Source of the DNA: Kribbella antibiotica
Lineage (GTDB): Bacteria > Actinomycetota > Actinomycetes > Propionibacteriales > Kribbellaceae
Assembly (NCBI RefSeq): GCF_004349055.1
Contig: NZ_SMKX01000032.1
Coordinates: 1 to 64,000, forward strand
Reading direction: 5' to 3'
DNA length: 64,000 nucleotides
The stretch's first letter is position 1, and each line of letters begins with the position of its first letter. The position numbers were made by a program, and so were the translations under genes. Below the pieces are notes generated by a model that worked only from the letters and a program-made list of their open reading frames with translations, was not told the DNA's origin and ran no database searches. Of the stretch, positions 1 to 64,000 are shown piece after piece.

Positions 1-1479
1 GAGCCACCACCGCTCCCCCAGCCACGACCCCCGCGTGAGGTCTTGGCCTCCAACTCCTCGCCACTCTGCCGCGCCGTAAGGAAGCTAACCCGCTCCCGCC
101 CGCCTCCAGCCGGTGCCGCACCATCCGCAGCCGCGCCGCTAGCCTCGTCACCTGCGGGCACAGCACGGCGTACCCGGCCTGCCGGCGCGTCACCCGTAGC
201 CTTGTCCTCAGCACCTGGCGAGTCGCTCAGCCGACCGGCGGCCGTGCTGGCATTAGGTCGGCTTCCACGGGTAGTGGTGGCGTTCGCAGCACCCTCATCG
301 TCGCGGGGCAAGGTGGTCTTAGCGCTCACCTCGGGCTTCGAGTCACTCTCATCGTCGCGCGGCGACGTGGTCTTAGCGCTCGCCTCGGACTTGGGGTCAT
401 TCGAATCGTCGCGAGGCGACGTGGCCTTAGCGCTGGCCTTGGTCTTGGAGACACTCGATCGGGCAGGACTGCGCCGGACTCGCGGCGCGCCTTCCGAGGG
501 GCCCGCAGCTGCACTCGACTCCGCAGCGGCGGCTGGCGGCGTCTCCGGTGCAACGGGCTGATCGGCACCCCACACATCCACCGCGGCATCTTGCTTGGGC
601 CGCGCGGCCGCAGCGGCCCGCCCATGGCGTACTGCTGGGACCTTCGGCGCCACAACTGCCTCGGGAGCAGATGCAACTGCTTCGGCATCGACTGTGCTCG
701 CCGGGCCGGGCTCAACTACGTCCGGGCCCCATACGTCGGCCGCATCGTTTCTGACGAGCCGCTTCGACTTCGAGGGGCGGACAACGGGGACACCATCGCC
801 CCACGGATCAATAGTCTCGGCATTATTGCCGGCAGGCTCATCGTCGCCGGCGAACGCCTGAGCATCAGCCCGGTAGTCAGCAGACACACTGCGCCGAATC
901 CCAGTACTGGCCCGCCGCGTACTCCCCGGGTCATCCCCGGCAAAGTCCTCATCCAGCTCGCCCCAAGGGTCAACCGCCCGGCCAGCAGCCTGACGCCCAC
1001 CCTTCCGCTCGCGAGCGGAAGCAGGTCCGTCCGCGTCGCCCGCACCCACTGCGGCCTCGCGAGGCGCATAGGCCTTTCGCGAGCATCGCTCGCTCGCCCC
1101 GACAACCTCGTCCGGATTAGCCGCCTCCGCGTCACCGCGCAACCGCGCTGGCTCAGCCGCGCCACGAGCCGCGCCTGCCTTCCGCGGCTTTCGCTCGGCC
1201 GCCTGAGCAACCGCACCCGAACCAACTACTCCCGCACCACCGCGGGAGCCCGGCGAATCGCCTGCGCCCACCGCTTCGTCGGCCGAGCCGGCTCCAGCTG
1301 GAGTGGCTGGTCGCGCACGGCGGGCCGTCGGTGGGGTCGTCGCACCCTCGAAGACGGCTGCACCTCGCGCCAGGAGCTCGCGGGCGAAGGCCAGGCGCTC
1401 TTCGTGGGGGAGAGACAGCGCCGCGGGGGCAGGATCCTCGGCGGAGCGCCGAGGATCACTGCCACCCGCGGTGGGTCGA

Positions 1480-1493
<14 letters not shown>
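1..1493 (-). CDS. Very long disordered ORF in the recX position (3' end outside window)
   Basis: An uninterrupted frame of 497 codons starts at ATG 1493, overlaps the recA stop by 14 nt and runs off the window. Codon-by-codon reading finds no stop. Actinobacterial recX directly follows and often overlaps recA, so by position this is probably RecX, the RecA modulator. The visible part contains no RecX-like helical repeats. It is Ala/Pro/Asp/Glu/Ser/Arg-rich and looks disordered throughout. It holds four (V/I/A)D-x-WG motifs (567-581, 726-737, 798-812, 960-974) and three tandem 18-residue repeats (273-434). Synonymous third-base differences between copies argue that the protein is translated and selected in this frame. 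RecX is usually about 150-270 residues, so this would be an exceptional N-terminal extension. Third codon positions look less GC-biased than in recA. Alternative: a separate disordered protein that precedes recX. Confidence 0.6.
273..434 (-). repeat. Three tandem 54-bp repeats encoding 18-residue units
   Basis: Units lie at 434-381, 380-327 and 326-273 on the minus strand. Each begins Ser-Ala-Lys-(Ala/Thr)-Thr and contains Pro-Arg-Asp-Asp about six residues in. Copies differ at synonymous positions (CCT, CCG, CCC for the same proline) and diverge most at the end of the third unit. They lie in frame in the disordered recX-slot ORF. Confidence 0.85.
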
Positions 1494-2556
<1,063 letters not shown>

Positions 2557-2674
2557 CTGACTGCCACCTGACCCATCTCGTCATTGGGCGAACTTTCCCA
2601 GCCGCCCGGAGGATTTCCGTCTCGCCAGAGAAGATATTCGGCGCCACGGACAGTTTTCGTCACCACCACGAATC

Positions 2675-2683
2675 TGTGGATAA
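2675..2683 (-). promoter_or_regulatory. DnaA-box-like nonamer upstream of recA
   Basis: TGTGGATAA on the plus strand is the reverse complement of the consensus DnaA box TTATCCACA, a perfect match. It lies between the LexA box and recA. One isolated box is weak evidence for DnaA control. Confidence 0.35.
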
Positions 2684-2723
2684 CCAGGCTGTCCGCCGCC
2701 CTTCCCGGAAGCACAAACTATCC

Positions 2724-2737
2724 CGAACACCTGTTCG
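2724..2737. promoter_or_regulatory. LexA (SOS) box upstream of recA
   Basis: CGAACACCTGTTCG is a perfect dyad of the actinobacterial SOS box (TCGAAC-N4-GTTCGA), lacking only the outermost T. It lies in the 251-bp spacer between recA and the divergent gene at 2808. It is about 170 bp from the recA start and 70 bp from the divergent GTG, so it could control either or both. LexA repression of recA is the established arrangement. Confidence 0.85.
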
Positions 2738-2807
2738 AATCACAAATTGACACGCCGAAGCCCACCCGGGCAACCGAACTGGCCCGGCCGCTCCCTACCC
2801 TTGCGGC

Positions 2808-3599
2808 GTGACCGACCGTCCCGACGTCCCCGATTCCGCCGTCGTCCTCGCCCTCAGCCGGGTCGAGTTCGGCCTCGACTCCGTCCTGGACGCGCTCCGG
2901 ACCCAGGATCCGTTCGGCATCCGCAGCCTGCTCACGGAGTACTCCGCGCAGGAGCGGCCGAACCTGGCCGAGCGGGGCCTGATCCTGGCGATCGACCGGC
3001 TGCTGCAGATGAAGGTGCCCGGTCACGCCGAGTGGCCGACGCTGCCGCTGGCCAAGCGCTGCGACTGGTGGGTCGAGCGGCTCGGCGGGTTCGCCGCCGT
3101 CATCGCGGGCCTGCCCCGGATCAGCGGCGCCGCAGCCGACCGGCTGCCGATCAAGGACACCCTGGGGGCAACCGTCCAGGCGATGGTGATCGGCGCGGTC
3201 TGCCGCGAGTACGGCGTCGAAGCGCACGCCGACCGGACGGCGGTCATCGCCCGCGTCCTCACCGATCGCCCGATCACCCCGGACGACGTCCTCCAGTACG
3301 ACGACCCGACCGCCGCCGGCCAGGACGTTGCCAAACAGTTGGGCTTCGGCGACGAGTCCGAGGAGGCCGGCCTGCGCAAGGGCATCCGGATGGTCTGGCG
3401 GATCAGCAAGCTGCTCGCCGGCCTCGGTGAGGTGTTCGAGGAGCGTCCGCGCGGCAGCCTCGGAGCACGGTTCATCGGCCAGCTGCCGGGGATCGGGGTG
3501 GTCGGCGGATTCTTCGACGAGCGCAAGGGCATCCGCAAAGCGGCGTACGAGGCAGCGGATCTGCTCACCAACGGCACGTTCCGGGTCAAGCCGCTCTGA
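2808..3599 (+). CDS. Conserved hypothetical protein divergent from recA
   Basis: 263 residues from GTG 2808; family not recognised with confidence. It is mostly helical, without a signal peptide. Visible features are a Trp pair (CDWWVERLGGF) near residue 86, a moderately hydrophobic stretch (TVQAMVIGAVCREYG) near 125, and a C-terminal Gly-rich hydrophobic segment (GQLPGIGVVGGFF) near 228 followed by charged helices. The C-terminus faintly recalls EcsC-like proteins, but I would not assign that. It diverges from recA across a spacer with a LexA box, so SOS control is possible. It is followed 35 bp later by the GrpB-family gene on the same strand. Confidence 0.7.
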   Translation: MTDRPDVPDSAVVLALSRVEFGLDSVLDALRTQDPFGIRSLLTEYSAQERPNLAERGLILAIDRLLQMKVPGHAEWPTLPLAKRCDWWVERLGGFAAVIAGLPRISGAAADRLPIKDTLGATVQAMVIGAVCREYGVEAHADRTAVIARVLTDRPITPDDVLQYDDPTAAGQDVAKQLGFGDESEEAGLRKGIRMVWRISKLLAGLGEVFEERPRGSLGARFIGQLPGIGVVGGFFDERKGIRKAAYEAADLLTNGTFRVKPL

Positions 3600-3634
3600 T
3601 CGACCCCGGGCCGCGCGACTGGAATGATCGGCGT

Positions 3635-4201
3635 ATGAATGCGATCGCCATCGTGCGCCCCGACGAGACCTGGCCGGCCCAGTTCGAGAAGACCGCGCAG
3701 ATGGTCTGGAAGGTGCTCGGCGAGCTTGCACAGCGCATCGACCACATCGGCTCGACATCGGTGCCCGGATTGCCGGCCAAGGACATCCTCGACATGCAGG
3801 TGACGGTCGCGGCCGAGTCCGAGCTGGACGCGGCGGCCGAGCGGATGGTCGCCGCGAACTGGGACTTCCGCCCCGGCGCCCAGCGTGATCACCCGGTCCC
3901 AGGCCTACCCGAGGATGAGCACCAGTGGGTGAAGCGGCTCGTGGTCGAGCCGATGTACCGGCGCCGGGTGAATCTCCACATCCGCGTGGCGGGTCGCGCC
4001 AACCAGCGCTATGCGTTGCTGTTCCGCGACTACCTGCGCAGCCACCCGGACACGGCCCAGGCGTACGGCGAGTTCAAGCGCCGCGCAGCCGCGCTGCCGT
4101 TCGACAACGTTGGCGACTACGCGGACCTGAAGGACCCGGTCTGCGATCTGATCTATCTGCCCGCCGAGGAATGGGCGGCGCGCGCCGGCTGGGCCGTCTG
4201 A
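3635..4201 (+). CDS. GrpB family protein (UPF0157 nucleotidyltransferase fold)
   Basis: 188 residues. The family signature is clear: an N-terminal D-x-x-W segment (RPDETWPAQFEKTA), then RIDHIGSTSVPGLPAKDILDMQVTV near 34-58, matching the GrpB hallmark in which H-x-GSTSVPG-x-x-AK-x-x-D builds a nucleotidyltransferase-like site. A later RRVNLHIRV...ALLFRDYLRSHP block is also typical. The molecular substrate is unknown; some relatives are fused to dephospho-CoA kinase (CoaE). It is convergent with DUF3046, with 13 bp between stops. Confidence 0.88.
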   Translation: MNAIAIVRPDETWPAQFEKTAQMVWKVLGELAQRIDHIGSTSVPGLPAKDILDMQVTVAAESELDAAAERMVAANWDFRPGAQRDHPVPGLPEDEHQWVKRLVVEPMYRRRVNLHIRVAGRANQRYALLFRDYLRSHPDTAQAYGEFKRRAAALPFDNVGDYADLKDPVCDLIYLPAEEWAARAGWAV

Positions 4202-4214
4202 CCGGTCGGTGCGC

Positions 4215-4409
4215 TCAGCGCTCGCTGGCCGGCAGCCGTAGATGGGCCCACACGGCCCGCCACACCGTCTTGGCGGCCTCGCCATCGGCCAGCGCCTCGA
4301 CGACCGTGCGGCCCTCGAGCTCCTCGACCACCTGGGTCTCGGCCCAACTCCGGGCATACGCCGGACCGAGATGATGGTCCATCCGCGTCCAGAATTCCGT
4401 CAGTCTCAT
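4215..4409 (-). CDS. DUF3046 family small protein
   Basis: 64 residues starting MRLTEFWTRMDHHLG, the typical N-terminus of DUF3046, an actinobacteria-specific family commonly encoded near recA-recX. It then has YARSWAETQVV and a C-terminal VWRAVWAHLRLP segment. Function is unknown. Its ATG overlaps the stop of the LppM-like gene (ATGA), so the two are co-transcribed and probably translationally coupled. Longer upstream starts in the same frame would read through the low-complexity tail of the neighbour and are rejected. Confidence 0.88.
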   Translation of the reverse strand: MRLTEFWTRMDHHLGPAYARSWAETQVVEELEGRTVVEALADGEAAKTVWRAVWAHLRLPASER

Positions 4410-5461
4410 GCTGGTCCGTCGTTGTCCTTCGGAGGTTGTTGTCCCCATCCGCCCTGCTGCGGCGGCTGCTGCTGGCCGTACTGCGGTCCCTGAGCAGGCG
4501 GCGGCCCCCACTGGCCGGGCTGCGGCTGCCCCGGGTACTGCGGCTGTCCAGGCTGCTGACCCGGGTACGGCGCCGGTCCACCCGGCTGCCCCTGCCCCGG
4601 CTGACCCTGCCCCGGCTGCGCCTGTCCCGGATAACCCGGGCCCGGCTGACCGCCGTACTGACCTGGCTGACCCTGGCCGGGCTGACCGCCGTACTGGCCT
4701 GGGCCCTGCGGCGGGTATTGCTGGCCGGGGCCGTAGCTCGGCTGGCCGCCGTACTGCGGGCCCCACTGGCCCTGCTGCGGCTGACCACCGGGCCACTGCC
4801 CGGGGCCTTGCTGAGCGTTGGCCTTGCGGCTGCGCAGCACGAAGAAGACACCGCCACCGACGAGCAGCAACAGCACCACGATGAGGACGATCGCCCAGAT
4901 CGGGAACCCGCCGCCGGCCTTCGAGGTCAGCGAGATGTTGCCCAGCTTGTCGAGGCTGTCGTACGTCGCCGTCCGGCCGTCGACCTGCGCGCCGTTGTCG
5001 TGCTCGAGAATCGTGCCCGGCATGGTGATCTTGACGTTCACCTGCGGCTGCTGCGATCCGCCGATCAGCGAGCTGAGATCAGGGGCCTTGACGATCACGA
5101 CAACCTTGTCGCCGGCCTTGGTGAAGCTGAACCCCTCACCGCTGGACTGCCCCATCTTCTCGAACGGCACGTTGTCGAGCGTGCACTTCTGGCCGACGAA
5201 CTGGCTGTCGTCGAACGGGGTGCAGGTCACGCCGTCCGTGGTCAGCTGCTTGACGGCGCCTTCGATCTGCTGGGTGATCTTGTCCATCGACTGCCCACTG
5301 GCCTGCAGCAGCTGTTTGTCCACCCCGAGCTGCATGCTTCCGGAGACGGTTTCGTCCGGCCCGACCTTGAGATCGGCATCGAACTTCGCGCACCCCGCAA
5401 GGGCGAACAGACAGGCCACGACGAGCGCGGCACGGACCCGTTTCATCATGAGCTCGATCAT
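4406..5461 (-). CDS. lppM: LppM-like lipoprotein with C-terminal membrane anchor and Gln/Pro/Gly-rich tail
   Basis: About 351 residues. The N-terminus carries a lipoprotein signal (MKRVRAALVVACLFALAGC) with lipobox LAGC, Cys 24. An LppM-type extracellular domain follows to about residue 185, then one transmembrane segment (IWAIVLIVVLLLLVGGGVFFVL) and a basic stop. The last 135 residues are GQPGQ/GGQ/QGP repeats rich in Gln, Pro, Gly and Tyr. LppM of mycobacteria is a surface lipoprotein linked to virulence and lipid traffic; the role here is unknown. Start choice among 5461, 5449 and 5446 is open. It is divergent from lhr (77 bp). Confidence 0.78.
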   Translation of the reverse strand: MIELMMKRVRAALVVACLFALAGCAKFDADLKVGPDETVSGSMQLGVDKQLLQASGQSMDKITQQIEGAVKQLTTDGVTCTPFDDSQFVGQKCTLDNVPFEKMGQSSGEGFSFTKAGDKVVVIVKAPDLSSLIGGSQQPQVNVKITMPGTILEHDNGAQVDGRTATYDSLDKLGNISLTSKAGGGFPIWAIVLIVVLLLLVGGGVFFVLRSRKANAQQGPGQWPGGQPQQGQWGPQYGGQPSYGPGQQYPPQGPGQYGGQPGQGQPGQYGGQPGPGYPGQAQPGQGQPGQGQPGGPAPYPGQQPGQPQYPGQPQPGQWGPPPAQGPQYGQQQPPQQGGWGQQPPKDNDGPA

Positions 5462-5538
5462 TCCAGACCCCGCCGACAACCTTCACACCGGACGAGTGGC
5501 GGCCAGCGTGCTCGAAACTGTCGGAGGCACCCGGCAAG

Positions 5539-8500
5539 ATGGTCGTCGTGAAGAAAACCAGCGCGTTGAGCCGGTTCTCGCCCGCGACCCGGGCGTGGTT
5601 CGGCGACGTCTTCGAGGCGGCCACCCCGGCCCAGCTCGAGGCGTGGGACGCGATCACCGCGGGCCGGGACGCGCTGGTGGTCGCCCCGACGGGCTCGGGC
5701 AAGACGCTGGCCGCCTTCCTCTGGGCGCTCGACCGGCTGGCGACGATCCCGCCACCAGAAGATCCCAAGCTGCGCTGCCGGGTGCTCTACGTGTCGCCCA
5801 TGAAGGCGCTGGCCGTCGACGTCGAGCGCAACCTGCGGGCACCCCTGATCGGGATCCGTCAGACCGCCGAGCGGCTCGGCGAGGCACCGGTGAACGTGGA
5901 GGTCGCGGTGCGTTCCGGTGACACCTCGGCGGCCGATCGGAGACGCTTCGCCACGAAACCGTCCGACGTGCTGATCACCACCCCCGAGTCGCTGTTCCTG
6001 CTGCTGACCTCGCAGGCGCGCGAGTCGCTGCGCGGTGTCGAGACCATCATCGTCGACGAGGTGCATGCCGTCGCCGGGACGAAGCGCGGTGCACATCTGG
6101 CCCTGACGCTCGAGCGGCTCGACGCACTGCTTCCGAAGCCGGCGCAGCGAATCGGGCTGTCGGCGACTGTGCGTCCGGTCGAGGAGGTCGCCCGCTTCCT
6201 CGGCGGCGAGCGACCGGTGACCGTGGTCCAGCCGAAGTTCACCAAGCAGTGGGATCTCAGTGTTGTGGTCCCGGTCGAGGACATGGCCGAGCTGGCGAGC
6301 ACCGAGGTCGAGACTTCCGGTTCTGCGGCCGGTCCGCCCCGGCACGCGTCGATCTGGCCGCATGTCGAGGAGCAGGTCTTCAACCTGATCGAGCAGCACC
6401 GCTCGACCATCGTCTTCGCGAACTCGCGCCGCCTCGCCGAGCGCCTGACCGCGCGCCTCAACGAGATCGCCGCCGAGCGGGCCGAGCTCGCGCTGCCTGA
6501 GGAGGGTGCGCCGGCGCAGGTGATGGCGCAGTCCGGAGCCTCGCTGGCGGCGCCACCGCTGATCGCCAAGGCGCACCACGGTTCGGTCAGCAAGGAGCAA
6601 CGCGGGCTCATCGAGGCTGATCTGAAGTCCGGGCGACTGCCCTGTGTCGTTGCCACGAGCAGCCTCGAGCTCGGCATCGACATGGGCGCGGTCGACCTCG
6701 TCATCCAGGTCGAAGCGCCGCCCTCGGTCGCGAGTGGCCTGCAGCGGGTCGGGCGTGCCGGTCACCAGGTCGGTGCGGTCTCCCGCGGCGTGCTGTTTCC
6801 CAAGTTCCGTGGCGATCTGATCGAAACCGCAGTGGTCGTCCAGCGGATGCGTGAGGGACTGATCGAGAGCCTGCACATCCCCGCCAACCCACTCGACGTG
6901 CTGGCCCAGCAGATCGTGTCGATCGTCGCGCTGGACTCCATCGACGTCGACGACCTGTTCACTCTGGTACGGCGCTGTGCCCCGTTCGCGACGCTTCCCC
7001 GCTCGGCCTACGACGGGGTGCTGGACATGCTGTCCGGCCGCTATCCGTCCGACGAGTTCGCCGAGCTGCGACCGCGGATCGTCTTCGACCGGGTCAGCGG
7101 TGAGATCACCGGCCGGCCGGGGGCTCAACGACTCGCGGTGACGAGTGGTGGCACGATCCCGGACCGCGGTCTGTTCGGTGTCTTCCTGGTCGGCGAGAAG
7201 ACGAATCACCGGGTTGGTGAGCTCGACGAGGAGATGGTCTACGAGTCGCGCGTCGGTGATGTGTTCACGCTCGGCGCGTCGAGCTGGCGGATCGAGGACA
7301 TCACGCACGATCGGGTGCTGGTCTCCCCTGCGCCCGGTCAGCCGGGGCGGCTGCCGTTCTGGAAGGGCGACGCCGTCGGGCGGCCGGCCGAGCTCGGCGC
7401 CGCGACAGGTGCCTTCGTGCGGAAGATGGTCTCGCTGCCGGCTGCCAAGGCGATCGAGCGGGCGCGCGCCGCGGGCCTCGACGAGTATGCGGCCAACAAC
7501 CTGGTTTCCTACCTCGCCGAGCAGCGCGAAGCGACGAGCCGGGTGCCCGATGACGTGACCATTCTGGTGGAGCGATTCCGCGACGAGCTGGGCGACTGGC
7601 GGGTCTGCATCCACTCGCCGTACGGCGGGCAGGTGCACGGTCCGTGGGCGCTGGCGATCGCAGCGCGACTCCGCGAGCGGTATGGGATGGATGCGCAGTC
7701 CGTGTCCGGTGACGACGGGATCGTGCTGCGGCTGCCGGAGACGGATGAAGCGCCGCCCGGAGCCGACTTGGTGCTGTTCGATCCGGCCGAGATCGAGGAC
7801 CTGATCACGACCGAGGTCGGTGGCTCGGCCCTGTTCGCGGCGCGATTCCGCGAATGCGCCGCCCGGGCCCTCCTGCTCCCTCGCCGGAATCCAGGCCGCC
7901 GATCGCCGCTGTGGCAGCAACGACAGCGATCCGCGCAGCTGCTGAGCGTTGCGAGCAAGTACGGTTCGTTCCCGATCGTGCTCGAGACCCTGCGCGAGGT
8001 GCTGCAGGACGTCTACGACCTGCCCGCGTTGAAGGACCTGCTGACCGGGATCAGTGAGCGCCGGATCTCAGTGGTCGAGGTGGAGACCACAGAGGCCTCG
8101 CCGTTCGCGAAGTCACTGCTGTTCGGCTACGTCGGCGCCTTCATGTACGAGGGCGATACGCCGCTGGCGGAGAAGCGTGCGGCAGCGCTGTCGCTGGATC
8201 AAGGTCTGCTGTCCGAGTTGCTTGGGCGGACGGAGCTGCGTGAGCTGCTCGACGCCGAGGTCGTCCTGCGGACCGAGGCCGAGCTGCAGCGACTCGCCGA
8301 GGACCGGCGGGCGCGCGATGCCGAAGGACTGTTCGACGTGCTGCGCCTTGTCGGCCCGCTGTCGATCTCTGAGGCGTCGCAGCGTTGTGTCGAGGGTGCG
8401 GATGCCGAGACCTGGTTGACGGATCTGGCCGCCGCGCGCCGCGTCGTGCGGGTCCGGATCGCCGGCGAGCACCGCTGGGCAGTCGTCGAAGATGTCGCCC

Positions 8501-10125
8501 GCTTGCGCGATGCCCTCGGCGTTCCGCTGCCGCCCGGGATCGCGGAGGCACATGCCGAGCCGGTCGCGGATCCGCTCGGCGACCTGGTGTCTCGCTATGC
8601 GCGGACGCACGGTCCGTTCCGGGCGATCGATCTTGCGACTCACCTGGGGATCGGCGTTGCCGTCGTCAACGATGCGTTGCGACGGCTCGCTGCGGCGGGC
8701 CGAGTCGTCGAGGGCGAGTTCCTGCCCGGCGGGATCGCGATGGAGTGGTGTGACAGCGAGATCCTCAGACTGCTTCGCCGCCGTTCACTGGCCGCCCTGC
8801 GCAAGGAGGTCGAGCCGGTCGACCCCTCCGCGCTCGCCCGGTTCCTGCCTGCCTGGCAAGGGATCACGAGCAGCCGCGGCCGCGGGTACGACGTCTTACT
8901 GGGAGCCGTCGAGCAGTTGGCCGGCTGCGCAGTGCCGGCGTCAGCGCTGGAGTCGATCGTGCTGCCGTCCCGCGTGCCCGGCTATCAGCCGTCGATGCTG
9001 GATGAGCTGACCGCGACCGGTGAGGTCGTCTGGGCCGGATCAGGTTCATTACCGGGCACGGATGGCTGGGTGTCGTTACACCTGGCCGACAACTGCGATC
9101 TGACGTTGCCTGATCCGGACCCAACGTTCGAGATCGGTGAAACACACCAAGCGGTGCTCGACGCCTTGTCCACCGGCGGCGCGTTCTTCTTCCGGCAGCT
9201 CAGTGACGCCGTTGGCGCGGCAACAGGAGTGGTCGATGACGAGACCATGGTGACCGTCCTGTGGGATCTCGTCTGGGCCGGTCACCTCACCAACGACACC
9301 CTCACTCCGGTGCGGTCGTTGGTCGGTGGTGGGCGAGGCAGTCATCGCACGCGTCGGGCAACCCCCCGAGCGCGGCCTGGGCGCTCGCTGCGACCGGGTC
9401 GACCGGCAATGCCCGCCCGCAGCGGTCCGCCAACCGCAGGCGGGCGCTGGTCGTTGCTTCCGGCCCGCAACGAGGACGCGACGCGGCGAGCCCATGCTGC
9501 CGCGGAGACCTTGCTCGACCGGTACGGGATTGTCACGCGCGGCTCGGTGATCACCGAGCGGACTCCGGGTGGGTTCGCCGCGGTGTACAAGGTGCTGAGC
9601 GCCTTCGAGGAGTCCGGGCGCTGCCGCCGCGGGTACTTCGTTGCCGGGCTGGGAGCTGCGCAGTTCGCGCTGCCGGGAGCGGTCGACCGCCTCCGTGCGC
9701 TGGCTGAGCTGCCCGGGGCTGCGCCTGCGCGCGGGCGACGCGACGAGGAGCCGGCCACGCGCGCTGTCGTGCTGGCTGCGTCCGATCCGGCAAACCCTTA
9801 CGGTGCCACACTCCCCTGGCCTGAGCGCGAGGGCGCCAGCGGGCACCGGCCAGGACGCAAGGCAGGTGCGCTGGTCGTCATGGTCGACGGCCGATTGATC
9901 GTCTATGTCGAGCGCGGCGGGCGGACTGTCCTGAGCTTCACCGAAGATGTCGAGCTGCTGCAGCCTGCGGTGGATGCGCTGGCGCTCTCGATCCGGGATG
10001 GCCAACTGGGGAAGCTGAGCGTCGAGACTGCGGATGGGGAGCAGGTTCGGCATACGGCGTTCGGCGATGCGTTGGCCAAGGCCGGCTTCCACGCCACCCC
10101 CCGCGGGCTCCGGCTCCGTGCCTGA
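5539..10125 (+). CDS. lhr: Lhr-type large ATP-dependent DNA helicase
   Basis: 1528 residues, matching full-length Lhr (about 1500). Superfamily 2 motifs are complete: Walker A APTGSGKT at 49-56, DEVH at 173-176, SAT at 208-210, and motif VI QRVGRAGHQ near 398. The long C-terminal region carries winged-helix and Lhr-specific domains. Lhr is a 3'-5' DNA translocase that unwinds RNA:DNA hybrids and is linked to DNA damage repair. The stop overlaps nei2 by 8 nt, the same pairing as in mycobacteria (lhr next to nei), which supports a joint role in base damage repair. GGAGG lies about 12 nt before ATG 5539. Confidence 0.95.
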   Translation: MVVVKKTSALSRFSPATRAWFGDVFEAATPAQLEAWDAITAGRDALVVAPTGSGKTLAAFLWALDRLATIPPPEDPKLRCRVLYVSPMKALAVDVERNLRAPLIGIRQTAERLGEAPVNVEVAVRSGDTSAADRRRFATKPSDVLITTPESLFLLLTSQARESLRGVETIIVDEVHAVAGTKRGAHLALTLERLDALLPKPAQRIGLSATVRPVEEVARFLGGERPVTVVQPKFTKQWDLSVVVPVEDMAELASTEVETSGSAAGPPRHASIWPHVEEQVFNLIEQHRSTIVFANSRRLAERLTARLNEIAAERAELALPEEGAPAQVMAQSGASLAAPPLIAKAHHGSVSKEQRGLIEADLKSGRLPCVVATSSLELGIDMGAVDLVIQVEAPPSVASGLQRVGRAGHQVGAVSRGVLFPKFRGDLIETAVVVQRMREGLIESLHIPANPLDVLAQQIVSIVALDSIDVDDLFTLVRRCAPFATLPRSAYDGVLDMLSGRYPSDEFAELRPRIVFDRVSGEITGRPGAQRLAVTSGGTIPDRGLFGVFLVGEKTNHRVGELDEEMVYESRVGDVFTLGASSWRIEDITHDRVLVSPAPGQPGRLPFWKGDAVGRPAELGAATGAFVRKMVSLPAAKAIERARAAGLDEYAANNLVSYLAEQREATSRVPDDVTILVERFRDELGDWRVCIHSPYGGQVHGPWALAIAARLRERYGMDAQSVSGDDGIVLRLPETDEAPPGADLVLFDPAEIEDLITTEVGGSALFAARFRECAARALLLPRRNPGRRSPLWQQRQRSAQLLSVASKYGSFPIVLETLREVLQDVYDLPALKDLLTGISERRISVVEVETTEASPFAKSLLFGYVGAFMYEGDTPLAEKRAAALSLDQGLLSELLGRTELRELLDAEVVLRTEAELQRLAEDRRARDAEGLFDVLRLVGPLSISEASQRCVEGADAETWLTDLAAARRVVRVRIAGEHRWAVVEDVARLRDALGVPLPPGIAEAHAEPVADPLGDLVSRYARTHGPFRAIDLATHLGIGVAVVNDALRRLAAAGRVVEGEFLPGGIAMEWCDSEILRLLRRRSLAALRKEVEPVDPSALARFLPAWQGITSSRGRGYDVLLGAVEQLAGCAVPASALESIVLPSRVPGYQPSMLDELTATGEVVWAGSGSLPGTDGWVSLHLADNCDLTLPDPDPTFEIGETHQAVLDALSTGGAFFFRQLSDAVGAATGVVDDETMVTVLWDLVWAGHLTNDTLTPVRSLVGGGRGSHRTRRATPRARPGRSLRPGRPAMPARSGPPTAGGRWSLLPARNEDATRRAHAAAETLLDRYGIVTRGSVITERTPGGFAAVYKVLSAFEESGRCRRGYFVAGLGAAQFALPGAVDRLRALAELPGAAPARGRRDEEPATRAVVLAASDPANPYGATLPWPEREGASGHRPGRKAGALVVMVDGRLIVYVERGGRTVLSFTEDVELLQPAVDALALSIRDGQLGKLSVETADGEQVRHTAFGDALAKAGFHATPRGLRLRA

Positions 10126-10918
10126 GGGCGACACCGTTTGGCGGGCCTGCAAGCGGCTCAACCAGGCACTCGGCGGACAGGAGTTGGTGCGGACGGACTT
10201 CCGGGTGCCGACCCTCGCCACGACCGACCTCAGCGGCCGGTCTGTGCTGGAGGTCGTTGCGCGAGGCAAGCATCTTCTGATGCGGCTGTCCGGCGGTCTG
10301 ACCATCCACAGCCACTTCCGGATGGACGGGAGCTGGCATCTTTATCGCCCCGGTGAGCAGTGGCGGGGCGGCCCGGCACATCAGGTGCGCGCGGTGCTCG
10401 AAACGGCCGCCTGGACCGCGGTGGGGTATCGCCTACCGGTGCTCGACCTGGTCGCGACGGACGCAGAGGACACCGTCGTCGGCCATCTCGGCCCAGACCT
10501 GCTGGCGCCCGACTTCGATCGCGCCCAGGCCATCACGAACCTGCAGTCCGATCCGAGCCGCACCATCAGCGAGGCCCTGCTCGATCAACGCAACCTCGCC
10601 GGGATCGGCAACTTCTACCGGACCGAGGTCTGCTTCCTGCTTGGCCTGCATCCCTGGCTGCCGGTCTCAGCGGTCGATCTCGAAGCCACGGTCGAGCTCA
10701 ACCGGCGGCTACTCAAGGCCAACCTCCGCAACGGCACCCAAGTCAGCACCGGTATCGACCGCCCCGGGCAGCGCACCTGGGTCTTCGAGCGAGCCGGCAA
10801 GCCCTGCCGCCGCTGCCGGACCACCATCAGTACGGCGATGATCGGCGACCCGCCCCGGGCCCGTGTCAGCTACTGGTGCCCGTCCTGCCAGCCGGCCCCG
10901 GAAACCGGCCCGAACTGA
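10118..10918 (+). CDS. nei2: Endonuclease VIII-type DNA glycosylase (Nei2)
   Basis: 266 residues from GTG 10118. This start is fixed by chemistry: removal of the initiator leaves Pro-Glu-Gly-Asp, where the N-terminal Pro is the Schiff-base nucleophile and Glu3 the catalytic acid. The conserved Lys is in RGKHLLMRL (about 51). The H2TH region contains DQRNLAGIGNFYRTE. The C-terminal zinc finger has Cys pairs CRRC and CPSC near 232-258. It excises oxidised pyrimidines and nicks the abasic site. It overlaps lhr by 8 nt and is co-transcribed with it. Confidence 0.95.
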   Translation: MPEGDTVWRACKRLNQALGGQELVRTDFRVPTLATTDLSGRSVLEVVARGKHLLMRLSGGLTIHSHFRMDGSWHLYRPGEQWRGGPAHQVRAVLETAAWTAVGYRLPVLDLVATDAEDTVVGHLGPDLLAPDFDRAQAITNLQSDPSRTISEALLDQRNLAGIGNFYRTEVCFLLGLHPWLPVSAVDLEATVELNRRLLKANLRNGTQVSTGIDRPGQRTWVFERAGKPCRRCRTTISTAMIGDPPRARVSYWCPSCQPAPETGPN

Positions 10919-11259
10919 CCTGTGGACAACTCCGGTTGTTGAGTCTGCGGTGATACCCGAAATGCGGCGAGACCCAATCCACAACCCACGCATCGACTGA
11001 ACCCACCATGCCTCCCGACCCCACGCCGTACCGACTGAACCCACTCGCGCTCCGTCCGCCCGCCCGCCCGCCGACTCGCCACTGAACCCACCGCGTCGAG
11101 TGGCTCGAGATTGTCGACGGCAAGGGTTTGCCAGCAACAGGGTCCGCACACTCGACGACTCCCGCACCGCTGGCTCGAACACAGCCAGAACTGCCACTTA
11201 TGTCCTGAGACAGCAACGGTCACCGATGTCCCCAGACCTGACCTGTGGACAACTCCGGT
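10915..11259. repeat. Pair of 22-bp direct repeats with DnaA-box-like cores
   Basis: The same 22 bases occur at 10915-10936 and 11238-11259. Both include TGTGGACAA (10921-10929 and 11244-11252), the reverse complement of TTGTCCACA, the high-GC actinobacterial form of the DnaA box. The first copy overlaps the nei2 stop; the second lies 35 bp before the SOS box of the DUF4262 gene. Confidence 0.7.
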
Positions 11260-11325
11260 CGCCGACCGGAAGCTGGATATCTTCTCTGTCGCATCGAACA
11301 TCTGTTCGAGCGAGAGGAGAAGCTG
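10919..11325. other. 407-bp spacer, apparently non-coding, with short repeats
   Basis: No convincing gene. Besides the 22-bp direct repeats it holds three copies of ACTGAACCCAC (10996-11006, 11034-11044, 11081-11091) and a CCGCCCG-rich run near 11055. Open frames crossing it on either strand lack ribosome-binding sites and recognisable protein character. The right end contains the LexA box and ribosome-binding site of the DUF4262 gene. Confidence 0.6.
11294..11309. promoter_or_regulatory. Perfect LexA (SOS) box upstream of the DUF4262 gene
   Basis: TCGAACATCTGTTCGA is a perfect palindrome of the mycobacterial/actinobacterial LexA site, better than the one at recA. It ends 16 bp before the ATG at 11326 and just before the GAGAGGAGA ribosome-binding site, so LexA bound here should block transcription of this gene. 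Confidence 0.85.
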
Positions 11326-11757
11326 ATGTGCGAGATGTGCGGTGGAGTCACCACCGAGGAGTACTCGGAGTCGACCGAGGCAAGGCTGCGGACCTACGGC
11401 TGGACACACCAGTACGTCGAGGGGGACGGCGAGCGGAACCCGGGGTTCGCCTACACGATCGGGCTCAGCCAGTACGGCCATCCCGAGATCATCGTGTTCG
11501 ATCCGCGCGAGGGCTCGGCCTATCTGTGCCTGAAACCGCTCGCGTGGGCCGTGCTCGAGGGCAGCACCTTCTGCGAGGGTGATGACCTGTCGGCGTTCTT
11601 CCCGCCGCCGGACCGGGTCGAACTGCTGGCCTTCCCCGACTCGGGGACCCACTTGTTCATCGCGAACAGCATCTTCCGCGGCGCGGGCGAACCACCGCTG
11701 CCGGCCTTACAACTCGTTCGCCTGGTCCGGGCCCCGCACTTGCTCAGGGGACGCTGA
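11326..11757 (+). CDS. DUF4262 family protein under SOS control
   Basis: 143 residues beginning MCEMCGG. The family features are the N-terminal Cys pair, RLRTYGWTHQYVEGDGERNPGFAYTIGL near 20-48, YGHPEIIVFD near 51-60 and PLAWAVLEG near 73. Function of DUF4262 is not known to me. ATG 11326 is chosen because GAGAGGAGA (11312-11320) lies directly upstream; a longer in-frame start at 11245 would place the LexA box inside the coding region. It is convergent with clgR across a short hairpin. The perfect SOS box suggests damage induction, next to the lhr-nei2 repair pair. Confidence 0.85.
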   Translation: MCEMCGGVTTEEYSESTEARLRTYGWTHQYVEGDGERNPGFAYTIGLSQYGHPEIIVFDPREGSAYLCLKPLAWAVLEGSTFCEGDDLSAFFPPPDRVELLAFPDSGTHLFIANSIFRGAGEPPLPALQLVRLVRAPHLLRGR

Positions 11758-11775
11758 TGCCGACCGAAACCAGCC

Positions 11776-11795
11776 GCTCCCGAGATGCCGGGAGC
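11776..11795. terminator. Bidirectional hairpin between DUF4262 gene and clgR
   Basis: GCTCCCG (11776-11782) and CGGGAGC (11789-11795) form a perfect 7-bp stem with a 6-nt loop in the 56-bp gap between two convergent stops. There is no T-run. Confidence 0.6.
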
Positions 11796-11813
11796 ACTGG
11801 AGGGCGAGGTCGA

Positions 11814-12110
11814 TCAGGCCGCGGAGGCCACGACCTCGGCGGGCTCGATCGCCGTCGGATGCGCCAGCACCAAAGCCTCTTCGCGGGCCAGGTCCTCGCT
11901 CACCTCGGCGAAGACTGCCGAGAGCGGCACCTCGAGGGCCATACAGATTGCCGCCAGCAACTCACTGGAGGCCTCCTTCTGGCCGCGCTCCACCTCGGAC
12001 AGATAGCCGAGGCTGACGCGTGCGTCAGCAGACACCTCGCGAAGAGTGCGCCCCTGGCGCAGCCGCTTACGCCGCAGGACGTCGCCCAGCAGGCCACGAA
12101 CCAGCACCAT
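11814..12110 (-). CDS. clgR: ClgR-type XRE family transcriptional activator
   Basis: 98 residues from ATG 12110, which has AAGGGAG about 9 nt upstream. A Cro/CI-type helix-turn-helix fills residues about 8-65 ([40 protein letters not shown]), and the C-terminus is Ala/Glu-rich, ending in Ala-Ala like known ClgR proteins that are themselves Clp substrates. ClgR activates clpP/clpC and other proteostasis and stress genes in actinobacteria. It follows cinA on the same strand, a conserved order. The 163-bp gap to cinA leaves room for its own promoter. Confidence 0.88.
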
Positions 12111-12273
12111 GAGGTTTCTCCCTTCCGCCTGTCCGGTCGTCACTACTCGCACCGTAGCCCGACCGTGGGAACCAACGGTACCCGTTGCCGGGTCACTACT
12201 CCTCGCAATGTCCACCTTCGGTGCGCCGTCCCAGTCTGTCTTACCTGTCACCATGCTGGTCTCAACACCCCGA

Positions 12274-12765
12274 TCAGTCGAGTTCTTCCGTCACAAGTGC
12301 TGCCACAAGCTGCAATGCAGCCTCCACACTGGCCTGCCGCACCGCACCGCGATCACCACTCAGTTGCAATTTCCGCACCTGCACGGAGGCCGGTCCGGCC
12401 GCCGCGACGTACACGGTGCCCGCCTCAATCCCCGCTTGGGGGTCAGGGCCGGCCACACCGGTCGTGGCAAGCCCGTAGGTGGCCTCCAGACGCTCTCGCA
12501 CGCCCGTCGCGAGTGCTGCCGCAGTGTCGGGGTGCACCGGTCCCACAGCGTCCAGAAGATCCTGCGGTACGCCCGCAAGCTTGGTCTTCAGGTCCGTCGC
12601 GTAAACCACCACACCACCCCGGTACACCGCTGACACCCCCGCCACGTCGGTCAGAGCTGCACCGACCATCCCTCCGGTCAACGACTCAGCAGTAGCCAAA
12701 GTCTCGCCCCGGGCCTTCAAAACTCCGACCAACCACTCGATGCCGCCCCACCCGGTGCTCTCCAT
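12274..12765 (-). CDS. cinA: CinA C-terminal domain protein (nicotinamide-nucleotide amidohydrolase family)
   Basis: 163 residues from ATG 12765 (an ATG at 12783 is also possible). It contains only the CinA C-terminal domain: [20 protein letters not shown] near 27-46, the family signature with the catalytic Ser, then [20 protein letters not shown], and [15 protein letters not shown] near 105-120. The domain hydrolyses NMN to nicotinate mononucleotide in pyridine nucleotide recycling. The N-terminal MoeA-like half of full CinA is absent, as is usual in actinobacteria. It lies 36 bp downstream of pgsA. Confidence 0.9.
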
Positions 12766-12801
12766 GCGCCCATTCCACCCCATCCAGCGGGTGGAGCGGC
12801 G

Positions 12802-13415
12802 TTACGGGAGGGGGTGTTTGGCGGCGGCCCGGAGGCGGAGCGCCCGGGCTACGTAGTCGCCGCCGGTGACGAGAGTGACAGCGACGGCAGCGGTCATGAA
12901 GGCAATGGCAGTCCAGTGCACGAGGGCAAAATCCTGCCACGGGAGGAGATAGATGCTGAGCGCGATGGCCTGGAGAACGGTTTTGAGCTTGCCACCGCGG
13001 CTGGCCGGCATCACGCCGTGGCGGATGACCCAGAAGCGGAGGGCGGTCACACCCCACTCACGCACCATGACGACGACGGTGACCCACCACGGGAGCTCAC
13101 CGAGAATGGACAGGCCGATGAAAGCGGCACCGGTGAGGGCCTTGTCGGCGATCGGGTCGGCGATCTTGCCGAAGTTCGTCACCATGTTCCAGCGGCGCGC
13201 GATATCGCCGTCGAAGCGGTCGGTGATGATCGCGACCAGGAAGGCAGCGGTGGCGAGCAGCCGCGTGCCGGTGTCGGTGCCGTCGTGCCGCAGCAGCAGC
13301 CAGACGAACAGCGGAACCAGGACGAGCCTCAGCACCGTGAGCGCGTTCGCAACGTTCCAGGCGCTGGGCGCGTGGATCGTTGCGGCGGAGCGTGGAACCG
13401 GGTTCGGCGGGTTGG

Positions 13416-13419
<4 letters not shown>
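12802..13419 (-). CDS. pgsA: CDP-diacylglycerol-glycerol-3-phosphate 3-phosphatidyltransferase
   Basis: 205-residue integral membrane enzyme that makes phosphatidylglycerol phosphate, the first step to phosphatidylglycerol and cardiolipin. The CDP-alcohol phosphotransferase motif D-G-x2-A-R-x8-G-x3-D-x3-D is complete (DGDIARRW...GKIADPIAD, near 75-97). Several hydrophobic helices follow. The start is GTG 13419, overlapping the rimO stop in a GTGA, so translation is coupled. A related phosphatidylinositol-phosphate synthase is possible, but the rimO-pgsA-cinA context favours this assignment. Confidence 0.9.
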
Positions 13420-15209
<1,790 letters not shown>

Positions 15210-15351
15210 CACACCGAGTATGACTCGCAGCCCAGCCTCACACCTAACCGCACCGAGCACTCCCCCGCCGACGACCCCGTGAGCCGGGCCACAGCGCGCG
15301 GGCGCGAGAGACCCGGGCCGGCGAACACCGGACCGGAGTCCTCGCCGCGAG

Positions 15352-16104
15352 CTACTTCTTGGCGAGCGATCCGTCGGGGTGGGCAACGAAGCGGTAGAGC
15401 TTGGTGGCCTGGGGCTTCCCGTTCACCTTGATCACCAGGTTGCCGGGGGCACCGGCAGAGACCCTGATGTCACCGACCGCAGTCACCGTCTGCACCGAGC
15501 CGGGGCCGACGAGTCCCTGGAAGAGCCGCTTGCCCGACTTGTCGCGAAGCGTCACGTACGAACCGTTGTTCTTCGCGGTCAGCGTCAGCGTCGTCTTCGT
15601 CGGCACCACCGGCGGCGCGACAGGCTTTTTCTTGGTCGGGGCAACCGTCGGCTTCGGTGCCGGCTTCGACGGCTGGGTGGTGATCGTGGTCGTTGCCGTC
15701 GTCTTCGACGCGTTGGCCTCGACATCGCTCGGCAGCGTGAACAGCCGAACCATCCCCCAGCCCATCAGGCCGACCAGGATCGCGCCGAGCACGATGCCCC
15801 AGCGCGGCCGGACCGGGTGCAGGGTCGGGCCCTTGACCGCGGCCCGCTCCTCGCGGCGCGACTTCTCCTCCTCGGCGGCATGCTCGGCGTCGAAGTGAGC
15901 AACCAGTGGCACCGGGTCGGCCTTGACCACGCGCGCGATCGAACGAATGTGACCGCGCGCGTAGAAATTGCCACCACAGCGGGAGAAGTCGTCGGCCTCC
16001 ATGGCGGTGAGCAGCCCGGATCTGATCCGGGTGGCGGCAGCCAGCTGCTCGATCGTCATGTCGGCCCGTTCGCGGGCCGCCGTGAGCTCGGTACCGATGC
16101 TCAC
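15352..16104 (-). CDS. RodZ-like protein: HTH_25, membrane segment, DUF4115
   Basis: 250 residues. An N-terminal RodZ-type helix-turn-helix occupies about 1-75 ([29 protein letters not shown]...[11 protein letters not shown]). A transmembrane segment ([21 protein letters not shown]) is near 102-122. A Thr/Pro/Lys-rich linker runs to about 168, and a C-terminal beta domain of DUF4115 type ([28 protein letters not shown]) is outside the membrane. RodZ links the cell-shape machinery to the membrane; in actinobacteria this gene sits between ftsK and rimO, as here. It lies 142 bp upstream of rimO and 116 bp downstream of the PH-like gene. Confidence 0.85.
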
Positions 16105-16220
16105 GTGGTCACCGTCCTCTCCATCGCCCGATCCGGAAGGGCTTCGCTGTCAGCAGGTTGCCGACCGCTTGACCGTCGACATCAAGTCAACGGTCGTGGC
16201 CCGATGGGGTCACGGACAAG

Positions 16221-16793
16221 TCAGAGTTGCTCGCGCACCGGACATCTGGCATCCGCGAGCATATGCAAAGCCTGGACCACTTCCCCGTTCGACGGCCGTG
16301 CCGTCAACCCGAACGGTACCGCGAGTGAGGACCCGGTCAGGCGGCGGTTGGCATCCGTGGTCTTGCGCGTCGTGGCCGGCAGCGCGGCCAGCGTCGGCCC
16401 AGGATCCAGCAGATGAACGGCAATCCGGCCGTCGTCGAGCGGATGACGGCGCTTCAGCACGGTCACCTCCTCGATCTCCTGCCAGCGCGTCCCGACCCAT
16501 TCGTTGCCGATTCGCAACCGGATCCCGACGTCGTCGGCGACCAGCATGTCCCCGACCGTCAGCGCCCGGGCACACACCACAGCCAGTACGGCGAACGCTG
16601 CCGCCACGAACCAGCGCAGTACGCCGGTCGCCGTACCGGAGGCGGAGGCCGCGAAGCCGACGGCCACCAGACCGGCGCCGAGGGCCAGGCCTCCGTGCAC
16701 TCGCTGGGAGGCACGGATCGTGAACGGGACAGGCCTGTCATCGAGGTCAAAACCCTCATGACGGGGCAGTGCACTCGCTTCGGTCACTGTCAC
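16221..16793 (-). CDS. Two-helix membrane protein with PH-like cytoplasmic domain
   Basis: 190 residues from GTG 16793, whose GTGA overlaps the ftsK stop. Two transmembrane helices lie at about 33-50 and 58-78, followed by a domain resembling bacterial PH/DUF3093-like modules (VGDMLVADDVGIRLRIGNEWVGTRWQEIEEVTVLKRR near 80-115). Family assignment is tentative. Translational coupling to ftsK suggests a role at the division site or envelope, which is inference only. Confidence 0.75.
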   Translation of the reverse strand: MTVTEASALPRHEGFDLDDRPVPFTIRASQRVHGGLALGAGLVAVGFAASASGTATGVLRWFVAAAFAVLAVVCARALTVGDMLVADDVGIRLRIGNEWVGTRWQEIEEVTVLKRRHPLDDGRIAVHLLDPGPTLAALPATTRKTTDANRRLTGSSLAVPFGLTARPSNGEVVQALHMLADARCPVREQL

Positions 16794-19405
16794 TCTCCTC
16801 GGAGGGTGGTGAGGAAGTCTTCCAGGTCGTCCGGTTTCACCAGGACGTCCCGTGCCTTGGATCCTTCACTGGGACCGACGACGCCCCTGCTCTCCAGGAT
16901 GTCCATCAGCCGGCCGGCCTTGGCGAAACCGACCCGCAGCTTGCGCTGCAGCATCGAGGTCGAGCCGAACTGGGTCGAGACGATCAGCTCGGCGGCCTGG
17001 ACGACCAGGTCCATGTCGTCGCCGATCTCGTCGTCGAGGTCCTTGCTCGGGCCGGCCACGACAGTGACGTCCTCGCGGTACGTCGGCTCCAGCTGGGTCT
17101 TGGTGTGCTCGACCACGGCGTGGATCTCGGCCTCCGTGACCCAGGCACCCTGGATTCGCATCGGCTTGCTCGCGCCCATCGGCAGGAACAGTCCGTCACC
17201 CTGACCGACCAGCTTCTCCGCACCGGGCTGGTCCAGGATGACGCGGCTGTCGGCCAGCGACGAGGTCGCGAACGCGAGCCGGGACGGCACGTTGGCCTTG
17301 ATCAGACCGGTCACGACGTCCACCGACGGCCGCTGGGTGGCGAGCACCAGGTGGATACCGGCCGCCCGGGCCAGCTGGGTGATGCGGACGATCGAGTCCT
17401 CGACGTCACGCGGCGCGACCATCATCAGGTCGGCGAGCTCGTCGACGATCACCAGCAGATACGGGTACGGCGTCAGCACGCGCTCGGACCCGGGTGGCGG
17501 CTTCACCTTGCCGGCGCGGACCGCCTTGTTGAAGTCGTCCACGTGCCGGAAGCCGAACGCGGCCAGGTCGTCGTACCGCATGTCCATCTCGCGGACGACC
17601 CACTGCAGCGCCTCCGCCGCCTTCTTGGCGTTGGTGATGATCGGCGTGATCAGGTGCGGGATGCCTTCGTAGACGTTCAGCTCGACCCGCTTGGGGTCGA
17701 CCAGGATCATCCGCACCTCGTCCGGCGTGGCCCGCATCAGGACCGAGGTGATCAGCGAGTTGACGAACACCGACTTACCGGAGCCGGTCGCACCGGCGAC
17801 CAGCAGGTGCGGCATCTTCGCCATGTTGGCGACCACGAAGCCGCCCTCGACGTCCTTGCCCAGGCCGGCGACCATCGGGTGATGGTCGTTGCGGGCGGTC
17901 GCCGACCGGATCACGTCGCCGAGGCTGACGATCTCCTTGTCGGTGTTCGGGATCTCGATCCCGATCGCGGACTTGCCCGGGATCGGCGACAGGATCCGGA
18001 CGTCGGCCGAGGCGACGGCGTACGCGATGTTCTTGGACAGCGCGGTGACCTTCTCGACCTTGACCGCGGAGCCGAGCTCGACCTCGTACCGCGTGACCGT
18101 CGGGCCACGCGTGTAGGCGGTGACCTGGGCGTCGATACCGAACTGGTCGAACACCTCGGTGAGCCGGTCGACGACCGCGTCGGACGCCTTCGTGCGGGCC
18201 TTGTGCACCGAACCGGGCTTGAGGATCTGCCCGTCCGGCAGCGTGTAGGTGATGTCGCCGGAGAGGCTGAGCTGCTCGACGCGCTGCGGCAGCGGGGTGT
18301 GCTGCGGCGGCTCCGGAGCAGGCGCGTCGTTCACCTTGAAGGTTGGCTTGACCGGTGCAGGCGCGGCAGCAGCCTCGGAGTCGACGTCGTACGCGTCTTC
18401 CTCAGGGACCGGCTCAGCCTTGGGCTTGCGGCTGCGCTTGGAGATCTCGCGGCCTTCCAGGACCGGCGAGTCGTACGGCACGATGGCCGGCTCGCCGTCG
18501 TCCTCGAGCGCAGCCTTCGCGCGCCGCTCCTTGCGGGTCAGCCGCACGGTGTCGTCGGTGGGCGTCTCAGCGGCAGGCGTGGACTCCTCCGGCAACTCGG
18601 TGTGACCAACCAGTACGTCGAATGCTGCGCGCACCCGGAGCGGGATCGCGTAGATCGCCGTACCGGTGATGATCAGCAGCCCGAAGATCGACAGCAGCAC
18701 GAGGATCGGCGCTGCGACGTACTGCGTGAGCAGGTCGGACAGCGCCGCAGACACGACGTAACCGACCGCACCGCCCGCATCGTGCAGCGGTGCGTCGGAG
18801 GGGTTGCTGGGACGCGGGATGCCGTTGGCGATATGCACGAGGCCGAGCACGCCGAAGGACAGCAGCGTCCAGCCGATGACCTGGCGTCCGGCCGGGCCGT
18901 TGCGCTCCGGGTTCCGCAGGGTCCGCATGGCCATGCCGAGCAGCAGCAGCGGGATGGCCCAGCCGACCACGCCGACGCTCTCGCCGACGACCGTCCGGAC
19001 GCCGTTGCCGACCGCGCTGGGCATGTGCCACCAGATCGAGGCGGCCACAACAATGGCCAGGCCGATCAGGAACAGACCGGCGCCGTCGCGGCGGTGCTCG
19101 GGGTCGAGGTCGCGGGCACCGTTGCCGATACCGCGGACCATCTTGCCGAGCAGGTGAGCGATGCCGACCCACAGCTTGATGATGCCGCGGCCGATCGCGA
19201 TCATGGCGGCGGCGAAGGGACCCGCACCACCGTTTTTGGGTGTGCTAGTCCGCGCAGCGGTGCTACCACCACCTCGCTTCGCGGTTTGCCCACGCTTCTG
19301 GGCGGCTGTCTGACGGGTGCTTCCGCCGGTTGCCTTTCGGGCCGTAGTAGGCCGTTTGGCTGCCGACTTCTGCGCCCGCGCCGGGGAAGACGTACGGGTC
19401 GCCAT
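16790..19405 (-). CDS. ftsK: DNA translocase FtsK/SpoIIIE
   Basis: About 871 residues from ATG 19405; an in-frame start 12 codons upstream is less likely because GGGAGG lies 13 nt before 19405. A Lys/Arg/Thr/Ala-rich N-terminal tail of about 55 residues is followed by four transmembrane helices (about 100-290), a Pro/Glu linker, and the RecA-like motor with Walker A GATGSGKS near 535 and Walker B LLVIVDELADLMM near 650. The C-terminal gamma winged helix (QRKLRVGFAKAGRLMDILE, about 815-870) recognises chromosome polarity sequences. It pumps chromosomal DNA through the closing septum. It heads the operon running to clgR. Confidence 0.96.
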   Translation of the reverse strand: MATRTSSPARAQKSAAKRPTTARKATGGSTRQTAAQKRGQTAKRGGGSTAARTSTPKNGGAGPFAAAMIAIGRGIIKLWVGIAHLLGKMVRGIGNGARDLDPEHRRDGAGLFLIGLAIVVAASIWWHMPSAVGNGVRTVVGESVGVVGWAIPLLLLGMAMRTLRNPERNGPAGRQVIGWTLLSFGVLGLVHIANGIPRPSNPSDAPLHDAGGAVGYVVSAALSDLLTQYVAAPILVLLSIFGLLIITGTAIYAIPLRVRAAFDVLVGHTELPEESTPAAETPTDDTVRLTRKERRAKAALEDDGEPAIVPYDSPVLEGREISKRSRKPKAEPVPEEDAYDVDSEAAAAPAPVKPTFKVNDAPAPEPPQHTPLPQRVEQLSLSGDITYTLPDGQILKPGSVHKARTKASDAVVDRLTEVFDQFGIDAQVTAYTRGPTVTRYEVELGSAVKVEKVTALSKNIAYAVASADVRILSPIPGKSAIGIEIPNTDKEIVSLGDVIRSATARNDHHPMVAGLGKDVEGGFVVANMAKMPHLLVAGATGSGKSVFVNSLITSVLMRATPDEVRMILVDPKRVELNVYEGIPHLITPIITNAKKAAEALQWVVREMDMRYDDLAAFGFRHVDDFNKAVRAGKVKPPPGSERVLTPYPYLLVIVDELADLMMVAPRDVEDSIVRITQLARAAGIHLVLATQRPSVDVVTGLIKANVPSRLAFATSSLADSRVILDQPGAEKLVGQGDGLFLPMGASKPMRIQGAWVTEAEIHAVVEHTKTQLEPTYREDVTVVAGPSKDLDDEIGDDMDLVVQAAELIVSTQFGSTSMLQRKLRVGFAKAGRLMDILESRGVVGPSEGSKARDVLVKPDDLEDFLTTLRGE

Positions 19406-19484
19406 ATGTAGCAGGCTACCTCCCAGCCACTCCGGTCTCACGTGTCACACGCCGATCACGCTGCCCCATCCGTAGCGTCACGAC

Positions 19485-21593
19485 TCAGAAGGTAGGCCAC
19501 GCCCCACCGGGGCGCTGCTGTCCGGCTCCCGGTGCTGTCCAGTTGCAAACACCGCGCGGGAACGCCTGTCGCAGGGCTGACCACTGAGCGGGCGTGAGCG
19601 CGGTCCGGTAGTCACTCGGTGACAGCGGGCGCAGTCGGCACTTGATGACGTCATTGGCGACTGATGCGCCTGCTACCTGACGCGGGGCCGGCCAGACGGG
19701 GTAGAGCGTGTTGCAGCGGGTCGTACCGATGCCGTTGACCTGCTTCTCGGCGATTTTCGTGCCCTGCGGCGTCCAGCAGGCCTCAACGAGCGAGGGCGGC
19801 TTGTTGCGGATCACCCGAGCATGCGAGGAGCCGGGCGCACTGTCGGCGTCGATAGCGTCCATCCAGTCATCCAGCGCGTTCAGTGCCTTCAGCACGACCG
19901 GATTGCGGCTGTTGAAGCCACTAGTCGACTCCCCCGGCTGCACCAGCATCACGTGGTTGCCCGCGTCGCCGTTGGCCTTCACCAGCCGCTCACGCAGCGA
20001 GAACGAGTGGAACATCAGGTGGATGTCCCCGTTCGGCAGCTCGTCCAGGTACTGCCGGTAGTCGATGATCGGCGTGCTCGCCAGTCCCCCGCCGCCGTTG
20101 ATCAACTGACCAGTCCGGTACGCCGTTCCGACCGCCCGGGCATCAGCTGTCGTGCGACCGGGGACGAAGTTGGCGTCGGCGTCGAACCCTCCGACGGCAC
20201 GATTGAGGTCGACGAACTGCGCGGCGGTGATCTTGCCCGCGTTCAGCGCCGCCAGGCCGTACTGGATCCCGACGTTGTCGAGGGGCCGCCGCAGTACCCC
20301 GGCCGCGCTCTTGCCCCAGATGTTGACCTGGTGGTCGTAGACGTCACACCGAGCGCCGCCCGGGTTCGCCACCGAGTCGTACCGCTGCTCCACAGGAAGT
20401 TGCTCAGGGCAATAAACCCGCGGGTCGATCCGCCGGCCGGCACCGGCCAGGTTGGCGATCGCGCCGACCTTGCCGAATCCGGCGACGGCTCGCTTCGCGG
20501 TGTCGGTCCAGCCGTCGGCCGACTCGAAGTAGTGGTTCAGCAACAGCGCGTCGGTGATCGTGTGCAGCGTGGCGAAGCCGACCTCGGGGAACACGCACGA
20601 CGCCATGATCCCGTCCAGCAACCCCGGATAGTTGTCGGCGATCTGGAACACCTGATAGGACCCGCCGGAGCAACCCCAGCCGATGGTCTGCCGCGGTACG
20701 CCGATGCTCTCGACGATGTGTTCGCGCGTCATCGCCATCGTCTCGGCGGCGAGCACCCCGTTGCAGTTCACCCCGAACACGTTCAGGCTCGACGAGGCAA
20801 CGGCGTACCCGCGTCCCAGTAGTACGTCGTCGTCGATGCCGCCCGTGTTGCTGCCCTGCTGGTACCACCCGCCCGGGCAACCACCGCCGAACGTGTAGAG
20901 CAGCCGGCCGTTCCAACCACTCGGCGGCCGCACCGCGCTCGGTACACCCTCGGCGCGGTCATGCAGGACGGCGTACTCGTAGATGGACCGGTTGATCACA
21001 CCAGTCTCGACGCGGACGACGTACGGCACCCGCCGCCCGTCCGACGTGGTCGTCGTGGCCAGGTCGGCCGGTTTCGTTGCCGGCAGCACCTTCAGCGAGC
21101 GGTCGGTGGTCGAGCGGTACAGGTAGTCGACGCGGGTCGGCACCGAGCAGTTCGGCCCGGTCGCCGGACCGAGCTTGACCTTCGCGAGCGTGCTGAAGCC
21201 GGCCGTCCCGCAGATGTACGGCGTCTCGTGCGGACCCGCGAGCATCGGGCCGGAGCGCGGGTGGTTGGTGATCCCGAGCCGGGCCTCGCCCGCGCTGACG
21301 GTGTTCAGCCCGAGCGTCAGGCCCCGAACGAGGCCGACCAGTCGATCGGCCGTTCGGGTGAAGGCCTTGGTGACGTCATGCCCGTTCAGCTCGACGACGA
21401 GGTTGGCGAGGTTCCGGCCGGTGATCCCGATCAGCGCGTTTCCGTCGCTGACGAAGTCGGGCCGGGGGCTCGACAGCACCTCGATCCGGACGCCGTACGC
21501 CGCCCGTGCAGGCACCGGCGCGACGAGCAACGCGGTCAGCACCGCACTGATCACCGCAATGGCAAGCGCGACGAGGGCGGCCGGACGCTTCAT
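19485..21593 (-). CDS. Secreted alpha/beta-hydrolase-like protein, probable DUF6351 family
   Basis: 702 residues. The N-terminal signal peptide has an Ala/Val-rich core and an ARA cleavage region near 30. The mature start (YGVRIEVLSSPRPDFVSDGNALIGITG) resembles DUF6351 proteins of actinobacteria. A nucleophile-elbow-like GWGCSGGSYQ lies near 304-313 and an HSFSLRERL segment near 528, so a serine-hydrolase fold is likely. Substrate is unknown; tannase-like or PHB-depolymerase-like activities would fit the fold. It stands alone between ftsK and the DinB-like gene, each more than 40 bp away. Confidence 0.75.
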   Translation of the reverse strand: MKRPAALVALAIAVISAVLTALLVAPVPARAAYGVRIEVLSSPRPDFVSDGNALIGITGRNLANLVVELNGHDVTKAFTRTADRLVGLVRGLTLGLNTVSAGEARLGITNHPRSGPMLAGPHETPYICGTAGFSTLAKVKLGPATGPNCSVPTRVDYLYRSTTDRSLKVLPATKPADLATTTTSDGRRVPYVVRVETGVINRSIYEYAVLHDRAEGVPSAVRPPSGWNGRLLYTFGGGCPGGWYQQGSNTGGIDDDVLLGRGYAVASSSLNVFGVNCNGVLAAETMAMTREHIVESIGVPRQTIGWGCSGGSYQVFQIADNYPGLLDGIMASCVFPEVGFATLHTITDALLLNHYFESADGWTDTAKRAVAGFGKVGAIANLAGAGRRIDPRVYCPEQLPVEQRYDSVANPGGARCDVYDHQVNIWGKSAAGVLRRPLDNVGIQYGLAALNAGKITAAQFVDLNRAVGGFDADANFVPGRTTADARAVGTAYRTGQLINGGGGLASTPIIDYRQYLDELPNGDIHLMFHSFSLRERLVKANGDAGNHVMLVQPGESTSGFNSRNPVVLKALNALDDWMDAIDADSAPGSSHARVIRNKPPSLVEACWTPQGTKIAEKQVNGIGTTRCNTLYPVWPAPRQVAGASVANDVIKCRLRPLSPSDYRTALTPAQWSALRQAFPRGVCNWTAPGAGQQRPGGAWPTF

Positions 21594-21647
21594 GGCAGGA
21601 ATTTGACCACAGCGCCCGGGCCTTCGGAAGGGTTGTTACCAGATCGA

Positions 21648-22178
21648 TCAGGCGCCGGTAACGCCGTCGAGCTGTTCGCGGAGCAAGTCGGCATGCCCGC
21701 AGTGCCGGGCATACTCCCCCACCAGGTGGATGTAGATCATCCGCAGCGTCGATTCCGTGCCACCGAACTCGAACCGCTCGTCGAACGACCGTCCCGCCGC
21801 CGCCTCGCCCGACAGCTTCCACTCCGCGATCAGACCGTCGTACGACGCCTCTGCCGCGGCCGGATCGATGATTTCGAAGTCGGCGTCCTTGCCGAGCTCC
21901 GGCGCGAACAGCGGCTCGGCCTTCTCTCCCGCCGCGAGGTGGATCCGGAACCAGATCCGCTCAACCTTGGTCAGATGCCGGATCAGGCCGAGCAGCGACA
22001 GGTTCGAGGGCGGCGACGGCCGGGTGGCGAGCTGCTCGGCGGTCAGACCGGCGCACTTGTAGAGCAACGTGCTCCGGTAGAAGTCCAGATAGCCGCGCAG
22101 TAGCTCGGTTTCCGGTGCCGTCAAGGAGCCGTCGGGCCGCTCAACCTCAGGTGCGGTCCACGCCGCGATGTCGGTCAT
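21648..22178 (-). CDS. DinB-like / DUF664 family protein
   Basis: 176 residues from ATG 22178 (GTG 22193 is an alternative). The family pattern is visible: an early ETELLRGYLDFYRSTLLYKCAGL helix, LSLLGLIRHLTKVERIWFR near 67-86 with a putative metal-binding His, and a C-terminal MIYIHLVGEYARHCGHADLLRE with two more His. DinB/DUF664 proteins are four-helix bundles that bind a divalent metal; actinobacterial members often act with mycothiol as thiol transferases or isomerases. The specific reaction is unknown. Confidence 0.88.
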   Translation of the reverse strand: MTDIAAWTAPEVERPDGSLTAPETELLRGYLDFYRSTLLYKCAGLTAEQLATRPSPPSNLSLLGLIRHLTKVERIWFRIHLAAGEKAEPLFAPELGKDADFEIIDPAAAEASYDGLIAEWKLSGEAAAGRSFDERFEFGGTESTLRMIYIHLVGEYARHCGHADLLREQLDGVTGA

Positions 22179-22360
22179 CCCGCCATCCAACACGCCAGCT
22201 CAGGAGACCGCGAACCGATTACGGATACACGGCAATCGCACGATGATGCAGCCGCCAGATCACGCCTCACAGCTCCGGGTCGTCCCACGATGTGTCTGTT
22301 CATCTCATTGATCGAGATAGGGGCTGGCGCGTTCGTGGCCCGTTCGTTACCGTTCTCGGC

Positions 22361-22450
22361 AGGTCATGAGCGCCAGCGTCAAGCCCCGGCTCGCTGGCCG
22401 GCAACCCTCCTCCGCGGTGGGGTGCCCCGGGTGAAGACCAGGCCGTGCGG
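22361..22450 (+). promoter_or_regulatory. SAM-IV riboswitch
   Basis: The spacer before the class V aminotransferase matches the SAM-IV class of actinobacteria: P1 GGTC (22362) with GACC (22436), the ATGAGCGCCAGCG element, P2 GCCAGCG with CGCTGGC, GGCAACCCTCC, and the downstream GGTGCCCCGGGTGAAGACC with a pseudoknot partner. The aptamer binds S-adenosylmethionine and shuts down sulfur-related genes. The ribosome-binding GGAG (22481-22484) sits beside CTTCCCGGG, which could pair with it or with the aptamer tail, suggesting translational control. Confidence 0.88.
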
Positions 22451-22491
22451 ATACCCCGTTCGGCAAGTGCGGACTTCCCGGGAGCGAAGCC

Positions 22492-23853
22492 ATGTCGATC
22501 CTCTCCATCCTCGAGCCGGCCAGCAGCACCACCCCCCGTGCAGCGGTCACCCGGCGCACCGGCAGCATCCCCACCACCGTCGGCTCGGACCTGCTGGTCC
22601 CGCTGGCCGACGGCCGGGTGACGGACTACGCGAACTTCGACCACGGTGCCAGCGCCCCGTGTCTGGAGTCGGTGCGCGCCAGCGTCGAAGCGGCCCTGCC
22701 GTCGTACGCGTCGGTCCACCGCGGCAACGGCTACGCCTCCCGGATCACCACCCAGTGGTACGAGCGGGCCCGCACCGAGGTGCACAGCTTCGTAGGCGCT
22801 CGGGCAGACGACCAGGTGATCTTCACCCGGCAGACCACCGACGCACTCAATCTGCTGGCCCACGCCGTCCCGGCTGACGCCACTGTGATCGTCTTCGAGT
22901 CCGAGCACCACGCAGCGCTGCTGCCCTGGGGCGAGGAGCGCACCGTCCGGCTCGCAGCTCCCGCCTCGGCCACTGAGGCCGTGACCGCCGTCGCCAACGC
23001 GCTGCGGACCGCTCCGGAGGGCCCGCGCCTCGTCGTCGTCACCGGCGCTTCGAACGTGACCGGCGAGATCTTCCCGATCGCTGAGCTCGCCGCTGTCGCC
23101 AAGGCGCACGGCGCCCGGATCTGCCTGGACGCTGCGCAGCTCGCGCCGCACCGCGTCGTCGACATCGCCGCACTGGATGTCGACTGGGTAGCCATCTCCG
23201 GTCACAAGCTCTACGCGCCGTACGGCGCCGGTGCGCTGATCGGCCGCGCCGACTGGCTCAACGCCGCCGACCCCTACCTGTACGGCGGGGGCGCGACCAC
23301 CTCGGTCACCGGCGACGGTGTGGTCTGGGCGACCGGCCCGTCCCGCCACGAGGGCGGCTCCCCGAACGTCATCGGCGCGATCGCCCTCGCCTCGGCCTGC
23401 GCGACCATCAGCCGCAACCGCGACGCCATTGAGCAGCACGAGCGCAGCCTGCTCGCCCGGCTCCGTACCGGTCTCGCACAGATCGCCGACGTCACGACGT
23501 ACTCGATCTTCGGCGCCGAGGCCGACCGTGTCGGCACGGTGTGCTTCACCATCAAGGGCTTGAGCTCCACGCTGGTCTCCGCCGCGCTGAGCGCGGAGCA
23601 CGGCATCGGAGTCCGCGACGGCAAGTTCTGCGCCCACCCGCTGGTCGGTCATCTGCTGGCCGACTCACCCGAGCACGGTACGGCGGTCCGCGCCAGCCTC
23701 GGTCTGGGAACGACCCGCGAGCACGTGGACCGCCTCGTCAGCGCAGTGCGCTCGCTGGCCACCACCGGGCTGCGCGGAGAGTACGAGGACACCGACCACG
23801 GCTGTCAGCCGGCCGAGGACCCCCGCGACCTCCACGCGCCCCGCATCTGGTGA
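22492..23853 (+). CDS. PLP-dependent class V aminotransferase / cysteine desulfurase-like, SAM-IV regulated
   Basis: 453 residues. The class V fold is evident: YANFDHGASAPCLESV near 44, VIFTRQTTDALNLLAH near 110, and the PLP lysine in ISGHKLYAPYGAGALIGR near 240. A substrate-loop segment GGGATTSVTGDGVVW follows. The catalytic Cys loop of true cysteine desulfurases is not obvious, so this may be a lyase or transferase on a sulfur amino acid. The SAM-IV riboswitch upstream ties it to methionine/cysteine supply. GGAG lies 8 nt before the ATG. The 3' end converges on the prolyl oligopeptidase, with 19 bp between stops. Confidence 0.88.
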   Translation: MSILSILEPASSTTPRAAVTRRTGSIPTTVGSDLLVPLADGRVTDYANFDHGASAPCLESVRASVEAALPSYASVHRGNGYASRITTQWYERARTEVHSFVGARADDQVIFTRQTTDALNLLAHAVPADATVIVFESEHHAALLPWGEERTVRLAAPASATEAVTAVANALRTAPEGPRLVVVTGASNVTGEIFPIAELAAVAKAHGARICLDAAQLAPHRVVDIAALDVDWVAISGHKLYAPYGAGALIGRADWLNAADPYLYGGGATTSVTGDGVVWATGPSRHEGGSPNVIGAIALASACATISRNRDAIEQHERSLLARLRTGLAQIADVTTYSIFGAEADRVGTVCFTIKGLSSTLVSAALSAEHGIGVRDGKFCAHPLVGHLLADSPEHGTAVRASLGLGTTREHVDRLVSAVRSLATTGLRGEYEDTDHGCQPAEDPRDLHAPRIW

Positions 23854-23872
23854 CGCAAGCTCTGAAACGCTC

Positions 23873-25924
23873 CTACTGCTCGGGAGTTTCCAGACCTACA
23901 AGGTGAGCGGCAAACGCCAATAGGTCCGCCCACTCCGCTGCGATCATCGCGGCGGGTTTGCCGAAGCCGTGACCGGTGTTGACCTCTACTCGGGTCAAGA
24001 CGGGTTCGGCCGCGGATTGGGCATGCTGCAAGGCAGCAATGAACTTGTGACTGTGCAACGGGACGACCCGGTCATCGTGGTCACCGGTGACCACCAGTGT
24101 GGCCGGGTACTCCGTACCGTCCTGCACGCGATGCAGCGGCGAGTAGGCCAGCAGGTCCTCGAACTGCTCCGGGTTGTCCGGATGCCCGAAGTCGGATGCC
24201 CAGGCGGCGCCCACCGTGAAGAGGTGGAAGCGCAGCATGTCCAGGACGCCGACACCTGGCAGCGCAACCTTGAAGAGGTCGGGGCGCTGTGTCATGACGG
24301 CTCCGACGAGCAGTCCGCCGTTGCTGCGACCGTGAATGGCCAGCTGTTCAGGTGTGGTCACACCGGTGTCGCGGAGGTGCTCTGCGACCGCAATGAAGTC
24401 GTCGAACACCTGCTGCTTGCGCTTGAGTCGCCCTGCGTCGTGCCAGTCGCTCCCGTACTCACCGCCGCCGCGCAGGTTCGAGATCGCCAGCACACCCCCG
24501 GCCGCGAGCCATGCCGCCCAGCCAGGCTTGTAGTCGGCCTGGATCGAGATGCGAAAGCCGCCGTACCCGTAGAGCATCGCGGGGCGCGGTGCGCTGAAGT
24601 CGAGGTCGGCGCGAGTGATCAGGAAGTACGGAACGTCTCCGGCCACCTGTCGCGTCACAGTCACCTCAGGCGACTCGTAACCGCCCGCACCGCGGACCAG
24701 CTCGGGTAGCGCCCGAACCGCGCCGGTCGATGCCGAGACGACGTACGAGACCGTCGGATCAGTGACGGTCGACAAACCGATGAAGAGCTCGTCCTGCTTG
24801 GTGCTGGCGTTCAGAGCCAGCACACCACCGCCCTGTACGTCGACCACCTGCGCACCGGAGCCGTCGAGCGCGTAGAGCGTGAGCACGGGCTGAGCGTCGA
24901 TCAGGGTGATGGTCGCGAGCCCCGACGCCGTTCCGCGAACAGACTGCAGGGCGTGCGGCCCCTCGGGGATGAGATCGGTGAACGTGCCGTCGAAGTCGGC
25001 GAGCACCACGCGGCCGCGGGACGCCTGACGGTCGGTCTGCAGCACCAGCTGGTCACCGGACATCCGGATGAAGAAGATCTCGTCGACGAGCTCGTCGACT
25101 ACCTTGATCGGCTCACCGAAACCGTCAGCGGTGATCGGGTAGACCCACAACCGGGAGGCGGGGTCGGTACCGGCGTTGATGGTGACCACGACGTACCGGT
25201 CGTCGTCGGAGATCTCCGGCGAGATGAACAGCCGGTCCTCGCCGGGGAATGCGAGCAGCAGCTCGTCGTCGGATTGCGGCGTACCGATGCGGTGCAGTTT
25301 CAGCTGCCCACCGGACAGCGACGTCGTCTCTGTGCCCTCACTGCGCCCACCGGTCGGGTAGTGCAGATACAGGTACGCAGAACTGTCGGGGAGCCAGGTT
25401 GCCTCGCAGAACTTGGCTTCCGTGACCACGTCGTCGACCGCGTCACCAGTGGCGATGTCGAGCAACCGGAACGTCGTCCAGTCGCTACCGCTCTCGTTGA
25501 TGCCGTAGGCAAAGTACTTGCCGTCCGGGCTGACAGTGAACGTGCCCAGTGAGTCAGTGCCGTCCGCAGAGAGCTTGTTCGGGTCGATCAGGACCCGGCC
25601 ACCGTCCAGGAGCTCTTGCAGGGACTCCGCGACGTACACGACCTCCTGCGCCTGGGTGCCGTCGTTGCGACCGACGAAGTACCAGCCGCTCTTACTGGCA
25701 GGCACTCCGGCGCGCGGGCGGGCCAGAACCGCAGACAGCGTGGTCTGGAACCACTCGCGCTCCGGATAGCCCGCCAGTTCGGCCTGGGTGTACTCGTTCT
25801 GCCGCCGGACCCAGTCCTGGGTCTCGGGCGCGTCAGCATCTTCCAGCCAGCGGTACGGATCGGCGATCGGGTGCCCATGCAGGGTCTCGACCACATCGCC
25901 GCGGCGGGTCTCCGGATAGGTCAT
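23873..25924 (-). CDS. Prolyl oligopeptidase family serine peptidase (S9A)
   Basis: 683 residues, cytosolic in appearance (no signal peptide). The N-terminal DPYRWLED motif near 22-29 is typical of S9A enzymes. A seven-bladed beta-propeller runs to about 400, then an alpha/beta-hydrolase domain with nucleophile GRSNGG (Ser about 532), acid in GDHDDRVVP (about 617) and His in NTGHGFGK (about 652). It cleaves short peptides after proline. It follows phoD on the same strand, but a long hairpin separates them, so it is probably transcribed separately. Confidence 0.93.
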   Translation of the reverse strand: MTYPETRRGDVVETLHGHPIADPYRWLEDADAPETQDWVRRQNEYTQAELAGYPEREWFQTTLSAVLARPRAGVPASKSGWYFVGRNDGTQAQEVVYVAESLQELLDGGRVLIDPNKLSADGTDSLGTFTVSPDGKYFAYGINESGSDWTTFRLLDIATGDAVDDVVTEAKFCEATWLPDSSAYLYLHYPTGGRSEGTETTSLSGGQLKLHRIGTPQSDDELLLAFPGEDRLFISPEISDDDRYVVVTINAGTDPASRLWVYPITADGFGEPIKVVDELVDEIFFIRMSGDQLVLQTDRQASRGRVVLADFDGTFTDLIPEGPHALQSVRGTASGLATITLIDAQPVLTLYALDGSGAQVVDVQGGGVLALNASTKQDELFIGLSTVTDPTVSYVVSASTGAVRALPELVRGAGGYESPEVTVTRQVAGDVPYFLITRADLDFSAPRPAMLYGYGGFRISIQADYKPGWAAWLAAGGVLAISNLRGGGEYGSDWHDAGRLKRKQQVFDDFIAVAEHLRDTGVTTPEQLAIHGRSNGGLLVGAVMTQRPDLFKVALPGVGVLDMLRFHLFTVGAAWASDFGHPDNPEQFEDLLAYSPLHRVQDGTEYPATLVVTGDHDDRVVPLHSHKFIAALQHAQSAAEPVLTRVEVNTGHGFGKPAAMIAAEWADLLAFAAHLVGLETPEQ

Positions 25925-25936
25925 GAGAGCAAACCT

Positions 25937-26003
25937 ACGTCGTACTCACCGGCTCCGGCGGGCGGCATCCCGCACAGGCGCCGGAGACCGGTGAGTACGA
26001 CGT
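25937..26003. terminator. Long hairpin after phoD
   Basis: Arms 25937-25960 and 25979-26003 pair over 24 bp with a single bulged A and an 18-nt loop. It starts 5 bp downstream of the phoD stop and ends 13 bp before the peptidase start. No T-run follows, so it may act as a strong stem-only terminator or an mRNA stabiliser. Confidence 0.7.
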
Positions 26004-26007
26004 CGCC

Positions 26008-27534
26008 CTACCTGCGGGCCGGATTGAGGTCTTTGGTCCAGAGGACCTTGCCGAACAGATCACGCAGTGACGCGGTGAACACACCCGTGCGCGGATCGAT
26101 GTGCACGTGGCCGAAGAACTGGTTGCCGCCACTCGGCGGCTGGTTCGGGAAGTCGGCCGCCTTGACGAACTCCGCCTTCGGTCCGAACGTCGGGTCCAGT
26201 GCGTTCGGGCCGAACGTCCCTGCGTTCACCGGACCGGCCACCAGCTCCCAGAACGGGTCGAAGTCGGTGTAAGCGGCCCGCGCCGGGTCATAGTGGTGTG
26301 CGGCGCAGTAGTGCACGTCTGCGGTCAGCCAGACCGTGTTGCGCACCTTGCGCTTCTTGAACTGGCTCAGCACCCAGGCGATCTCGTGCTCACGGCCACC
26401 GGGCGCACCGCCGACGCCGTTGGCCACGGCCTCGATCAGTGGACCGTCCGGCACCAGCAGTCCGAGCGGCATGTCACTGGCGATCACCTTCCAGGTCGCC
26501 TTGGACGCGGCGGCCTCACGAACCAGCCACTCTGCCTGCTCGGCGCCGAGCATCGCCACCGGGCCCACCGTCGCCGGCGTCGGGTTGGCGCCGCGGTAGG
26601 TGCGCATGTCGAGGCAGAAGACATCCAGCAGCGGTCCATAGCTCACCTTGCGGTAGATGCGGTTCTGGCCGGCGCTGTGCACCATCGGCAGGTACTCGAG
26701 GAACGCTTGCCGGGCTCGGGCCGCCAGGACGTCGACCCGCCGCTCCGTGTAGCGCGCATCCTCCAGGACCTCGCCCGGGTACCAGTTGTTGACCGTCTCG
26801 TGGTCGTCCCACTGGCTGATGATCGGGACGTCGGCGTACAGGTCACGGACGTTGTGATCCAGCAGGTTGTACTTGTACCGGCCGCGATACTCGGCCAGCG
26901 TCTCCGCCACCTTGGAGACCTCTTCGGTGACCACGTTCTTCCAGACCGTCCCGTCCGGGATCTGCACCGACGCGGCGATCGGGCCGTCGGCGTAGATGTT
27001 GTCCCCGGAGTGCAGGAAGAAGTCCGGCCGGGTCTCGTGCATGGCCTTGTACGCGATCATGCCGCCGAGATCGGGGTTGATGCCGTACCCCTGGCCGGCG
27101 GTGTCCCCGGTCCAGACGAACGACAGCCCGCGGTTGCGGCCCGGCGTACTGAAGGAGCCTGCCAGAGACTCTCCACGGCGGCCGTACGCGTCCTCGAACG
27201 CGATCCGGTAGTCGTAGCGCTGGCCGGGGCGCAGTCCCCGCAGCGGCACCTGTGCGGTGTAGTCCTGGTCCGGCCCGGTGACCGGCCCGCAGAGCCGGAC
27301 TGCCCGGTCGAAGCGACCATGGCTGGTCAGGTCGACGACCATCCGCGCCTTGCGGTCGGTGCGCGACCAGACCACGGCAGAGTTCGATGACACGTCGCCC
27401 GACATGATTCCGGACGGCAGTGCGGGCCGGTCCCGCCGTACGACGTTGGGGGCCGCAACGGCGAGCTCTGGCACAGCCAGAGTGGCACCGGCGACGGTGG
27501 ATGCAGCCAAGAGTTGGCGGCGACTCAATTTCAT
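26008..27534 (-). CDS. phoD: Alkaline phosphatase D (PhoD), Tat-exported
   Basis: 508 residues. The N-terminus MKLSRRQLLAASTVAGATLA is a twin-arginine signal. An N-terminal beta-sandwich (SGIMSGDVSSNSAVVWSRTD near 42-60) precedes the metallophosphoesterase domain with FVWTGDTAGQGYGI near 142, FFLHSGDNIYADGPI near 174, and SQWDDHETVNNWYPGE near 238. PhoD is a Ca/Fe-dependent phosphodi- and monoesterase for organic phosphate scavenging outside the membrane. A PHO-box-like direct repeat lies 29-50 bp upstream of the start, fitting PhoP control. It diverges from the desaturase pair. Confidence 0.95.
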   Translation of the reverse strand: MKLSRRQLLAASTVAGATLAVPELAVAAPNVVRRDRPALPSGIMSGDVSSNSAVVWSRTDRKARMVVDLTSHGRFDRAVRLCGPVTGPDQDYTAQVPLRGLRPGQRYDYRIAFEDAYGRRGESLAGSFSTPGRNRGLSFVWTGDTAGQGYGINPDLGGMIAYKAMHETRPDFFLHSGDNIYADGPIAASVQIPDGTVWKNVVTEEVSKVAETLAEYRGRYKYNLLDHNVRDLYADVPIISQWDDHETVNNWYPGEVLEDARYTERRVDVLAARARQAFLEYLPMVHSAGQNRIYRKVSYGPLLDVFCLDMRTYRGANPTPATVGPVAMLGAEQAEWLVREAAASKATWKVIASDMPLGLLVPDGPLIEAVANGVGGAPGGREHEIAWVLSQFKKRKVRNTVWLTADVHYCAAHHYDPARAAYTDFDPFWELVAGPVNAGTFGPNALDPTFGPKAEFVKAADFPNQPPSGGNQFFGHVHIDPRTGVFTASLRDLFGKVLWTKDLNPARR

Positions 27535-27562
27535 ACTGCAAGGGTGATCCTGCCGGATGGCT

Positions 27563-27584
27563 TCCGCGTGAACTGGTGGTGATC
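27563..27584 (-). promoter_or_regulatory. Candidate PHO box for phoD
   Basis: On the minus strand two adjacent 11-nt units read GATCACC-N4 and GTTCACG-N4, each matching 6 of 7 bases of the actinobacterial PhoP unit GTTCACC at exact 11-nt spacing. The next unit downstream is degenerate. Confidence 0.5.
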
Positions 27585-27725
27585 GGTTGGCGTGTCACCG
27601 GACGTGCCTTGCGAAGGGTTGCCTTACGTGGTTCCGTTGGGACCGACAGCCACTGTTTGTGGCGCTGCCCAGGAACCCGGTAGCGGCATCGACTCGATGT
27701 ACGACCGGACCGGGGTGCTTCCCTT

Positions 27726-28793
27726 TTGTCACAGCTTGTCGCGGACAGTAATCCGCAACAGCGCTTCACGAACCTCTACACCGATCTCGCGCGCACGGTC
27801 CGCGAGCTCGGTCTGCTGCGCCGCCGGCAGGGCTACTACTGGACCCGGATCGCGCTGGTGCTCGTCGCCTTCGCCGGGGTCTGGGTAGGCGTCGGCCTGC
27901 TCGGCAACTCGTGGTTCCAGCTTCTGATGGCCGGTGCCTTCGCGCTCGTGCTGACCCAGGTCGCGTTCCTCAGCCACGACAGCTCGCACCGCCAGATCTT
28001 CGAATCCGCCAAGTGGAACGACTGGACCGCGCGGCTGCTCGCCGGGGGCCTGATCGGCATCAGCTCCGCCTGGTGGAAGTCCAAGCACAGCCGCCACCAC
28101 GCGGCGCCGAACCAACTGAACCGCGACCCCGATCTCGACATCGGCGTGATCGCCTTCACGCCCGAGCAGGCAGCGCGTCGTACCGGCCTGCAGAAGTGGC
28201 TGACCGCTCGCCAGGGCTGGTTGTTCTTCCCGCTGCTGACGCTGGAAGGCCTGAGCCTGTATGTCTCGAGCGTGGGACACGTGTTCCGCCGGGGCGCGAG
28301 CAAGATCGAGCGGGTCGAGGGCGCGCTCGTGATGAGCCGGATCGGGATCTACCTCGCGCTGCTGTTCTTCCTGCTCCCGCCCGGTAAGGCGTTTGCGTTC
28401 CTCGGCCTGCAGCTCGCCGTCTTCGGCGTCTGCCTGGGCGGATCGTTCGCACCGAACCACAAGGGCATGCCGCTGGTGCCGGCGTCGATGAAGGTCGACT
28501 TCCTGCGCCGCCAGGTGCTGATGTCCCGCAACATCCACGGCGGCCGGTTCACCGACTTCGCCATGGGCGGGCTCAACTACCAGATCGAGCACCATCTGTT
28601 CCCGAGCATGCCGCGCCCGACGCTGCGCAAGGTGCAGCCGATCGTCCGCGAGTACTGCGAGCGGCACGGGGTCGCGTACACCGAGGTGTCGCTGGTGGCG
28701 TCGTACAAGATTGTCATCGACTACCTGAACAATGTGGGGCTGCGGGCGCGCGATCCGTTCCAGTGTCCGCTCGCCACGGCCTATCGAGGCTAG
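27726..28793 (+). CDS. Membrane fatty acid desaturase (copy 1 of tandem pair)
   Basis: 355 residues from TTG 27726, chosen because its N-terminus then aligns with the second copy (LYTDL-RTV-ELGLLRRR-GYY) and GGGG lies 10 nt upstream; no in-frame ATG or GTG fits better. The three His boxes of acyl-lipid desaturases are present: HDSSH near 84, HSRHH near 119 and QIEHHLFPSMPRP near 284. Four hydrophobic stretches anchor it in the membrane. It introduces a cis double bond into acyl chains using di-iron. The second copy follows after 50 bp. Confidence 0.9.
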   Translation: MSQLVADSNPQQRFTNLYTDLARTVRELGLLRRRQGYYWTRIALVLVAFAGVWVGVGLLGNSWFQLLMAGAFALVLTQVAFLSHDSSHRQIFESAKWNDWTARLLAGGLIGISSAWWKSKHSRHHAAPNQLNRDPDLDIGVIAFTPEQAARRTGLQKWLTARQGWLFFPLLTLEGLSLYVSSVGHVFRRGASKIERVEGALVMSRIGIYLALLFFLLPPGKAFAFLGLQLAVFGVCLGGSFAPNHKGMPLVPASMKVDFLRRQVLMSRNIHGGRFTDFAMGGLNYQIEHHLFPSMPRPTLRKVQPIVREYCERHGVAYTEVSLVASYKIVIDYLNNVGLRARDPFQCPLATAYRG

Positions 28794-28843
28794 TCTTTTG
28801 CCCGCCCGCCCCTATTGGTCCATCTGAGCGCACACGGAGTGTC

Positions 28844-29914
28844 ATGAGCGATCTCGATCCTGGACGTGTGCGCCCTCAACAGCAGTACGCCAGTCTGTAC
28901 ACAGACTTGCTCCGAACGGTGCAGGAGCTCGGACTGCTGCGCCGGCGCCGCGGCTACTACTACACGCGGATGAGCTGCGCCGCCGCCGTGCTGGTTGGTA
29001 TCGCGGTCGGCGCCGTCGTACTGGGTGACTCCTGGTTCCAGCTGGTGCTGGCCGTCGTACTGGCGCTGACGCTCGTGCAGGTGGCGTTCCTGAGCCACGA
29101 CAGCGCGCACCGGCAGATCTTCGACTCGGCCGCGCGCAACGACTGGACAGCCCGGATCCTGTCCGGGGGCGTGCTGGGGATGAGCGCCACCTGGTGGCGG
29201 ACCAAGCACAACCGCCACCACGGTGCGCCGAACCAGGTGGACAAGGACCCCGACGTACAGATGAAGGTGCTGGCCTTCACGCCAGATGACGTCGTACGAC
29301 GCAAGCCGTTCGGACGGTGGTTGGCGGACCGGCAGGGGTGGTTCTTCTTCCCGCTGCTGACGCTGGAGGGCGTTGCGCTTCATGTGTCGAGCATTCAGCA
29401 CCTGATGCGGCGAGACGCGAGCAAGGCCGAACGCGTCGACCTCGGAGTGGTGATTGCACGGCTCACCCTGTACGTCGCTGCGGTGTACCTGCTGCTGCCG
29501 GTCGACAAGGCCACTGCGTTCCTAGGTTTGCAGCTGGCTGTCTTCGGCCTCTTCCTCGGCGCAGCGTTCGCTCCGAACCACAAGGGCATGCCACTGGTAC
29601 CAGCCGGCATGAAGCTCGACTTCCTACGCCGCCAGGTGCTCACTTCACGCAACATCCGCGGCGGAGTCATCACCGACTTCGCCATGGGCGGCCTCAACTA
29701 CCAGATCGAGCACCACCTCTTCCCCAGCATGCCCCGGCCGACACTGCGCCGTGTCCGACCCATCGTGCGCGAGTACTGCGAGCTTCACGGCATCTCCTAC
29801 ACCGAGGTCGGCCTCTTCTCGTCGTACCGGATCGTCGTCGACTACCTGAACAACGTCGGGCTCAGGGCGCGCGACCCGTTCGAATGCCCGTTGGTGGCCA
29901 CGTACCGCAAGTAG
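28844..29914 (+). CDS. Membrane fatty acid desaturase (copy 2 of tandem pair)
   Basis: 356 residues from ATG 28844, with GGAG 7 nt upstream. It has the same length and architecture as copy 1, with His boxes HDSAH, HNRHH and QIEHHLFPSMPRP, and long identical blocks around the third box and the C-terminal DYLNNVGLRARDPF. This is a clear tandem duplication. Differences concentrate in the first membrane helices and the middle loop, so the two may differ in chain position or temperature response. The stop is 10 bp before the next gene, suggesting a three-gene unit. Confidence 0.92.
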   Translation: MSDLDPGRVRPQQQYASLYTDLLRTVQELGLLRRRRGYYYTRMSCAAAVLVGIAVGAVVLGDSWFQLVLAVVLALTLVQVAFLSHDSAHRQIFDSAARNDWTARILSGGVLGMSATWWRTKHNRHHGAPNQVDKDPDVQMKVLAFTPDDVVRRKPFGRWLADRQGWFFFPLLTLEGVALHVSSIQHLMRRDASKAERVDLGVVIARLTLYVAAVYLLLPVDKATAFLGLQLAVFGLFLGAAFAPNHKGMPLVPAGMKLDFLRRQVLTSRNIRGGVITDFAMGGLNYQIEHHLFPSMPRPTLRRVRPIVREYCELHGISYTEVGLFSSYRIVVDYLNNVGLRARDPFECPLVATYRK

Positions 29915-29924
29915 TGTGACGAGC

Positions 29925-30779
29925 ATGCTGCTGGGACTGGTGTGTGCGCTTGCTGCTGCGGTTGCCTATGGATTGGCATCGGTGCTGCAGGCTGCGGCGG
30001 CGCGGACCAGTCCTGATGTCAGTGCGCGCGGAGTGGTTCGGATCGTTGGGCAGTGGCGGTTCCTGGTCGGCATCGGGATGGATGTAGTCGGCTTCGGGCT
30101 GCAGATGGTTGCCCTGCAGTCGTTGCCGCTGTTCGTGGTCCAGGCTGCGCTGGCCGCCAGCCTCGCGGTGACCGCGGTCGTATCGCGCCTGCTCGGCCTA
30201 CGACTCGGAGCTCGCGAGTGGACCGCTGTGGCTGCGGTCTGCGGTGGGCTTGCGCTGCTGGGGATCTCGGCCGGCAGCGAAGGCGGTACGGCGGCCGGTC
30301 ACGGATTCCGGATGTGGTTGATCGGGGCAACGGTCGCGCTCGGTCTGGCCGGGCTGGCGACTCAGCGCGCCCCGCAGCGGTTGCGCGCTCCCCTGCTGGG
30401 CCTGGTCGCCGGACTGGCCTTCGGCGTGGTGGCGATCTCGGGGCGGATCATCCACGACTTCCACCCGCTCAAGCTGCTCGCCGAGCCCGCGCTCTACACC
30501 GCAGTCGTGAGCGGCGCGCTGGCGATGTTCTTCTACGCGTCGGCGCTCCAGCGCGGCGGCGTGACCATGGCGACGGCCATGCTCGTGGTTGGCGAGACCG
30601 TGTTCCCGGCGCTGGTCGGGCTACTCGCGCTCGGCGATCACTCGCGGCCTGGGTTCGGCGCGATTGCGGTCGGCGGCTTCCTCATCGCGGTCGCCGCCGC
30701 CGTCGTACTGGCTCGTTTCGGTGAGCCACCGGCTACGACGCCGGCGGGATCTCTCCCGAGCCACGAATCGTCAGTTTGA
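29925..30779 (+). CDS. DMT-like integral membrane protein
   Basis: 284 residues from ATG 29925 (GTG 29916 possible). Nine or ten hydrophobic helices, with the internal two-fold pattern of drug/metabolite transporter (EamA-like) proteins: LVCALAAAVAYGLASVLQAAAAR at the start, LPLFVVQAALAASLAVTAVVSRLLG near 66, and a C-terminal GGVTMATAMLVVGETVFPALVGLLALGD. Substrate is unknown. It starts 10 bp after desaturase copy 2. Its 3' end overlaps the convergent LacI-family gene by 47 bp. Confidence 0.8.
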   Translation: MLLGLVCALAAAVAYGLASVLQAAAARTSPDVSARGVVRIVGQWRFLVGIGMDVVGFGLQMVALQSLPLFVVQAALAASLAVTAVVSRLLGLRLGAREWTAVAAVCGGLALLGISAGSEGGTAAGHGFRMWLIGATVALGLAGLATQRAPQRLRAPLLGLVAGLAFGVVAISGRIIHDFHPLKLLAEPALYTAVVSGALAMFFYASALQRGGVTMATAMLVVGETVFPALVGLLALGDHSRPGFGAIAVGGFLIAVAAAVVLARFGEPPATTPAGSLPSHESSV

Positions 30780-31764
30780 CCGGCACCCGCACGGTCCGGC
30801 CGGGGCGGTGCGGCTCGGGAAGGCGCTCGGTCATCAACTGAATCGCCGTCCGGGCCATCACGTCGGCTGACTGCGCCACCGCGGTCAGGCCGGGCTTGAG
30901 CAGGTCGCCGAGAGCGAGGTCGTCGAACGAGACGAGCGCGACCTGATCACGACGGCCGGCCAATCCGCGCAGCACCTCGGCGGTGGTCATGTTGTTGGCC
31001 GACAGCAACGCTGTCGCCGGCTCAGGCCGATCCAGCACGGCCGAGAGCGTGATGCCGATGCCCTCGGTGGTCGGCTCGGACAGGTGCACGAGGTCTTCGT
31101 CGACGTCGATGCGGTGCCGGGCCATCGCGGCCCGATAGGCGACCACGCGCTCGCGCGCGGTGAAGATGCGCTCGTCGTCACCGAGGTACGCGATCCGCCG
31201 ATGCCCCTGCCGCACCAAGTGGTCGATCGCCTGATCGATACCACCGGCGTTGTCAGCCAGTACGGCGTCTGCCTCGATCCCGTGCGCGGGACGGTCGATC
31301 GTGACGACCGCCATCCCGGCATCGACATGCGGTGCCAGGTACTCCTGGGTCTCCCCGATCGGCGCCATGATGAGCGCGTCCGGGCGGCGCGCGACGAACT
31401 CCAGACAGACGTCCCGCTCACGCTCGGGGTCCTCGTCGGTCAGGCCGATCATCACCACGGAGCCCGACGAGCGGGCCCACAGCTCCACCGCACGGCCGAG
31501 CGAGGCGAAGAACGGGTCGCCGATATCGCGGATGACGACCGCGATCGTGCCGGTCTTGCCGCGGCGCAGCATCCGGGCCGACTCGTTCGGCGTGTAGTTC
31601 AGGTCCTTGATCGCCGACTGGACCTTGGCGGTCAGCTCGGGGCTGACGTTCGGCTCCTCGTTGACCACCCGCGACACCGTCTTCAGTGCCACTCCGGCCC
31701 GGGCCGCGACCTCCTTCATCGTGGGCCGGCGCTGGCCCGTTCCGTTCATACCGCTGATGCTCAT
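30733..31764 (-). CDS. LacI family transcriptional regulator
   Basis: 343 residues. The N-terminal LacI helix-turn-helix (TMKEVAARAGVALKTVSRVVNEEPNVSPE, about 15-45) with hinge helix (NESARMLRRG) is followed by a periplasmic-binding-type sensor domain (GTIAVVIRDIGDPFFASLGRAVE near 72 onward, ending in PVKLTIRGSGEIPP). It should repress sugar-uptake or catabolic genes, but no sugar operon is adjacent, so the target is elsewhere or it is a global regulator. The 3' end overlaps the DMT gene. Confidence 0.93.
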   Translation of the reverse strand: MSISGMNGTGQRRPTMKEVAARAGVALKTVSRVVNEEPNVSPELTAKVQSAIKDLNYTPNESARMLRRGKTGTIAVVIRDIGDPFFASLGRAVELWARSSGSVVMIGLTDEDPERERDVCLEFVARRPDALIMAPIGETQEYLAPHVDAGMAVVTIDRPAHGIEADAVLADNAGGIDQAIDHLVRQGHRRIAYLGDDERIFTARERVVAYRAAMARHRIDVDEDLVHLSEPTTEGIGITLSAVLDRPEPATALLSANNMTTAEVLRGLAGRRDQVALVSFDDLALGDLLKPGLTAVAQSADVMARTAIQLMTERLPEPHRPGRTVRVPVKLTIRGSGEIPPAS

Positions 31765-31807
31765 CGCCGGCCCACTCTCTGAAGTCGCTACTGGTTCTGC
31801 ACGACGA

Positions 31808-33502
31808 TTAGCTCTGTACGACGATCGGGATGATCATCGGGCGCCGGCGGTGGGTGTCGCTGACCCACTTGCCGACCACCCGGCGAATGATCTGCTGCAA
31901 CTGGTAGATGTCGTCCACCCCGCCGCCGATCGCCTTCGCCATCTCCGCCTCGATCTTCGGCTTCAGGTCGTCGAAGACAGTGTCGTCCTCGGCGAACCCG
32001 CGGGCCTGGATCTCGGGTCCGGCAGTCAGCTTCCCGGTGACGGAGTCCATCACGGCAATCACCGAAATGAAACCCTCGTCGCCCAGAATCCGCCGATCCT
32101 TCAGCGAAGTCTCGGTGATGTCGCCGACCGTCGAGCCGTCCACGAAGACGTAACCGCAGTCGACCTTGCCGGCCACGACGGCCTTGCGGTCGATCAGGTC
32201 GACCACCACACCGTCCTCGACGACGACCACGTTCTCACGCGGTACGCCGGTCTGGATCGCCAGCTCGGCGTTCGCGTGCAGGTGCCGGATCTCGCCGTGC
32301 ACCGGCATCACGTTGCGCGGCTTCACGATGTTGTAGCAGTAGAGCAGCTCGCCGGCACTCGCGTGACCAGAGACGTGCACCAGCGCGTTGCCCTTGTGGA
32401 CCACGTTCGCGCCGTGCCGGGTCAGACCGTTGATCACCCGGTAGACCGAGTTCTCGTTGCCCGGGATCAGCGACGACGCCAGGACGACGGTGTCACCCGG
32501 CTGGATCTGGACGACGTGGTGGTCGTTGGCCGCGATCCGGGACAGCGCCGACATCGGCTCGCCCTGGGACCCGGTGGAGACCAGCACGACCTGCTCGGGC
32601 GGGTAGTTCTCCAGCTCGCGCATGTCGATCAGCGTGTCACCGGGCACGGTCAGGAACCCGAGATCACGGGCCACGGCCATGTTGCGGACCATCGACCGGC
32701 CGACGTACGCGACCTTGCGGCGGTGCTTCACGGCCGCGTCCATGATCTGCTGGACGCGGTGCACGTGCGAGGCGAAACAGGCCACGATGATGCGCTGGTT
32801 CTTCGCCTTGTTGAAGACGCCGTCCAGCACCGGGGCGATATCGCGCTCGTGGGTGGTGAAGCCGGGGACCTCGGAGTTGGTGGAGTCGACCAGGAACAGG
32901 TCGACCCCTTCCTCGCCGAGCCGCGCGAACGCGTTCAGGTCGGTGATCCGGCCGTCCAGCGGCAGCTGGTCCATCTTGAAGTCACCGGTGTGCAGCACCA
33001 TGCCGGCCGGAGTGCGGATCGCGACCGCGAGCGCATCCGGGATGGAGTGGTTGACCGCGACGAACTCGCAGACGAACGGGCCGATCTGCAGCTTCTCGCC
33101 CTCGACCACGGTCTGCTGCGGCACGTTGCGGTGCCGGTGCTCCTTCAGCTTGCCCTCGAGGAACGCGAGCGTGAGCTGCGACCCGATCACCGGGATGTCG
33201 CCGCGTTCGCGCAGCAGGTAGGGCAACCCGCCGATGTGGTCCTCGTGGCCGTGCGTCAGCACGACCGCGACGACGTCGTCCAGCCGGTCCCGGATCGGCT
33301 GGAAGTCCGGCAGGATCAGGTCCACGCCGGGCTGGTTCTCGTCCGGGAACAGTACGCCGCAGTCGACGATCAGCAGCTTGCCGTCGTACTCGAACACGGT
33401 CATGTTGCGGCCTACTTCACCGAGGCCGCCGAGCGGGATGACCCGCAAAGCGCCCGGAGCCAGCGGTCCGGGCGCGTCAAGATTCGGATGGGGATGGCTC
33501 AT
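31808..33502 (-). CDS. rnj: Ribonuclease J
   Basis: 564 residues. Metallo-beta-lactamase/beta-CASP nuclease with 5'-3' exo- and endonuclease activity, central to mRNA decay and rRNA maturation. Metal site HGHEDHIGG is near 84-92, further ligands in VNHSIPD (near 150) and HTGDFKMD, and the beta-CASP segment includes STGSQGEPMSALSR near 330 and HVSGHAS near 388. Its ATG overlaps the dapA stop in an ATGA, so dapA-rnj are coupled. This pair is conserved in actinobacteria. Confidence 0.96.
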   Translation of the reverse strand: MSHPHPNLDAPGPLAPGALRVIPLGGLGEVGRNMTVFEYDGKLLIVDCGVLFPDENQPGVDLILPDFQPIRDRLDDVVAVVLTHGHEDHIGGLPYLLRERGDIPVIGSQLTLAFLEGKLKEHRHRNVPQQTVVEGEKLQIGPFVCEFVAVNHSIPDALAVAIRTPAGMVLHTGDFKMDQLPLDGRITDLNAFARLGEEGVDLFLVDSTNSEVPGFTTHERDIAPVLDGVFNKAKNQRIIVACFASHVHRVQQIMDAAVKHRRKVAYVGRSMVRNMAVARDLGFLTVPGDTLIDMRELENYPPEQVVLVSTGSQGEPMSALSRIAANDHHVVQIQPGDTVVLASSLIPGNENSVYRVINGLTRHGANVVHKGNALVHVSGHASAGELLYCYNIVKPRNVMPVHGEIRHLHANAELAIQTGVPRENVVVVEDGVVVDLIDRKAVVAGKVDCGYVFVDGSTVGDITETSLKDRRILGDEGFISVIAVMDSVTGKLTAGPEIQARGFAEDDTVFDDLKPKIEAEMAKAIGGGVDDIYQLQQIIRRVVGKWVSDTHRRRPMIIPIVVQS

Positions 33503-34413
33503 GCAATCAGTCCTGCCAGTTTCAAGTCGGTGGTGAGCCGGTCTGCTTGCGCAGGCGTGGCCTCGATCAGCGGCAACCGGAGGGTCGCGTGGTCGAGGAC
33601 GCCGGCCAGCTTGAGCGCGGCCTTCACCATGATGGCGCCCTGGGTAATGGTCATAATCGTCTCGACGGCGGGCACCAACCGTCGATCAATCTCTTGTGCG
33701 CGGGCGAGGTCGCCGGCCACCGCGGCGTCGATCAGCTGCCGGTACTCCGGGCTTGCGACATGGGCGACCACACTCGCGATCCCCACCGCACCGATCGCCA
33801 GCATGGCGAGGTTCAGCTCGTCGGCACCGCAGTAGTAGAACAGATCGGTGTTCGCGAGCACCTTGGTGGTGGCGGCCAGGTCGCCCTTGGCGTCCTTCAC
33901 CGCGACGATCCGCGGGTGCTCGGCGAGCGCGATCAGCGTCTCGGTCGTGATCGCGACCCCGGCGCGGCCAGGGATGTCGTACACGAGGTTCGGCAAACCG
34001 GTCGCGTCGGCGACCTGGACGAAGTGCTGACGCAGACCCTCCTGCGGAGGCTTGTTGTAGTACGGCGTCACGACCAGCAGCCCGTCGGCACCGGCGGCCT
34101 CGGCCTGCCGGGCGAGCTCGATGGTGTGGGCGGTGTCGTTCGTCCCGACCCCGGCGACGAGCTTGGCGCGGTCGCCGACGGCTTCCCGGACGGCGCGGAT
34201 GATGTCCGCCTTCTCCTGGTCGGAGGTGGTCGGGGCCTCGCCGGTGGTGCCGTTCAGGATGAGGGCGTCGTTCCCGCCGTCGACAAGATGCGTGGCCACC
34301 TTCTGGGCCGCAACCAGATCGAGCGATCCGTCAGGCTGGAAGGGAGTGACCATTGCCGTCGTCAGGCGGCCGAAGGGCAGCGCCGGTGCGGCTAGAGGTT
34401 CAGGCGAGGGCAT
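33499..34413 (-). CDS. dapA: 4-hydroxy-tetrahydrodipicolinate synthase
   Basis: 304 residues, (beta/alpha)8 barrel. It condenses pyruvate with aspartate semialdehyde, the first committed step to lysine and diaminopimelate. The signature GGNDALILNGTTGEAPTTSDQEK is near 46-68, YYNKPPQEG has the catalytic Tyr near 140, the substrate site is YDIPGRAG, and the Schiff-base Lys is in IVAVKDAKGD near 173. It is translationally coupled to rnj. The next pathway enzyme, dapB, is 15 kb away at 49.0 kb. Confidence 0.96.
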   Translation of the reverse strand: MPSPEPLAAPALPFGRLTTAMVTPFQPDGSLDLVAAQKVATHLVDGGNDALILNGTTGEAPTTSDQEKADIIRAVREAVGDRAKLVAGVGTNDTAHTIELARQAEAAGADGLLVVTPYYNKPPQEGLRQHFVQVADATGLPNLVYDIPGRAGVAITTETLIALAEHPRIVAVKDAKGDLAATTKVLANTDLFYYCGADELNLAMLAIGAVGIASVVAHVASPEYRQLIDAAVAGDLARAQEIDRRLVPAVETIMTITQGAIMVKAALKLAGVLDHATLRLPLIEATPAQADRLTTDLKLAGLIA

Positions 34414-34456
34414 GGTGCTCAGATTACCGTCCCGACGCCCTGAAGAAATGAGTAGG

Positions 34457-34496
34457 CCTGGTAGCTGTCCGCTCGGGGGTCCGGGCAGCTACCAGG
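34457..34496 (-). terminator. Intrinsic-type hairpin between YdjM-like gene and dapA
   Basis: Arms 34457-34471 and 34482-34496 form a 15-bp stem with one mismatch. On the minus strand it is followed by CTACTCATTTCTTC, a loosely T-rich tail. It lies 113 bp past the YdjM-like stop and 44 bp before the dapA start. Confidence 0.55.
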
Positions 34497-34609
34497 CTCA
34501 CTGGTCCTATCGGGTGCGCCCAAGGAGTCGTTACAGGTTCCACGAAAAAAGTCTGGAAAAGTTTTTGGGACCACAATGCGTAATGCCTCCGTAGCTCTCT
34601 GTCGATAAA

Positions 34610-35404
34610 TCAGTGATCTGCAACCCAGATCGAGGTCGCATTGAAGGCTTGTTCAACGATTTGCCAGGCCCCGGGAAGCAGCAGGACACCAGCAACCAGT
34701 AACGCCGGTACGACGACCAGCCGCTCGACCCAGCTGTTCGTACTGAACCGGAGTAGTCGCGGCAGTCGTATTTCGTACCAGGTCTCGCCGCGGATGGGCA
34801 GTGGCCAAAGCCACGGGCATCCGGAGCGCGTCAGGCTGTCGCCCAGACAGTGGGTGAACATCCCGAGCCCGACCGCGACACCGATCCAGCCACCGATCCC
34901 CGCATAGCCGGCCTGCAGGGCGTCAGCGGGCGTCGTACCGGGGAGTGCTGCACCGAAGATCGAGTAGGCGGTGGCTCCCAGTACGGCGAACAGGACCCAG
35001 TCACCGAGCACATGAGCCGCGAGCAGCAGCCCGGTGGCGGCGATGGCCAGGACCGCCCACTTGCCGCGGTCCCCCAGGCTGGCGGCGAGCATGCCGAGCC
35101 CGATCGCGGCCGCCAGGGTGTGCGACGCGTGGCGATGCTTGCCGGTGCTGTCCTCGTCCCGCGGACCCTTGGTGAGGTTGTAGAGGACACCGGAGAAGGT
35201 CCGGATCGCACTGGAGATCAGGCCGGTGATCGGCCCGAGGATCCGAGACGCACTCCCGCCCGGGTGATCCAGATCCGGCACCAACGCGTAGCCGGCCGTG
35301 GCCGCCGCGAACGGGATCACCTCGGCCACCGAGGTCAACCCGACCATCGGCGCGACCGCCAGCCCCACGACCCATCCCGACAACGCATGCGACCGCCCCA
35401 TCAT
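34610..35404 (-). CDS. YdjM/DUF457-like membrane-bound metal-dependent hydrolase
   Basis: 264 residues with four or five transmembrane helices. Conserved polar motifs of the family are present: GRSHALSG at the N-terminus, LVPDLDHPGGSASR near 41-54, KHRHASHTLA near 89-98, and HCLGDSLTRSGCPWLWP near 184-200. These His/Asp residues probably bind metal. In E. coli the homologue YdjM belongs to the LexA regulon, but I see no SOS box upstream here. The substrate, probably a lipid or envelope component, is unknown. Confidence 0.88.
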   Translation of the reverse strand: MMGRSHALSGWVVGLAVAPMVGLTSVAEVIPFAAATAGYALVPDLDHPGGSASRILGPITGLISSAIRTFSGVLYNLTKGPRDEDSTGKHRHASHTLAAAIGLGMLAASLGDRGKWAVLAIAATGLLLAAHVLGDWVLFAVLGATAYSIFGAALPGTTPADALQAGYAGIGGWIGVAVGLGMFTHCLGDSLTRSGCPWLWPLPIRGETWYEIRLPRLLRFSTNSWVERLVVVPALLVAGVLLLPGAWQIVEQAFNATSIWVADH

Positions 35405-35490
35405 TGGTGCGCCTCACTCCCCTCCAGCAAGCTGCCATTCTCTCAATTTCGTCTCAGTAGTCACAACAGCCACACCCGTCCCCGCCGCTT

Positions 35491-36958
<1,468 letters not shown>

Positions 36959-36977
36959 ACGACGTCCGGGTTGCCTT

Positions 36978-37101
36978 CTGGCCGGTCGCATCCCTGCGGC
37001 CGGCCAGCCCCATTTGATGGGTCAGCCCACCGCGTTGCGGGTGGGCTAGCTGCATGCAGTTGGCCAACCCACAACCCCGTGGGTCAGCCCATCAAATGGG
37101 G
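36978..37101. terminator. Multi-hairpin bidirectional terminator between argG and paaE
   Basis: The 161-bp gap between convergent genes holds a GC-rich hairpin (36978-37007, outer arms TGGCCGG/CCGGCCA) and a perfect 14-bp inverted repeat, 37008-37021 with 37088-37101 (CCCCATTTGATGGG and complement), whose loop contains further AGCCCAC/GTGGGCT pairing. Confidence 0.75.
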
Positions 37102-37119
37102 ACCGGCAGCGCGGCGCTG

Positions 37120-38208
37120 CTAGGCGTCGAAGTCGACGGTGACCGCGGGAGTGGTGGGGTGGGACTGGCAGGTGAGGACGTAGCCGGCCTTGATTTCGTC
37201 GGGCTCGAGGGCCCAGTTGGTGTCCATGCGGACTTCGCCGTCGAGGACCTTGGCTCGGCAGGTGCCGCAGACGCCGCCTTTGCAGGCGAAGGGGGCGTCG
37301 GAGCGGACGGCGAGGGTGGCGTCGAGGATGGGCCGGGCGTTCTCGCCGAGGGGGAAGGTGGAGCGGCGGCCGTCGAGGATGACGGTGACCTGGGCTGCGT
37401 CCGCGTCGGGGGTGGTGTCTTCGACGGGAGGCTTGGGGGCTTCGTCGCCGATGTGGAAGAGCTCTGCGTGGACCTGGGAGCGGTCGACACCTTCTGAGAG
37501 CAAGAGGTCCTGGGCGCCGACGACCATGGCGTAGGGACCGCACAGGAACCACTCATCGACGCCGGCGATCGGCAGGATGGTGGCGAAGATGCGCTGGAGG
37601 CGGTCTGCGTCGATGCGGCCGCTGAAGAGCTCCACCTCGGTCGACTCACGCGACAACACGTGCACGAGGTGCAGGCGCTCGGCGTACACGTCTTTGAGGT
37701 CGGCCAGCTCGTCGGCGAACATCACTGAGCCTGCAGTGCGGTTGCCGTAGAGCAGGGTGACGCGGCTGGACGGCTCCACGGACAGGGTGGTGGCGACCAG
37801 CGACAGCACCGGTGTGATGCCACTGCCTGCGGCTACGAAGGCGTAGTGCTTGGCGTTGGCCGGGTCGAGCGTCGTACCGAAGCGGCCGAGCGGCGTCATC
37901 ACCTCGAGCTCGTCGCCCGGCTTGAGCTCGTTCGCCGCGTACGCCGAGAAGGTGCCGCCGGGGATCCGCTTCACACCGATCCGCAACACACCGGAACCAG
38001 CGCGCGAGCAGATCGAGTAGCTGCGCCGCACATCCTCACCAGTACGGCGGACTGTCAGGTGCTGGCCCGCAGCGAAGTCGTACTCCCCCGCCAGCTCAGC
38101 CGGTACGGCGAAGGTGATCGCGACCGAGTCATCGGTCAGCGCCTCGATCGCGGCGACCTTCAGCGCGTGGAACGCGGCTCTGCGCCGCGGGGCAGTCACA
38201 GTAGTCAT
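37120..38208 (-). CDS. paaE: Phenylacetyl-CoA epoxidase reductase subunit PaaE
   Basis: 362 residues. N-terminal FAD-binding ferredoxin-reductase domain (RRSYSICSRAG near 60-70, GGTFSAYAANELKPGD), an NAD-binding domain (FVAAGSGITPVLSLVATTL near 122) and a C-terminal plant-type 2Fe-2S domain with CKGGVCGTC near 309 and a final Cys in LTCQSHP. It passes electrons from NADPH to the PaaABCD oxygenase, which epoxidises phenylacetyl-CoA. Last gene of the paaABCDE operon, 25 bp after paaD. Confidence 0.94.
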   Translation of the reverse strand: MTTVTAPRRRAAFHALKVAAIEALTDDSVAITFAVPAELAGEYDFAAGQHLTVRRTGEDVRRSYSICSRAGSGVLRIGVKRIPGGTFSAYAANELKPGDELEVMTPLGRFGTTLDPANAKHYAFVAAGSGITPVLSLVATTLSVEPSSRVTLLYGNRTAGSVMFADELADLKDVYAERLHLVHVLSRESTEVELFSGRIDADRLQRIFATILPIAGVDEWFLCGPYAMVVGAQDLLLSEGVDRSQVHAELFHIGDEAPKPPVEDTTPDADAAQVTVILDGRRSTFPLGENARPILDATLAVRSDAPFACKGGVCGTCRAKVLDGEVRMDTNWALEPDEIKAGYVLTCQSHPTTPAVTVDFDA

Positions 38209-38233
38209 TTAGATCGCCTTGCTGCGTTGGTTC

Positions 38234-38713
38234 TCAAATGGATTTGAAGTGATCGAAGGGCTCACGGCAACTGTTGCAGCGCCAGAGCGACTTGCAGGAC
38301 GTGGACCCGAAGCGACTCAGCTCGGACGTGTCGGGTGAGCCGCACAGCGGACAGCGCAGAGTCAGCGACAGCATCACCGGACCGCCGACAGCACGCGTCC
38401 CAGTCGGCGGTGCGATCCCGTACTCGGTCAGCTTCGACTTGCCGGCCTCGCTCATCCAGTCCGTCGTCCACGCAGGCGACAGGACAGTTTCCACATGGCC
38501 TTCGACGCCCAGATGGTTAAGCGTCAGCTCAACCTCATGCCGGATCAGATCCATCGCAGGACAGCCCGAGTACGTCGGTGTGATCGTCACAACGACCTCA
38601 TCACCCTCATGCCGCACACCGCGCAGCACTCCGAGGTCAGCGATCGTCAGCACCGGCACCTCCGGGTCAGCGACCTCACCAACCGCGTCGAGGATCGCTG
38701 CGTCGCTCACCAT
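38234..38713 (-). CDS. paaD: Phenylacetyl-CoA epoxidase assembly subunit PaaD
   Basis: 159 residues from ATG 38713, which overlaps the paaC 3' end by 7 nt; an upstream extension in the same frame would run deep into paaC and is rejected. The MIP18-like N-terminal domain has VADPEVPVLTIADLGVLRGV and ITPTYSGCPAMDLI. The C-terminus has a zinc-ribbon-like cysteine set (CPLCG...SCKSLWRCNSCREPF). PaaD is needed for maturation or stability of the epoxidase. Confidence 0.93.
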   Translation of the reverse strand: MVSDAAILDAVGEVADPEVPVLTIADLGVLRGVRHEGDEVVVTITPTYSGCPAMDLIRHEVELTLNHLGVEGHVETVLSPAWTTDWMSEAGKSKLTEYGIAPPTGTRAVGGPVMLSLTLRCPLCGSPDTSELSRFGSTSCKSLWRCNSCREPFDHFKSI

Positions 38714-39441
38714 GTCGCACCCGGATGTGAACGCGCCACATGCTGCAGCTCGGCCAGCAGGAACCCCATGTGCTCGGTGTGCTGACCACTCCGACCACCC
38801 CGATGCTGGTACGACGCTTCTGGCCGACTGCACGTGGATTCGTCGATCACCGCGAGCACTCGGCGTTCCCACTCATCCCGCAGTCCCGCCGGGTCCACAG
38901 CGACCGGCAGTCGTCGTACGAGATCGTCTGACTCGAACAGCTCGGCGGTGTACGGCCAGAGCTCGTCCAGCGCTGCCTGCATGCGCCGATGACTCTCCGA
39001 GGTCCCGTCGCCGAGCCGGAGCACCCACTGCGTCGCATGGTCGACGTGGTACGCGACCTCCTTGACCGCCTTACCTGCAACGCCGGACAGCGTCTCGTCG
39101 GCGCTCGCCCGCAGCTCGTCGTACAGGAGGTGCTGGTACGAGGCGAAGTACAGCAGGCGGGCCATGGCGTGCGCGAAGTCGCCGTTCGGCAGCTCGCACA
39201 GCTGCACGTTGAGGAACTCGCGCTCCTCTCGGAAGTACGCCAGGTCGTCCTCAGTGCGGCCGTCCATCGAACCGGCGTACTGCAGCAGCGAGCGAGCCTG
39301 CCCCAGCTGGTCGAGACCGATGTTGCCCAGGGCAACATCCTCCTCGAGCTGCGGCGCGGCCGCGATCCACTCGGCCATGCGCTGCGCGGCGATCAGCGCA
39401 TCGTCACCGAGCCGAAGTGCGTATGTGAAGAGATCGCTCAC
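38707..39441 (-). CDS. paaC: Phenylacetyl-CoA epoxidase structural subunit PaaC
   Basis: 244 residues, all-helical ferritin-like fold. It begins LFTYALRLGDDALIAAQRMAEWIAAAP and has LGNIGLDQLGQARSLLQYAG near 38 and VKEVAYHVDHATQWVLRLGDGT near 126, typical of PaaC, which pairs with PaaA but is catalytically inactive. GTG 39441 overlaps the paaB stop (GTGA). Confidence 0.95.
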   Translation of the reverse strand: MSDLFTYALRLGDDALIAAQRMAEWIAAAPQLEEDVALGNIGLDQLGQARSLLQYAGSMDGRTEDDLAYFREEREFLNVQLCELPNGDFAHAMARLLYFASYQHLLYDELRASADETLSGVAGKAVKEVAYHVDHATQWVLRLGDGTSESHRRMQAALDELWPYTAELFESDDLVRRLPVAVDPAGLRDEWERRVLAVIDESTCSRPEASYQHRGGRSGQHTEHMGFLLAELQHVARSHPGATW

Positions 39442-39719
39442 AGGTGGTCGACACCTTCCGGCACGTCGTAGAACGTCGGGTGCCGGTAGACCTTGTCAGC
39501 CGCCGGGTCGAAGAACTCGTCCTTCTCGTCCGGGCTGGACGCGGTGATGTCCGTTGCCGGCACCACCCAGATCGACACGCCCTCCTGGCGTCGCGTGTAC
39601 ACGTCACGCGCGTTCCGCAGCGCCATGGTCGCGTCCGGCGCGTGCAGCGACCCCACATGCGTGTGCGACAACCCACGCCGCGACCGCACGAAGACCTCCC
39701 ACAGTGGCTCAACCGTCAT
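39438..39719 (-). CDS. paaB: Phenylacetyl-CoA epoxidase subunit PaaB
   Basis: 93 residues, the usual PaaB size. It starts [44 protein letters not shown], a near-diagnostic PaaB sequence. PaaB bridges PaaAC dimers in the epoxidase. Short overlaps with paaA upstream and paaC downstream show tight coupling. Confidence 0.95.
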
Positions 39720-40633
39720 GCCGCACGCTCCATCTGCTTCGCCGCGTACGCCGCTGCGGCCTCACGAACCCAGGCACCGTCCTCATGCGCCTTGACCCGA
39801 GTGGCGAGCCGCTTCTCGTTACACGGCCCGTTGCCCTTCACCACCTCGTACAGCTCGGTGAAGTCCGGCTGGGTGAAGCTGTAGTGACCTGTGACCTCGT
39901 CATAGACCAGTCCGTCGTCAGGAACACGAAGACCCAGTACGTCGGCCTGCGGGACCGTCATGTCGACGAAACGCTGCCGCAGTTCGTCGTTGCTGTGTCG
40001 CTTGATCCCCCACGCCATCGACTGCTCGGAGTGCGTCGACGAAGCGTCCGGCGGACCGAACATCATCAGCGACGGCCACCACCAGCGGTCCAGCGCGTCC
40101 TGAGCCATCGCCTGCTGCCCCGGAGTACCAGTGGACAGCGTGTGCAGGATCTCGAAGCCCTGCCGCTGGTGGAACGACTCCTCCTTGCAGACCCGGACCA
40201 TGGCTCGCGCATACGGCCCGTAGGAGCAGCGGCAGAGCGGCACCTGGTTCACGATCGCGGCGCCGTCGACGAGCCAGCCGATCGCACCGATGTCGGCCCA
40301 GGTGAGGGTCGGGTAGTTGAAGATGCTGGAGTACTTCTGCCGGCCCGTGTGCAGCATGTCGAGCAGGTCGGCCCGATCCACGCCGAGCGTCTCGGCGGCG
40401 GCGTACAGGTAGAGGCCGTGCCCGGCCTCGTCCTGGACCTTGGCCATCAGGATCGCCTTGCGGCGCAGCGACGGCGCCCGGCTGATCCAGTTGCCCTCGG
40501 GCTGCATGCCGATGATCTCCGAGTGCGCGTGCTGCGCGATCTGGCGGATCAGGGTCTTGCGGTAGCCGTCGGGCATGGCGTCCCGCGGTTCGATCCGGCT
40601 GTCGGCGTCGATGGTCGCCTGGAAGCTGTCCAT
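39716..40633 (-). CDS. paaA: Phenylacetyl-CoA epoxidase catalytic subunit PaaA
   Basis: 305 residues from ATG 40633 (a GTG at 40660 would add nine residues and overlap the inverted repeat). Di-iron ferritin-like oxygenase subunit: [21 protein letters not shown] near 66 and [16 protein letters not shown] near 150 carry the Glu/His metal ligands (E-x2-H pattern in both). [24 protein letters not shown] lies between. First gene of the operon; it catalyses 1,2-epoxidation of phenylacetyl-CoA. The remaining paa genes (ligase, isomerase, ring hydrolase) are not in the window. Confidence 0.95.
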
Positions 40634-40652
40634 GGCCCGAGCATAACTCAGA

Positions 40653-40690
40653 TGTGACACTTTTTCTCCGGATCGACAACAAGTGTCACA
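40653..40690. promoter_or_regulatory. Candidate operator of the paa operon
   Basis: TGTGACAC (40653-40660) and GTGTCACA (40683-40690) form a perfect 8-bp inverted repeat with 22-bp spacing, 20-57 bp upstream of paaA. It probably binds a dimeric or tetrameric repressor of phenylacetate genes (TetR/PaaR-like or PaaX-like); the regulator is not in the window. Confidence 0.5.
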
Positions 40691-40807
40691 AGGGTGGTGC
40701 TGGATCTACCCCCAACAGGGGGCGTAACGCACTGGGGGCACGGTCGCCGCGGCGGGAGGATCTACCTAACAGTTCAAGGGCTATACAGTTCTGGAAAGGC
40801 GCTCCCC

Positions 40808-41998
40808 GTGACGACCCAGCAAACTCTCCCCGCCGATCACCGCGGCCCGGTCACCGGAACGGAACGGGCCCTCGCACCCGACCTGATCCGGGGCGCGATG
40901 CTGCTGCTGATCGGGCTCGCCAACAGCTCCAACTTCGCCTTCGCCGGCCAGCCCGGCGTCGAAACCACTCCACAGGGCTTCGAGCGGATCATCAACTTCC
41001 TCAAACTCACCTTCGTCGACGCCCGGGCCTACCCGGTCTTCGCGGTGATGTTCGGCTACGGCCTGGTTCAGCTGGCTCGGCGCCAGAAGTCATCCGGCGC
41101 CACACCGGGTGCGGTCCGCCGGGTCCTGATGAAGCGCAACGCCTGGCTGATCGCCTTCGGCGCGGTCCACGCCACGCTGCTGTACTTCGGGGACTTCCTC
41201 GGCGCCTACGGCATCGTCGGCATCATCTGCACGCTGCTACTGCTCAACCGCAGCGACAGGTTCCATCGGTTCATCATCGGCATCTGGGCCCTCGAGATCG
41301 TGTACGTCGTCTGGGTCGGCATTCAAGCCGCCATCGCGGCACTCGCCAGCTCCGGCCCGGCTCACGCGATCGTCAACGATCCAAACCCCTCGCTGGCAGC
41401 GTCGTCGTACGGGGCGTCGTTGCTGGACCGGCTGCACGAGTACCCGCTCCACACCGCAAGCGTGATCCCGTTCATCATGGTCGTCTGGTTGGGCATCTGG
41501 GCCGCACGCAAGCAGGTTCTGGAGAACCCGGCCGCACACCGCACACTGCTCACCCGCGTCGCAGTGGTCAGCATGGGCATCACCATCCTGGGCGGCCTGC
41601 CGTACGCACTGGTCGGAGCAGGCTGGTTGCATGTGGACGAGTCCGCAGTCGCTGCGCTGAGCATGCTGTCCCACGTGAGCGGGATGTTCGGTGGTCCCGG
41701 CTACATCGCACTGTTCGGTCTGCTGGTCTCCCGGATCACCAAGCTGTCGCTACCGGTCCGTGCGATCTCTGCACTGGGTCAGCGGTCGATGTCCGGCTAC
41801 CTGTTCCAGTCCATTGCGTGGATGGCGCTACTGGCACCGTTCACTCTGGATCTGGCACACCAGTTCGGCAGTACGGCGTACGTGGCGCTCGCGTGCGCAG
41901 TCAGCGTCTGGCTGGTCTCGGTGATCGGTGCGTACGCGATGAGCCGCCGGAGCTACCGCGGTCCGGCGGAGACCCTCTTGCGTCGTCTCGTCTACTGA
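40808..41998 (+). CDS. DUF418 family membrane protein
   Basis: 396 residues from GTG 40808, preceded by GGAAAGG. About ten transmembrane helices. ALAPDLIRGAMLLLIGLANSS near 19 matches the D-x-x-RG start of DUF418/OpgC-like proteins. The C-terminal DUF418 region shows VRAISALGQRSMSGYLFQSIAWMALL near 317-342 and a closing helix pair. Function is unknown; related proteins are acyltransferase-like or envelope-associated. Divergent from paaA, with the GNAT gene 16 bp downstream. Confidence 0.88.
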   Translation: MTTQQTLPADHRGPVTGTERALAPDLIRGAMLLLIGLANSSNFAFAGQPGVETTPQGFERIINFLKLTFVDARAYPVFAVMFGYGLVQLARRQKSSGATPGAVRRVLMKRNAWLIAFGAVHATLLYFGDFLGAYGIVGIICTLLLLNRSDRFHRFIIGIWALEIVYVVWVGIQAAIAALASSGPAHAIVNDPNPSLAASSYGASLLDRLHEYPLHTASVIPFIMVVWLGIWAARKQVLENPAAHRTLLTRVAVVSMGITILGGLPYALVGAGWLHVDESAVAALSMLSHVSGMFGGPGYIALFGLLVSRITKLSLPVRAISALGQRSMSGYLFQSIAWMALLAPFTLDLAHQFGSTAYVALACAVSVWLVSVIGAYAMSRRSYRGPAETLLRRLVY

Positions 41999-42014
41999 TT
42001 GAGAGGATGGCAGC

Positions 42015-42620
42015 GTGAGTGACTTCGGCGTACCCGAGCCAGAAAACCTGTCCGACCTGTCCGGTGAGCCGCCGGTGGCCGAGACCAGTGTGCGGCTCGC
42101 GCTGCCCGCCGAGGCGAATGCGATCGGTGAGATCCAGGTGGCAGCCTGGCGGGCGTCGTACGCCGACCTCCTCCCGGCCGACGTCCTGGCCGACCTGAAC
42201 CCGGCCCAGTTCGCCGCTCAGTGGCGGGCCGCTCTGGTCGCCCCCGGCGAGGCCCGCAACCGGGTCATGATCGCCCTGGCCGGCCGCACCCCCGTCGGCT
42301 TCGCAGCCATCACCGCCTCCGACGACCCCGACGCAGACAGCCAGTACGACGCCCTGATCGCCGAACTGGCCGTCCAGCCCGACGCAACCCGCGCCGGCCA
42401 CGGCTCCCGCCTCCTGAACGCAGTCGTCGACACAGTCCGCGCCGACGGCTTCCGCCGCGTCACCGTCTGGATCAACTCCACCGATGACGTCTCCCGGGCG
42501 TTCTACACCGAAGCCGGCTGGGCCCCCGACTCCGCCCACCGCGAACTGGACCTCTACGGCGACGGATCGATCCGCATCAAGCAGGTCCGCCTCCACACCG
42601 ACCCGGCCAACGAAGACTGA
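42015..42620 (+). CDS. GNAT family N-acetyltransferase
   Basis: 201 residues. After an acidic leader of about 22 residues, the GNAT fold begins at SVRLALPAEANAIGEIQVAAWRASYADLLP. The acetyl-CoA site shows as IAELAVQPDATRAGHGSRLLNAVVDTVRADGFRRVTVWINSTDDVSRAFYTEAGW (about 115-170), with RAGHGS as the Q/R-x-x-G-x-G/A loop. Substrate is unknown. Its stop abuts the stop of the convergent VOC gene with no spacer. Confidence 0.92.
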   Translation: MSDFGVPEPENLSDLSGEPPVAETSVRLALPAEANAIGEIQVAAWRASYADLLPADVLADLNPAQFAAQWRAALVAPGEARNRVMIALAGRTPVGFAAITASDDPDADSQYDALIAELAVQPDATRAGHGSRLLNAVVDTVRADGFRRVTVWINSTDDVSRAFYTEAGWAPDSAHRELDLYGDGSIRIKQVRLHTDPANED

Positions 42621-43058
42621 TCAGGCCACACAGAACTCGTTCGACTCGGGGTCTTGCATGACCACGAAGTAGCCGTCCGGCTCGTCCGTCCGCCGTACGA
42701 CTCCGCCGCCGAGCTCGATCAGCCGATCCACCTCGGCGTCGACCGCCGTCCGACGCTCGTCGCCGGACAAGCCGGGTGCCACCTTGATGTCCAGGTGCAG
42801 CCGGTTCTTGAACAGCTTCGCTTCGGGCACCTGCAGGAAGAAGATGTCCGGCCGGTCGCGCACCTTGTCCACCAAGGTCCGCCCGGTCGGGCGCTTCTCG
42901 ACCGGGATCTGCTGGGCATCCGCCCAGTCGTCCCAGGTCAGGAAACCGTCCGGTACGGGCATCGGGAAGTCGTACCCACCGAGCGCCGCCTTCCAGAACT
43001 GCGCCACCCGATCCGGATCCGCGCAGTCGAACACGATGTGCAGATCGAACGCCGTCAT
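42621..43058 (-). CDS. VOC superfamily (glyoxalase-like) protein
   Basis: 145 residues. The vicinal oxygen chelate pattern is clear: DLHIVFDCADPDRVAQFWKAALGGYDF at the N-terminus, KNRLHLDIKV near 84, and DGYFVVMQDPESNEFCVA at the end, which resembles the antibiotic-resistance/DUF-type glyoxalase-like family rather than true glyoxalase I. Reaction is unknown. A 46-bp gap separates it from the divergent ArsR-like regulator, which could control it. Confidence 0.9.
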   Translation of the reverse strand: MTAFDLHIVFDCADPDRVAQFWKAALGGYDFPMPVPDGFLTWDDWADAQQIPVEKRPTGRTLVDKVRDRPDIFFLQVPEAKLFKNRLHLDIKVAPGLSGDERRTAVDAEVDRLIELGGGVVRRTDEPDGYFVVMQDPESNEFCVA

Positions 43059-43104
43059 GTGTCTCCTCCTGAAGTTGCACCGACCTTAAGGCACTCTTAC
43101 CGGC

Positions 43105-43668
43105 ATGACTGAGGTGCGGGTTAACGAGGTTGGGGACATGGTGCTTGAGGGCGCCGAGGCAATGCGGGTTCTGGCTGAGCCGGTGCGGCTGGCGATTACT
43201 GATCGGCTGACTCGGCATGGGGTGGCGACTACGGCCGAGCTGGCTGAGGCCGTGGGGATGAGTGCGGAGGCCGCTGGCGCGCATGCCGAGAAGCTGGCGA
43301 GCGTGGGGCTGGTGAAGCGCGATGGCGAGAGCTGGGAGGCGTGTGGGCGGGGGATCTTTTTCGAGATTCCTGAGGACGGGGACGTCGAGGTTCAGCAGGC
43401 GGCTCGGGCTTTGAGCAGTGCGATGTTGCTGAGCTACGAACACCTCCCCCGGCAGTGGGTCGAGGACACCGAGCCAGAACTGGACAACGACTGGGCCCGG
43501 TCGGCGGGTCTGTTCAACGCCGGGATGTGGCTGACCGCAGAAGAGCTGCGGAAGGTGCAGGAGGACCTTGAGGTGCTGCTGATGCCTTATCTGCAACGCA
43601 AGGAGCCGGTGCCGGATGCACGGCGGGTGCGGATGCTCGCGTATTTCCTGCCGCCGAAAGCCGACTAG
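43105..43668 (+). CDS. ArsR-like winged-helix transcriptional regulator
   Basis: 187 residues. An HTH_20/ArsR-type winged helix is at about 16-85 (MRVLAEPVRLAITDRLTRHGVATTAELAEAVGMSAEAAGAHAEKLASVGLVKRDGESWE). No metal-binding Cys cluster is present. The C-terminal half contains an amphipathic dimerisation/effector region ending ARRVRMLAYFLPPKAD. It resembles actinobacterial helix-turn-helix proteins of unknown ligand. Divergent from the VOC gene, with the promoters sharing 46 bp. Confidence 0.85.
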   Translation: MTEVRVNEVGDMVLEGAEAMRVLAEPVRLAITDRLTRHGVATTAELAEAVGMSAEAAGAHAEKLASVGLVKRDGESWEACGRGIFFEIPEDGDVEVQQAARALSSAMLLSYEHLPRQWVEDTEPELDNDWARSAGLFNAGMWLTAEELRKVQEDLEVLLMPYLQRKEPVPDARRVRMLAYFLPPKAD

Positions 43669-43746
43669 CCGGGGGCGGTGCTCGACCCCGCGAGCCTGAC
43701 ATGACAGATTGCGACGGTCCGATCACGCTTTGCCGTTGGAGTCTGC

Positions 43747-45471
43747 ATGAAGCTCGCCTCCCTGGTCCTCGGCCTGGGGCTGTCCGCCGCCGCCGTCCTC
43801 GTTGTCCCCGGGTCGGGAGCAACCGCCTCGATGCAGTCGGAGGTGGTCGTCGACAAGGCGCGGCCGGTCGCCAACAAGTACCTCCAGCAGAAGCTCACCT
43901 GGCGGCAGTGCGGCGACGCGGAGCTGCGGACGTTCTGCGCGAAGATCGCCGCGCCCCGCGACTGGTCGAACCAGTACGCCGGACATGACATCGAGCTCGC
44001 GATCAGCAAGGTCACCCCGAAGCACGGCAAGCCCACCCGGGTCGTGTTCGGCAACCCTGGCGGGCCGGGTGGCGCCGGGCTCGGCATGGCGCCGTACCTG
44101 GCGAGCCAGGCGCCGCTGGCCAAGGATCACCTCGCGGTCGGCTTCGACCCGCGCGGTAGTGGCGAGAGCACCAACGTCACCTGCCAGGGCGCACCGAGCT
44201 ACACGATGGACGCCCGCGATCGCGACGCCTGGAACCTCGAGCTGATCTCGCAGGCATCCCAGCTCGCCCAGCCGTACTGCGACCGTCAGTCCCGCGGCCT
44301 GCTCCCCTACGTCACCACCGCGCAGACCGTGCAGGACATGGACCTGATCCGGCAGCTGCTCGGCTTCGACAAGATCGACTTCGTCGGCTACTCCGGCGGC
44401 ACCTGGATGGGCGCGTACTACCAGACCTACTTCCCCACCCACGTCGGCCGCTTCGTCCTCGACTCGAACACCGACTTCACCGATTCGTGGCTGACCACGT
44501 TCTCGGCCCAGCCGGCCGCGTTCGAGCGCCGGTTCCAGCAGGATTTCGCGACCTGGGCGGCCAAGTACGACGACAAGCTGCACCTCGGGATGACGTCCCG
44601 CCAGGTGGTACGCAACTACGAAAAGTTACGAGCGGCGCTGAAGAAGCAGCCGGCGGTCGAGGAGTTCCTCGAAGGAACGATCCGGATCACCTACGACCAG
44701 AACACCCTGGACGCCATGATTTCCGGGGATATGTATACAAAGCTTGACTTCTACTCCCTGGCGCTCGATCTCGCATTTCTTCGCGACCTTTCCCAGACGC
44801 AGACAAAGAGCGGTGCCCAGGCCGCCCAACGCAAGGTCGATGCACTCTCCCCGGCCCGTCAGCGAGAGCTCGTACGGCGCGCGCACCGCAGCCCCGTCGG
44901 CCTCAGCTCACTGGGCAATTCACTGGGCGACGACTACGAGAGCGCGACCTTCACCGCGATCACCTGCAACGACACCGCCTGGCCGCAGGGCCGGGAGACC
45001 GCCGACCAGCTCGCCGCGCGCCTCGGCCGGCAGAGCCCGCTGATCGGCTGGAGCATGAACGAGAATCCGTGCTTCTACTGGGACCGCCCGCGGCTCAACC
45101 TGCCGCAGCCGACCGGCGCCGGCCTGCCGACAACCTTGATGGTGCAGAGCCAGAACGACCCTGCCACCAGCTACAGCCTGGCCACCGCGGCCCATCAGCG
45201 GTACGCCGGATCGCGGCTGCTGACCATCACCGGCGAAGGCGATCACGGCATCTACGGCGGCGTGAACAAATGCGCCGACAAGATCGTCAACACGTTCCTC
45301 ACCACCGGCAAGAGCCCGGCCGCCGACGTCAGCTGCCGCGGCGAAGGCATCCCCGCTCCGTCCACCCCGGAACCGGTCGGCACCGAGGACGAGAGCACCG
45401 GTACGGCGACCGGCTCGCCGCTGCGCCGGGTCGCTGGATTCACCGCCGCTATTTCGGGGTACCTACCCTAA
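43747..45471 (+). CDS. Secreted alpha/beta hydrolase, tripeptidyl aminopeptidase (TAP) type
   Basis: 574 residues. Signal peptide of about 27 residues. The hydrolase core has the oxyanion region GNPGGPGGAGLGM near 100-112, nucleophile GYSGGTWMG (Ser about 216), acid in NDPAT (about 470) and His in EGDHGIYGG (about 499). The C-terminal TAP-like domain covers QSPLIGWSMNENPCFYWDRP onward. Streptomyces homologues (SlpD/SlpE, Tap) release N-terminal tripeptides from exported proteins. The final 45 residues are Pro/Thr/Glu-rich. It ends in a 492-bp spacer with strong hairpins. Confidence 0.92.
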   Translation: MKLASLVLGLGLSAAAVLVVPGSGATASMQSEVVVDKARPVANKYLQQKLTWRQCGDAELRTFCAKIAAPRDWSNQYAGHDIELAISKVTPKHGKPTRVVFGNPGGPGGAGLGMAPYLASQAPLAKDHLAVGFDPRGSGESTNVTCQGAPSYTMDARDRDAWNLELISQASQLAQPYCDRQSRGLLPYVTTAQTVQDMDLIRQLLGFDKIDFVGYSGGTWMGAYYQTYFPTHVGRFVLDSNTDFTDSWLTTFSAQPAAFERRFQQDFATWAAKYDDKLHLGMTSRQVVRNYEKLRAALKKQPAVEEFLEGTIRITYDQNTLDAMISGDMYTKLDFYSLALDLAFLRDLSQTQTKSGAQAAQRKVDALSPARQRELVRRAHRSPVGLSSLGNSLGDDYESATFTAITCNDTAWPQGRETADQLAARLGRQSPLIGWSMNENPCFYWDRPRLNLPQPTGAGLPTTLMVQSQNDPATSYSLATAAHQRYAGSRLLTITGEGDHGIYGGVNKCADKIVNTFLTTGKSPAADVSCRGEGIPAPSTPEPVGTEDESTGTATGSPLRRVAGFTAAISGYLP

Positions 45472-45842
45472 AACATAACGAACTTTATGATTTAGATTTC
45501 GCGGCAACCGAGAGCTTGACTGCCATTCCGGACCGGCAATTCCGGGCCGGTGAGAATCACCCACCGGCAGGCCACGGTTACCGTCGGCGAAATTACCCAA
45601 GGGCTTTCGTTGTCAGAATCCCTTTGTCAGGGCTTTGTCAGGGTTCCGTCCCTGTGCGACAGAGCGTGACTTCGGCAACCTTGTGTCAGCGCGGGAGAGC
45701 CGGGCGTCGACCGGGAGGGCTCGACGAAAGGCTCGACCGCTGAACGTGGATTCGGCCGGCTGCCAGGTGGGGGGACTGCCTGGGGGGTCAGACAGAGGCG
45801 CAGCCGGCTGGGCCCACGGACACCGACCGCGCACCCCAGATC

Positions 45843-45888
45843 CCTCGCGGGGCATCTTCGATCCCCCAGGTCGTGATGCTCCGCGAGG
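45843..45888. terminator. 14-bp hairpin downstream of the TAP peptidase
   Basis: Arms 45843-45856 and 45875-45888 pair over 14 bp with one mismatch and an 18-nt loop. With the hairpin next to it, it probably insulates two convergent transcription units. Confidence 0.55.
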
Positions 45889-45907
45889 CATGTACTGAGG
45901 GACTCCC

Positions 45908-45941
45908 GCCGATCAGCAGCTCTGGTGGACTGCTGATCGGC
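45908..45941 (-). terminator. 12-bp perfect hairpin downstream of the NB-ARC regulator
   Basis: GCCGATCAGCAG (45908-45919) and its exact complement (45930-45941) with a 10-nt loop, 22 bp past the stop at 45964. Confidence 0.65.
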
Positions 45942-45963
45942 CGGGTCTCACAGGTAGCGGGTC

Positions 45964-48489
45964 TCAGAGGTAGCGGGGGTGGGGCGCCGAGCTCTGCTCC
46001 GGGTAGCCGTCGGCCACGGCAGCCAAGGGTGCAGAACGCCCAGCAGACCAAGCCGTCCGGTAGGCACGCCGATCCAGCGACTCCTCGATCGCGCTCCGCG
46101 TCGCCAGGTAGTCGCGTTTCTCAACCTCCGGCACGGGCGCCTGGATCACTTCCCGTACGCCGTCCGCCGCCCCCAGGAGGAATGCCGCGTACTCGCTGTG
46201 CCCGCGCTGCTGAGCCACCGCCGCGAGCTCTTCCAGCACACTGGCCGACCGCCACCGGTCCCCGAGGTCCCGATGCTCAGCCAGGCTCTCGTCGAGCAGA
46301 TGCACTGCCCGCTCGGTCAGGCCACGCCGCCGCTCCACAATGCCGAGCTGGTTGAGCGACCACGCCACACCCTCGCGATAGCCGAGCCGCTGCGACAGCG
46401 TGAGGCTCTCCTGCAGCAGTACCTCCGCCTGGACCAGCTCACCCTTGTACTGCGCGATCGCGCCGAGGCTGATCAGCGACCAGGCAACACCTTCGCCGTC
46501 GCCCAGTCTCCGGAAGCTGTCTCGTGCCTTCGTACACCGGCGCGCAGCGATGTCCAGGTCACCCCGCAGCCAGGCCACGAAGCCGAGCTGGTTGTGCGCC
46601 CACGACATACCGGACTGGTCGCCGACCTTCTCGAACAGGTCGTAGCTCTGACAGTGCAGATCCTCGGCAGCCCGGTAGTCGCCACGCTCGCGCGCCACTC
46701 CCCCGAGTCGCTGCAGCACCAACGCCGTACCGGCTGCGTCGTCCAGCTCCTTGTACTGCGCGAGCGCAGTCACCAGACGGGTGGTCGCCACGTCGTACTC
46801 GCACTGGAGGAATGCGAGCATGCCGGCACCGAGATTCGCCTTGGCCAGTGCGGGGCTCGGATCGTCGGTCGTCGGCAGGAGAGCGAGTGAACGCTCTAGC
46901 CACTGGCCGCCCTCGGCATAGTGACCGCGGAGATAGCAGAACCGCCAGAGCGCACCAGAGAGTCGCAGTGCTTCGCTGGCTGACCTGGTCTGCAGCGCCC
47001 ACGCCATAGCGGAGCGCAGGTTGTCCAGCTCGCTCTGCAAGCGCTCGAGCCACTCCTCCTGATTGGCACCGCGCAGCTCGCGCTCCGCCTGCTCAGCCAG
47101 GCCGACGTAGAAGTGCGCGTGCCGCCGAACCGCCTCGTCCACACTGGATGTCGTCTGCAACCGGTCCGCCGCAAACTCACGGATCACGGCGAGCATGTCG
47201 TACCGCGCGACGCCACCATGCCGAGTCACCCGGATGAGCGACTTGTCGACCAGGCGCCCGGTGAGATCAAGCGCTTCGGCCCTGGCCACCGGTCCGGGCG
47301 CGGACTCCCCCGACATCACCACCGCGGCCGCGCCTAGCGACCAGCCGCCCACGAACACCGACAGCTGCGCAAACACATCGCGCTCCGCCGCGGTGAGCAG
47401 GTCATGGCTCCACTCGATCGCGCCACGCATCGACTGCTGCCGTGGGGACGCCGTGCGGTCGCCACCGGCCAGGATGCCGAACGACGTCTCCAGCTCACCG
47501 GCCAGCTCTTCAATGGTCATCACGTTGGTCCGGGCGGCTGCCAGCTCGATCGCCAGCGGCATGCCGTCGAGCCGGCGGACCACCCGGGCCACCTGCTCCA
47601 GCTGCCCGGTCAGGTCGTAGCCGCGCGCACTCGCCCGGTCAACGAACAGCCGGACCGCAGCGGACAGCTCCGACTCCTCAGGCAGTGTGAGCGGCGGGAC
47701 GACGTACACGTTCTCGCCGGGGACCCGCAGGAGCTCACGGCTGGAGGCGAGGATGGAGAGGTTCGGGCAGGACTCCAGCAGCGCTGCACACACCTGCCCG
47801 ACGGCGGAGACCACATGCGAGCAGTTGTCGAACACCAGCAGCAGCGTCCGCCGGCCGATCTGGTCAGCGATGTCCTGCAGCAGACGGCTGGTGTCCATTG
47901 GGTGCAGCCCGAGCGAGGCGGCGACGGCCGGAGCGACCGCCTCTGCATCGGTCAGCGCCGCGAGCGGCACCCAGCACACACCATCTGGGAAGTCATCGGA
48001 GAGCTCACCCGCCAGCGCCAACGTGAGCCGAGTCTTGCCGATGCCACCAGGACCGGTCAGCGTCAGCAAACGGGTGATGCGCTGGCCCAGCAACCGCCGC
48101 GTCGTGGTGAGCTCGGCAGTGCGCCCGATCAGCTCGTTCGGCGCCGCAGGTGGGCGTCGGAGCACCGGCTGTGGCGCCTCAGTGTCGTTGCGGGCAGAGG
48201 TGGTCAGCTGGGTGCGCTCAGCGCTGTTCAGCCGGAGCGCATCGGCCAGGAGACGCAGCGTGTGCGCTCTGGGCGCGCGGCGACGGCCCCGCTCCAACGC
48301 GGCGATTGCGTCGACACTCAGACCGGCCAGTTCCGCCAGGCCCTCCTGCGACAGCCCGGCCTCTCGCCGATGCCGGCGCAACAGGCCGCCGAACCCAGCC
48401 TCCTGCACGTCATCCGAACCGCGGCGTGATCCGTCGGACGACACAGGACGGCTCCACCCAGTTTCCGGCCTCGACGTGGCGGTTGCCAC
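45964..48489 (-). CDS. STAND-class regulator: XRE HTH, NB-ARC ATPase, TPR repeats
   Basis: 841 residues. An XRE helix-turn-helix lies at about 34-92 (FGGLLRRHRREAGLSQEGLAELAGLSVDAIAALERGRRRAPRA). The NB-ARC/STAND ATPase has Walker A GPGGIGKTRL near 145, Walker B TLLLVFDNCSHV near 218, and RLDGMPLAIELAAART near 310. A winged-helix relay and about eight TPR units fill 460-800. This architecture is common in actinobacterial SARP/LuxR-like signalling regulators that sense a ligand through TPRs. No target operon is obvious. It has its own hairpin terminator. Confidence 0.92.
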   Translation of the reverse strand: MATATSRPETGWSRPVSSDGSRRGSDDVQEAGFGGLLRRHRREAGLSQEGLAELAGLSVDAIAALERGRRRAPRAHTLRLLADALRLNSAERTQLTTSARNDTEAPQPVLRRPPAAPNELIGRTAELTTTRRLLGQRITRLLTLTGPGGIGKTRLTLALAGELSDDFPDGVCWVPLAALTDAEAVAPAVAASLGLHPMDTSRLLQDIADQIGRRTLLLVFDNCSHVVSAVGQVCAALLESCPNLSILASSRELLRVPGENVYVVPPLTLPEESELSAAVRLFVDRASARGYDLTGQLEQVARVVRRLDGMPLAIELAAARTNVMTIEELAGELETSFGILAGGDRTASPRQQSMRGAIEWSHDLLTAAERDVFAQLSVFVGGWSLGAAAVVMSGESAPGPVARAEALDLTGRLVDKSLIRVTRHGGVARYDMLAVIREFAADRLQTTSSVDEAVRRHAHFYVGLAEQAERELRGANQEEWLERLQSELDNLRSAMAWALQTRSASEALRLSGALWRFCYLRGHYAEGGQWLERSLALLPTTDDPSPALAKANLGAGMLAFLQCEYDVATTRLVTALAQYKELDDAAGTALVLQRLGGVARERGDYRAAEDLHCQSYDLFEKVGDQSGMSWAHNQLGFVAWLRGDLDIAARRCTKARDSFRRLGDGEGVAWSLISLGAIAQYKGELVQAEVLLQESLTLSQRLGYREGVAWSLNQLGIVERRRGLTERAVHLLDESLAEHRDLGDRWRSASVLEELAAVAQQRGHSEYAAFLLGAADGVREVIQAPVPEVEKRDYLATRSAIEESLDRRAYRTAWSAGRSAPLAAVADGYPEQSSAPHPRYL

Positions 48490-48577
48490 GTACGTTGATC
48501 AAAAATATCGCGATCCGGGCCGCCTTGTCAGCGATCCGGGCCATTGCCAGCGAACTCACAGGAAACCTGCGGCCTGC

Positions 48578-49024
48578 TCAGCCCGCATCGGCGGCATGCC
48601 GGGCGATCGCCTGGCGCATGGTTGCCCGTGCGCGCTTGCGGTCACCAGCGGCGTCGTACGCCGTCGACAGGCGGAACCATACCCGCCAATCGCCAGGTGA
48701 AGCCTCCGCTTCGGTTCGATACTGCTCGAACGCCGCATCGGCCGCGGCCCGGTCGATCCGCCCCGACGGCCGCCGCGGCAGGTCGTCGACCGGCAGACCG
48801 CCGGTCGCCTCCAGCTCCCGCGCCAGCCCCTCGGTCTGCGAACCGAACCGCAGCTCCCGCCAGACCAGGTAGGCACCAAGCACCGGAATCACCAGTACGG
48901 CGACGCCAAGCCCGACCGCCACCGGATCACCGGTCCCGATCAGCAGCACCCCGCGCCAGCCGAGCAGAACGGCGTAAGCGACGAACACGACCGCCAGAAC
49001 GATCGCCGCCGACTTGGCTCGCAC
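48578..49024 (-). CDS. Membrane protein with TPR-like C-terminus, dapB-linked
   Basis: 148 residues from GTG 49024, 2 bp after the dapB stop. Two transmembrane helices (AAIVLAVVFVAYAVLLGW and VAVGLGVAVLVIPVLGAYLVW) are followed by a soluble tail with a tetratricopeptide-like helix pair (DWRVWFRLSTAYDAAGDRKRARATMRQAIARHA). This small protein follows dapB in many actinobacteria. Function is unknown. Confidence 0.85.
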   Translation of the reverse strand: MRAKSAAIVLAVVFVAYAVLLGWRGVLLIGTGDPVAVGLGVAVLVIPVLGAYLVWRELRFGSQTEGLARELEATGGLPVDDLPRRPSGRIDRAAADAAFEQYRTEAEASPGDWRVWFRLSTAYDAAGDRKRARATMRQAIARHAADAG

Positions 49025-49026
49025 CG

Positions 49027-49947
<921 letters not shown>

Positions 49948-49959
49948 CGTGGACACGGA

Positions 49960-50967
49960 TCAGGCGTCTGCGACGGCCGGGGTGTAGGCGGATTGGGCGT
50001 CTTCGGCGAAGTGGCAGGCGACGGCTTGGCCGCTGGGGATGGCGCGGAGCTGAGGTTCTTCGGTACTGCAGCGGGCTTCGGCGCGAAGGCAGCGGGTGTG
50101 GAAGCGGCAGCCGGACGGCGGTGAGACCGGAGAGGGCGGGTCGCCGGCCAGGACAATCCGCTTGCGGCCTTGGCGGGCCAGCCCGGGCTCGGCCGACAGC
50201 AGCGCTTGGGTATACGGATGCGCCGGTACGTCGTACACGTCCTGGTGATCGCCGAGTTCCGCGACCCGGCCGAGGTACATGACCGCGACCCGATCGGACA
50301 CATGCCGTACGACGGACAGGTCGTGCGCAACGAAGATGATGCTCAACCCGAGCTCCCGCTGGAGTCGCATCAACAGGTTCACGACTTGCGCCTGAACGGA
50401 CAGATCCAGCGCCGAGACCGGCTCGTCGCAGAGCAGCACATCGGGGTTGAGCGCGATCGCCCGTGCGATCCCGATCCGCTGCCGCTGACCGCCCGAGAAC
50501 TGATGCGGGAACTTGGTCTCGTCCTCAGCTCGCAGGCCGACCAGCTCCAGCAACTCCCGGACCCGGTTCCGGATGTTCAGACCCTTCGAGACATCCGGAT
50601 GGACCTCCAACGGCTCGGCGATGATCTCGCCGACGCGCATCCGCGGGTTCAGGCTGGAGTACGGGTCCTGGAAGACGACCTGGACGTTCTGCCGCCACTT
50701 CCGCAGCTCGCGACCACGCAGCTTGTTGACCTCGACACCGCCGTACAGGAGCTGACCGGACGTCGGCTTCTCCAAAGCGGCCAGCAGCCGGACCAGCGTG
50801 GACTTACCGCAGCCGGACTCACCGACGATGCCGAGCGATTCACCCTTGCGCAGCGTCAAGTTCACGCCTTCGACCGCACGGACCAGCACCTTCGACCCGA
50901 AGTGCAGCGCCGGGCTGATGTCGTAGTGCTTCACCAGATCCGTTGCCACCAGCAACTCTTCGGCCAT
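49960..50967 (-). CDS. oppF: Oligopeptide ABC importer ATP-binding protein (OppF-like)
   Basis: 335 residues from ATG 50967, in a TGATG with the oppD-like stop. Walker A GESGCGKS near 49, signature [17 protein letters not shown] near 165, Walker [14 protein letters not shown] near 185. The C-terminal oligopeptide-type extension contains the cysteine-rich [14 protein letters not shown] (a probable Fe-S or metal site typical of this family). It drives import together with the OppD-like subunit. Confidence 0.93.
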
Positions 50968-51968
50968 CAGACGGCCTCCTTCTCGGCCAGCGTCGTCCGC
51001 CGGATGCACGCGGCATCACGGCCGGGAGCCACCGTCAGCAACGGCGGTACGTCGTGCGCGCACTCCTCGATGGCGATCGGGCACCGCGGCCGGAACGCGC
51101 ACCCGGACGGAATCGATCGCAACGACGGCGGCGTACCGGGGATGGTTGGCAACTCCTGCCCCTTGAGGTCCGCCGACGGCATCGAACCGAGCAGGCCCTC
51201 GGTGTACGGATGCACCGGATGATCGAGCGCCGCCGCGGTCGACGCCCGCTCGACGACATGACCGGCGTACATCACCACCACGTTGTCGGCCACGTCTGAA
51301 ACAACACCGAGGTCGTGAGTGATCAGTACGACGCCCATGTCGCGCTCAGCCTGCAGTTCCGCGATCAGCTCGAGGATCTGCGCCTGCACGGTCACGTCGA
51401 GCGCCGTCGTGGGCTCGTCGGCAATCAGTACGTCGGGATCCAGCGCGAGCGCCATCGCCAGCATCACGCGCTGCCGCATCCCGCCGGAGAACTCGTGCGG
51501 ATAGTCCCGGGCCCGCTTGGCGGCGGCTGGAATCCGCACCTGGTCGAGCATCTCGGCCGCCCTCTTCAGCGCGTCCTTCTTCGACAACCCCCGATGTACG
51601 CGATAGCACTCGGCGATCTGCGTCCCGACCGACTGCACCGGATTCAACGCCGACAGCGAGTCCTGGAACACCATGGTGATCCGGTCCCCGACGATCTTGC
51701 GCCGCTCCTTCGTCGTCATCGCGATCAAGTCGGCACCGCGATACTCCGCCGTACCGGACACGATCCGCCCCGGCGGCATCTCGAGGATCCCGGTCAGCGC
51801 CTGCGTCGACACACTCTTGCCCGACCCCGACTCCCCCAGGATCGCCAGCGTCTCGCCGGCCCGCACCTGCCACGACACCCCGTCCACAGCCCGCACCGGA
51901 CCACGTGGCGTGTCGAATTCGACGGTCAGGTTGTCGACCTTGAGCAGAACTTCGCCAGTCGCAGTCAT
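50967..51968 (-). CDS. oppD: Oligopeptide ABC importer ATP-binding protein (OppD-like)
   Basis: 333 residues from ATG 51968, an ATGA overlap with the oppC-like stop. Walker [15 protein letters not shown] near 42, signature [17 protein letters not shown] near 158, Walker [16 protein letters not shown]. The C-terminal extension has [14 protein letters not shown]. An upstream start in the same frame would intrude into the permease gene and is rejected. Confidence 0.93.
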
Positions 51969-52861
51969 CGCATGAGTTTCGGGTCGAGGGCGTCCCTGAT
52001 GGAGTCGCCGATGATCATGAACGAGATCGTCATCGTGGAGATGAACAACGCCGGCCAGACGAACAAGTGCGGAGTATCCCGGTACGACGCGGCCACGCCG
52101 AACTGTGATCCCCACGAAATGGATGGTGGCTGCAGACCGACGCCGAGGAAGGTCAGTGCGGCCTCGAGCCCGACCATGCCGCCGATGCCGAGCGTGGTCA
52201 TCGCGAGCAGCGGTGCCATCGCGTTCGGGAACACATGTTTGCGCAGAATCCGCACCGGCGGTACGCCGATCGATTTCGCCGCCAGCACGTATTCGCGGTT
52301 GCGGACCGAGAAGACCGTTGCCCGCATCAACCGCATGCCGCCCGGCCAGCCGATCAGCAGGATGACACCGACGATGATCCAGATGCTGCGGTTGGGCACC
52401 GAGTTCAGGATCACGATCAGTACGACGAGACCCGGGATCGAGAACAGCACATCCGCGGTCCGCGAGATCACCGCGTCGATGGCACCCGGGAAGTATCCGG
52501 CGAGCAGACCGAAGGTTCCGGCCAGCACGAAGACGCCGAAGCTCGCGCAGATACTCACGAGCACGGACGGGCGAGCGCCGTACACGACGTTGGCGAAGTA
52601 GTCGCAGCCCTGGATGTCGAAGCCGAACGGATGCCCGTCGCTGCGGCCCTGGCGGCTCTTGCCCAGTTCGCAGAAGCGCGGGTCGGCCGAGGTGAAGAGT
52701 TTCGGGAACGCCGCCATCGCGAAGAAGCCCAGCAGGATCAAGCTGCAGAGGACGAACTGCGGTTTGCGCAGCAGCGCTCGCAGCAGCTCCCGGTTCGACA
52801 GGGTGCGCCCGTCGCCGAGCTCTTGCGCTTCGGCGCTGACCACCGCGGTGACATCAGACAT
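51965..52861 (-). CDS. oppC: Oligopeptide ABC importer permease (OppC-like)
   Basis: 298 residues. An N-terminal cytoplasmic helix and first membrane segment (VLCSLILLGFFAMAAFPKLF) are followed by five more transmembrane helices in a BPD_transp_1 domain. The EAA-type loop is visible as LAAKSIGVPPVRILRKHVFPNAMAPLL near 195-220. Overlaps the oppB-like stop by 8 bp. Confidence 0.93.
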   Translation of the reverse strand: MSDVTAVVSAEAQELGDGRTLSNRELLRALLRKPQFVLCSLILLGFFAMAAFPKLFTSADPRFCELGKSRQGRSDGHPFGFDIQGCDYFANVVYGARPSVLVSICASFGVFVLAGTFGLLAGYFPGAIDAVISRTADVLFSIPGLVVLIVILNSVPNRSIWIIVGVILLIGWPGGMRLMRATVFSVRNREYVLAAKSIGVPPVRILRKHVFPNAMAPLLAMTTLGIGGMVGLEAALTFLGVGLQPPSISWGSQFGVAASYRDTPHLFVWPALFISTMTISFMIIGDSIRDALDPKLMR

Positions 52862-53780
52862 GGCGCACCCTCGGATCCAGGATTCCGTAGAGGAGATCCA
52901 CGAGCAGGTTGATCAGGATGAACGACAGGAACGCCAGCGTCGACAACAGCACCACGACCCCGCCCTCCTTCAGCTTGATCGCCTGGAACATGAACTGCCC
53001 CAGCCCGGGCAGGTTGAAGATGGACTCGGTGATGATCGCGCCGCCGAACATGCCGGCCAGATCGAGGCCGAGGAAGGTCACCACGGGCAGCATCGCGTTC
53101 GGCAGGATGTGCCGCCAGAGCACCCGCTGCTCGCCCAGCCCCTTGGCCCGCGCGGTCTTCACGAAGTCGGCGTTGACCGTCTCGACGATCGACGTCCGCA
53201 TCAGTCGCGCCAGACCGGCGAAGCCGAGCAGCCCGATCACGAGCGACGGCAGCAGGTACGACGTCGGGAAGCCGTCCAGGACACCGGACACCGGGAACCA
53301 CTTGAGCTGGACACCGAACACGAACTGCGCGGCGAAGAACGCCACCAGCCCCGGGACGGCGAGCAGCACCAGTGTTGCCAGCAGCAACGACCGGTCGATC
53401 CAGCCGTTCCGCTTGAACCCGGCGTAGATCCCGAACAGCAGACCGAAGGTCCACTGGAACACGTTGGCCAGCAGTGTGAGCTTCAGCGTCACCGGGATCC
53501 GCAGCCGCAACTGGTCGGCGATGTCCGCGCCTGCGAACGTCGTACCGAAGTTGCCGGTGAGGATGTCCTTCATGCTCAGCAGGTACTGGACGATGAAGGG
53601 ATCGTCGAGGTGGAACTGGGCCCGCTTCGCGGCCAGTACGGCGGCCGGGATCGGCTTGTCACCGGCCAGTTCCCGCAGAGGGTCTCCGGGCATCGCGAAG
53701 ACGAGCGCGTAGACCCCCAGCGTGACGATCACGCCGATCGGAATCGCCGCCACGACGCGGCGAAGGATGTACCGGATCAT
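52854..53780 (-). CDS. oppB: Oligopeptide ABC importer permease (OppB-like)
   Basis: 308 residues. It starts MIRYILRRVVAAIPIGVIVTLGVYALVFAMPGDPL, the standard OppB/DppB N-terminus. Six transmembrane helices; the EAA loop is TARAKGLGEQRVLWRHILPNAMLPVVTFLG near 210-240. The ATG abuts the stop of the binding-protein gene (TAG directly before ATG). Confidence 0.94.
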   Translation of the reverse strand: MIRYILRRVVAAIPIGVIVTLGVYALVFAMPGDPLRELAGDKPIPAAVLAAKRAQFHLDDPFIVQYLLSMKDILTGNFGTTFAGADIADQLRLRIPVTLKLTLLANVFQWTFGLLFGIYAGFKRNGWIDRSLLLATLVLLAVPGLVAFFAAQFVFGVQLKWFPVSGVLDGFPTSYLLPSLVIGLLGFAGLARLMRTSIVETVNADFVKTARAKGLGEQRVLWRHILPNAMLPVVTFLGLDLAGMFGGAIITESIFNLPGLGQFMFQAIKLKEGGVVVLLSTLAFLSFILINLLVDLLYGILDPRVRHV

Positions 53781-55391
53781 CTACTTGAACGTCGCCCAGA
53801 GCGCCGAGACGCCGACGAACTTGGAGACCCGCGGCTCGATCTTGTCCGAGTGCAGGGATGCGTTGGACTTGGTGAACGTCGGGATCAGCGGCATGTCCGC
53901 GAGCGCGATGTCCTCGGCCTGCTGGTAGAGCTTGATCGCCTTCTCCGGATCCGGCTCCGCGTCACCCTTGGCCAGTACGGCGTCCAGTGCCGGGTTGGCG
54001 TAGTGGGCGAAGTTGGCGTCGCCGTTGGACTTGAACATCGGGGTCAGGTAGTCCTCGATCGACGGGTAGTCGTGCCCCCAGCCGCTGAACCGCAGACCGT
54101 CGAGCTTGCGCTTGTCGGCCAGCTCGGTGATCTCCGACCCAGTCTTGCCGGTGTACTTCACCTCGACGCCGAGGTTCTGCCGAAGCATGTTTCCGATCGC
54201 CTCGGCATTGACCTGGCCGCTCGCGGATGTCGTGCTGTAGTTGATGTTGACCGGCCCGGAGAAGCCGCCGGCCTCGGCGAGCAGCTGCTTGGCCTTGGTC
54301 ACATCGAAGTCGCAGTACTTGCAGGCGTCGGCGCGGTATCCGTCCATGTCCGGCGACACCAGGGCCTTGGCCGGCACGGACAGCCCGACCAGGTCGGCGA
54401 AGGCCTTCCGGTCGATCGCCATCGAGATCGCGTGCCGGATCTTCGGGTTCTTGTAGCGCTCGTCCCAGGCCGGGATCGTCAGGTAGTTGGCGCCGGAGCT
54501 GGCGCTGGTCACCCACTTGTCCGGGGCATCGTCCTTGAAGGTCTTCACCTTGGTCGACGGCACGTCGACGAAGTCGAGGTTGCCGGCCAGGAACTCGTTG
54601 TACGCCGTGTCCGCGTTCGGGATGAAGCGGTAGGTGATCGCACTGGCCTCCGGCACCAGCGGGCCCTTGTAGCCGTCCCACTTGGCCAGCTTGATGTCGT
54701 CACCGGCGTTCCAGTCGGCGGCCAGCTTGAACGGGCCGTTGCCGATCGGCTTGCGCTTGTAGGCGTCCGGGTCCTTGCGGATCTCCTCCGGCAGCGGCGC
54801 CAGGCCGAGGTACTGCAGGGTCAGCCCGAACTGCGAGAACGGCACCTTCAGCTTGACCGTGAAGGTCAGGTCGTCGACCTGCTTCAGGCCGCTCAGCGCC
54901 TTCACCGAGGTCGGCTTCGGCGTCGCGCCCTCCGGGGTCTCCGGGTTCAGCGCCTCGTAGCCCTCGATCTTGGAGAAGAAGCCGTTGTTCTTCCAGGCCT
55001 GCGAGCCCTGGGCGGTCAGGTTCCAGCTGTCCACGTAGTCCTTCGCGGTCAGCGGCTGACCGTTCTGGAACGTGTTGCCCGGGTGCAGCTTGATCGTCCA
55101 GGTCTGGCTGGTCTTGTCCGGAGTGACCGAGTCGGCCATCACGTTCAGCAGCTTGCCGCTGTTCGGATCGGTGGTCACCAGCGGGGCGAACATCGCCATC
55201 GCGACCTGGATCCCCGGGCTGCCGTTCTCGTTCAGCGGGTTGATGTACTCCAGCGGTTCGGCGGCGATCGCGATCGTCACGCTCTTCGCGCCGTCACCGG
55301 AGCCACTGTCCCCGCCGGACTTGCCACCACACGAGGCGAGCACCAGCGAGAGTCCGAGTGCCACCCCCACAACCCCAGTCAGACGTCGCAC
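53781..55391 (-). CDS. oppA: Oligopeptide ABC importer substrate-binding lipoprotein (family 5)
   Basis: 536 residues from GTG 55391, chosen because it gives a proper lipoprotein signal (VRRLTGVVGVALGLSLVLASCGG, lipobox LASC) and has GAGGAAG about 12 nt upstream. SBP_bac_5 domain: ADSVTPDKTSQTWTIKLHPGNTFQNGQPLTAKDYVDSWN near 85-125 and WDERYKNPKIRHAISMAIDRKAFAD near 305 are hallmark segments. It captures peptides or similar solutes outside the membrane for the permease pair. First gene of the five-gene operon. Confidence 0.94.
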   Translation of the reverse strand: MRRLTGVVGVALGLSLVLASCGGKSGGDSGSGDGAKSVTIAIAAEPLEYINPLNENGSPGIQVAMAMFAPLVTTDPNSGKLLNVMADSVTPDKTSQTWTIKLHPGNTFQNGQPLTAKDYVDSWNLTAQGSQAWKNNGFFSKIEGYEALNPETPEGATPKPTSVKALSGLKQVDDLTFTVKLKVPFSQFGLTLQYLGLAPLPEEIRKDPDAYKRKPIGNGPFKLAADWNAGDDIKLAKWDGYKGPLVPEASAITYRFIPNADTAYNEFLAGNLDFVDVPSTKVKTFKDDAPDKWVTSASSGANYLTIPAWDERYKNPKIRHAISMAIDRKAFADLVGLSVPAKALVSPDMDGYRADACKYCDFDVTKAKQLLAEAGGFSGPVNINYSTTSASGQVNAEAIGNMLRQNLGVEVKYTGKTGSEITELADKRKLDGLRFSGWGHDYPSIEDYLTPMFKSNGDANFAHYANPALDAVLAKGDAEPDPEKAIKLYQQAEDIALADMPLIPTFTKSNASLHSDKIEPRVSKFVGVSALWATFK

Positions 55392-55498
55392 GGTCGAACC
55401 AACTTCCTCGGCACATCGCCGTTCAGCGGGCGGAACATGCGTCATGGTCGCTGGTCGAAACTGCGCATGTCAACGTTGTCAGCCCCGAAAAGCGGCTT

Positions 55499-55516
55499 GG
55501 TAACGCAGGCGTTACC
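55499..55516. promoter_or_regulatory. Palindromic operator upstream of the oligopeptide importer operon
   Basis: GGTAACGCAGGCGTTACC is a perfect 18-bp palindrome (8-bp arms, 2-bp centre), flanked by CTTGGT and ACC-TGACCAAG that extend partial symmetry. It lies 108-125 bp upstream of the binding-protein GTG, suited to a GntR- or TetR-type regulator. Confidence 0.55.
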
Positions 55517-55650
55517 TGACCAAGACCTCAGATGACCCTGGGTGAGCCACGCCGAACCAATCCACATTAGCGGCCTTATCGACCGAAGTCATCAGATGTC
55601 AAGCCCTTCTTCCTGACTGATCAGTTTGTGCGCACAAGCGCGCAGGCGGG

Positions 55651-57351
55651 TCAGTCCTGCTGGGTTGCGAACAGGCGGGCGAAGCGGCCCGCAGGCTCCG
55701 CGAGCAGTTGCCGGTAGGTCCCTTGCTGGACGACGGCGCCTTCGTCGATGACGTAGATGCGGTCCATCTCGGTCAGGGTGGACGCGCGGTGTGACACGAC
55801 GATGGTGATGCGAGCCTCCTTCGTACGGCGGAGGTCGGCGAAGATCTCGCGTTCCGCCTCGGCGTCGATCGCGCTGGTGGGTTCGTCCAGGATCCAGATA
55901 CCGGCATTGCGCAGCTGGATCCGGGCGAGTGCCACCCGCTGCCACTGCCCACCGGAGATCCCGGTCCCACCCCACTGCTGCCCTAGCTGAGTGTCGAGCG
56001 GAAGGTCCGCCGCAAAGGTCCCCGCCAACGCCTTGCATACGGCATCGTCCGATACGGCCTCCGGCGACCCCAGCGCGACCGCATCCCGCAGGGTGAACTC
56101 GAACCGGCCGAACTCCTGCACCAGCAACCCAAAATGCCCCAGCCGCTCGGCCTCGCTCATCCCCGCAGCATCACGCCCATCGATCAGAACCCGCCCACTC
56201 ACCGGATTCAGCCCGCCGACCAGCAAGCTCACCGCTGTCGTTTTGCCCGCCCCGTTCACCCCGACCAACGCGATCATCTCGCCGCGCCTCGCAGTGATCG
56301 AAGCACCCGACAACGCGGCCCGCTCAGCCCCCGGATACCGGAAAATAACGTTGTCGAGAGCAACAGACTCAACCACCGGTACGACGCTCTGCGGGGCGCG
56401 GGCGGGGACGCTCCGAACGAACTCGCGGTAGATCTGGGCCTGCGGTGCCGCGGTGATGATGGTCCCGAACGCATAGCCACACAAGCGAATCGCGTTCAGC
56501 CCGGAGATTGTGCCAGCGATCGCAGCCGCTGCCGCTCCGCCGCTGGCGCCGCCGCTCACCAGCGCGACGAGGGCTGCACCGAACAGCACCGCACCGGCCA
56601 GAGCAGCCGCGAGCTCCCATGCCATTGCCACGCCGATCATCCAGTCGAGCACCCGGCTCGCGGCGGTGCGGTGGTTCACGACGAGGTCGGCGACCTTGTG
56701 GCCCGAGCCGAGGACGGCCAGTTCGGTACCGGAGCGTTGCTGCAGGAGTTGTTCGGTGGCGTACGCCGCGCGGCGCTCCTGCTCGGCCACCCGTGGCCAG
56801 CCGCGTGATTCCATCCGGGAGATCGCGGTGAAGGCGATCACGGTCGGAATCAGCGCACCCAGGACCAGCAGCCCGGAGAGTGGATTGATCGACCAGATCG
56901 CCGCGCACAGGACCACTGAGGTCACGCCGGCTCCGAGCACCTGCACCGGCCGCGTCGCGACGCCGCTGATCGGGTCCGTCGCGGCTTGGCCCGCCTCCAG
57001 GGCAATGGCGGTGGCGGGTTCGGCCAGGCGACTCGGGCTGAGCCGGGCGGCGGCGTACGCGAGTTCGGAGCGGTAGTGCAGTTTGAGCCAGAGCGTCATT
57101 CGCTGACCGGCCGCCATCGTCACTTGGCTCAGCGGATACATCGAGCCGACCACGACGGTCAGCCCGATGAGTAGCCCCCACGGCCGGCGACCGGCGGTCA
57201 GGGCATCGACGAGACCCCCGATCAGCACGACCTGCAGTCCGGGAACGGCGGCTTGGATCAGCACCAGGACCGAGCACAGGGTCAGCCAGCCGGGTGAAAC
57301 CCGAGCAGCGTCGATCAGGGAGTCGCGGGCAGTACGCAACGTCTCGAGCAT
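55651..57351 (-). CDS. ABC transporter half-protein (membrane domain fused to ATPase)
   Basis: 566 residues. An N-terminal six-helix ABC exporter-type membrane domain occupies about 1-310. The nucleotide-binding domain follows: Walker A VGVNGAGKT near 368, signature GISGGQWQRVALARIQLR near 482, Walker B IWILDEPTSAIDAEAE near 502, and switch His in VVSHRAS. As a half transporter it must dimerise. Substrate is unknown; the NBD resembles peptide/antibiotic exporters. It is on the same strand as the importer operon, 260 bp before it, with its own promoter probable. Confidence 0.9.
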   Translation of the reverse strand: MLETLRTARDSLIDAARVSPGWLTLCSVLVLIQAAVPGLQVVLIGGLVDALTAGRRPWGLLIGLTVVVGSMYPLSQVTMAAGQRMTLWLKLHYRSELAYAAARLSPSRLAEPATAIALEAGQAATDPISGVATRPVQVLGAGVTSVVLCAAIWSINPLSGLLVLGALIPTVIAFTAISRMESRGWPRVAEQERRAAYATEQLLQQRSGTELAVLGSGHKVADLVVNHRTAASRVLDWMIGVAMAWELAAALAGAVLFGAALVALVSGGASGGAAAAAIAGTISGLNAIRLCGYAFGTIITAAPQAQIYREFVRSVPARAPQSVVPVVESVALDNVIFRYPGAERAALSGASITARRGEMIALVGVNGAGKTTAVSLLVGGLNPVSGRVLIDGRDAAGMSEAERLGHFGLLVQEFGRFEFTLRDAVALGSPEAVSDDAVCKALAGTFAADLPLDTQLGQQWGGTGISGGQWQRVALARIQLRNAGIWILDEPTSAIDAEAEREIFADLRRTKEARITIVVSHRASTLTEMDRIYVIDEGAVVQQGTYRQLLAEPAGRFARLFATQQD

Positions 57352-57379
57352 CGTGATCCTCGCAGAAGACAGGCCGGAG

Positions 57380-57448
57380 CCGCGCTGCGGAAACAGCGCG
57401 GGAACCGTCGGCCGTCAAGTGCTTATGATCTCGTTCAGAGTGAGATCC
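57380..57448 (-). terminator. Hairpin cluster after the M16 peptidase gene
   Basis: A perfect stem CCGCGCTG (57380-57387) with CAGCGCGG (57394-57401) and a second hairpin GATCTC/GAGATC (57428-57448) fill the 129-bp gap between the ABC half-transporter and the M16 gene; they probably end the pnp-M16 transcript. Confidence 0.55.
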
Positions 57449-57480
57449 AGCGGCAGATCACGTGTGACGTGCGGTCGAGA

Positions 57481-58794
57481 TTACAGCGCGAAGGCCGTGG
57501 TGTCTTCCTCGAAGGGGCCCATCACGGTCAAAGCAGGCGTGCCGGCGTACAGCTCGGCTGCCAGGGCGGTGACATCGTCGAGGGTGACGGCGTCGATGGA
57601 GTTCAGGATCTGGTCGACCGTGGGCAGCTCGCCGTAGACGAGCTCGGCCTTGGCGATCCGGGTCATCTTCGCACCGGTGTCCTCGAGACCCATGACGACC
57701 GAGCCACGCATCTGGCCCTTGCCGCGGAGCAGCTCGTCGGGCGTGATCGTGCCGGACGCGATCGACTCGAGCTCGGCGCGCACTACGTCCAGGACCTCGG
57801 GCGCCTTCTTCGGCGAGCAGCCGGCGTACACGCCGACCATGCCGGCATCGGCATACGCCGAACCGAAGGTGAAGACCGAGTAGGCCAGACCGCGCTTCTC
57901 GCGGACCTCCTGGAACAGCCGGGACGACATCCCGCCGCCGACAATCCCGTTCAGCACACCGGCGGCATACCGGCGGGGGTCGTTGCGGACCAGCCCTGGC
58001 AGGCCGAACACCATGTGCGCCTGCTCGACGTCGCGGTGGTGAACCCGACTTCCGCCGTACGTCGGAATGCGGCGGCCCGACGGTCGCCGGACCGGGGCCG
58101 GTTCGGCCTCGGTGGTGACCCAGTGCCGCTCGAAGGCCTTACGCACAAGGCGAACGACGTCACCGTGCTCGACGTTGCCGGCGACCGAGACGACGATGTT
58201 GGCGGGCTTGTAGCGGCGGCGGTACCAGCCGACGACCTGCTGACGGGTCAGCGCGGCCACCGAATCCGGCGTACCGGTGATGGAGCGGCCGAGCGGGGAC
58301 GTGCCCCACAGCTGCTCGGCGAACAGATCGTGGATGTGGTCCGACGTCTCGTCGGCGTGCATCGCGATCTCTTCGTCGATGACGTCGCGTTCGCTCTCGA
58401 CGTCGTCGCTCGTCAGGGTGGCCGAGGTGATCATGTCGCAGATGACGTCGACCGCGAGCGGCAGGTCGGTGTCGAGCACCCGCGCGTAGTAGCAGGTGTA
58501 CTCCTTGCCGGTGAACGCGTTCATCTCACCGCCGACCGCGTCGATCTCGGCCGAGATCTCCAGGGCGTCGCGACGCTCGGTGCCCTTGAACAGCAGGTGC
58601 TCGAGGAAGTGCGTCGCGCCGTTCAGCTGCTCCGGTTCGTCGCGGGAGCCGACGCCGACCCACACACCGAAGGTGACCGAGCGAAAGCCCGGTACGGACT
58701 GGGACAGCACACGAAGCCCGGAGGGCAGGACGGTCCGTTTGATCGGACCGCCCGCCTCCGGGCTCAGCAAAGTGCTGGTGATGGCTCTACTCAC
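57481..58794 (-). CDS. M16 family zinc metallopeptidase
   Basis: 437 residues. The inverted zinc motif H-x-x-E-H is HFLEH at 62-66, with the third ligand Glu in [15 protein letters not shown] near 140. The C-terminal homologous domain contains [22 protein letters not shown] near 290-312, which completes the active site in this clan. It resembles mitochondrial processing peptidase beta and the actinobacterial pnp-linked peptidase. GTG 58794 overlaps the pnp stop (GTGA). Physiological substrate is uncertain. Confidence 0.93.
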
Positions 58795-61040
58795 TCGGCG
58801 GAGTCAGCACCCTTGTCGTCGTCGGCCTTGGCGCCGTCTTCACCCTCGACTACCGGGATCAGGGACAGTTTGCCGCGGTCGTCGATCTCGGCGATCTCGA
58901 CCTGGAGCTTCTGACCGACCGAGAGAACATCCTCGACGGCCTCGACGCGCTTGCCACCGGCCAGGCCACGCAGCTTGCTGATGTGCAGCAGGCCGTCCTT
59001 GCCCGGGAGCAGGCTGATGAACGCACCGAAGTTGGTCGTCTTCACGACCGTGCCCAGGTAGCGCTCACCCTTCTCCGGCATCGTCGGGTTCGCGATCGCG
59101 TTGATCATCGCGCGCGCGGCCTCGGCCGACGGGCCGTCGGTCGCACCGATGTAGACGGTGCCGTCATCCTCGATGGAGATGTCGGCGCCGGTCTCGTCGG
59201 TGATCTGGTTGATCATCTTGCCCTTCGGGCCGATGACCTCTCCGATCTTGTCCACGGGGACCTTGACCGAGATGACCCGCGGCGCGAACTCGCTCATCTC
59301 ACCCGGGGCGTCGATGGCCTTGGCCATCACGTCGAGGATGGTCAGGCGGGCTTCCTTGGCCTGGGTCAGCGCACCGGCGAGCACGCTGGCCGGGATGCCG
59401 TCGAGCTTCGTGTCCAGCTGGAGGGCCGTGACGAAGTCCTTGGTACCGGCGACCTTGAAGTCCATGTCGCCGAACGCGTCCTCGGCGCCGAGGATGTCGG
59501 TCAGCGCGACGTACTCGGTCTTGCCCTTGACCTCACCGGAGATGAGGCCCATCGCGATACCGGCGACGGGGGCCTTCAGCGGCACACCGGCGTTCAGCAG
59601 CGACAGGGTCGAGGCGCAGACCGAGCCCATCGAGGTGGAGCCGTTCGACCCGAGGGCCTCGGACACCTGACGCAGCGCGTACGGGAAGTCCTCCCGCGAC
59701 GGCAGCACCGGCACGAGGGCGCGCTCGGCGAGAGCACCGTGGCCGATCTCGCGACGCTTCGGCGAACCGACCCGGCCGGTCTCACCGGTCGAGTACGGCG
59801 GGAAGTTGTAGTTGTGCATGTAGCGCTTGCGCGTCTCCGGGGAGAGCGTGTCGAGCTGCTGCTCCATCCGGAGCATGTTCAGCGTGGTGACACCCATGAT
59901 CTGGGTCTCGCCGCGCTCGAAGATCGCCGAACCGTGGACGCGCGGCAGGACGCCGATCTGCGCCTTCAGGGGGCGGATGTCGGCCAGCCCGCGGCCGTCC
60001 ATCCGGATCTTGTCCTTGAGGACGCGGTTGCGGACGAGCTTCTTGGTCAGCGAGCGGAAGGCTGCGGACAGCTCCTTCTCACGGCCCTCGAAGTCAGCGG
60101 CCAGCTTGGCCACCACGGCGGCCTTGACGGCGTCGGTGGCGTCGTCGCGGTCGTGCTTGCCGGTGATCGCGAGCGCCTCGACCAGCTCCTCGGTCGCGGC
60201 CTTCTCGACGGCGGCGAACGCGTCGTCCTGGTAGTCCGGGAAGACCGGGAACTCGCCGGTCGGCTTGGACGCCAGGGCGGCCAGCTCGGACTGCGCGTCG
60301 ACCAGGGTCTTGATGAAGCCCTTGGCGGCTTCGAGGCCCTCGGCAACGATCTCTTCGGTCGGCGCCTGGGCGCCACCGGCAACCTTGTCGAAGGTGGTCG
60401 AGGTGGACTCGGCCTCGACCATCATGATCGCGACGTCACCGGCATCGGTGACGCGACCCGCGACCACCATGTCGAAGACAGCGTCCTCGAGCTCGGTGTG
60501 GGTCGGGAACGCGACCCACTGGTTGCCGATCAGGGCAACGCGGACAGCGCCGATCGGGCCCGAGAACGGCAGGCCGGCGATCTGGGTGGACATCGACGCC
60601 GCGTTGATCGCGAGCACGTCGTACAGCTTGTCCGGGTTCAGGGCCAGGACCGTGATGACGACCTGGATCTCGTTGCGCAGGCCGGAGACGAACGACGGCC
60701 GCAGCGGGCGGTCGATCAGCCGGCAGGTCAGGATGGCCTCTTCCGAGGGCCGTCCCTCGCGACGGAAGAACGAGCCCGGAATGCGACCGGCGGCGTACAT
60801 CCGCTCTTCGACGTCCACCGTCAGCGGGAAGAAGTCGAACTGGTCCTTGGGCTTCTTGCTCGCCGTGGTGGCCGAGAGCACCATCGTGTCGCCGTCGAGG
60901 TAGGCGGCGGCGGAGCCGGCGGCCTGCTGAGCCAGACGGCCCGTCTCGAAGCGGATGGTGCGAGTACCGAAACTGCCGTTGTCGACAACGGCCTCAGAAA
61001 ATTGTGCGCCGTCCATCGGCGCGTTGGTGGATCCCGACAC
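58791..61040 (-). CDS. pnp: Polyribonucleotide nucleotidyltransferase (PNPase / GpsI)
   Basis: 749 residues from GTG 61040 (GAGAGGGG upstream). Two RNase PH-like domains are present: [28 protein letters not shown] near 90 and a second with [22 protein letters not shown] and [24 protein letters not shown] (catalytic Asp cluster) near 530-560. A KH domain ([23 protein letters not shown]) and S1 domain ([30 protein letters not shown]) follow, then an acidic tail. It degrades RNA by phosphorolysis; in actinobacteria it also adds 3' tails. The leader from rpsO carries hairpins. Confidence 0.97.
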
Positions 61041-61207
61041 GGGATACCCCTCTCGTCACAGTGTTGACGACTGCGAGGCGCGAGCTATCGGGTGCCGGTC
61101 TTCGATCGAGGCCCGCGGATTCCGTCTGAATCCGAAGGTCACTACCGAGGACCGGGTCCTCCCGCCACGCGCTTCGCGTCGCCTCGTTACGTCTGTATTC
61201 AGTTGTG

Positions 61208-61274
61208 TCCACGCGAACAGCTGTGCGTGGATACGTGAGAAGCGGCCACCCAACCTCGGCGGCCGCTCCTCACG
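61208..61274 (-). terminator. Tandem hairpins in the rpsO-pnp leader
   Basis: Arms 61234-61247 and 61261-61274 pair over 14 bp with one mismatch, directly after the rpsO stop. A second hairpin (TCCACGC/GCGTGGA, 61208-61231) follows. In many bacteria this interval is an RNase III or terminator site controlling pnp. Confidence 0.65.
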
Positions 61275-61277
61275 ACG

Positions 61278-61550
61278 TCATCGGCGCAGGCCGAGCCGCT
61301 CGATCAGGGACCGGTAGCGGCTGATGTCCTTCTTCGCCAGGTAGTTCAGCAGCCGGCGGCGCTGACCGACGAGCAGCAGCAGGCCACGACGGCTGTGGTG
61401 GTCGTGCTTGTGCTCCTTCAGGTGCTCGGTCAGGTGCGCGATCCGGAACGTCAGTAGCGCAACCTGGACCTCGGGAGAACCCGTGTCGCCCTCGGTCAGG
61501 GCGTACTCGCCCATGATCTTCTTCTTCGTTGCAGCATCAACAGCTGACAC
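61278..61550 (-). CDS. rpsO: 30S ribosomal protein S15
   Basis: 90 residues from GTG 61550 (AGAGGAAC upstream). The upstream in-frame start is rejected because S15 is about 89 residues. The full S15 sequence is recognisable: [48 protein letters not shown] and the C-terminal [14 protein letters not shown]. It binds 16S rRNA at the central domain during 30S assembly. Lies between ribF and pnp as in most bacteria. Confidence 0.98.
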
Positions 61551-61665
61551 AGAAGTTCCTCTCGATTTCCGTTGCGCGGCGCACCGGGGCTTCGTCACCC
61601 GAGCACTCTCGATCCGCGGCCGTCAGACGGCAGCGCCCAGAGTATCAGTCCGTGGACGGGCAGCA

Positions 61666-62628
61666 CTAATTCGCGGTCAGAACCTGACGCGCCCCGTCAA
61701 CGTCCGCCTTCATCTGAACCAGCAGGTCATCGATGGTTTCGAAGCGGATCTGACTCCCCCGCAACCGGGCCACGAAGTCGATCGCGATCCGGGCGCCGTA
61801 CAGCTCGAGGTCGTCGCGATCCAGCACATACGACTCCACCCGCCGGTCGACACCGTCGAAGGTCGGGTTGCTGCCGACACTGATTGCCGCGGGCATCGGA
61901 TCACCGTAGACCGGAGCCCCTGAGGCCGGGGTGAGCACAGTCAGCCACCCGGCGTACACACCATCCTGCGGTACGGCGGCAGTCGGGTCGGCGGGGATGT
62001 TCGCGGTCGGGTAGCCGAGCTCACGCCCCCGTTTGTCTCCCTCGATGACCACACCGGTCACCCGCAGCGGGCGTCCCAGCGCCTCAGCAGCGGCCTCTAC
62101 ATGCCCGTCCGCCAGCTCCTGACGCACGTACGTCGACGACCACGGCTGTGCATCGCCCGCCAGGCTCAGACCCTCCACCTGGAACCCGTACGTCGTACCG
62201 GCCGCCACGAGCGTGTCGACGTGGCCGGCGGCGCGGTGGCCGAAGCGGAAGTTCTCTCCCACCACGACCGCCTTGGCGTGCAGCGTGCCGACCAGTACGC
62301 GCTCGATGAACTCCTCCGCCGGCCAGGCAGCCACGTCCTTGTCGAACGGGAGGATCAGCACGGCGTCCGCGCCGTGCTGGCCGAGGAGCTCCGCCCGCTG
62401 AGTGGGCTCACTGAGCATCAGCGGCGCGTGATCCGGCCGCAGCACCCGCATCGGGTGCGGGTCGAAGGTGAGCGCGACCACCGGCAGCCCACCCAGCTCG
62501 GCCGCGCGCGCCTTGGCGTGCGCGAGCACCTCCTGGTGACCGCGATGCACTCCGTCGAAGTTGCCGATGGTGACGACCGACGGACCGAACTCCGCGCCCA
62601 CCTCGTCCAAACCGTGCCAGACCTGCAT
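61666..62628 (-). CDS. ribF: Bifunctional riboflavin kinase / FAD synthetase
   Basis: 320 residues from ATG 62628. The N-terminal FAD synthetase (nucleotidyltransferase) has VVTIGNFDGVHRGHQEVL near 20 and TFDPHPMRVLRP near 55. The C-terminal riboflavin kinase has LGYPTANIPADP near 205 and the later GSNPTFDG. It makes FMN and FAD. 115 bp upstream of rpsO on the same strand; truB, often its upstream neighbour, is not seen, and a different gene follows upstream. Confidence 0.96.
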   Translation of the reverse strand: MQVWHGLDEVGAEFGPSVVTIGNFDGVHRGHQEVLAHAKARAAELGGLPVVALTFDPHPMRVLRPDHAPLMLSEPTQRAELLGQHGADAVLILPFDKDVAAWPAEEFIERVLVGTLHAKAVVVGENFRFGHRAAGHVDTLVAAGTTYGFQVEGLSLAGDAQPWSSTYVRQELADGHVEAAAEALGRPLRVTGVVIEGDKRGRELGYPTANIPADPTAAVPQDGVYAGWLTVLTPASGAPVYGDPMPAAISVGSNPTFDGVDRRVESYVLDRDDLELYGARIAIDFVARLRGSQIRFETIDDLLVQMKADVDGARQVLTAN

Positions 62629-62676
62629 GATCCCAGGATTCCATGGCTGGCGGACCCTCAGATCACCGGCCCACAA

Positions 62677-63669
62677 TCAGACCGCGCGGGCGATCGCGAT
62701 CGCTCCGGCCAGCCGCTCCCCGGCCTCGTAGAACATGTACTCCTTGCCGTCCATGGTGCCGAACGACGCTGCGGCGCAACGGCCGTTGTCCGGAGCACCG
62801 GCCAGCGGATTGTGGAACACACCGAGGTGGTTGCGCTTGGTGAAGTCGTTGCCGACCTCCGTGATCAGCATCCGTCCGCCGGACCCCTTGTCCTGGTGGT
62901 AGATCACGTACGTCGAGTTGTTGCGGTGCACGAGCGTCGGCGCACCGATGTTCTGCGAGCCCACCTCTTCCGGGCGGATCAGCGAGTTGGGTGAGAAGAC
63001 CCAGGTGCGTCCGTCGACCGACCGGCCCCAGCCGATCGACCGGTGATTCGCCGTGGTGTTGATCATGAAGACCATCACGTACTTCGACCCCTTGGCGGGC
63101 AGGTCGTGCTCGAAAACGCGCGCGTACGACGTCTCCGTCGTACCGGCCGGCATCATCGACGTCGACAGGACGACCTTGTCGTAGGTGAAGTGGATGCCGT
63201 CCTTGGAACGCGCCAGGCGGGTCGTGGTGTTCTCGCCGTGGAAGTAGAGCCACATCTCCTTGGCCGCCTCGTTCCAGATCACATGCGGCGACGACACGTG
63301 GCTGACGTTGTAGTGCGGGCTCCAGTCGCGCGCCACGATCGGGTTGTTCGGGTACTCGATGAACGGTCCCTCGAGGCTGTCGCTGTAGCTCAGGCAGATA
63401 CCGCCGGGCGCGTCGTGCGGCGCGTAGTACAGGTAGTAGCGGCCGAGCGGGTTCGCGATCCGCCCCGCGGTGCCACGGATGCAGGGGAAGATCACCTCTT
63501 TGCGCGCTGGCTCGTACTTGAGCTTGGTCTTGTCGAACGCGGTCCGGACATACCGGTACGTCGGGAATCCGGCGGGCGCGGCACTGGCCGGAGCGGCGCC
63601 CAGTAGCGGCAGGCCCAGGCCTGCGCCGGCGGCTCCCAGCAGCACGGTTCGGCGGGAAATCTGCGTCAT
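62677..63669 (-). CDS. Tat-exported five-bladed beta-propeller protein (glycoside hydrolase 43/62/117-like)
   Basis: 330 residues from ATG 63669. A twin-arginine signal (MTQISRRTVLLGAAGAGLGLPLLG) with AXA site near 35. The mature domain has repeated beta-propeller strands with typical glycosidase phrasing: GRYYLYYAPHDAPGGICLSYSDSLEGPFIEYPNNPI near 75-110, VSSPHVIWNEAAKEMWLYFHGENT near 125, and ARSKDGIHFTYDKVV. This resembles GH43-clan or GH117 arabinan/agar-type enzymes, but the exact family and substrate are not certain. It diverges from a LacI-family gene with operators between, consistent with polysaccharide-induced expression. Confidence 0.82.
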   Translation of the reverse strand: MTQISRRTVLLGAAGAGLGLPLLGAAPASAAPAGFPTYRYVRTAFDKTKLKYEPARKEVIFPCIRGTAGRIANPLGRYYLYYAPHDAPGGICLSYSDSLEGPFIEYPNNPIVARDWSPHYNVSHVSSPHVIWNEAAKEMWLYFHGENTTTRLARSKDGIHFTYDKVVLSTSMMPAGTTETSYARVFEHDLPAKGSKYVMVFMINTTANHRSIGWGRSVDGRTWVFSPNSLIRPEEVGSQNIGAPTLVHRNNSTYVIYHQDKGSGGRMLITEVGNDFTKRNHLGVFHNPLAGAPDNGRCAAASFGTMDGKEYMFYEAGERLAGAIAIARAV

Positions 63670-63738
63670 ACGACCACATCCTCGGGGCGGGGGCTGGTGC
63701 ACCGACCATGGTCGCGGTCGCCGAACCCTGTCAAGATG

Positions 63739-63752
63739 CTAATACGCATTAG
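63739..63752. promoter_or_regulatory. LacI-type operator 1
   Basis: CTAATACGCATTAG is a near-perfect palindrome with the CG centre typical of LacI-family operators. It lies 70 bp upstream of the Tat-exported glycosidase start, just upstream of a TTGACA element on the minus strand. Confidence 0.7.
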
Positions 63753-63823
63753 TCGCCGCTCTGAGCGATTTACTGGCGAATCCCGCAGGTCTTGACTTCA
63801 TTCGAAATCCCCTTGATGCTCCC

Positions 63824-63837
63824 CTAAAGCGCATTAG
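63824..63837. promoter_or_regulatory. LacI-type operator 2
   Basis: CTAAAGCGCATTAG differs from operator 1 at two positions. It is 18 bp before the regulator ATG, beneath a -35-like TTGACT at 63792, so autoregulation is likely. Confidence 0.68.
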
Positions 63838-63855
63838 CCAGCCAGGAGACGTGAG

Positions 63856-64000
63856 ATGACCACAGAACGCCGAATGCCACGGCAGGCGGATATCGCCCGG
63901 ATCGCCGGGGTGTCGCAGGCCGCCGTCTCCGTCGTGCTCGGTGGCAAGCAGACGATCCGGATGGCCGAGGAGACCCGGGCCCGGATCCTGGAGGTGGCCG
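63856..64000 (+). CDS. LacI family regulator, N-terminal part (cut by window end)
   Basis: The first 48 codons are visible, from ATG 63856 with AGGAG upstream. The LacI helix-turn-helix is complete: RQADIARIAGVSQAAVSVVLGGKQTIRMAEETRARILEVA. The recognition helix (SQAAVSVVL) is atypical compared with the common TVSRVLN. The sensor domain is outside the window. Two operators in the divergent spacer and the neighbouring exported glycosidase suggest local control of a carbohydrate locus continuing to the right. Confidence 0.93.
   Translation, partial: MTTERRMPRQADIARIAGVSQAAVSVVLGGKQTIRMAEETRARILEVA

Follow-up and report, generated by a model that had tools for sequence, protein, structure and literature searches.

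In the analysed window, which comprises the first 64,000 nucleotides of contig NZ_SMKX01000032.1 of Kribbella antibiotica, a full-length SAM-IV riboswitch aptamer lies in front of an open reading frame that starts with ATG and encodes 453 amino acids (22492-23853 on the plus strand), the sole gene 3' of the riboswitch on that strand. Because both neighbors, a mycothiol S-transferase/DinB gene upstream (21648-22193, minus) and a prolyl oligopeptidase gene downstream (23873-25924, minus), are on the opposite strand, the gene stands alone, just as the initial annotation had described. The features of the locus are as follows.

22362..22475, plus strand: SAM-IV riboswitch aptamer (RF00634), by cmscan and covariation
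22411..22415, plus strand: P3-loop strand UCCGC of the aptamer's 3' pseudoknot, pairing with 22469-22473
22469..22473, plus strand: 3' pseudoknot strand GCGGA, 6 nt 5' of GGGAG, by leader alignment and covariation
22480..22484, plus strand: Shine-Dalgarno-like GGGAG of presumed function, 7 nt before the ATG, by sequence and an alignment of 38 leaders
22492..23853, plus strand: SAM-IV-associated group II cysteine desulfurase homolog, 453 aa, monocistronic, by PF00266, TIGR01979 and PDB matches
23206..23208, plus strand: codon of Lys239, predicted PLP Schiff-base lysine (SGHK), by conservation and SufS alignment
23629..23631, plus strand: codon of Cys380, predicted persulfide-forming cysteine of the RDGKFCAH loop, invariant and aligned with the SufS Cys

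A covariance search, which the initial annotation had itself named as the test of its claim of a complete SAM-IV aptamer, upheld that claim: in a cmscan search of the window the element scored 114.7 bits for RF00634, for which the gathering score is 38, at an E value of 1.8e-20, and the match covered the model over its full 116 positions (1-116). The reference description of this riboswitch class is, according to citing papers, said to be that of Weinberg et al. 2008. When the Rfam consensus, a choice that favors this structure over slid versions of it, was scored across 45 diverse SAM-IV sequences, 92.0% of the cells were paired and two-sided changes were found at 21 of the 36 pairs, and none of 500 shuffles reached the paired-cell or the two-sided-change value. 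For the pseudoknot helix (helix 5), the corresponding figures were 92.9% and two of five pairs. The cmscan score is far above chance, and the aptamer is complete and real; the minimum-energy fold of 22355-22520, which was no more stable than shuffles (z 1.09), is no evidence either way. While the target usually described for SAM-IV, according to the accessible part of PMC4239095, is metXY in Actinomycetales, the full-length and covariation-supported aptamer of Kribbella precedes a desulfurase homolog instead.

As for the mode of control, the Kribbella aptamer ends 16 nt before the ATG and its pseudoknot strand 6 nt before the GGGAG core, which is largely kept in the alignment of the 38 Kribbella leaders. 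Scanning of the leader yielded neither an intrinsic terminator nor a sigma-70-type promoter, and both candidates were rejected. The simplest inference from this layout of aptamer end, pseudoknot and GGGAG, with no terminator-like site, is that the Kribbella switch works chiefly at the level of translation initiation, and established SAM-IV biology suggests that SAM binding would turn the desulfurase gene off. In contrast to the short Kribbella leader, the corresponding type of locus in Streptomyces clavuligerus gave a premature transcript, according to the available excerpt of PMC8269248, and leader lengths across taxa, as extrapolated from alignment starts, range from about 0 to 214 nt; other lineages may thus use transcriptional control.

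Catalytic residues, fold and family of the enzyme

The protein matched PF00266 (Aminotran_5) with 258 bits, in agreement with its earlier assignment to the class V PLP enzymes, and its nearest named relative was found in Kribbella albertanoniae (95% identity). The initial annotation had, however, seen no obvious desulfurase Cys loop and had considered the role of the enzyme not predictable from the protein alone, and both statements proved incorrect. In a phmmer alignment, residues 375-384 (RDGKFCAHPL) were aligned with RTGHHCAMPL of E. coli SufS, and SGHKLYAP of the query stood opposite SGHKLYGP. Among 123 complete, non-redundant orthologs, every one had Cys380 (non-redundant meaning non-identical sequence stretches, some loci repeating the same genome), and Lys239, Arg375, Gly377, Phe379, Ala381, His382 and Arg400 were conserved in at least 97% of them; the roles of a PLP lysine of the Lys239 type and of a carboxylate-binding arginine of the Arg400 type are well established. 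The loop Cys was also kept in all 19 alignment rows, including that of a CsdA-family protein from Mixta (L070). An enzyme devoid of the desulfurase Cys loop was therefore rejected on the basis of the SufS alignment and the invariance of Cys380. The idea of a further invariant cysteine, located in the C-terminal tail and acting as sulfur acceptor, was likewise rejected since only Cys380 is invariant, Cys438 being present in 36% and Cys303 in 87% of the 123 orthologs.

Structural comparison pointed in the same direction. An AlphaFold2 model of the desulfurase homolog (mean pLDDT 84.1) found its best fold matches among SufS structures, to which its sequence identity is about 28-30%, with 4w91 giving a Z score of 44.0 and an rmsd of 2.1 over 380 aligned residues, and Foldseek agreed; across the sequence and structure searches, the top PDB matches were all cysteine desulfurases. 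In the phmmer comparison, SufS-type PDB chains scored 3e-50 versus 6.9e-14 for the C-S lyase 1elq. Loop, PLP lysine, substrate arginine and fold mark the protein as a predicted group II (SufS/CsdA-type) cysteine desulfurase homolog whose catalytic loop is intact; its most likely activity is the removal of sulfur from cysteine.

It does not, however, belong to any of the named families compared. The best NCBIfam family was SufS (TIGR01979), with 265.1 bits versus a cut-off of 475.1, and lower scores came from CsdA (TIGR03392; 174.9 versus 493.6), the selenocysteine lyase model SclA (127.7 versus 525) and EgtE of ergothioneine synthesis (TIGR04343; 46.6 versus 400). An identity as SufS, CsdA or EgtE proper was rejected, all of these scores lying under the curated cut-offs. 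In a phylogenetic tree, a branch supported at 100/99 separated 34 SAM-IV-type enzymes from CsdA and from the genome's own paralogs. Among these paralogs are L003, a SufS encoded beside a SufC ABC protein at another site in the genome, and L004, a cargo desulfurase of the family 2A type, both named from sequence reading and from the comparison and tree with the desulfurase homolog. Thus, while the Kribbella enzyme shares with SufS and CsdA the fold, the PLP lysine, the catalytic Cys loop and the substrate arginine, it differs from SufS in its sub-cut-off SufS and CsdA scores, its position outside a suf operon (no suf gene was seen beside the SAM-IV desulfurase in the loci read) and its loop, which reads RxGxFCAH in the clade of SAM-IV-type enzymes versus RxGHHCA in SufS. 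Since a Phe precedes the Cys where SufS has His, the partner or substrate may differ. By these sequence criteria, the enzyme is not a member of the SufS family and forms a clade of its own.

Distribution of the riboswitch-enzyme pairing

All 38 Kribbella genomes carry SAM-IV, four of them in two copies, and in each of the 38 an ortholog with at least 79% identity follows a SAM-IV element. Across the class, SAM-IV was present in 226 of the 345 sampled genomes and the ortholog, defined by an E value below 1e-70, in 129, of which 121 also have SAM-IV and eight do not. Outside Kribbella, 69 ortholog loci were examined: 40 (L169-L208) had been picked for breadth across genera, 18 were taken from the 29 loci of high identity (L130-L158), and 11 were named loci (L059-L069). 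In 61 of the 69, an Rfam search placed SAM-IV on the same strand directly upstream within about 214 nt, and the remaining eight are exactly the eight ortholog genomes without SAM-IV. Some of the gene calls in neighboring loci came from a home-made GC-bias heuristic. Viewed from the riboswitch, 18 of the best 30 class-wide SAM-IV loci precede the ortholog, and all but one of the remaining 12 lie 5' of an ORF judged by eye to be of the MetY type, metY being placed at the same spot in several of them (e.g., G060, G294 and G195), so that homocysteine synthesis and this enzyme appear as the two main seats of SAM-IV. The pairing is thus a conserved Actinomycete arrangement.

As such, the pairing is nothing unusual and has been published before for two Streptomyces, as far as the available excerpts of the two papers go: SAM-IV is located 5' of SLIV_26975, a "cysteine desulfurase", in Streptomyces lividans TK24 (PMC8079986) and 5' of CRV15_21540 in S. 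clavuligerus (PMC8269248), and the pairing of riboswitch with cysteine desulfurase or class V aminotransferase resembles that of Kribbella by description. What the present analysis adds is the corrected identity of the enzyme, its placement in a clade of its own, and a proposed connection with MetM/MetO and MetY that can be tested. Precedent for SAM-responsive control of a desulfurase comes from Vibrionales, in which csd is a predicted MetJ target according to the accessible part of PMC4239095.

Proposed link to homocysteine synthesis

A genome-wide search of K. antibiotica for SAM-IV and SAM-I detected one element of each class. The single SAM-I precedes a threonine-synthase-like gene, next to which a 92-aa carrier of the ThiS family with the C-terminus AVAGGC is encoded, and the pair is, judging by its make-up, metM-metO (homocysteine synthase plus sulfur carrier). 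In Streptomyces albulus, MetM and MetO reportedly turn O-phosphohomoserine into homocysteine via the thiocarboxylated carrier, in work attributed to Hasebe et al. 2024. The route is supported, and a SAM riboswitch mentioned too, in the accessible part of PMC12172450, and the excerpt of PMC8079986 places SAM-I 5' of a two-gene "threonine biosynthesis" unit and SAM-IV 5' of the "cysteine desulfurase" in S. lividans. The Kribbella genome likewise has metM and metO homologs under SAM-I, whereas its desulfurase gene is on another contig; the link of the desulfurase to MetM/MetO is a proposal. SAM-I was upstream in 10 of 10 metM loci examined, and metO was detectable beside metM in seven of them. 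The Kribbella MetO (L129/L159, 670-945, minus) ends with GGC rather than GG, as do those of L160, L162 and L163, while those of L161, L164 and L165 show GG at the end; trimming of the last residue may be needed where the carrier ends with GGC. The genome further encodes a ThiF-rhodanese protein that could in principle charge carriers of the MetO type, as well as metX-metY without SAM-IV in front. A point against such a link is that the desulfurase gene is not beside met genes in Kribbella, and no metO adjoined a desulfurase gene in the loci examined.

On the ground that the genome's only SAM-I controls metM-metO, we propose, with a probability of roughly 60%, that the lone SufS/CsdA-group desulfurase under SAM-IV is repressed by SAM and supplies sulfur for making homocysteine; the initial annotation, which placed the enzyme in the methionine, cysteine or SAM economy, was in our judgment right. 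At high SAM, binding to SAM-IV would keep the desulfurase gene off. At low SAM, the enzyme would take the sulfur of cysteine as a persulfide on Cys380 and pass it through the ThiF-rhodanese protein to the sulfur carrier MetO, from which MetM would form homocysteine with O-phosphohomoserine; alternatively, the sulfur could leave as sulfide to MetY. Overall, these steps would shunt sulfur from cysteine to methionine without passing through cystathionine, and independently of the SUF enzyme serving iron-sulfur clusters. A bolder version, which we regard as tentative and somewhat against the odds, is that the desulfurases under SAM-IV make up a family of their own, hitherto without a name, of SAM-repressed enzymes dedicated to donating sulfur to homocysteine, which charge MetO, via ThiF-rhodanese, for MetM and feed MetY in lineages without MetM. 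If this were true, two SAM riboswitch classes would jointly control the cystathionine-free shunt. Should the sulfur-supplier proposal hold, the sulfur donor of the MetM/MetO methionine route would be named, the SAM control of a cysteine desulfurase in many Actinomycetes (ortholog in 129 of 345 genomes, SAM-IV in 121 of these) would be explained, and annotations as a generic aminotransferase or under thiamine would be corrected. Our literature search found no link between the SAM-IV desulfurase and MetM/MetO; Hasebe et al. 2024 lay outside that search and may mention it.

The co-occurrence of the genes was examined in cross-tables of the 345 genomes, from which two fringe metM hits (G044 and G060) were dropped, the genus-level metM count likewise being the tally minus these two. 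Counted by genome, metM was present in 107 of the 129 ortholog genomes versus 113 of the 216 others (107/22/113/103, p 5e-9); by genus, the association was not significant (35/12/48/32, p 0.12). Among the 107 genomes with ortholog and metM, 63 lack metY and 44 have it, and all 22 ortholog genomes without metM have metY, so that none of the 129 ortholog genomes lacks both, versus 12 of the 216 others. On the other hand, 57 of the 345 class genomes have metM with neither metY nor the ortholog, and thus MetM/MetO does not need the desulfurase. An exclusive partnership of the desulfurase with MetM/MetO is unsupported in light of these 57 genomes and the 22 ortholog genomes without metM; the counts agree better with an enzyme that serves both MetO/MetM and MetY, and the co-occurrence favors the sulfur-supplier proposal weakly and only in part.

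Among other explanations, the enzyme might be a C-S lyase acting on cysteine or a cysteine derivative, which would yield free sulfide or handle excess cysteine under SAM regulation, untied to homocysteine synthesis. C-S lyases such as 1elq do occur among the related class V enzymes, and in one locus (L175 of G052, 1878-4341) an ortholog without SAM-IV is followed by a CysE-like serine acetyltransferase (Hexapep match) and a CysK-like cysteine synthase ORF, names that come from sequence reading apart from the Pfam match. The desulfurase cysteine is, however, invariant in the orthologs, SufS-type chains match far better than the lyase, and SAM-IV elsewhere marks metY loci, all of which makes this explanation unlikely, though still the best placed of the alternatives.

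Still less probable is a spare iron-sulfur desulfurase whose SAM control would reflect the demand of radical-SAM or Fe-S enzymes: although in fold and sequence the enzyme is nearest to the SufS proteins, which act in Fe-S assembly, the genome already encodes a SufS together with SufC at another site, and the shortfall from the SufS cut-off, the separate clade and the absence of suf genes from the loci read argue against it. We give an equally small chance to another class V reaction, namely that of a selenocysteine lyase or of a desulfurase for thiamine or secondary metabolites. The SclA match is far below its cut-off, and while the S. lividans gene is filed under thiamine metabolism in the available part of PMC8079986, an enzyme of thiamine synthesis would be expected behind a TPP riboswitch and not behind SAM-IV, and the searches of the loci reported no TPP element.

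Further riboswitch-linked loci

In the four Kribbella genomes with two copies, the second SAM-IV lies directly 5' of a stand-alone GNAT-type acetyltransferase gene (L071-L074); the products of L071 and L074 match Acetyltransf_1 and that of L073 Acetyltransf_3, and L072 resembles L071 by eye. An acetyltransferase of this kind was not found as a known SAM-IV target in our literature search. Two back-to-back SAM-IV elements occur in L182 of G083 (1956-2073, minus, and 2175-2291, plus), one 5' of the desulfurase and the other 5' of a luciferase-like monooxygenase (PF00296); some members of this family are enzymes that use organosulfur compounds. In L177 of G068, the desulfurase SAM-IV is back to back with a SAM-I (2093-2182, minus, and 2347-2461, plus), the latter preceding genes that resemble a 2OG-Fe(II)/WelO5-type oxygenase and, weakly and below the cut-off, a cyclodipeptide synthase, so that a SAM-controlled biosynthetic cluster is possible at this locus. 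A c-di-AMP riboswitch (RF00379), just above the gathering score, was matched 3' of the desulfurase gene in two Flexivirga records (L062, 7632-7773, plus; L066, 6623-6762, plus). The record named Streptomyces sp. SID13031 (L056), which was placed in the Kribbella genus sample, has an ortholog of the Kribbella kind (85%), so that its label is probably wrong and the strain a Kribbella. Within the window itself, an Actino-pnp RNA (RF01688) was matched with 64.1 bits at 61094-61156 on the minus strand.
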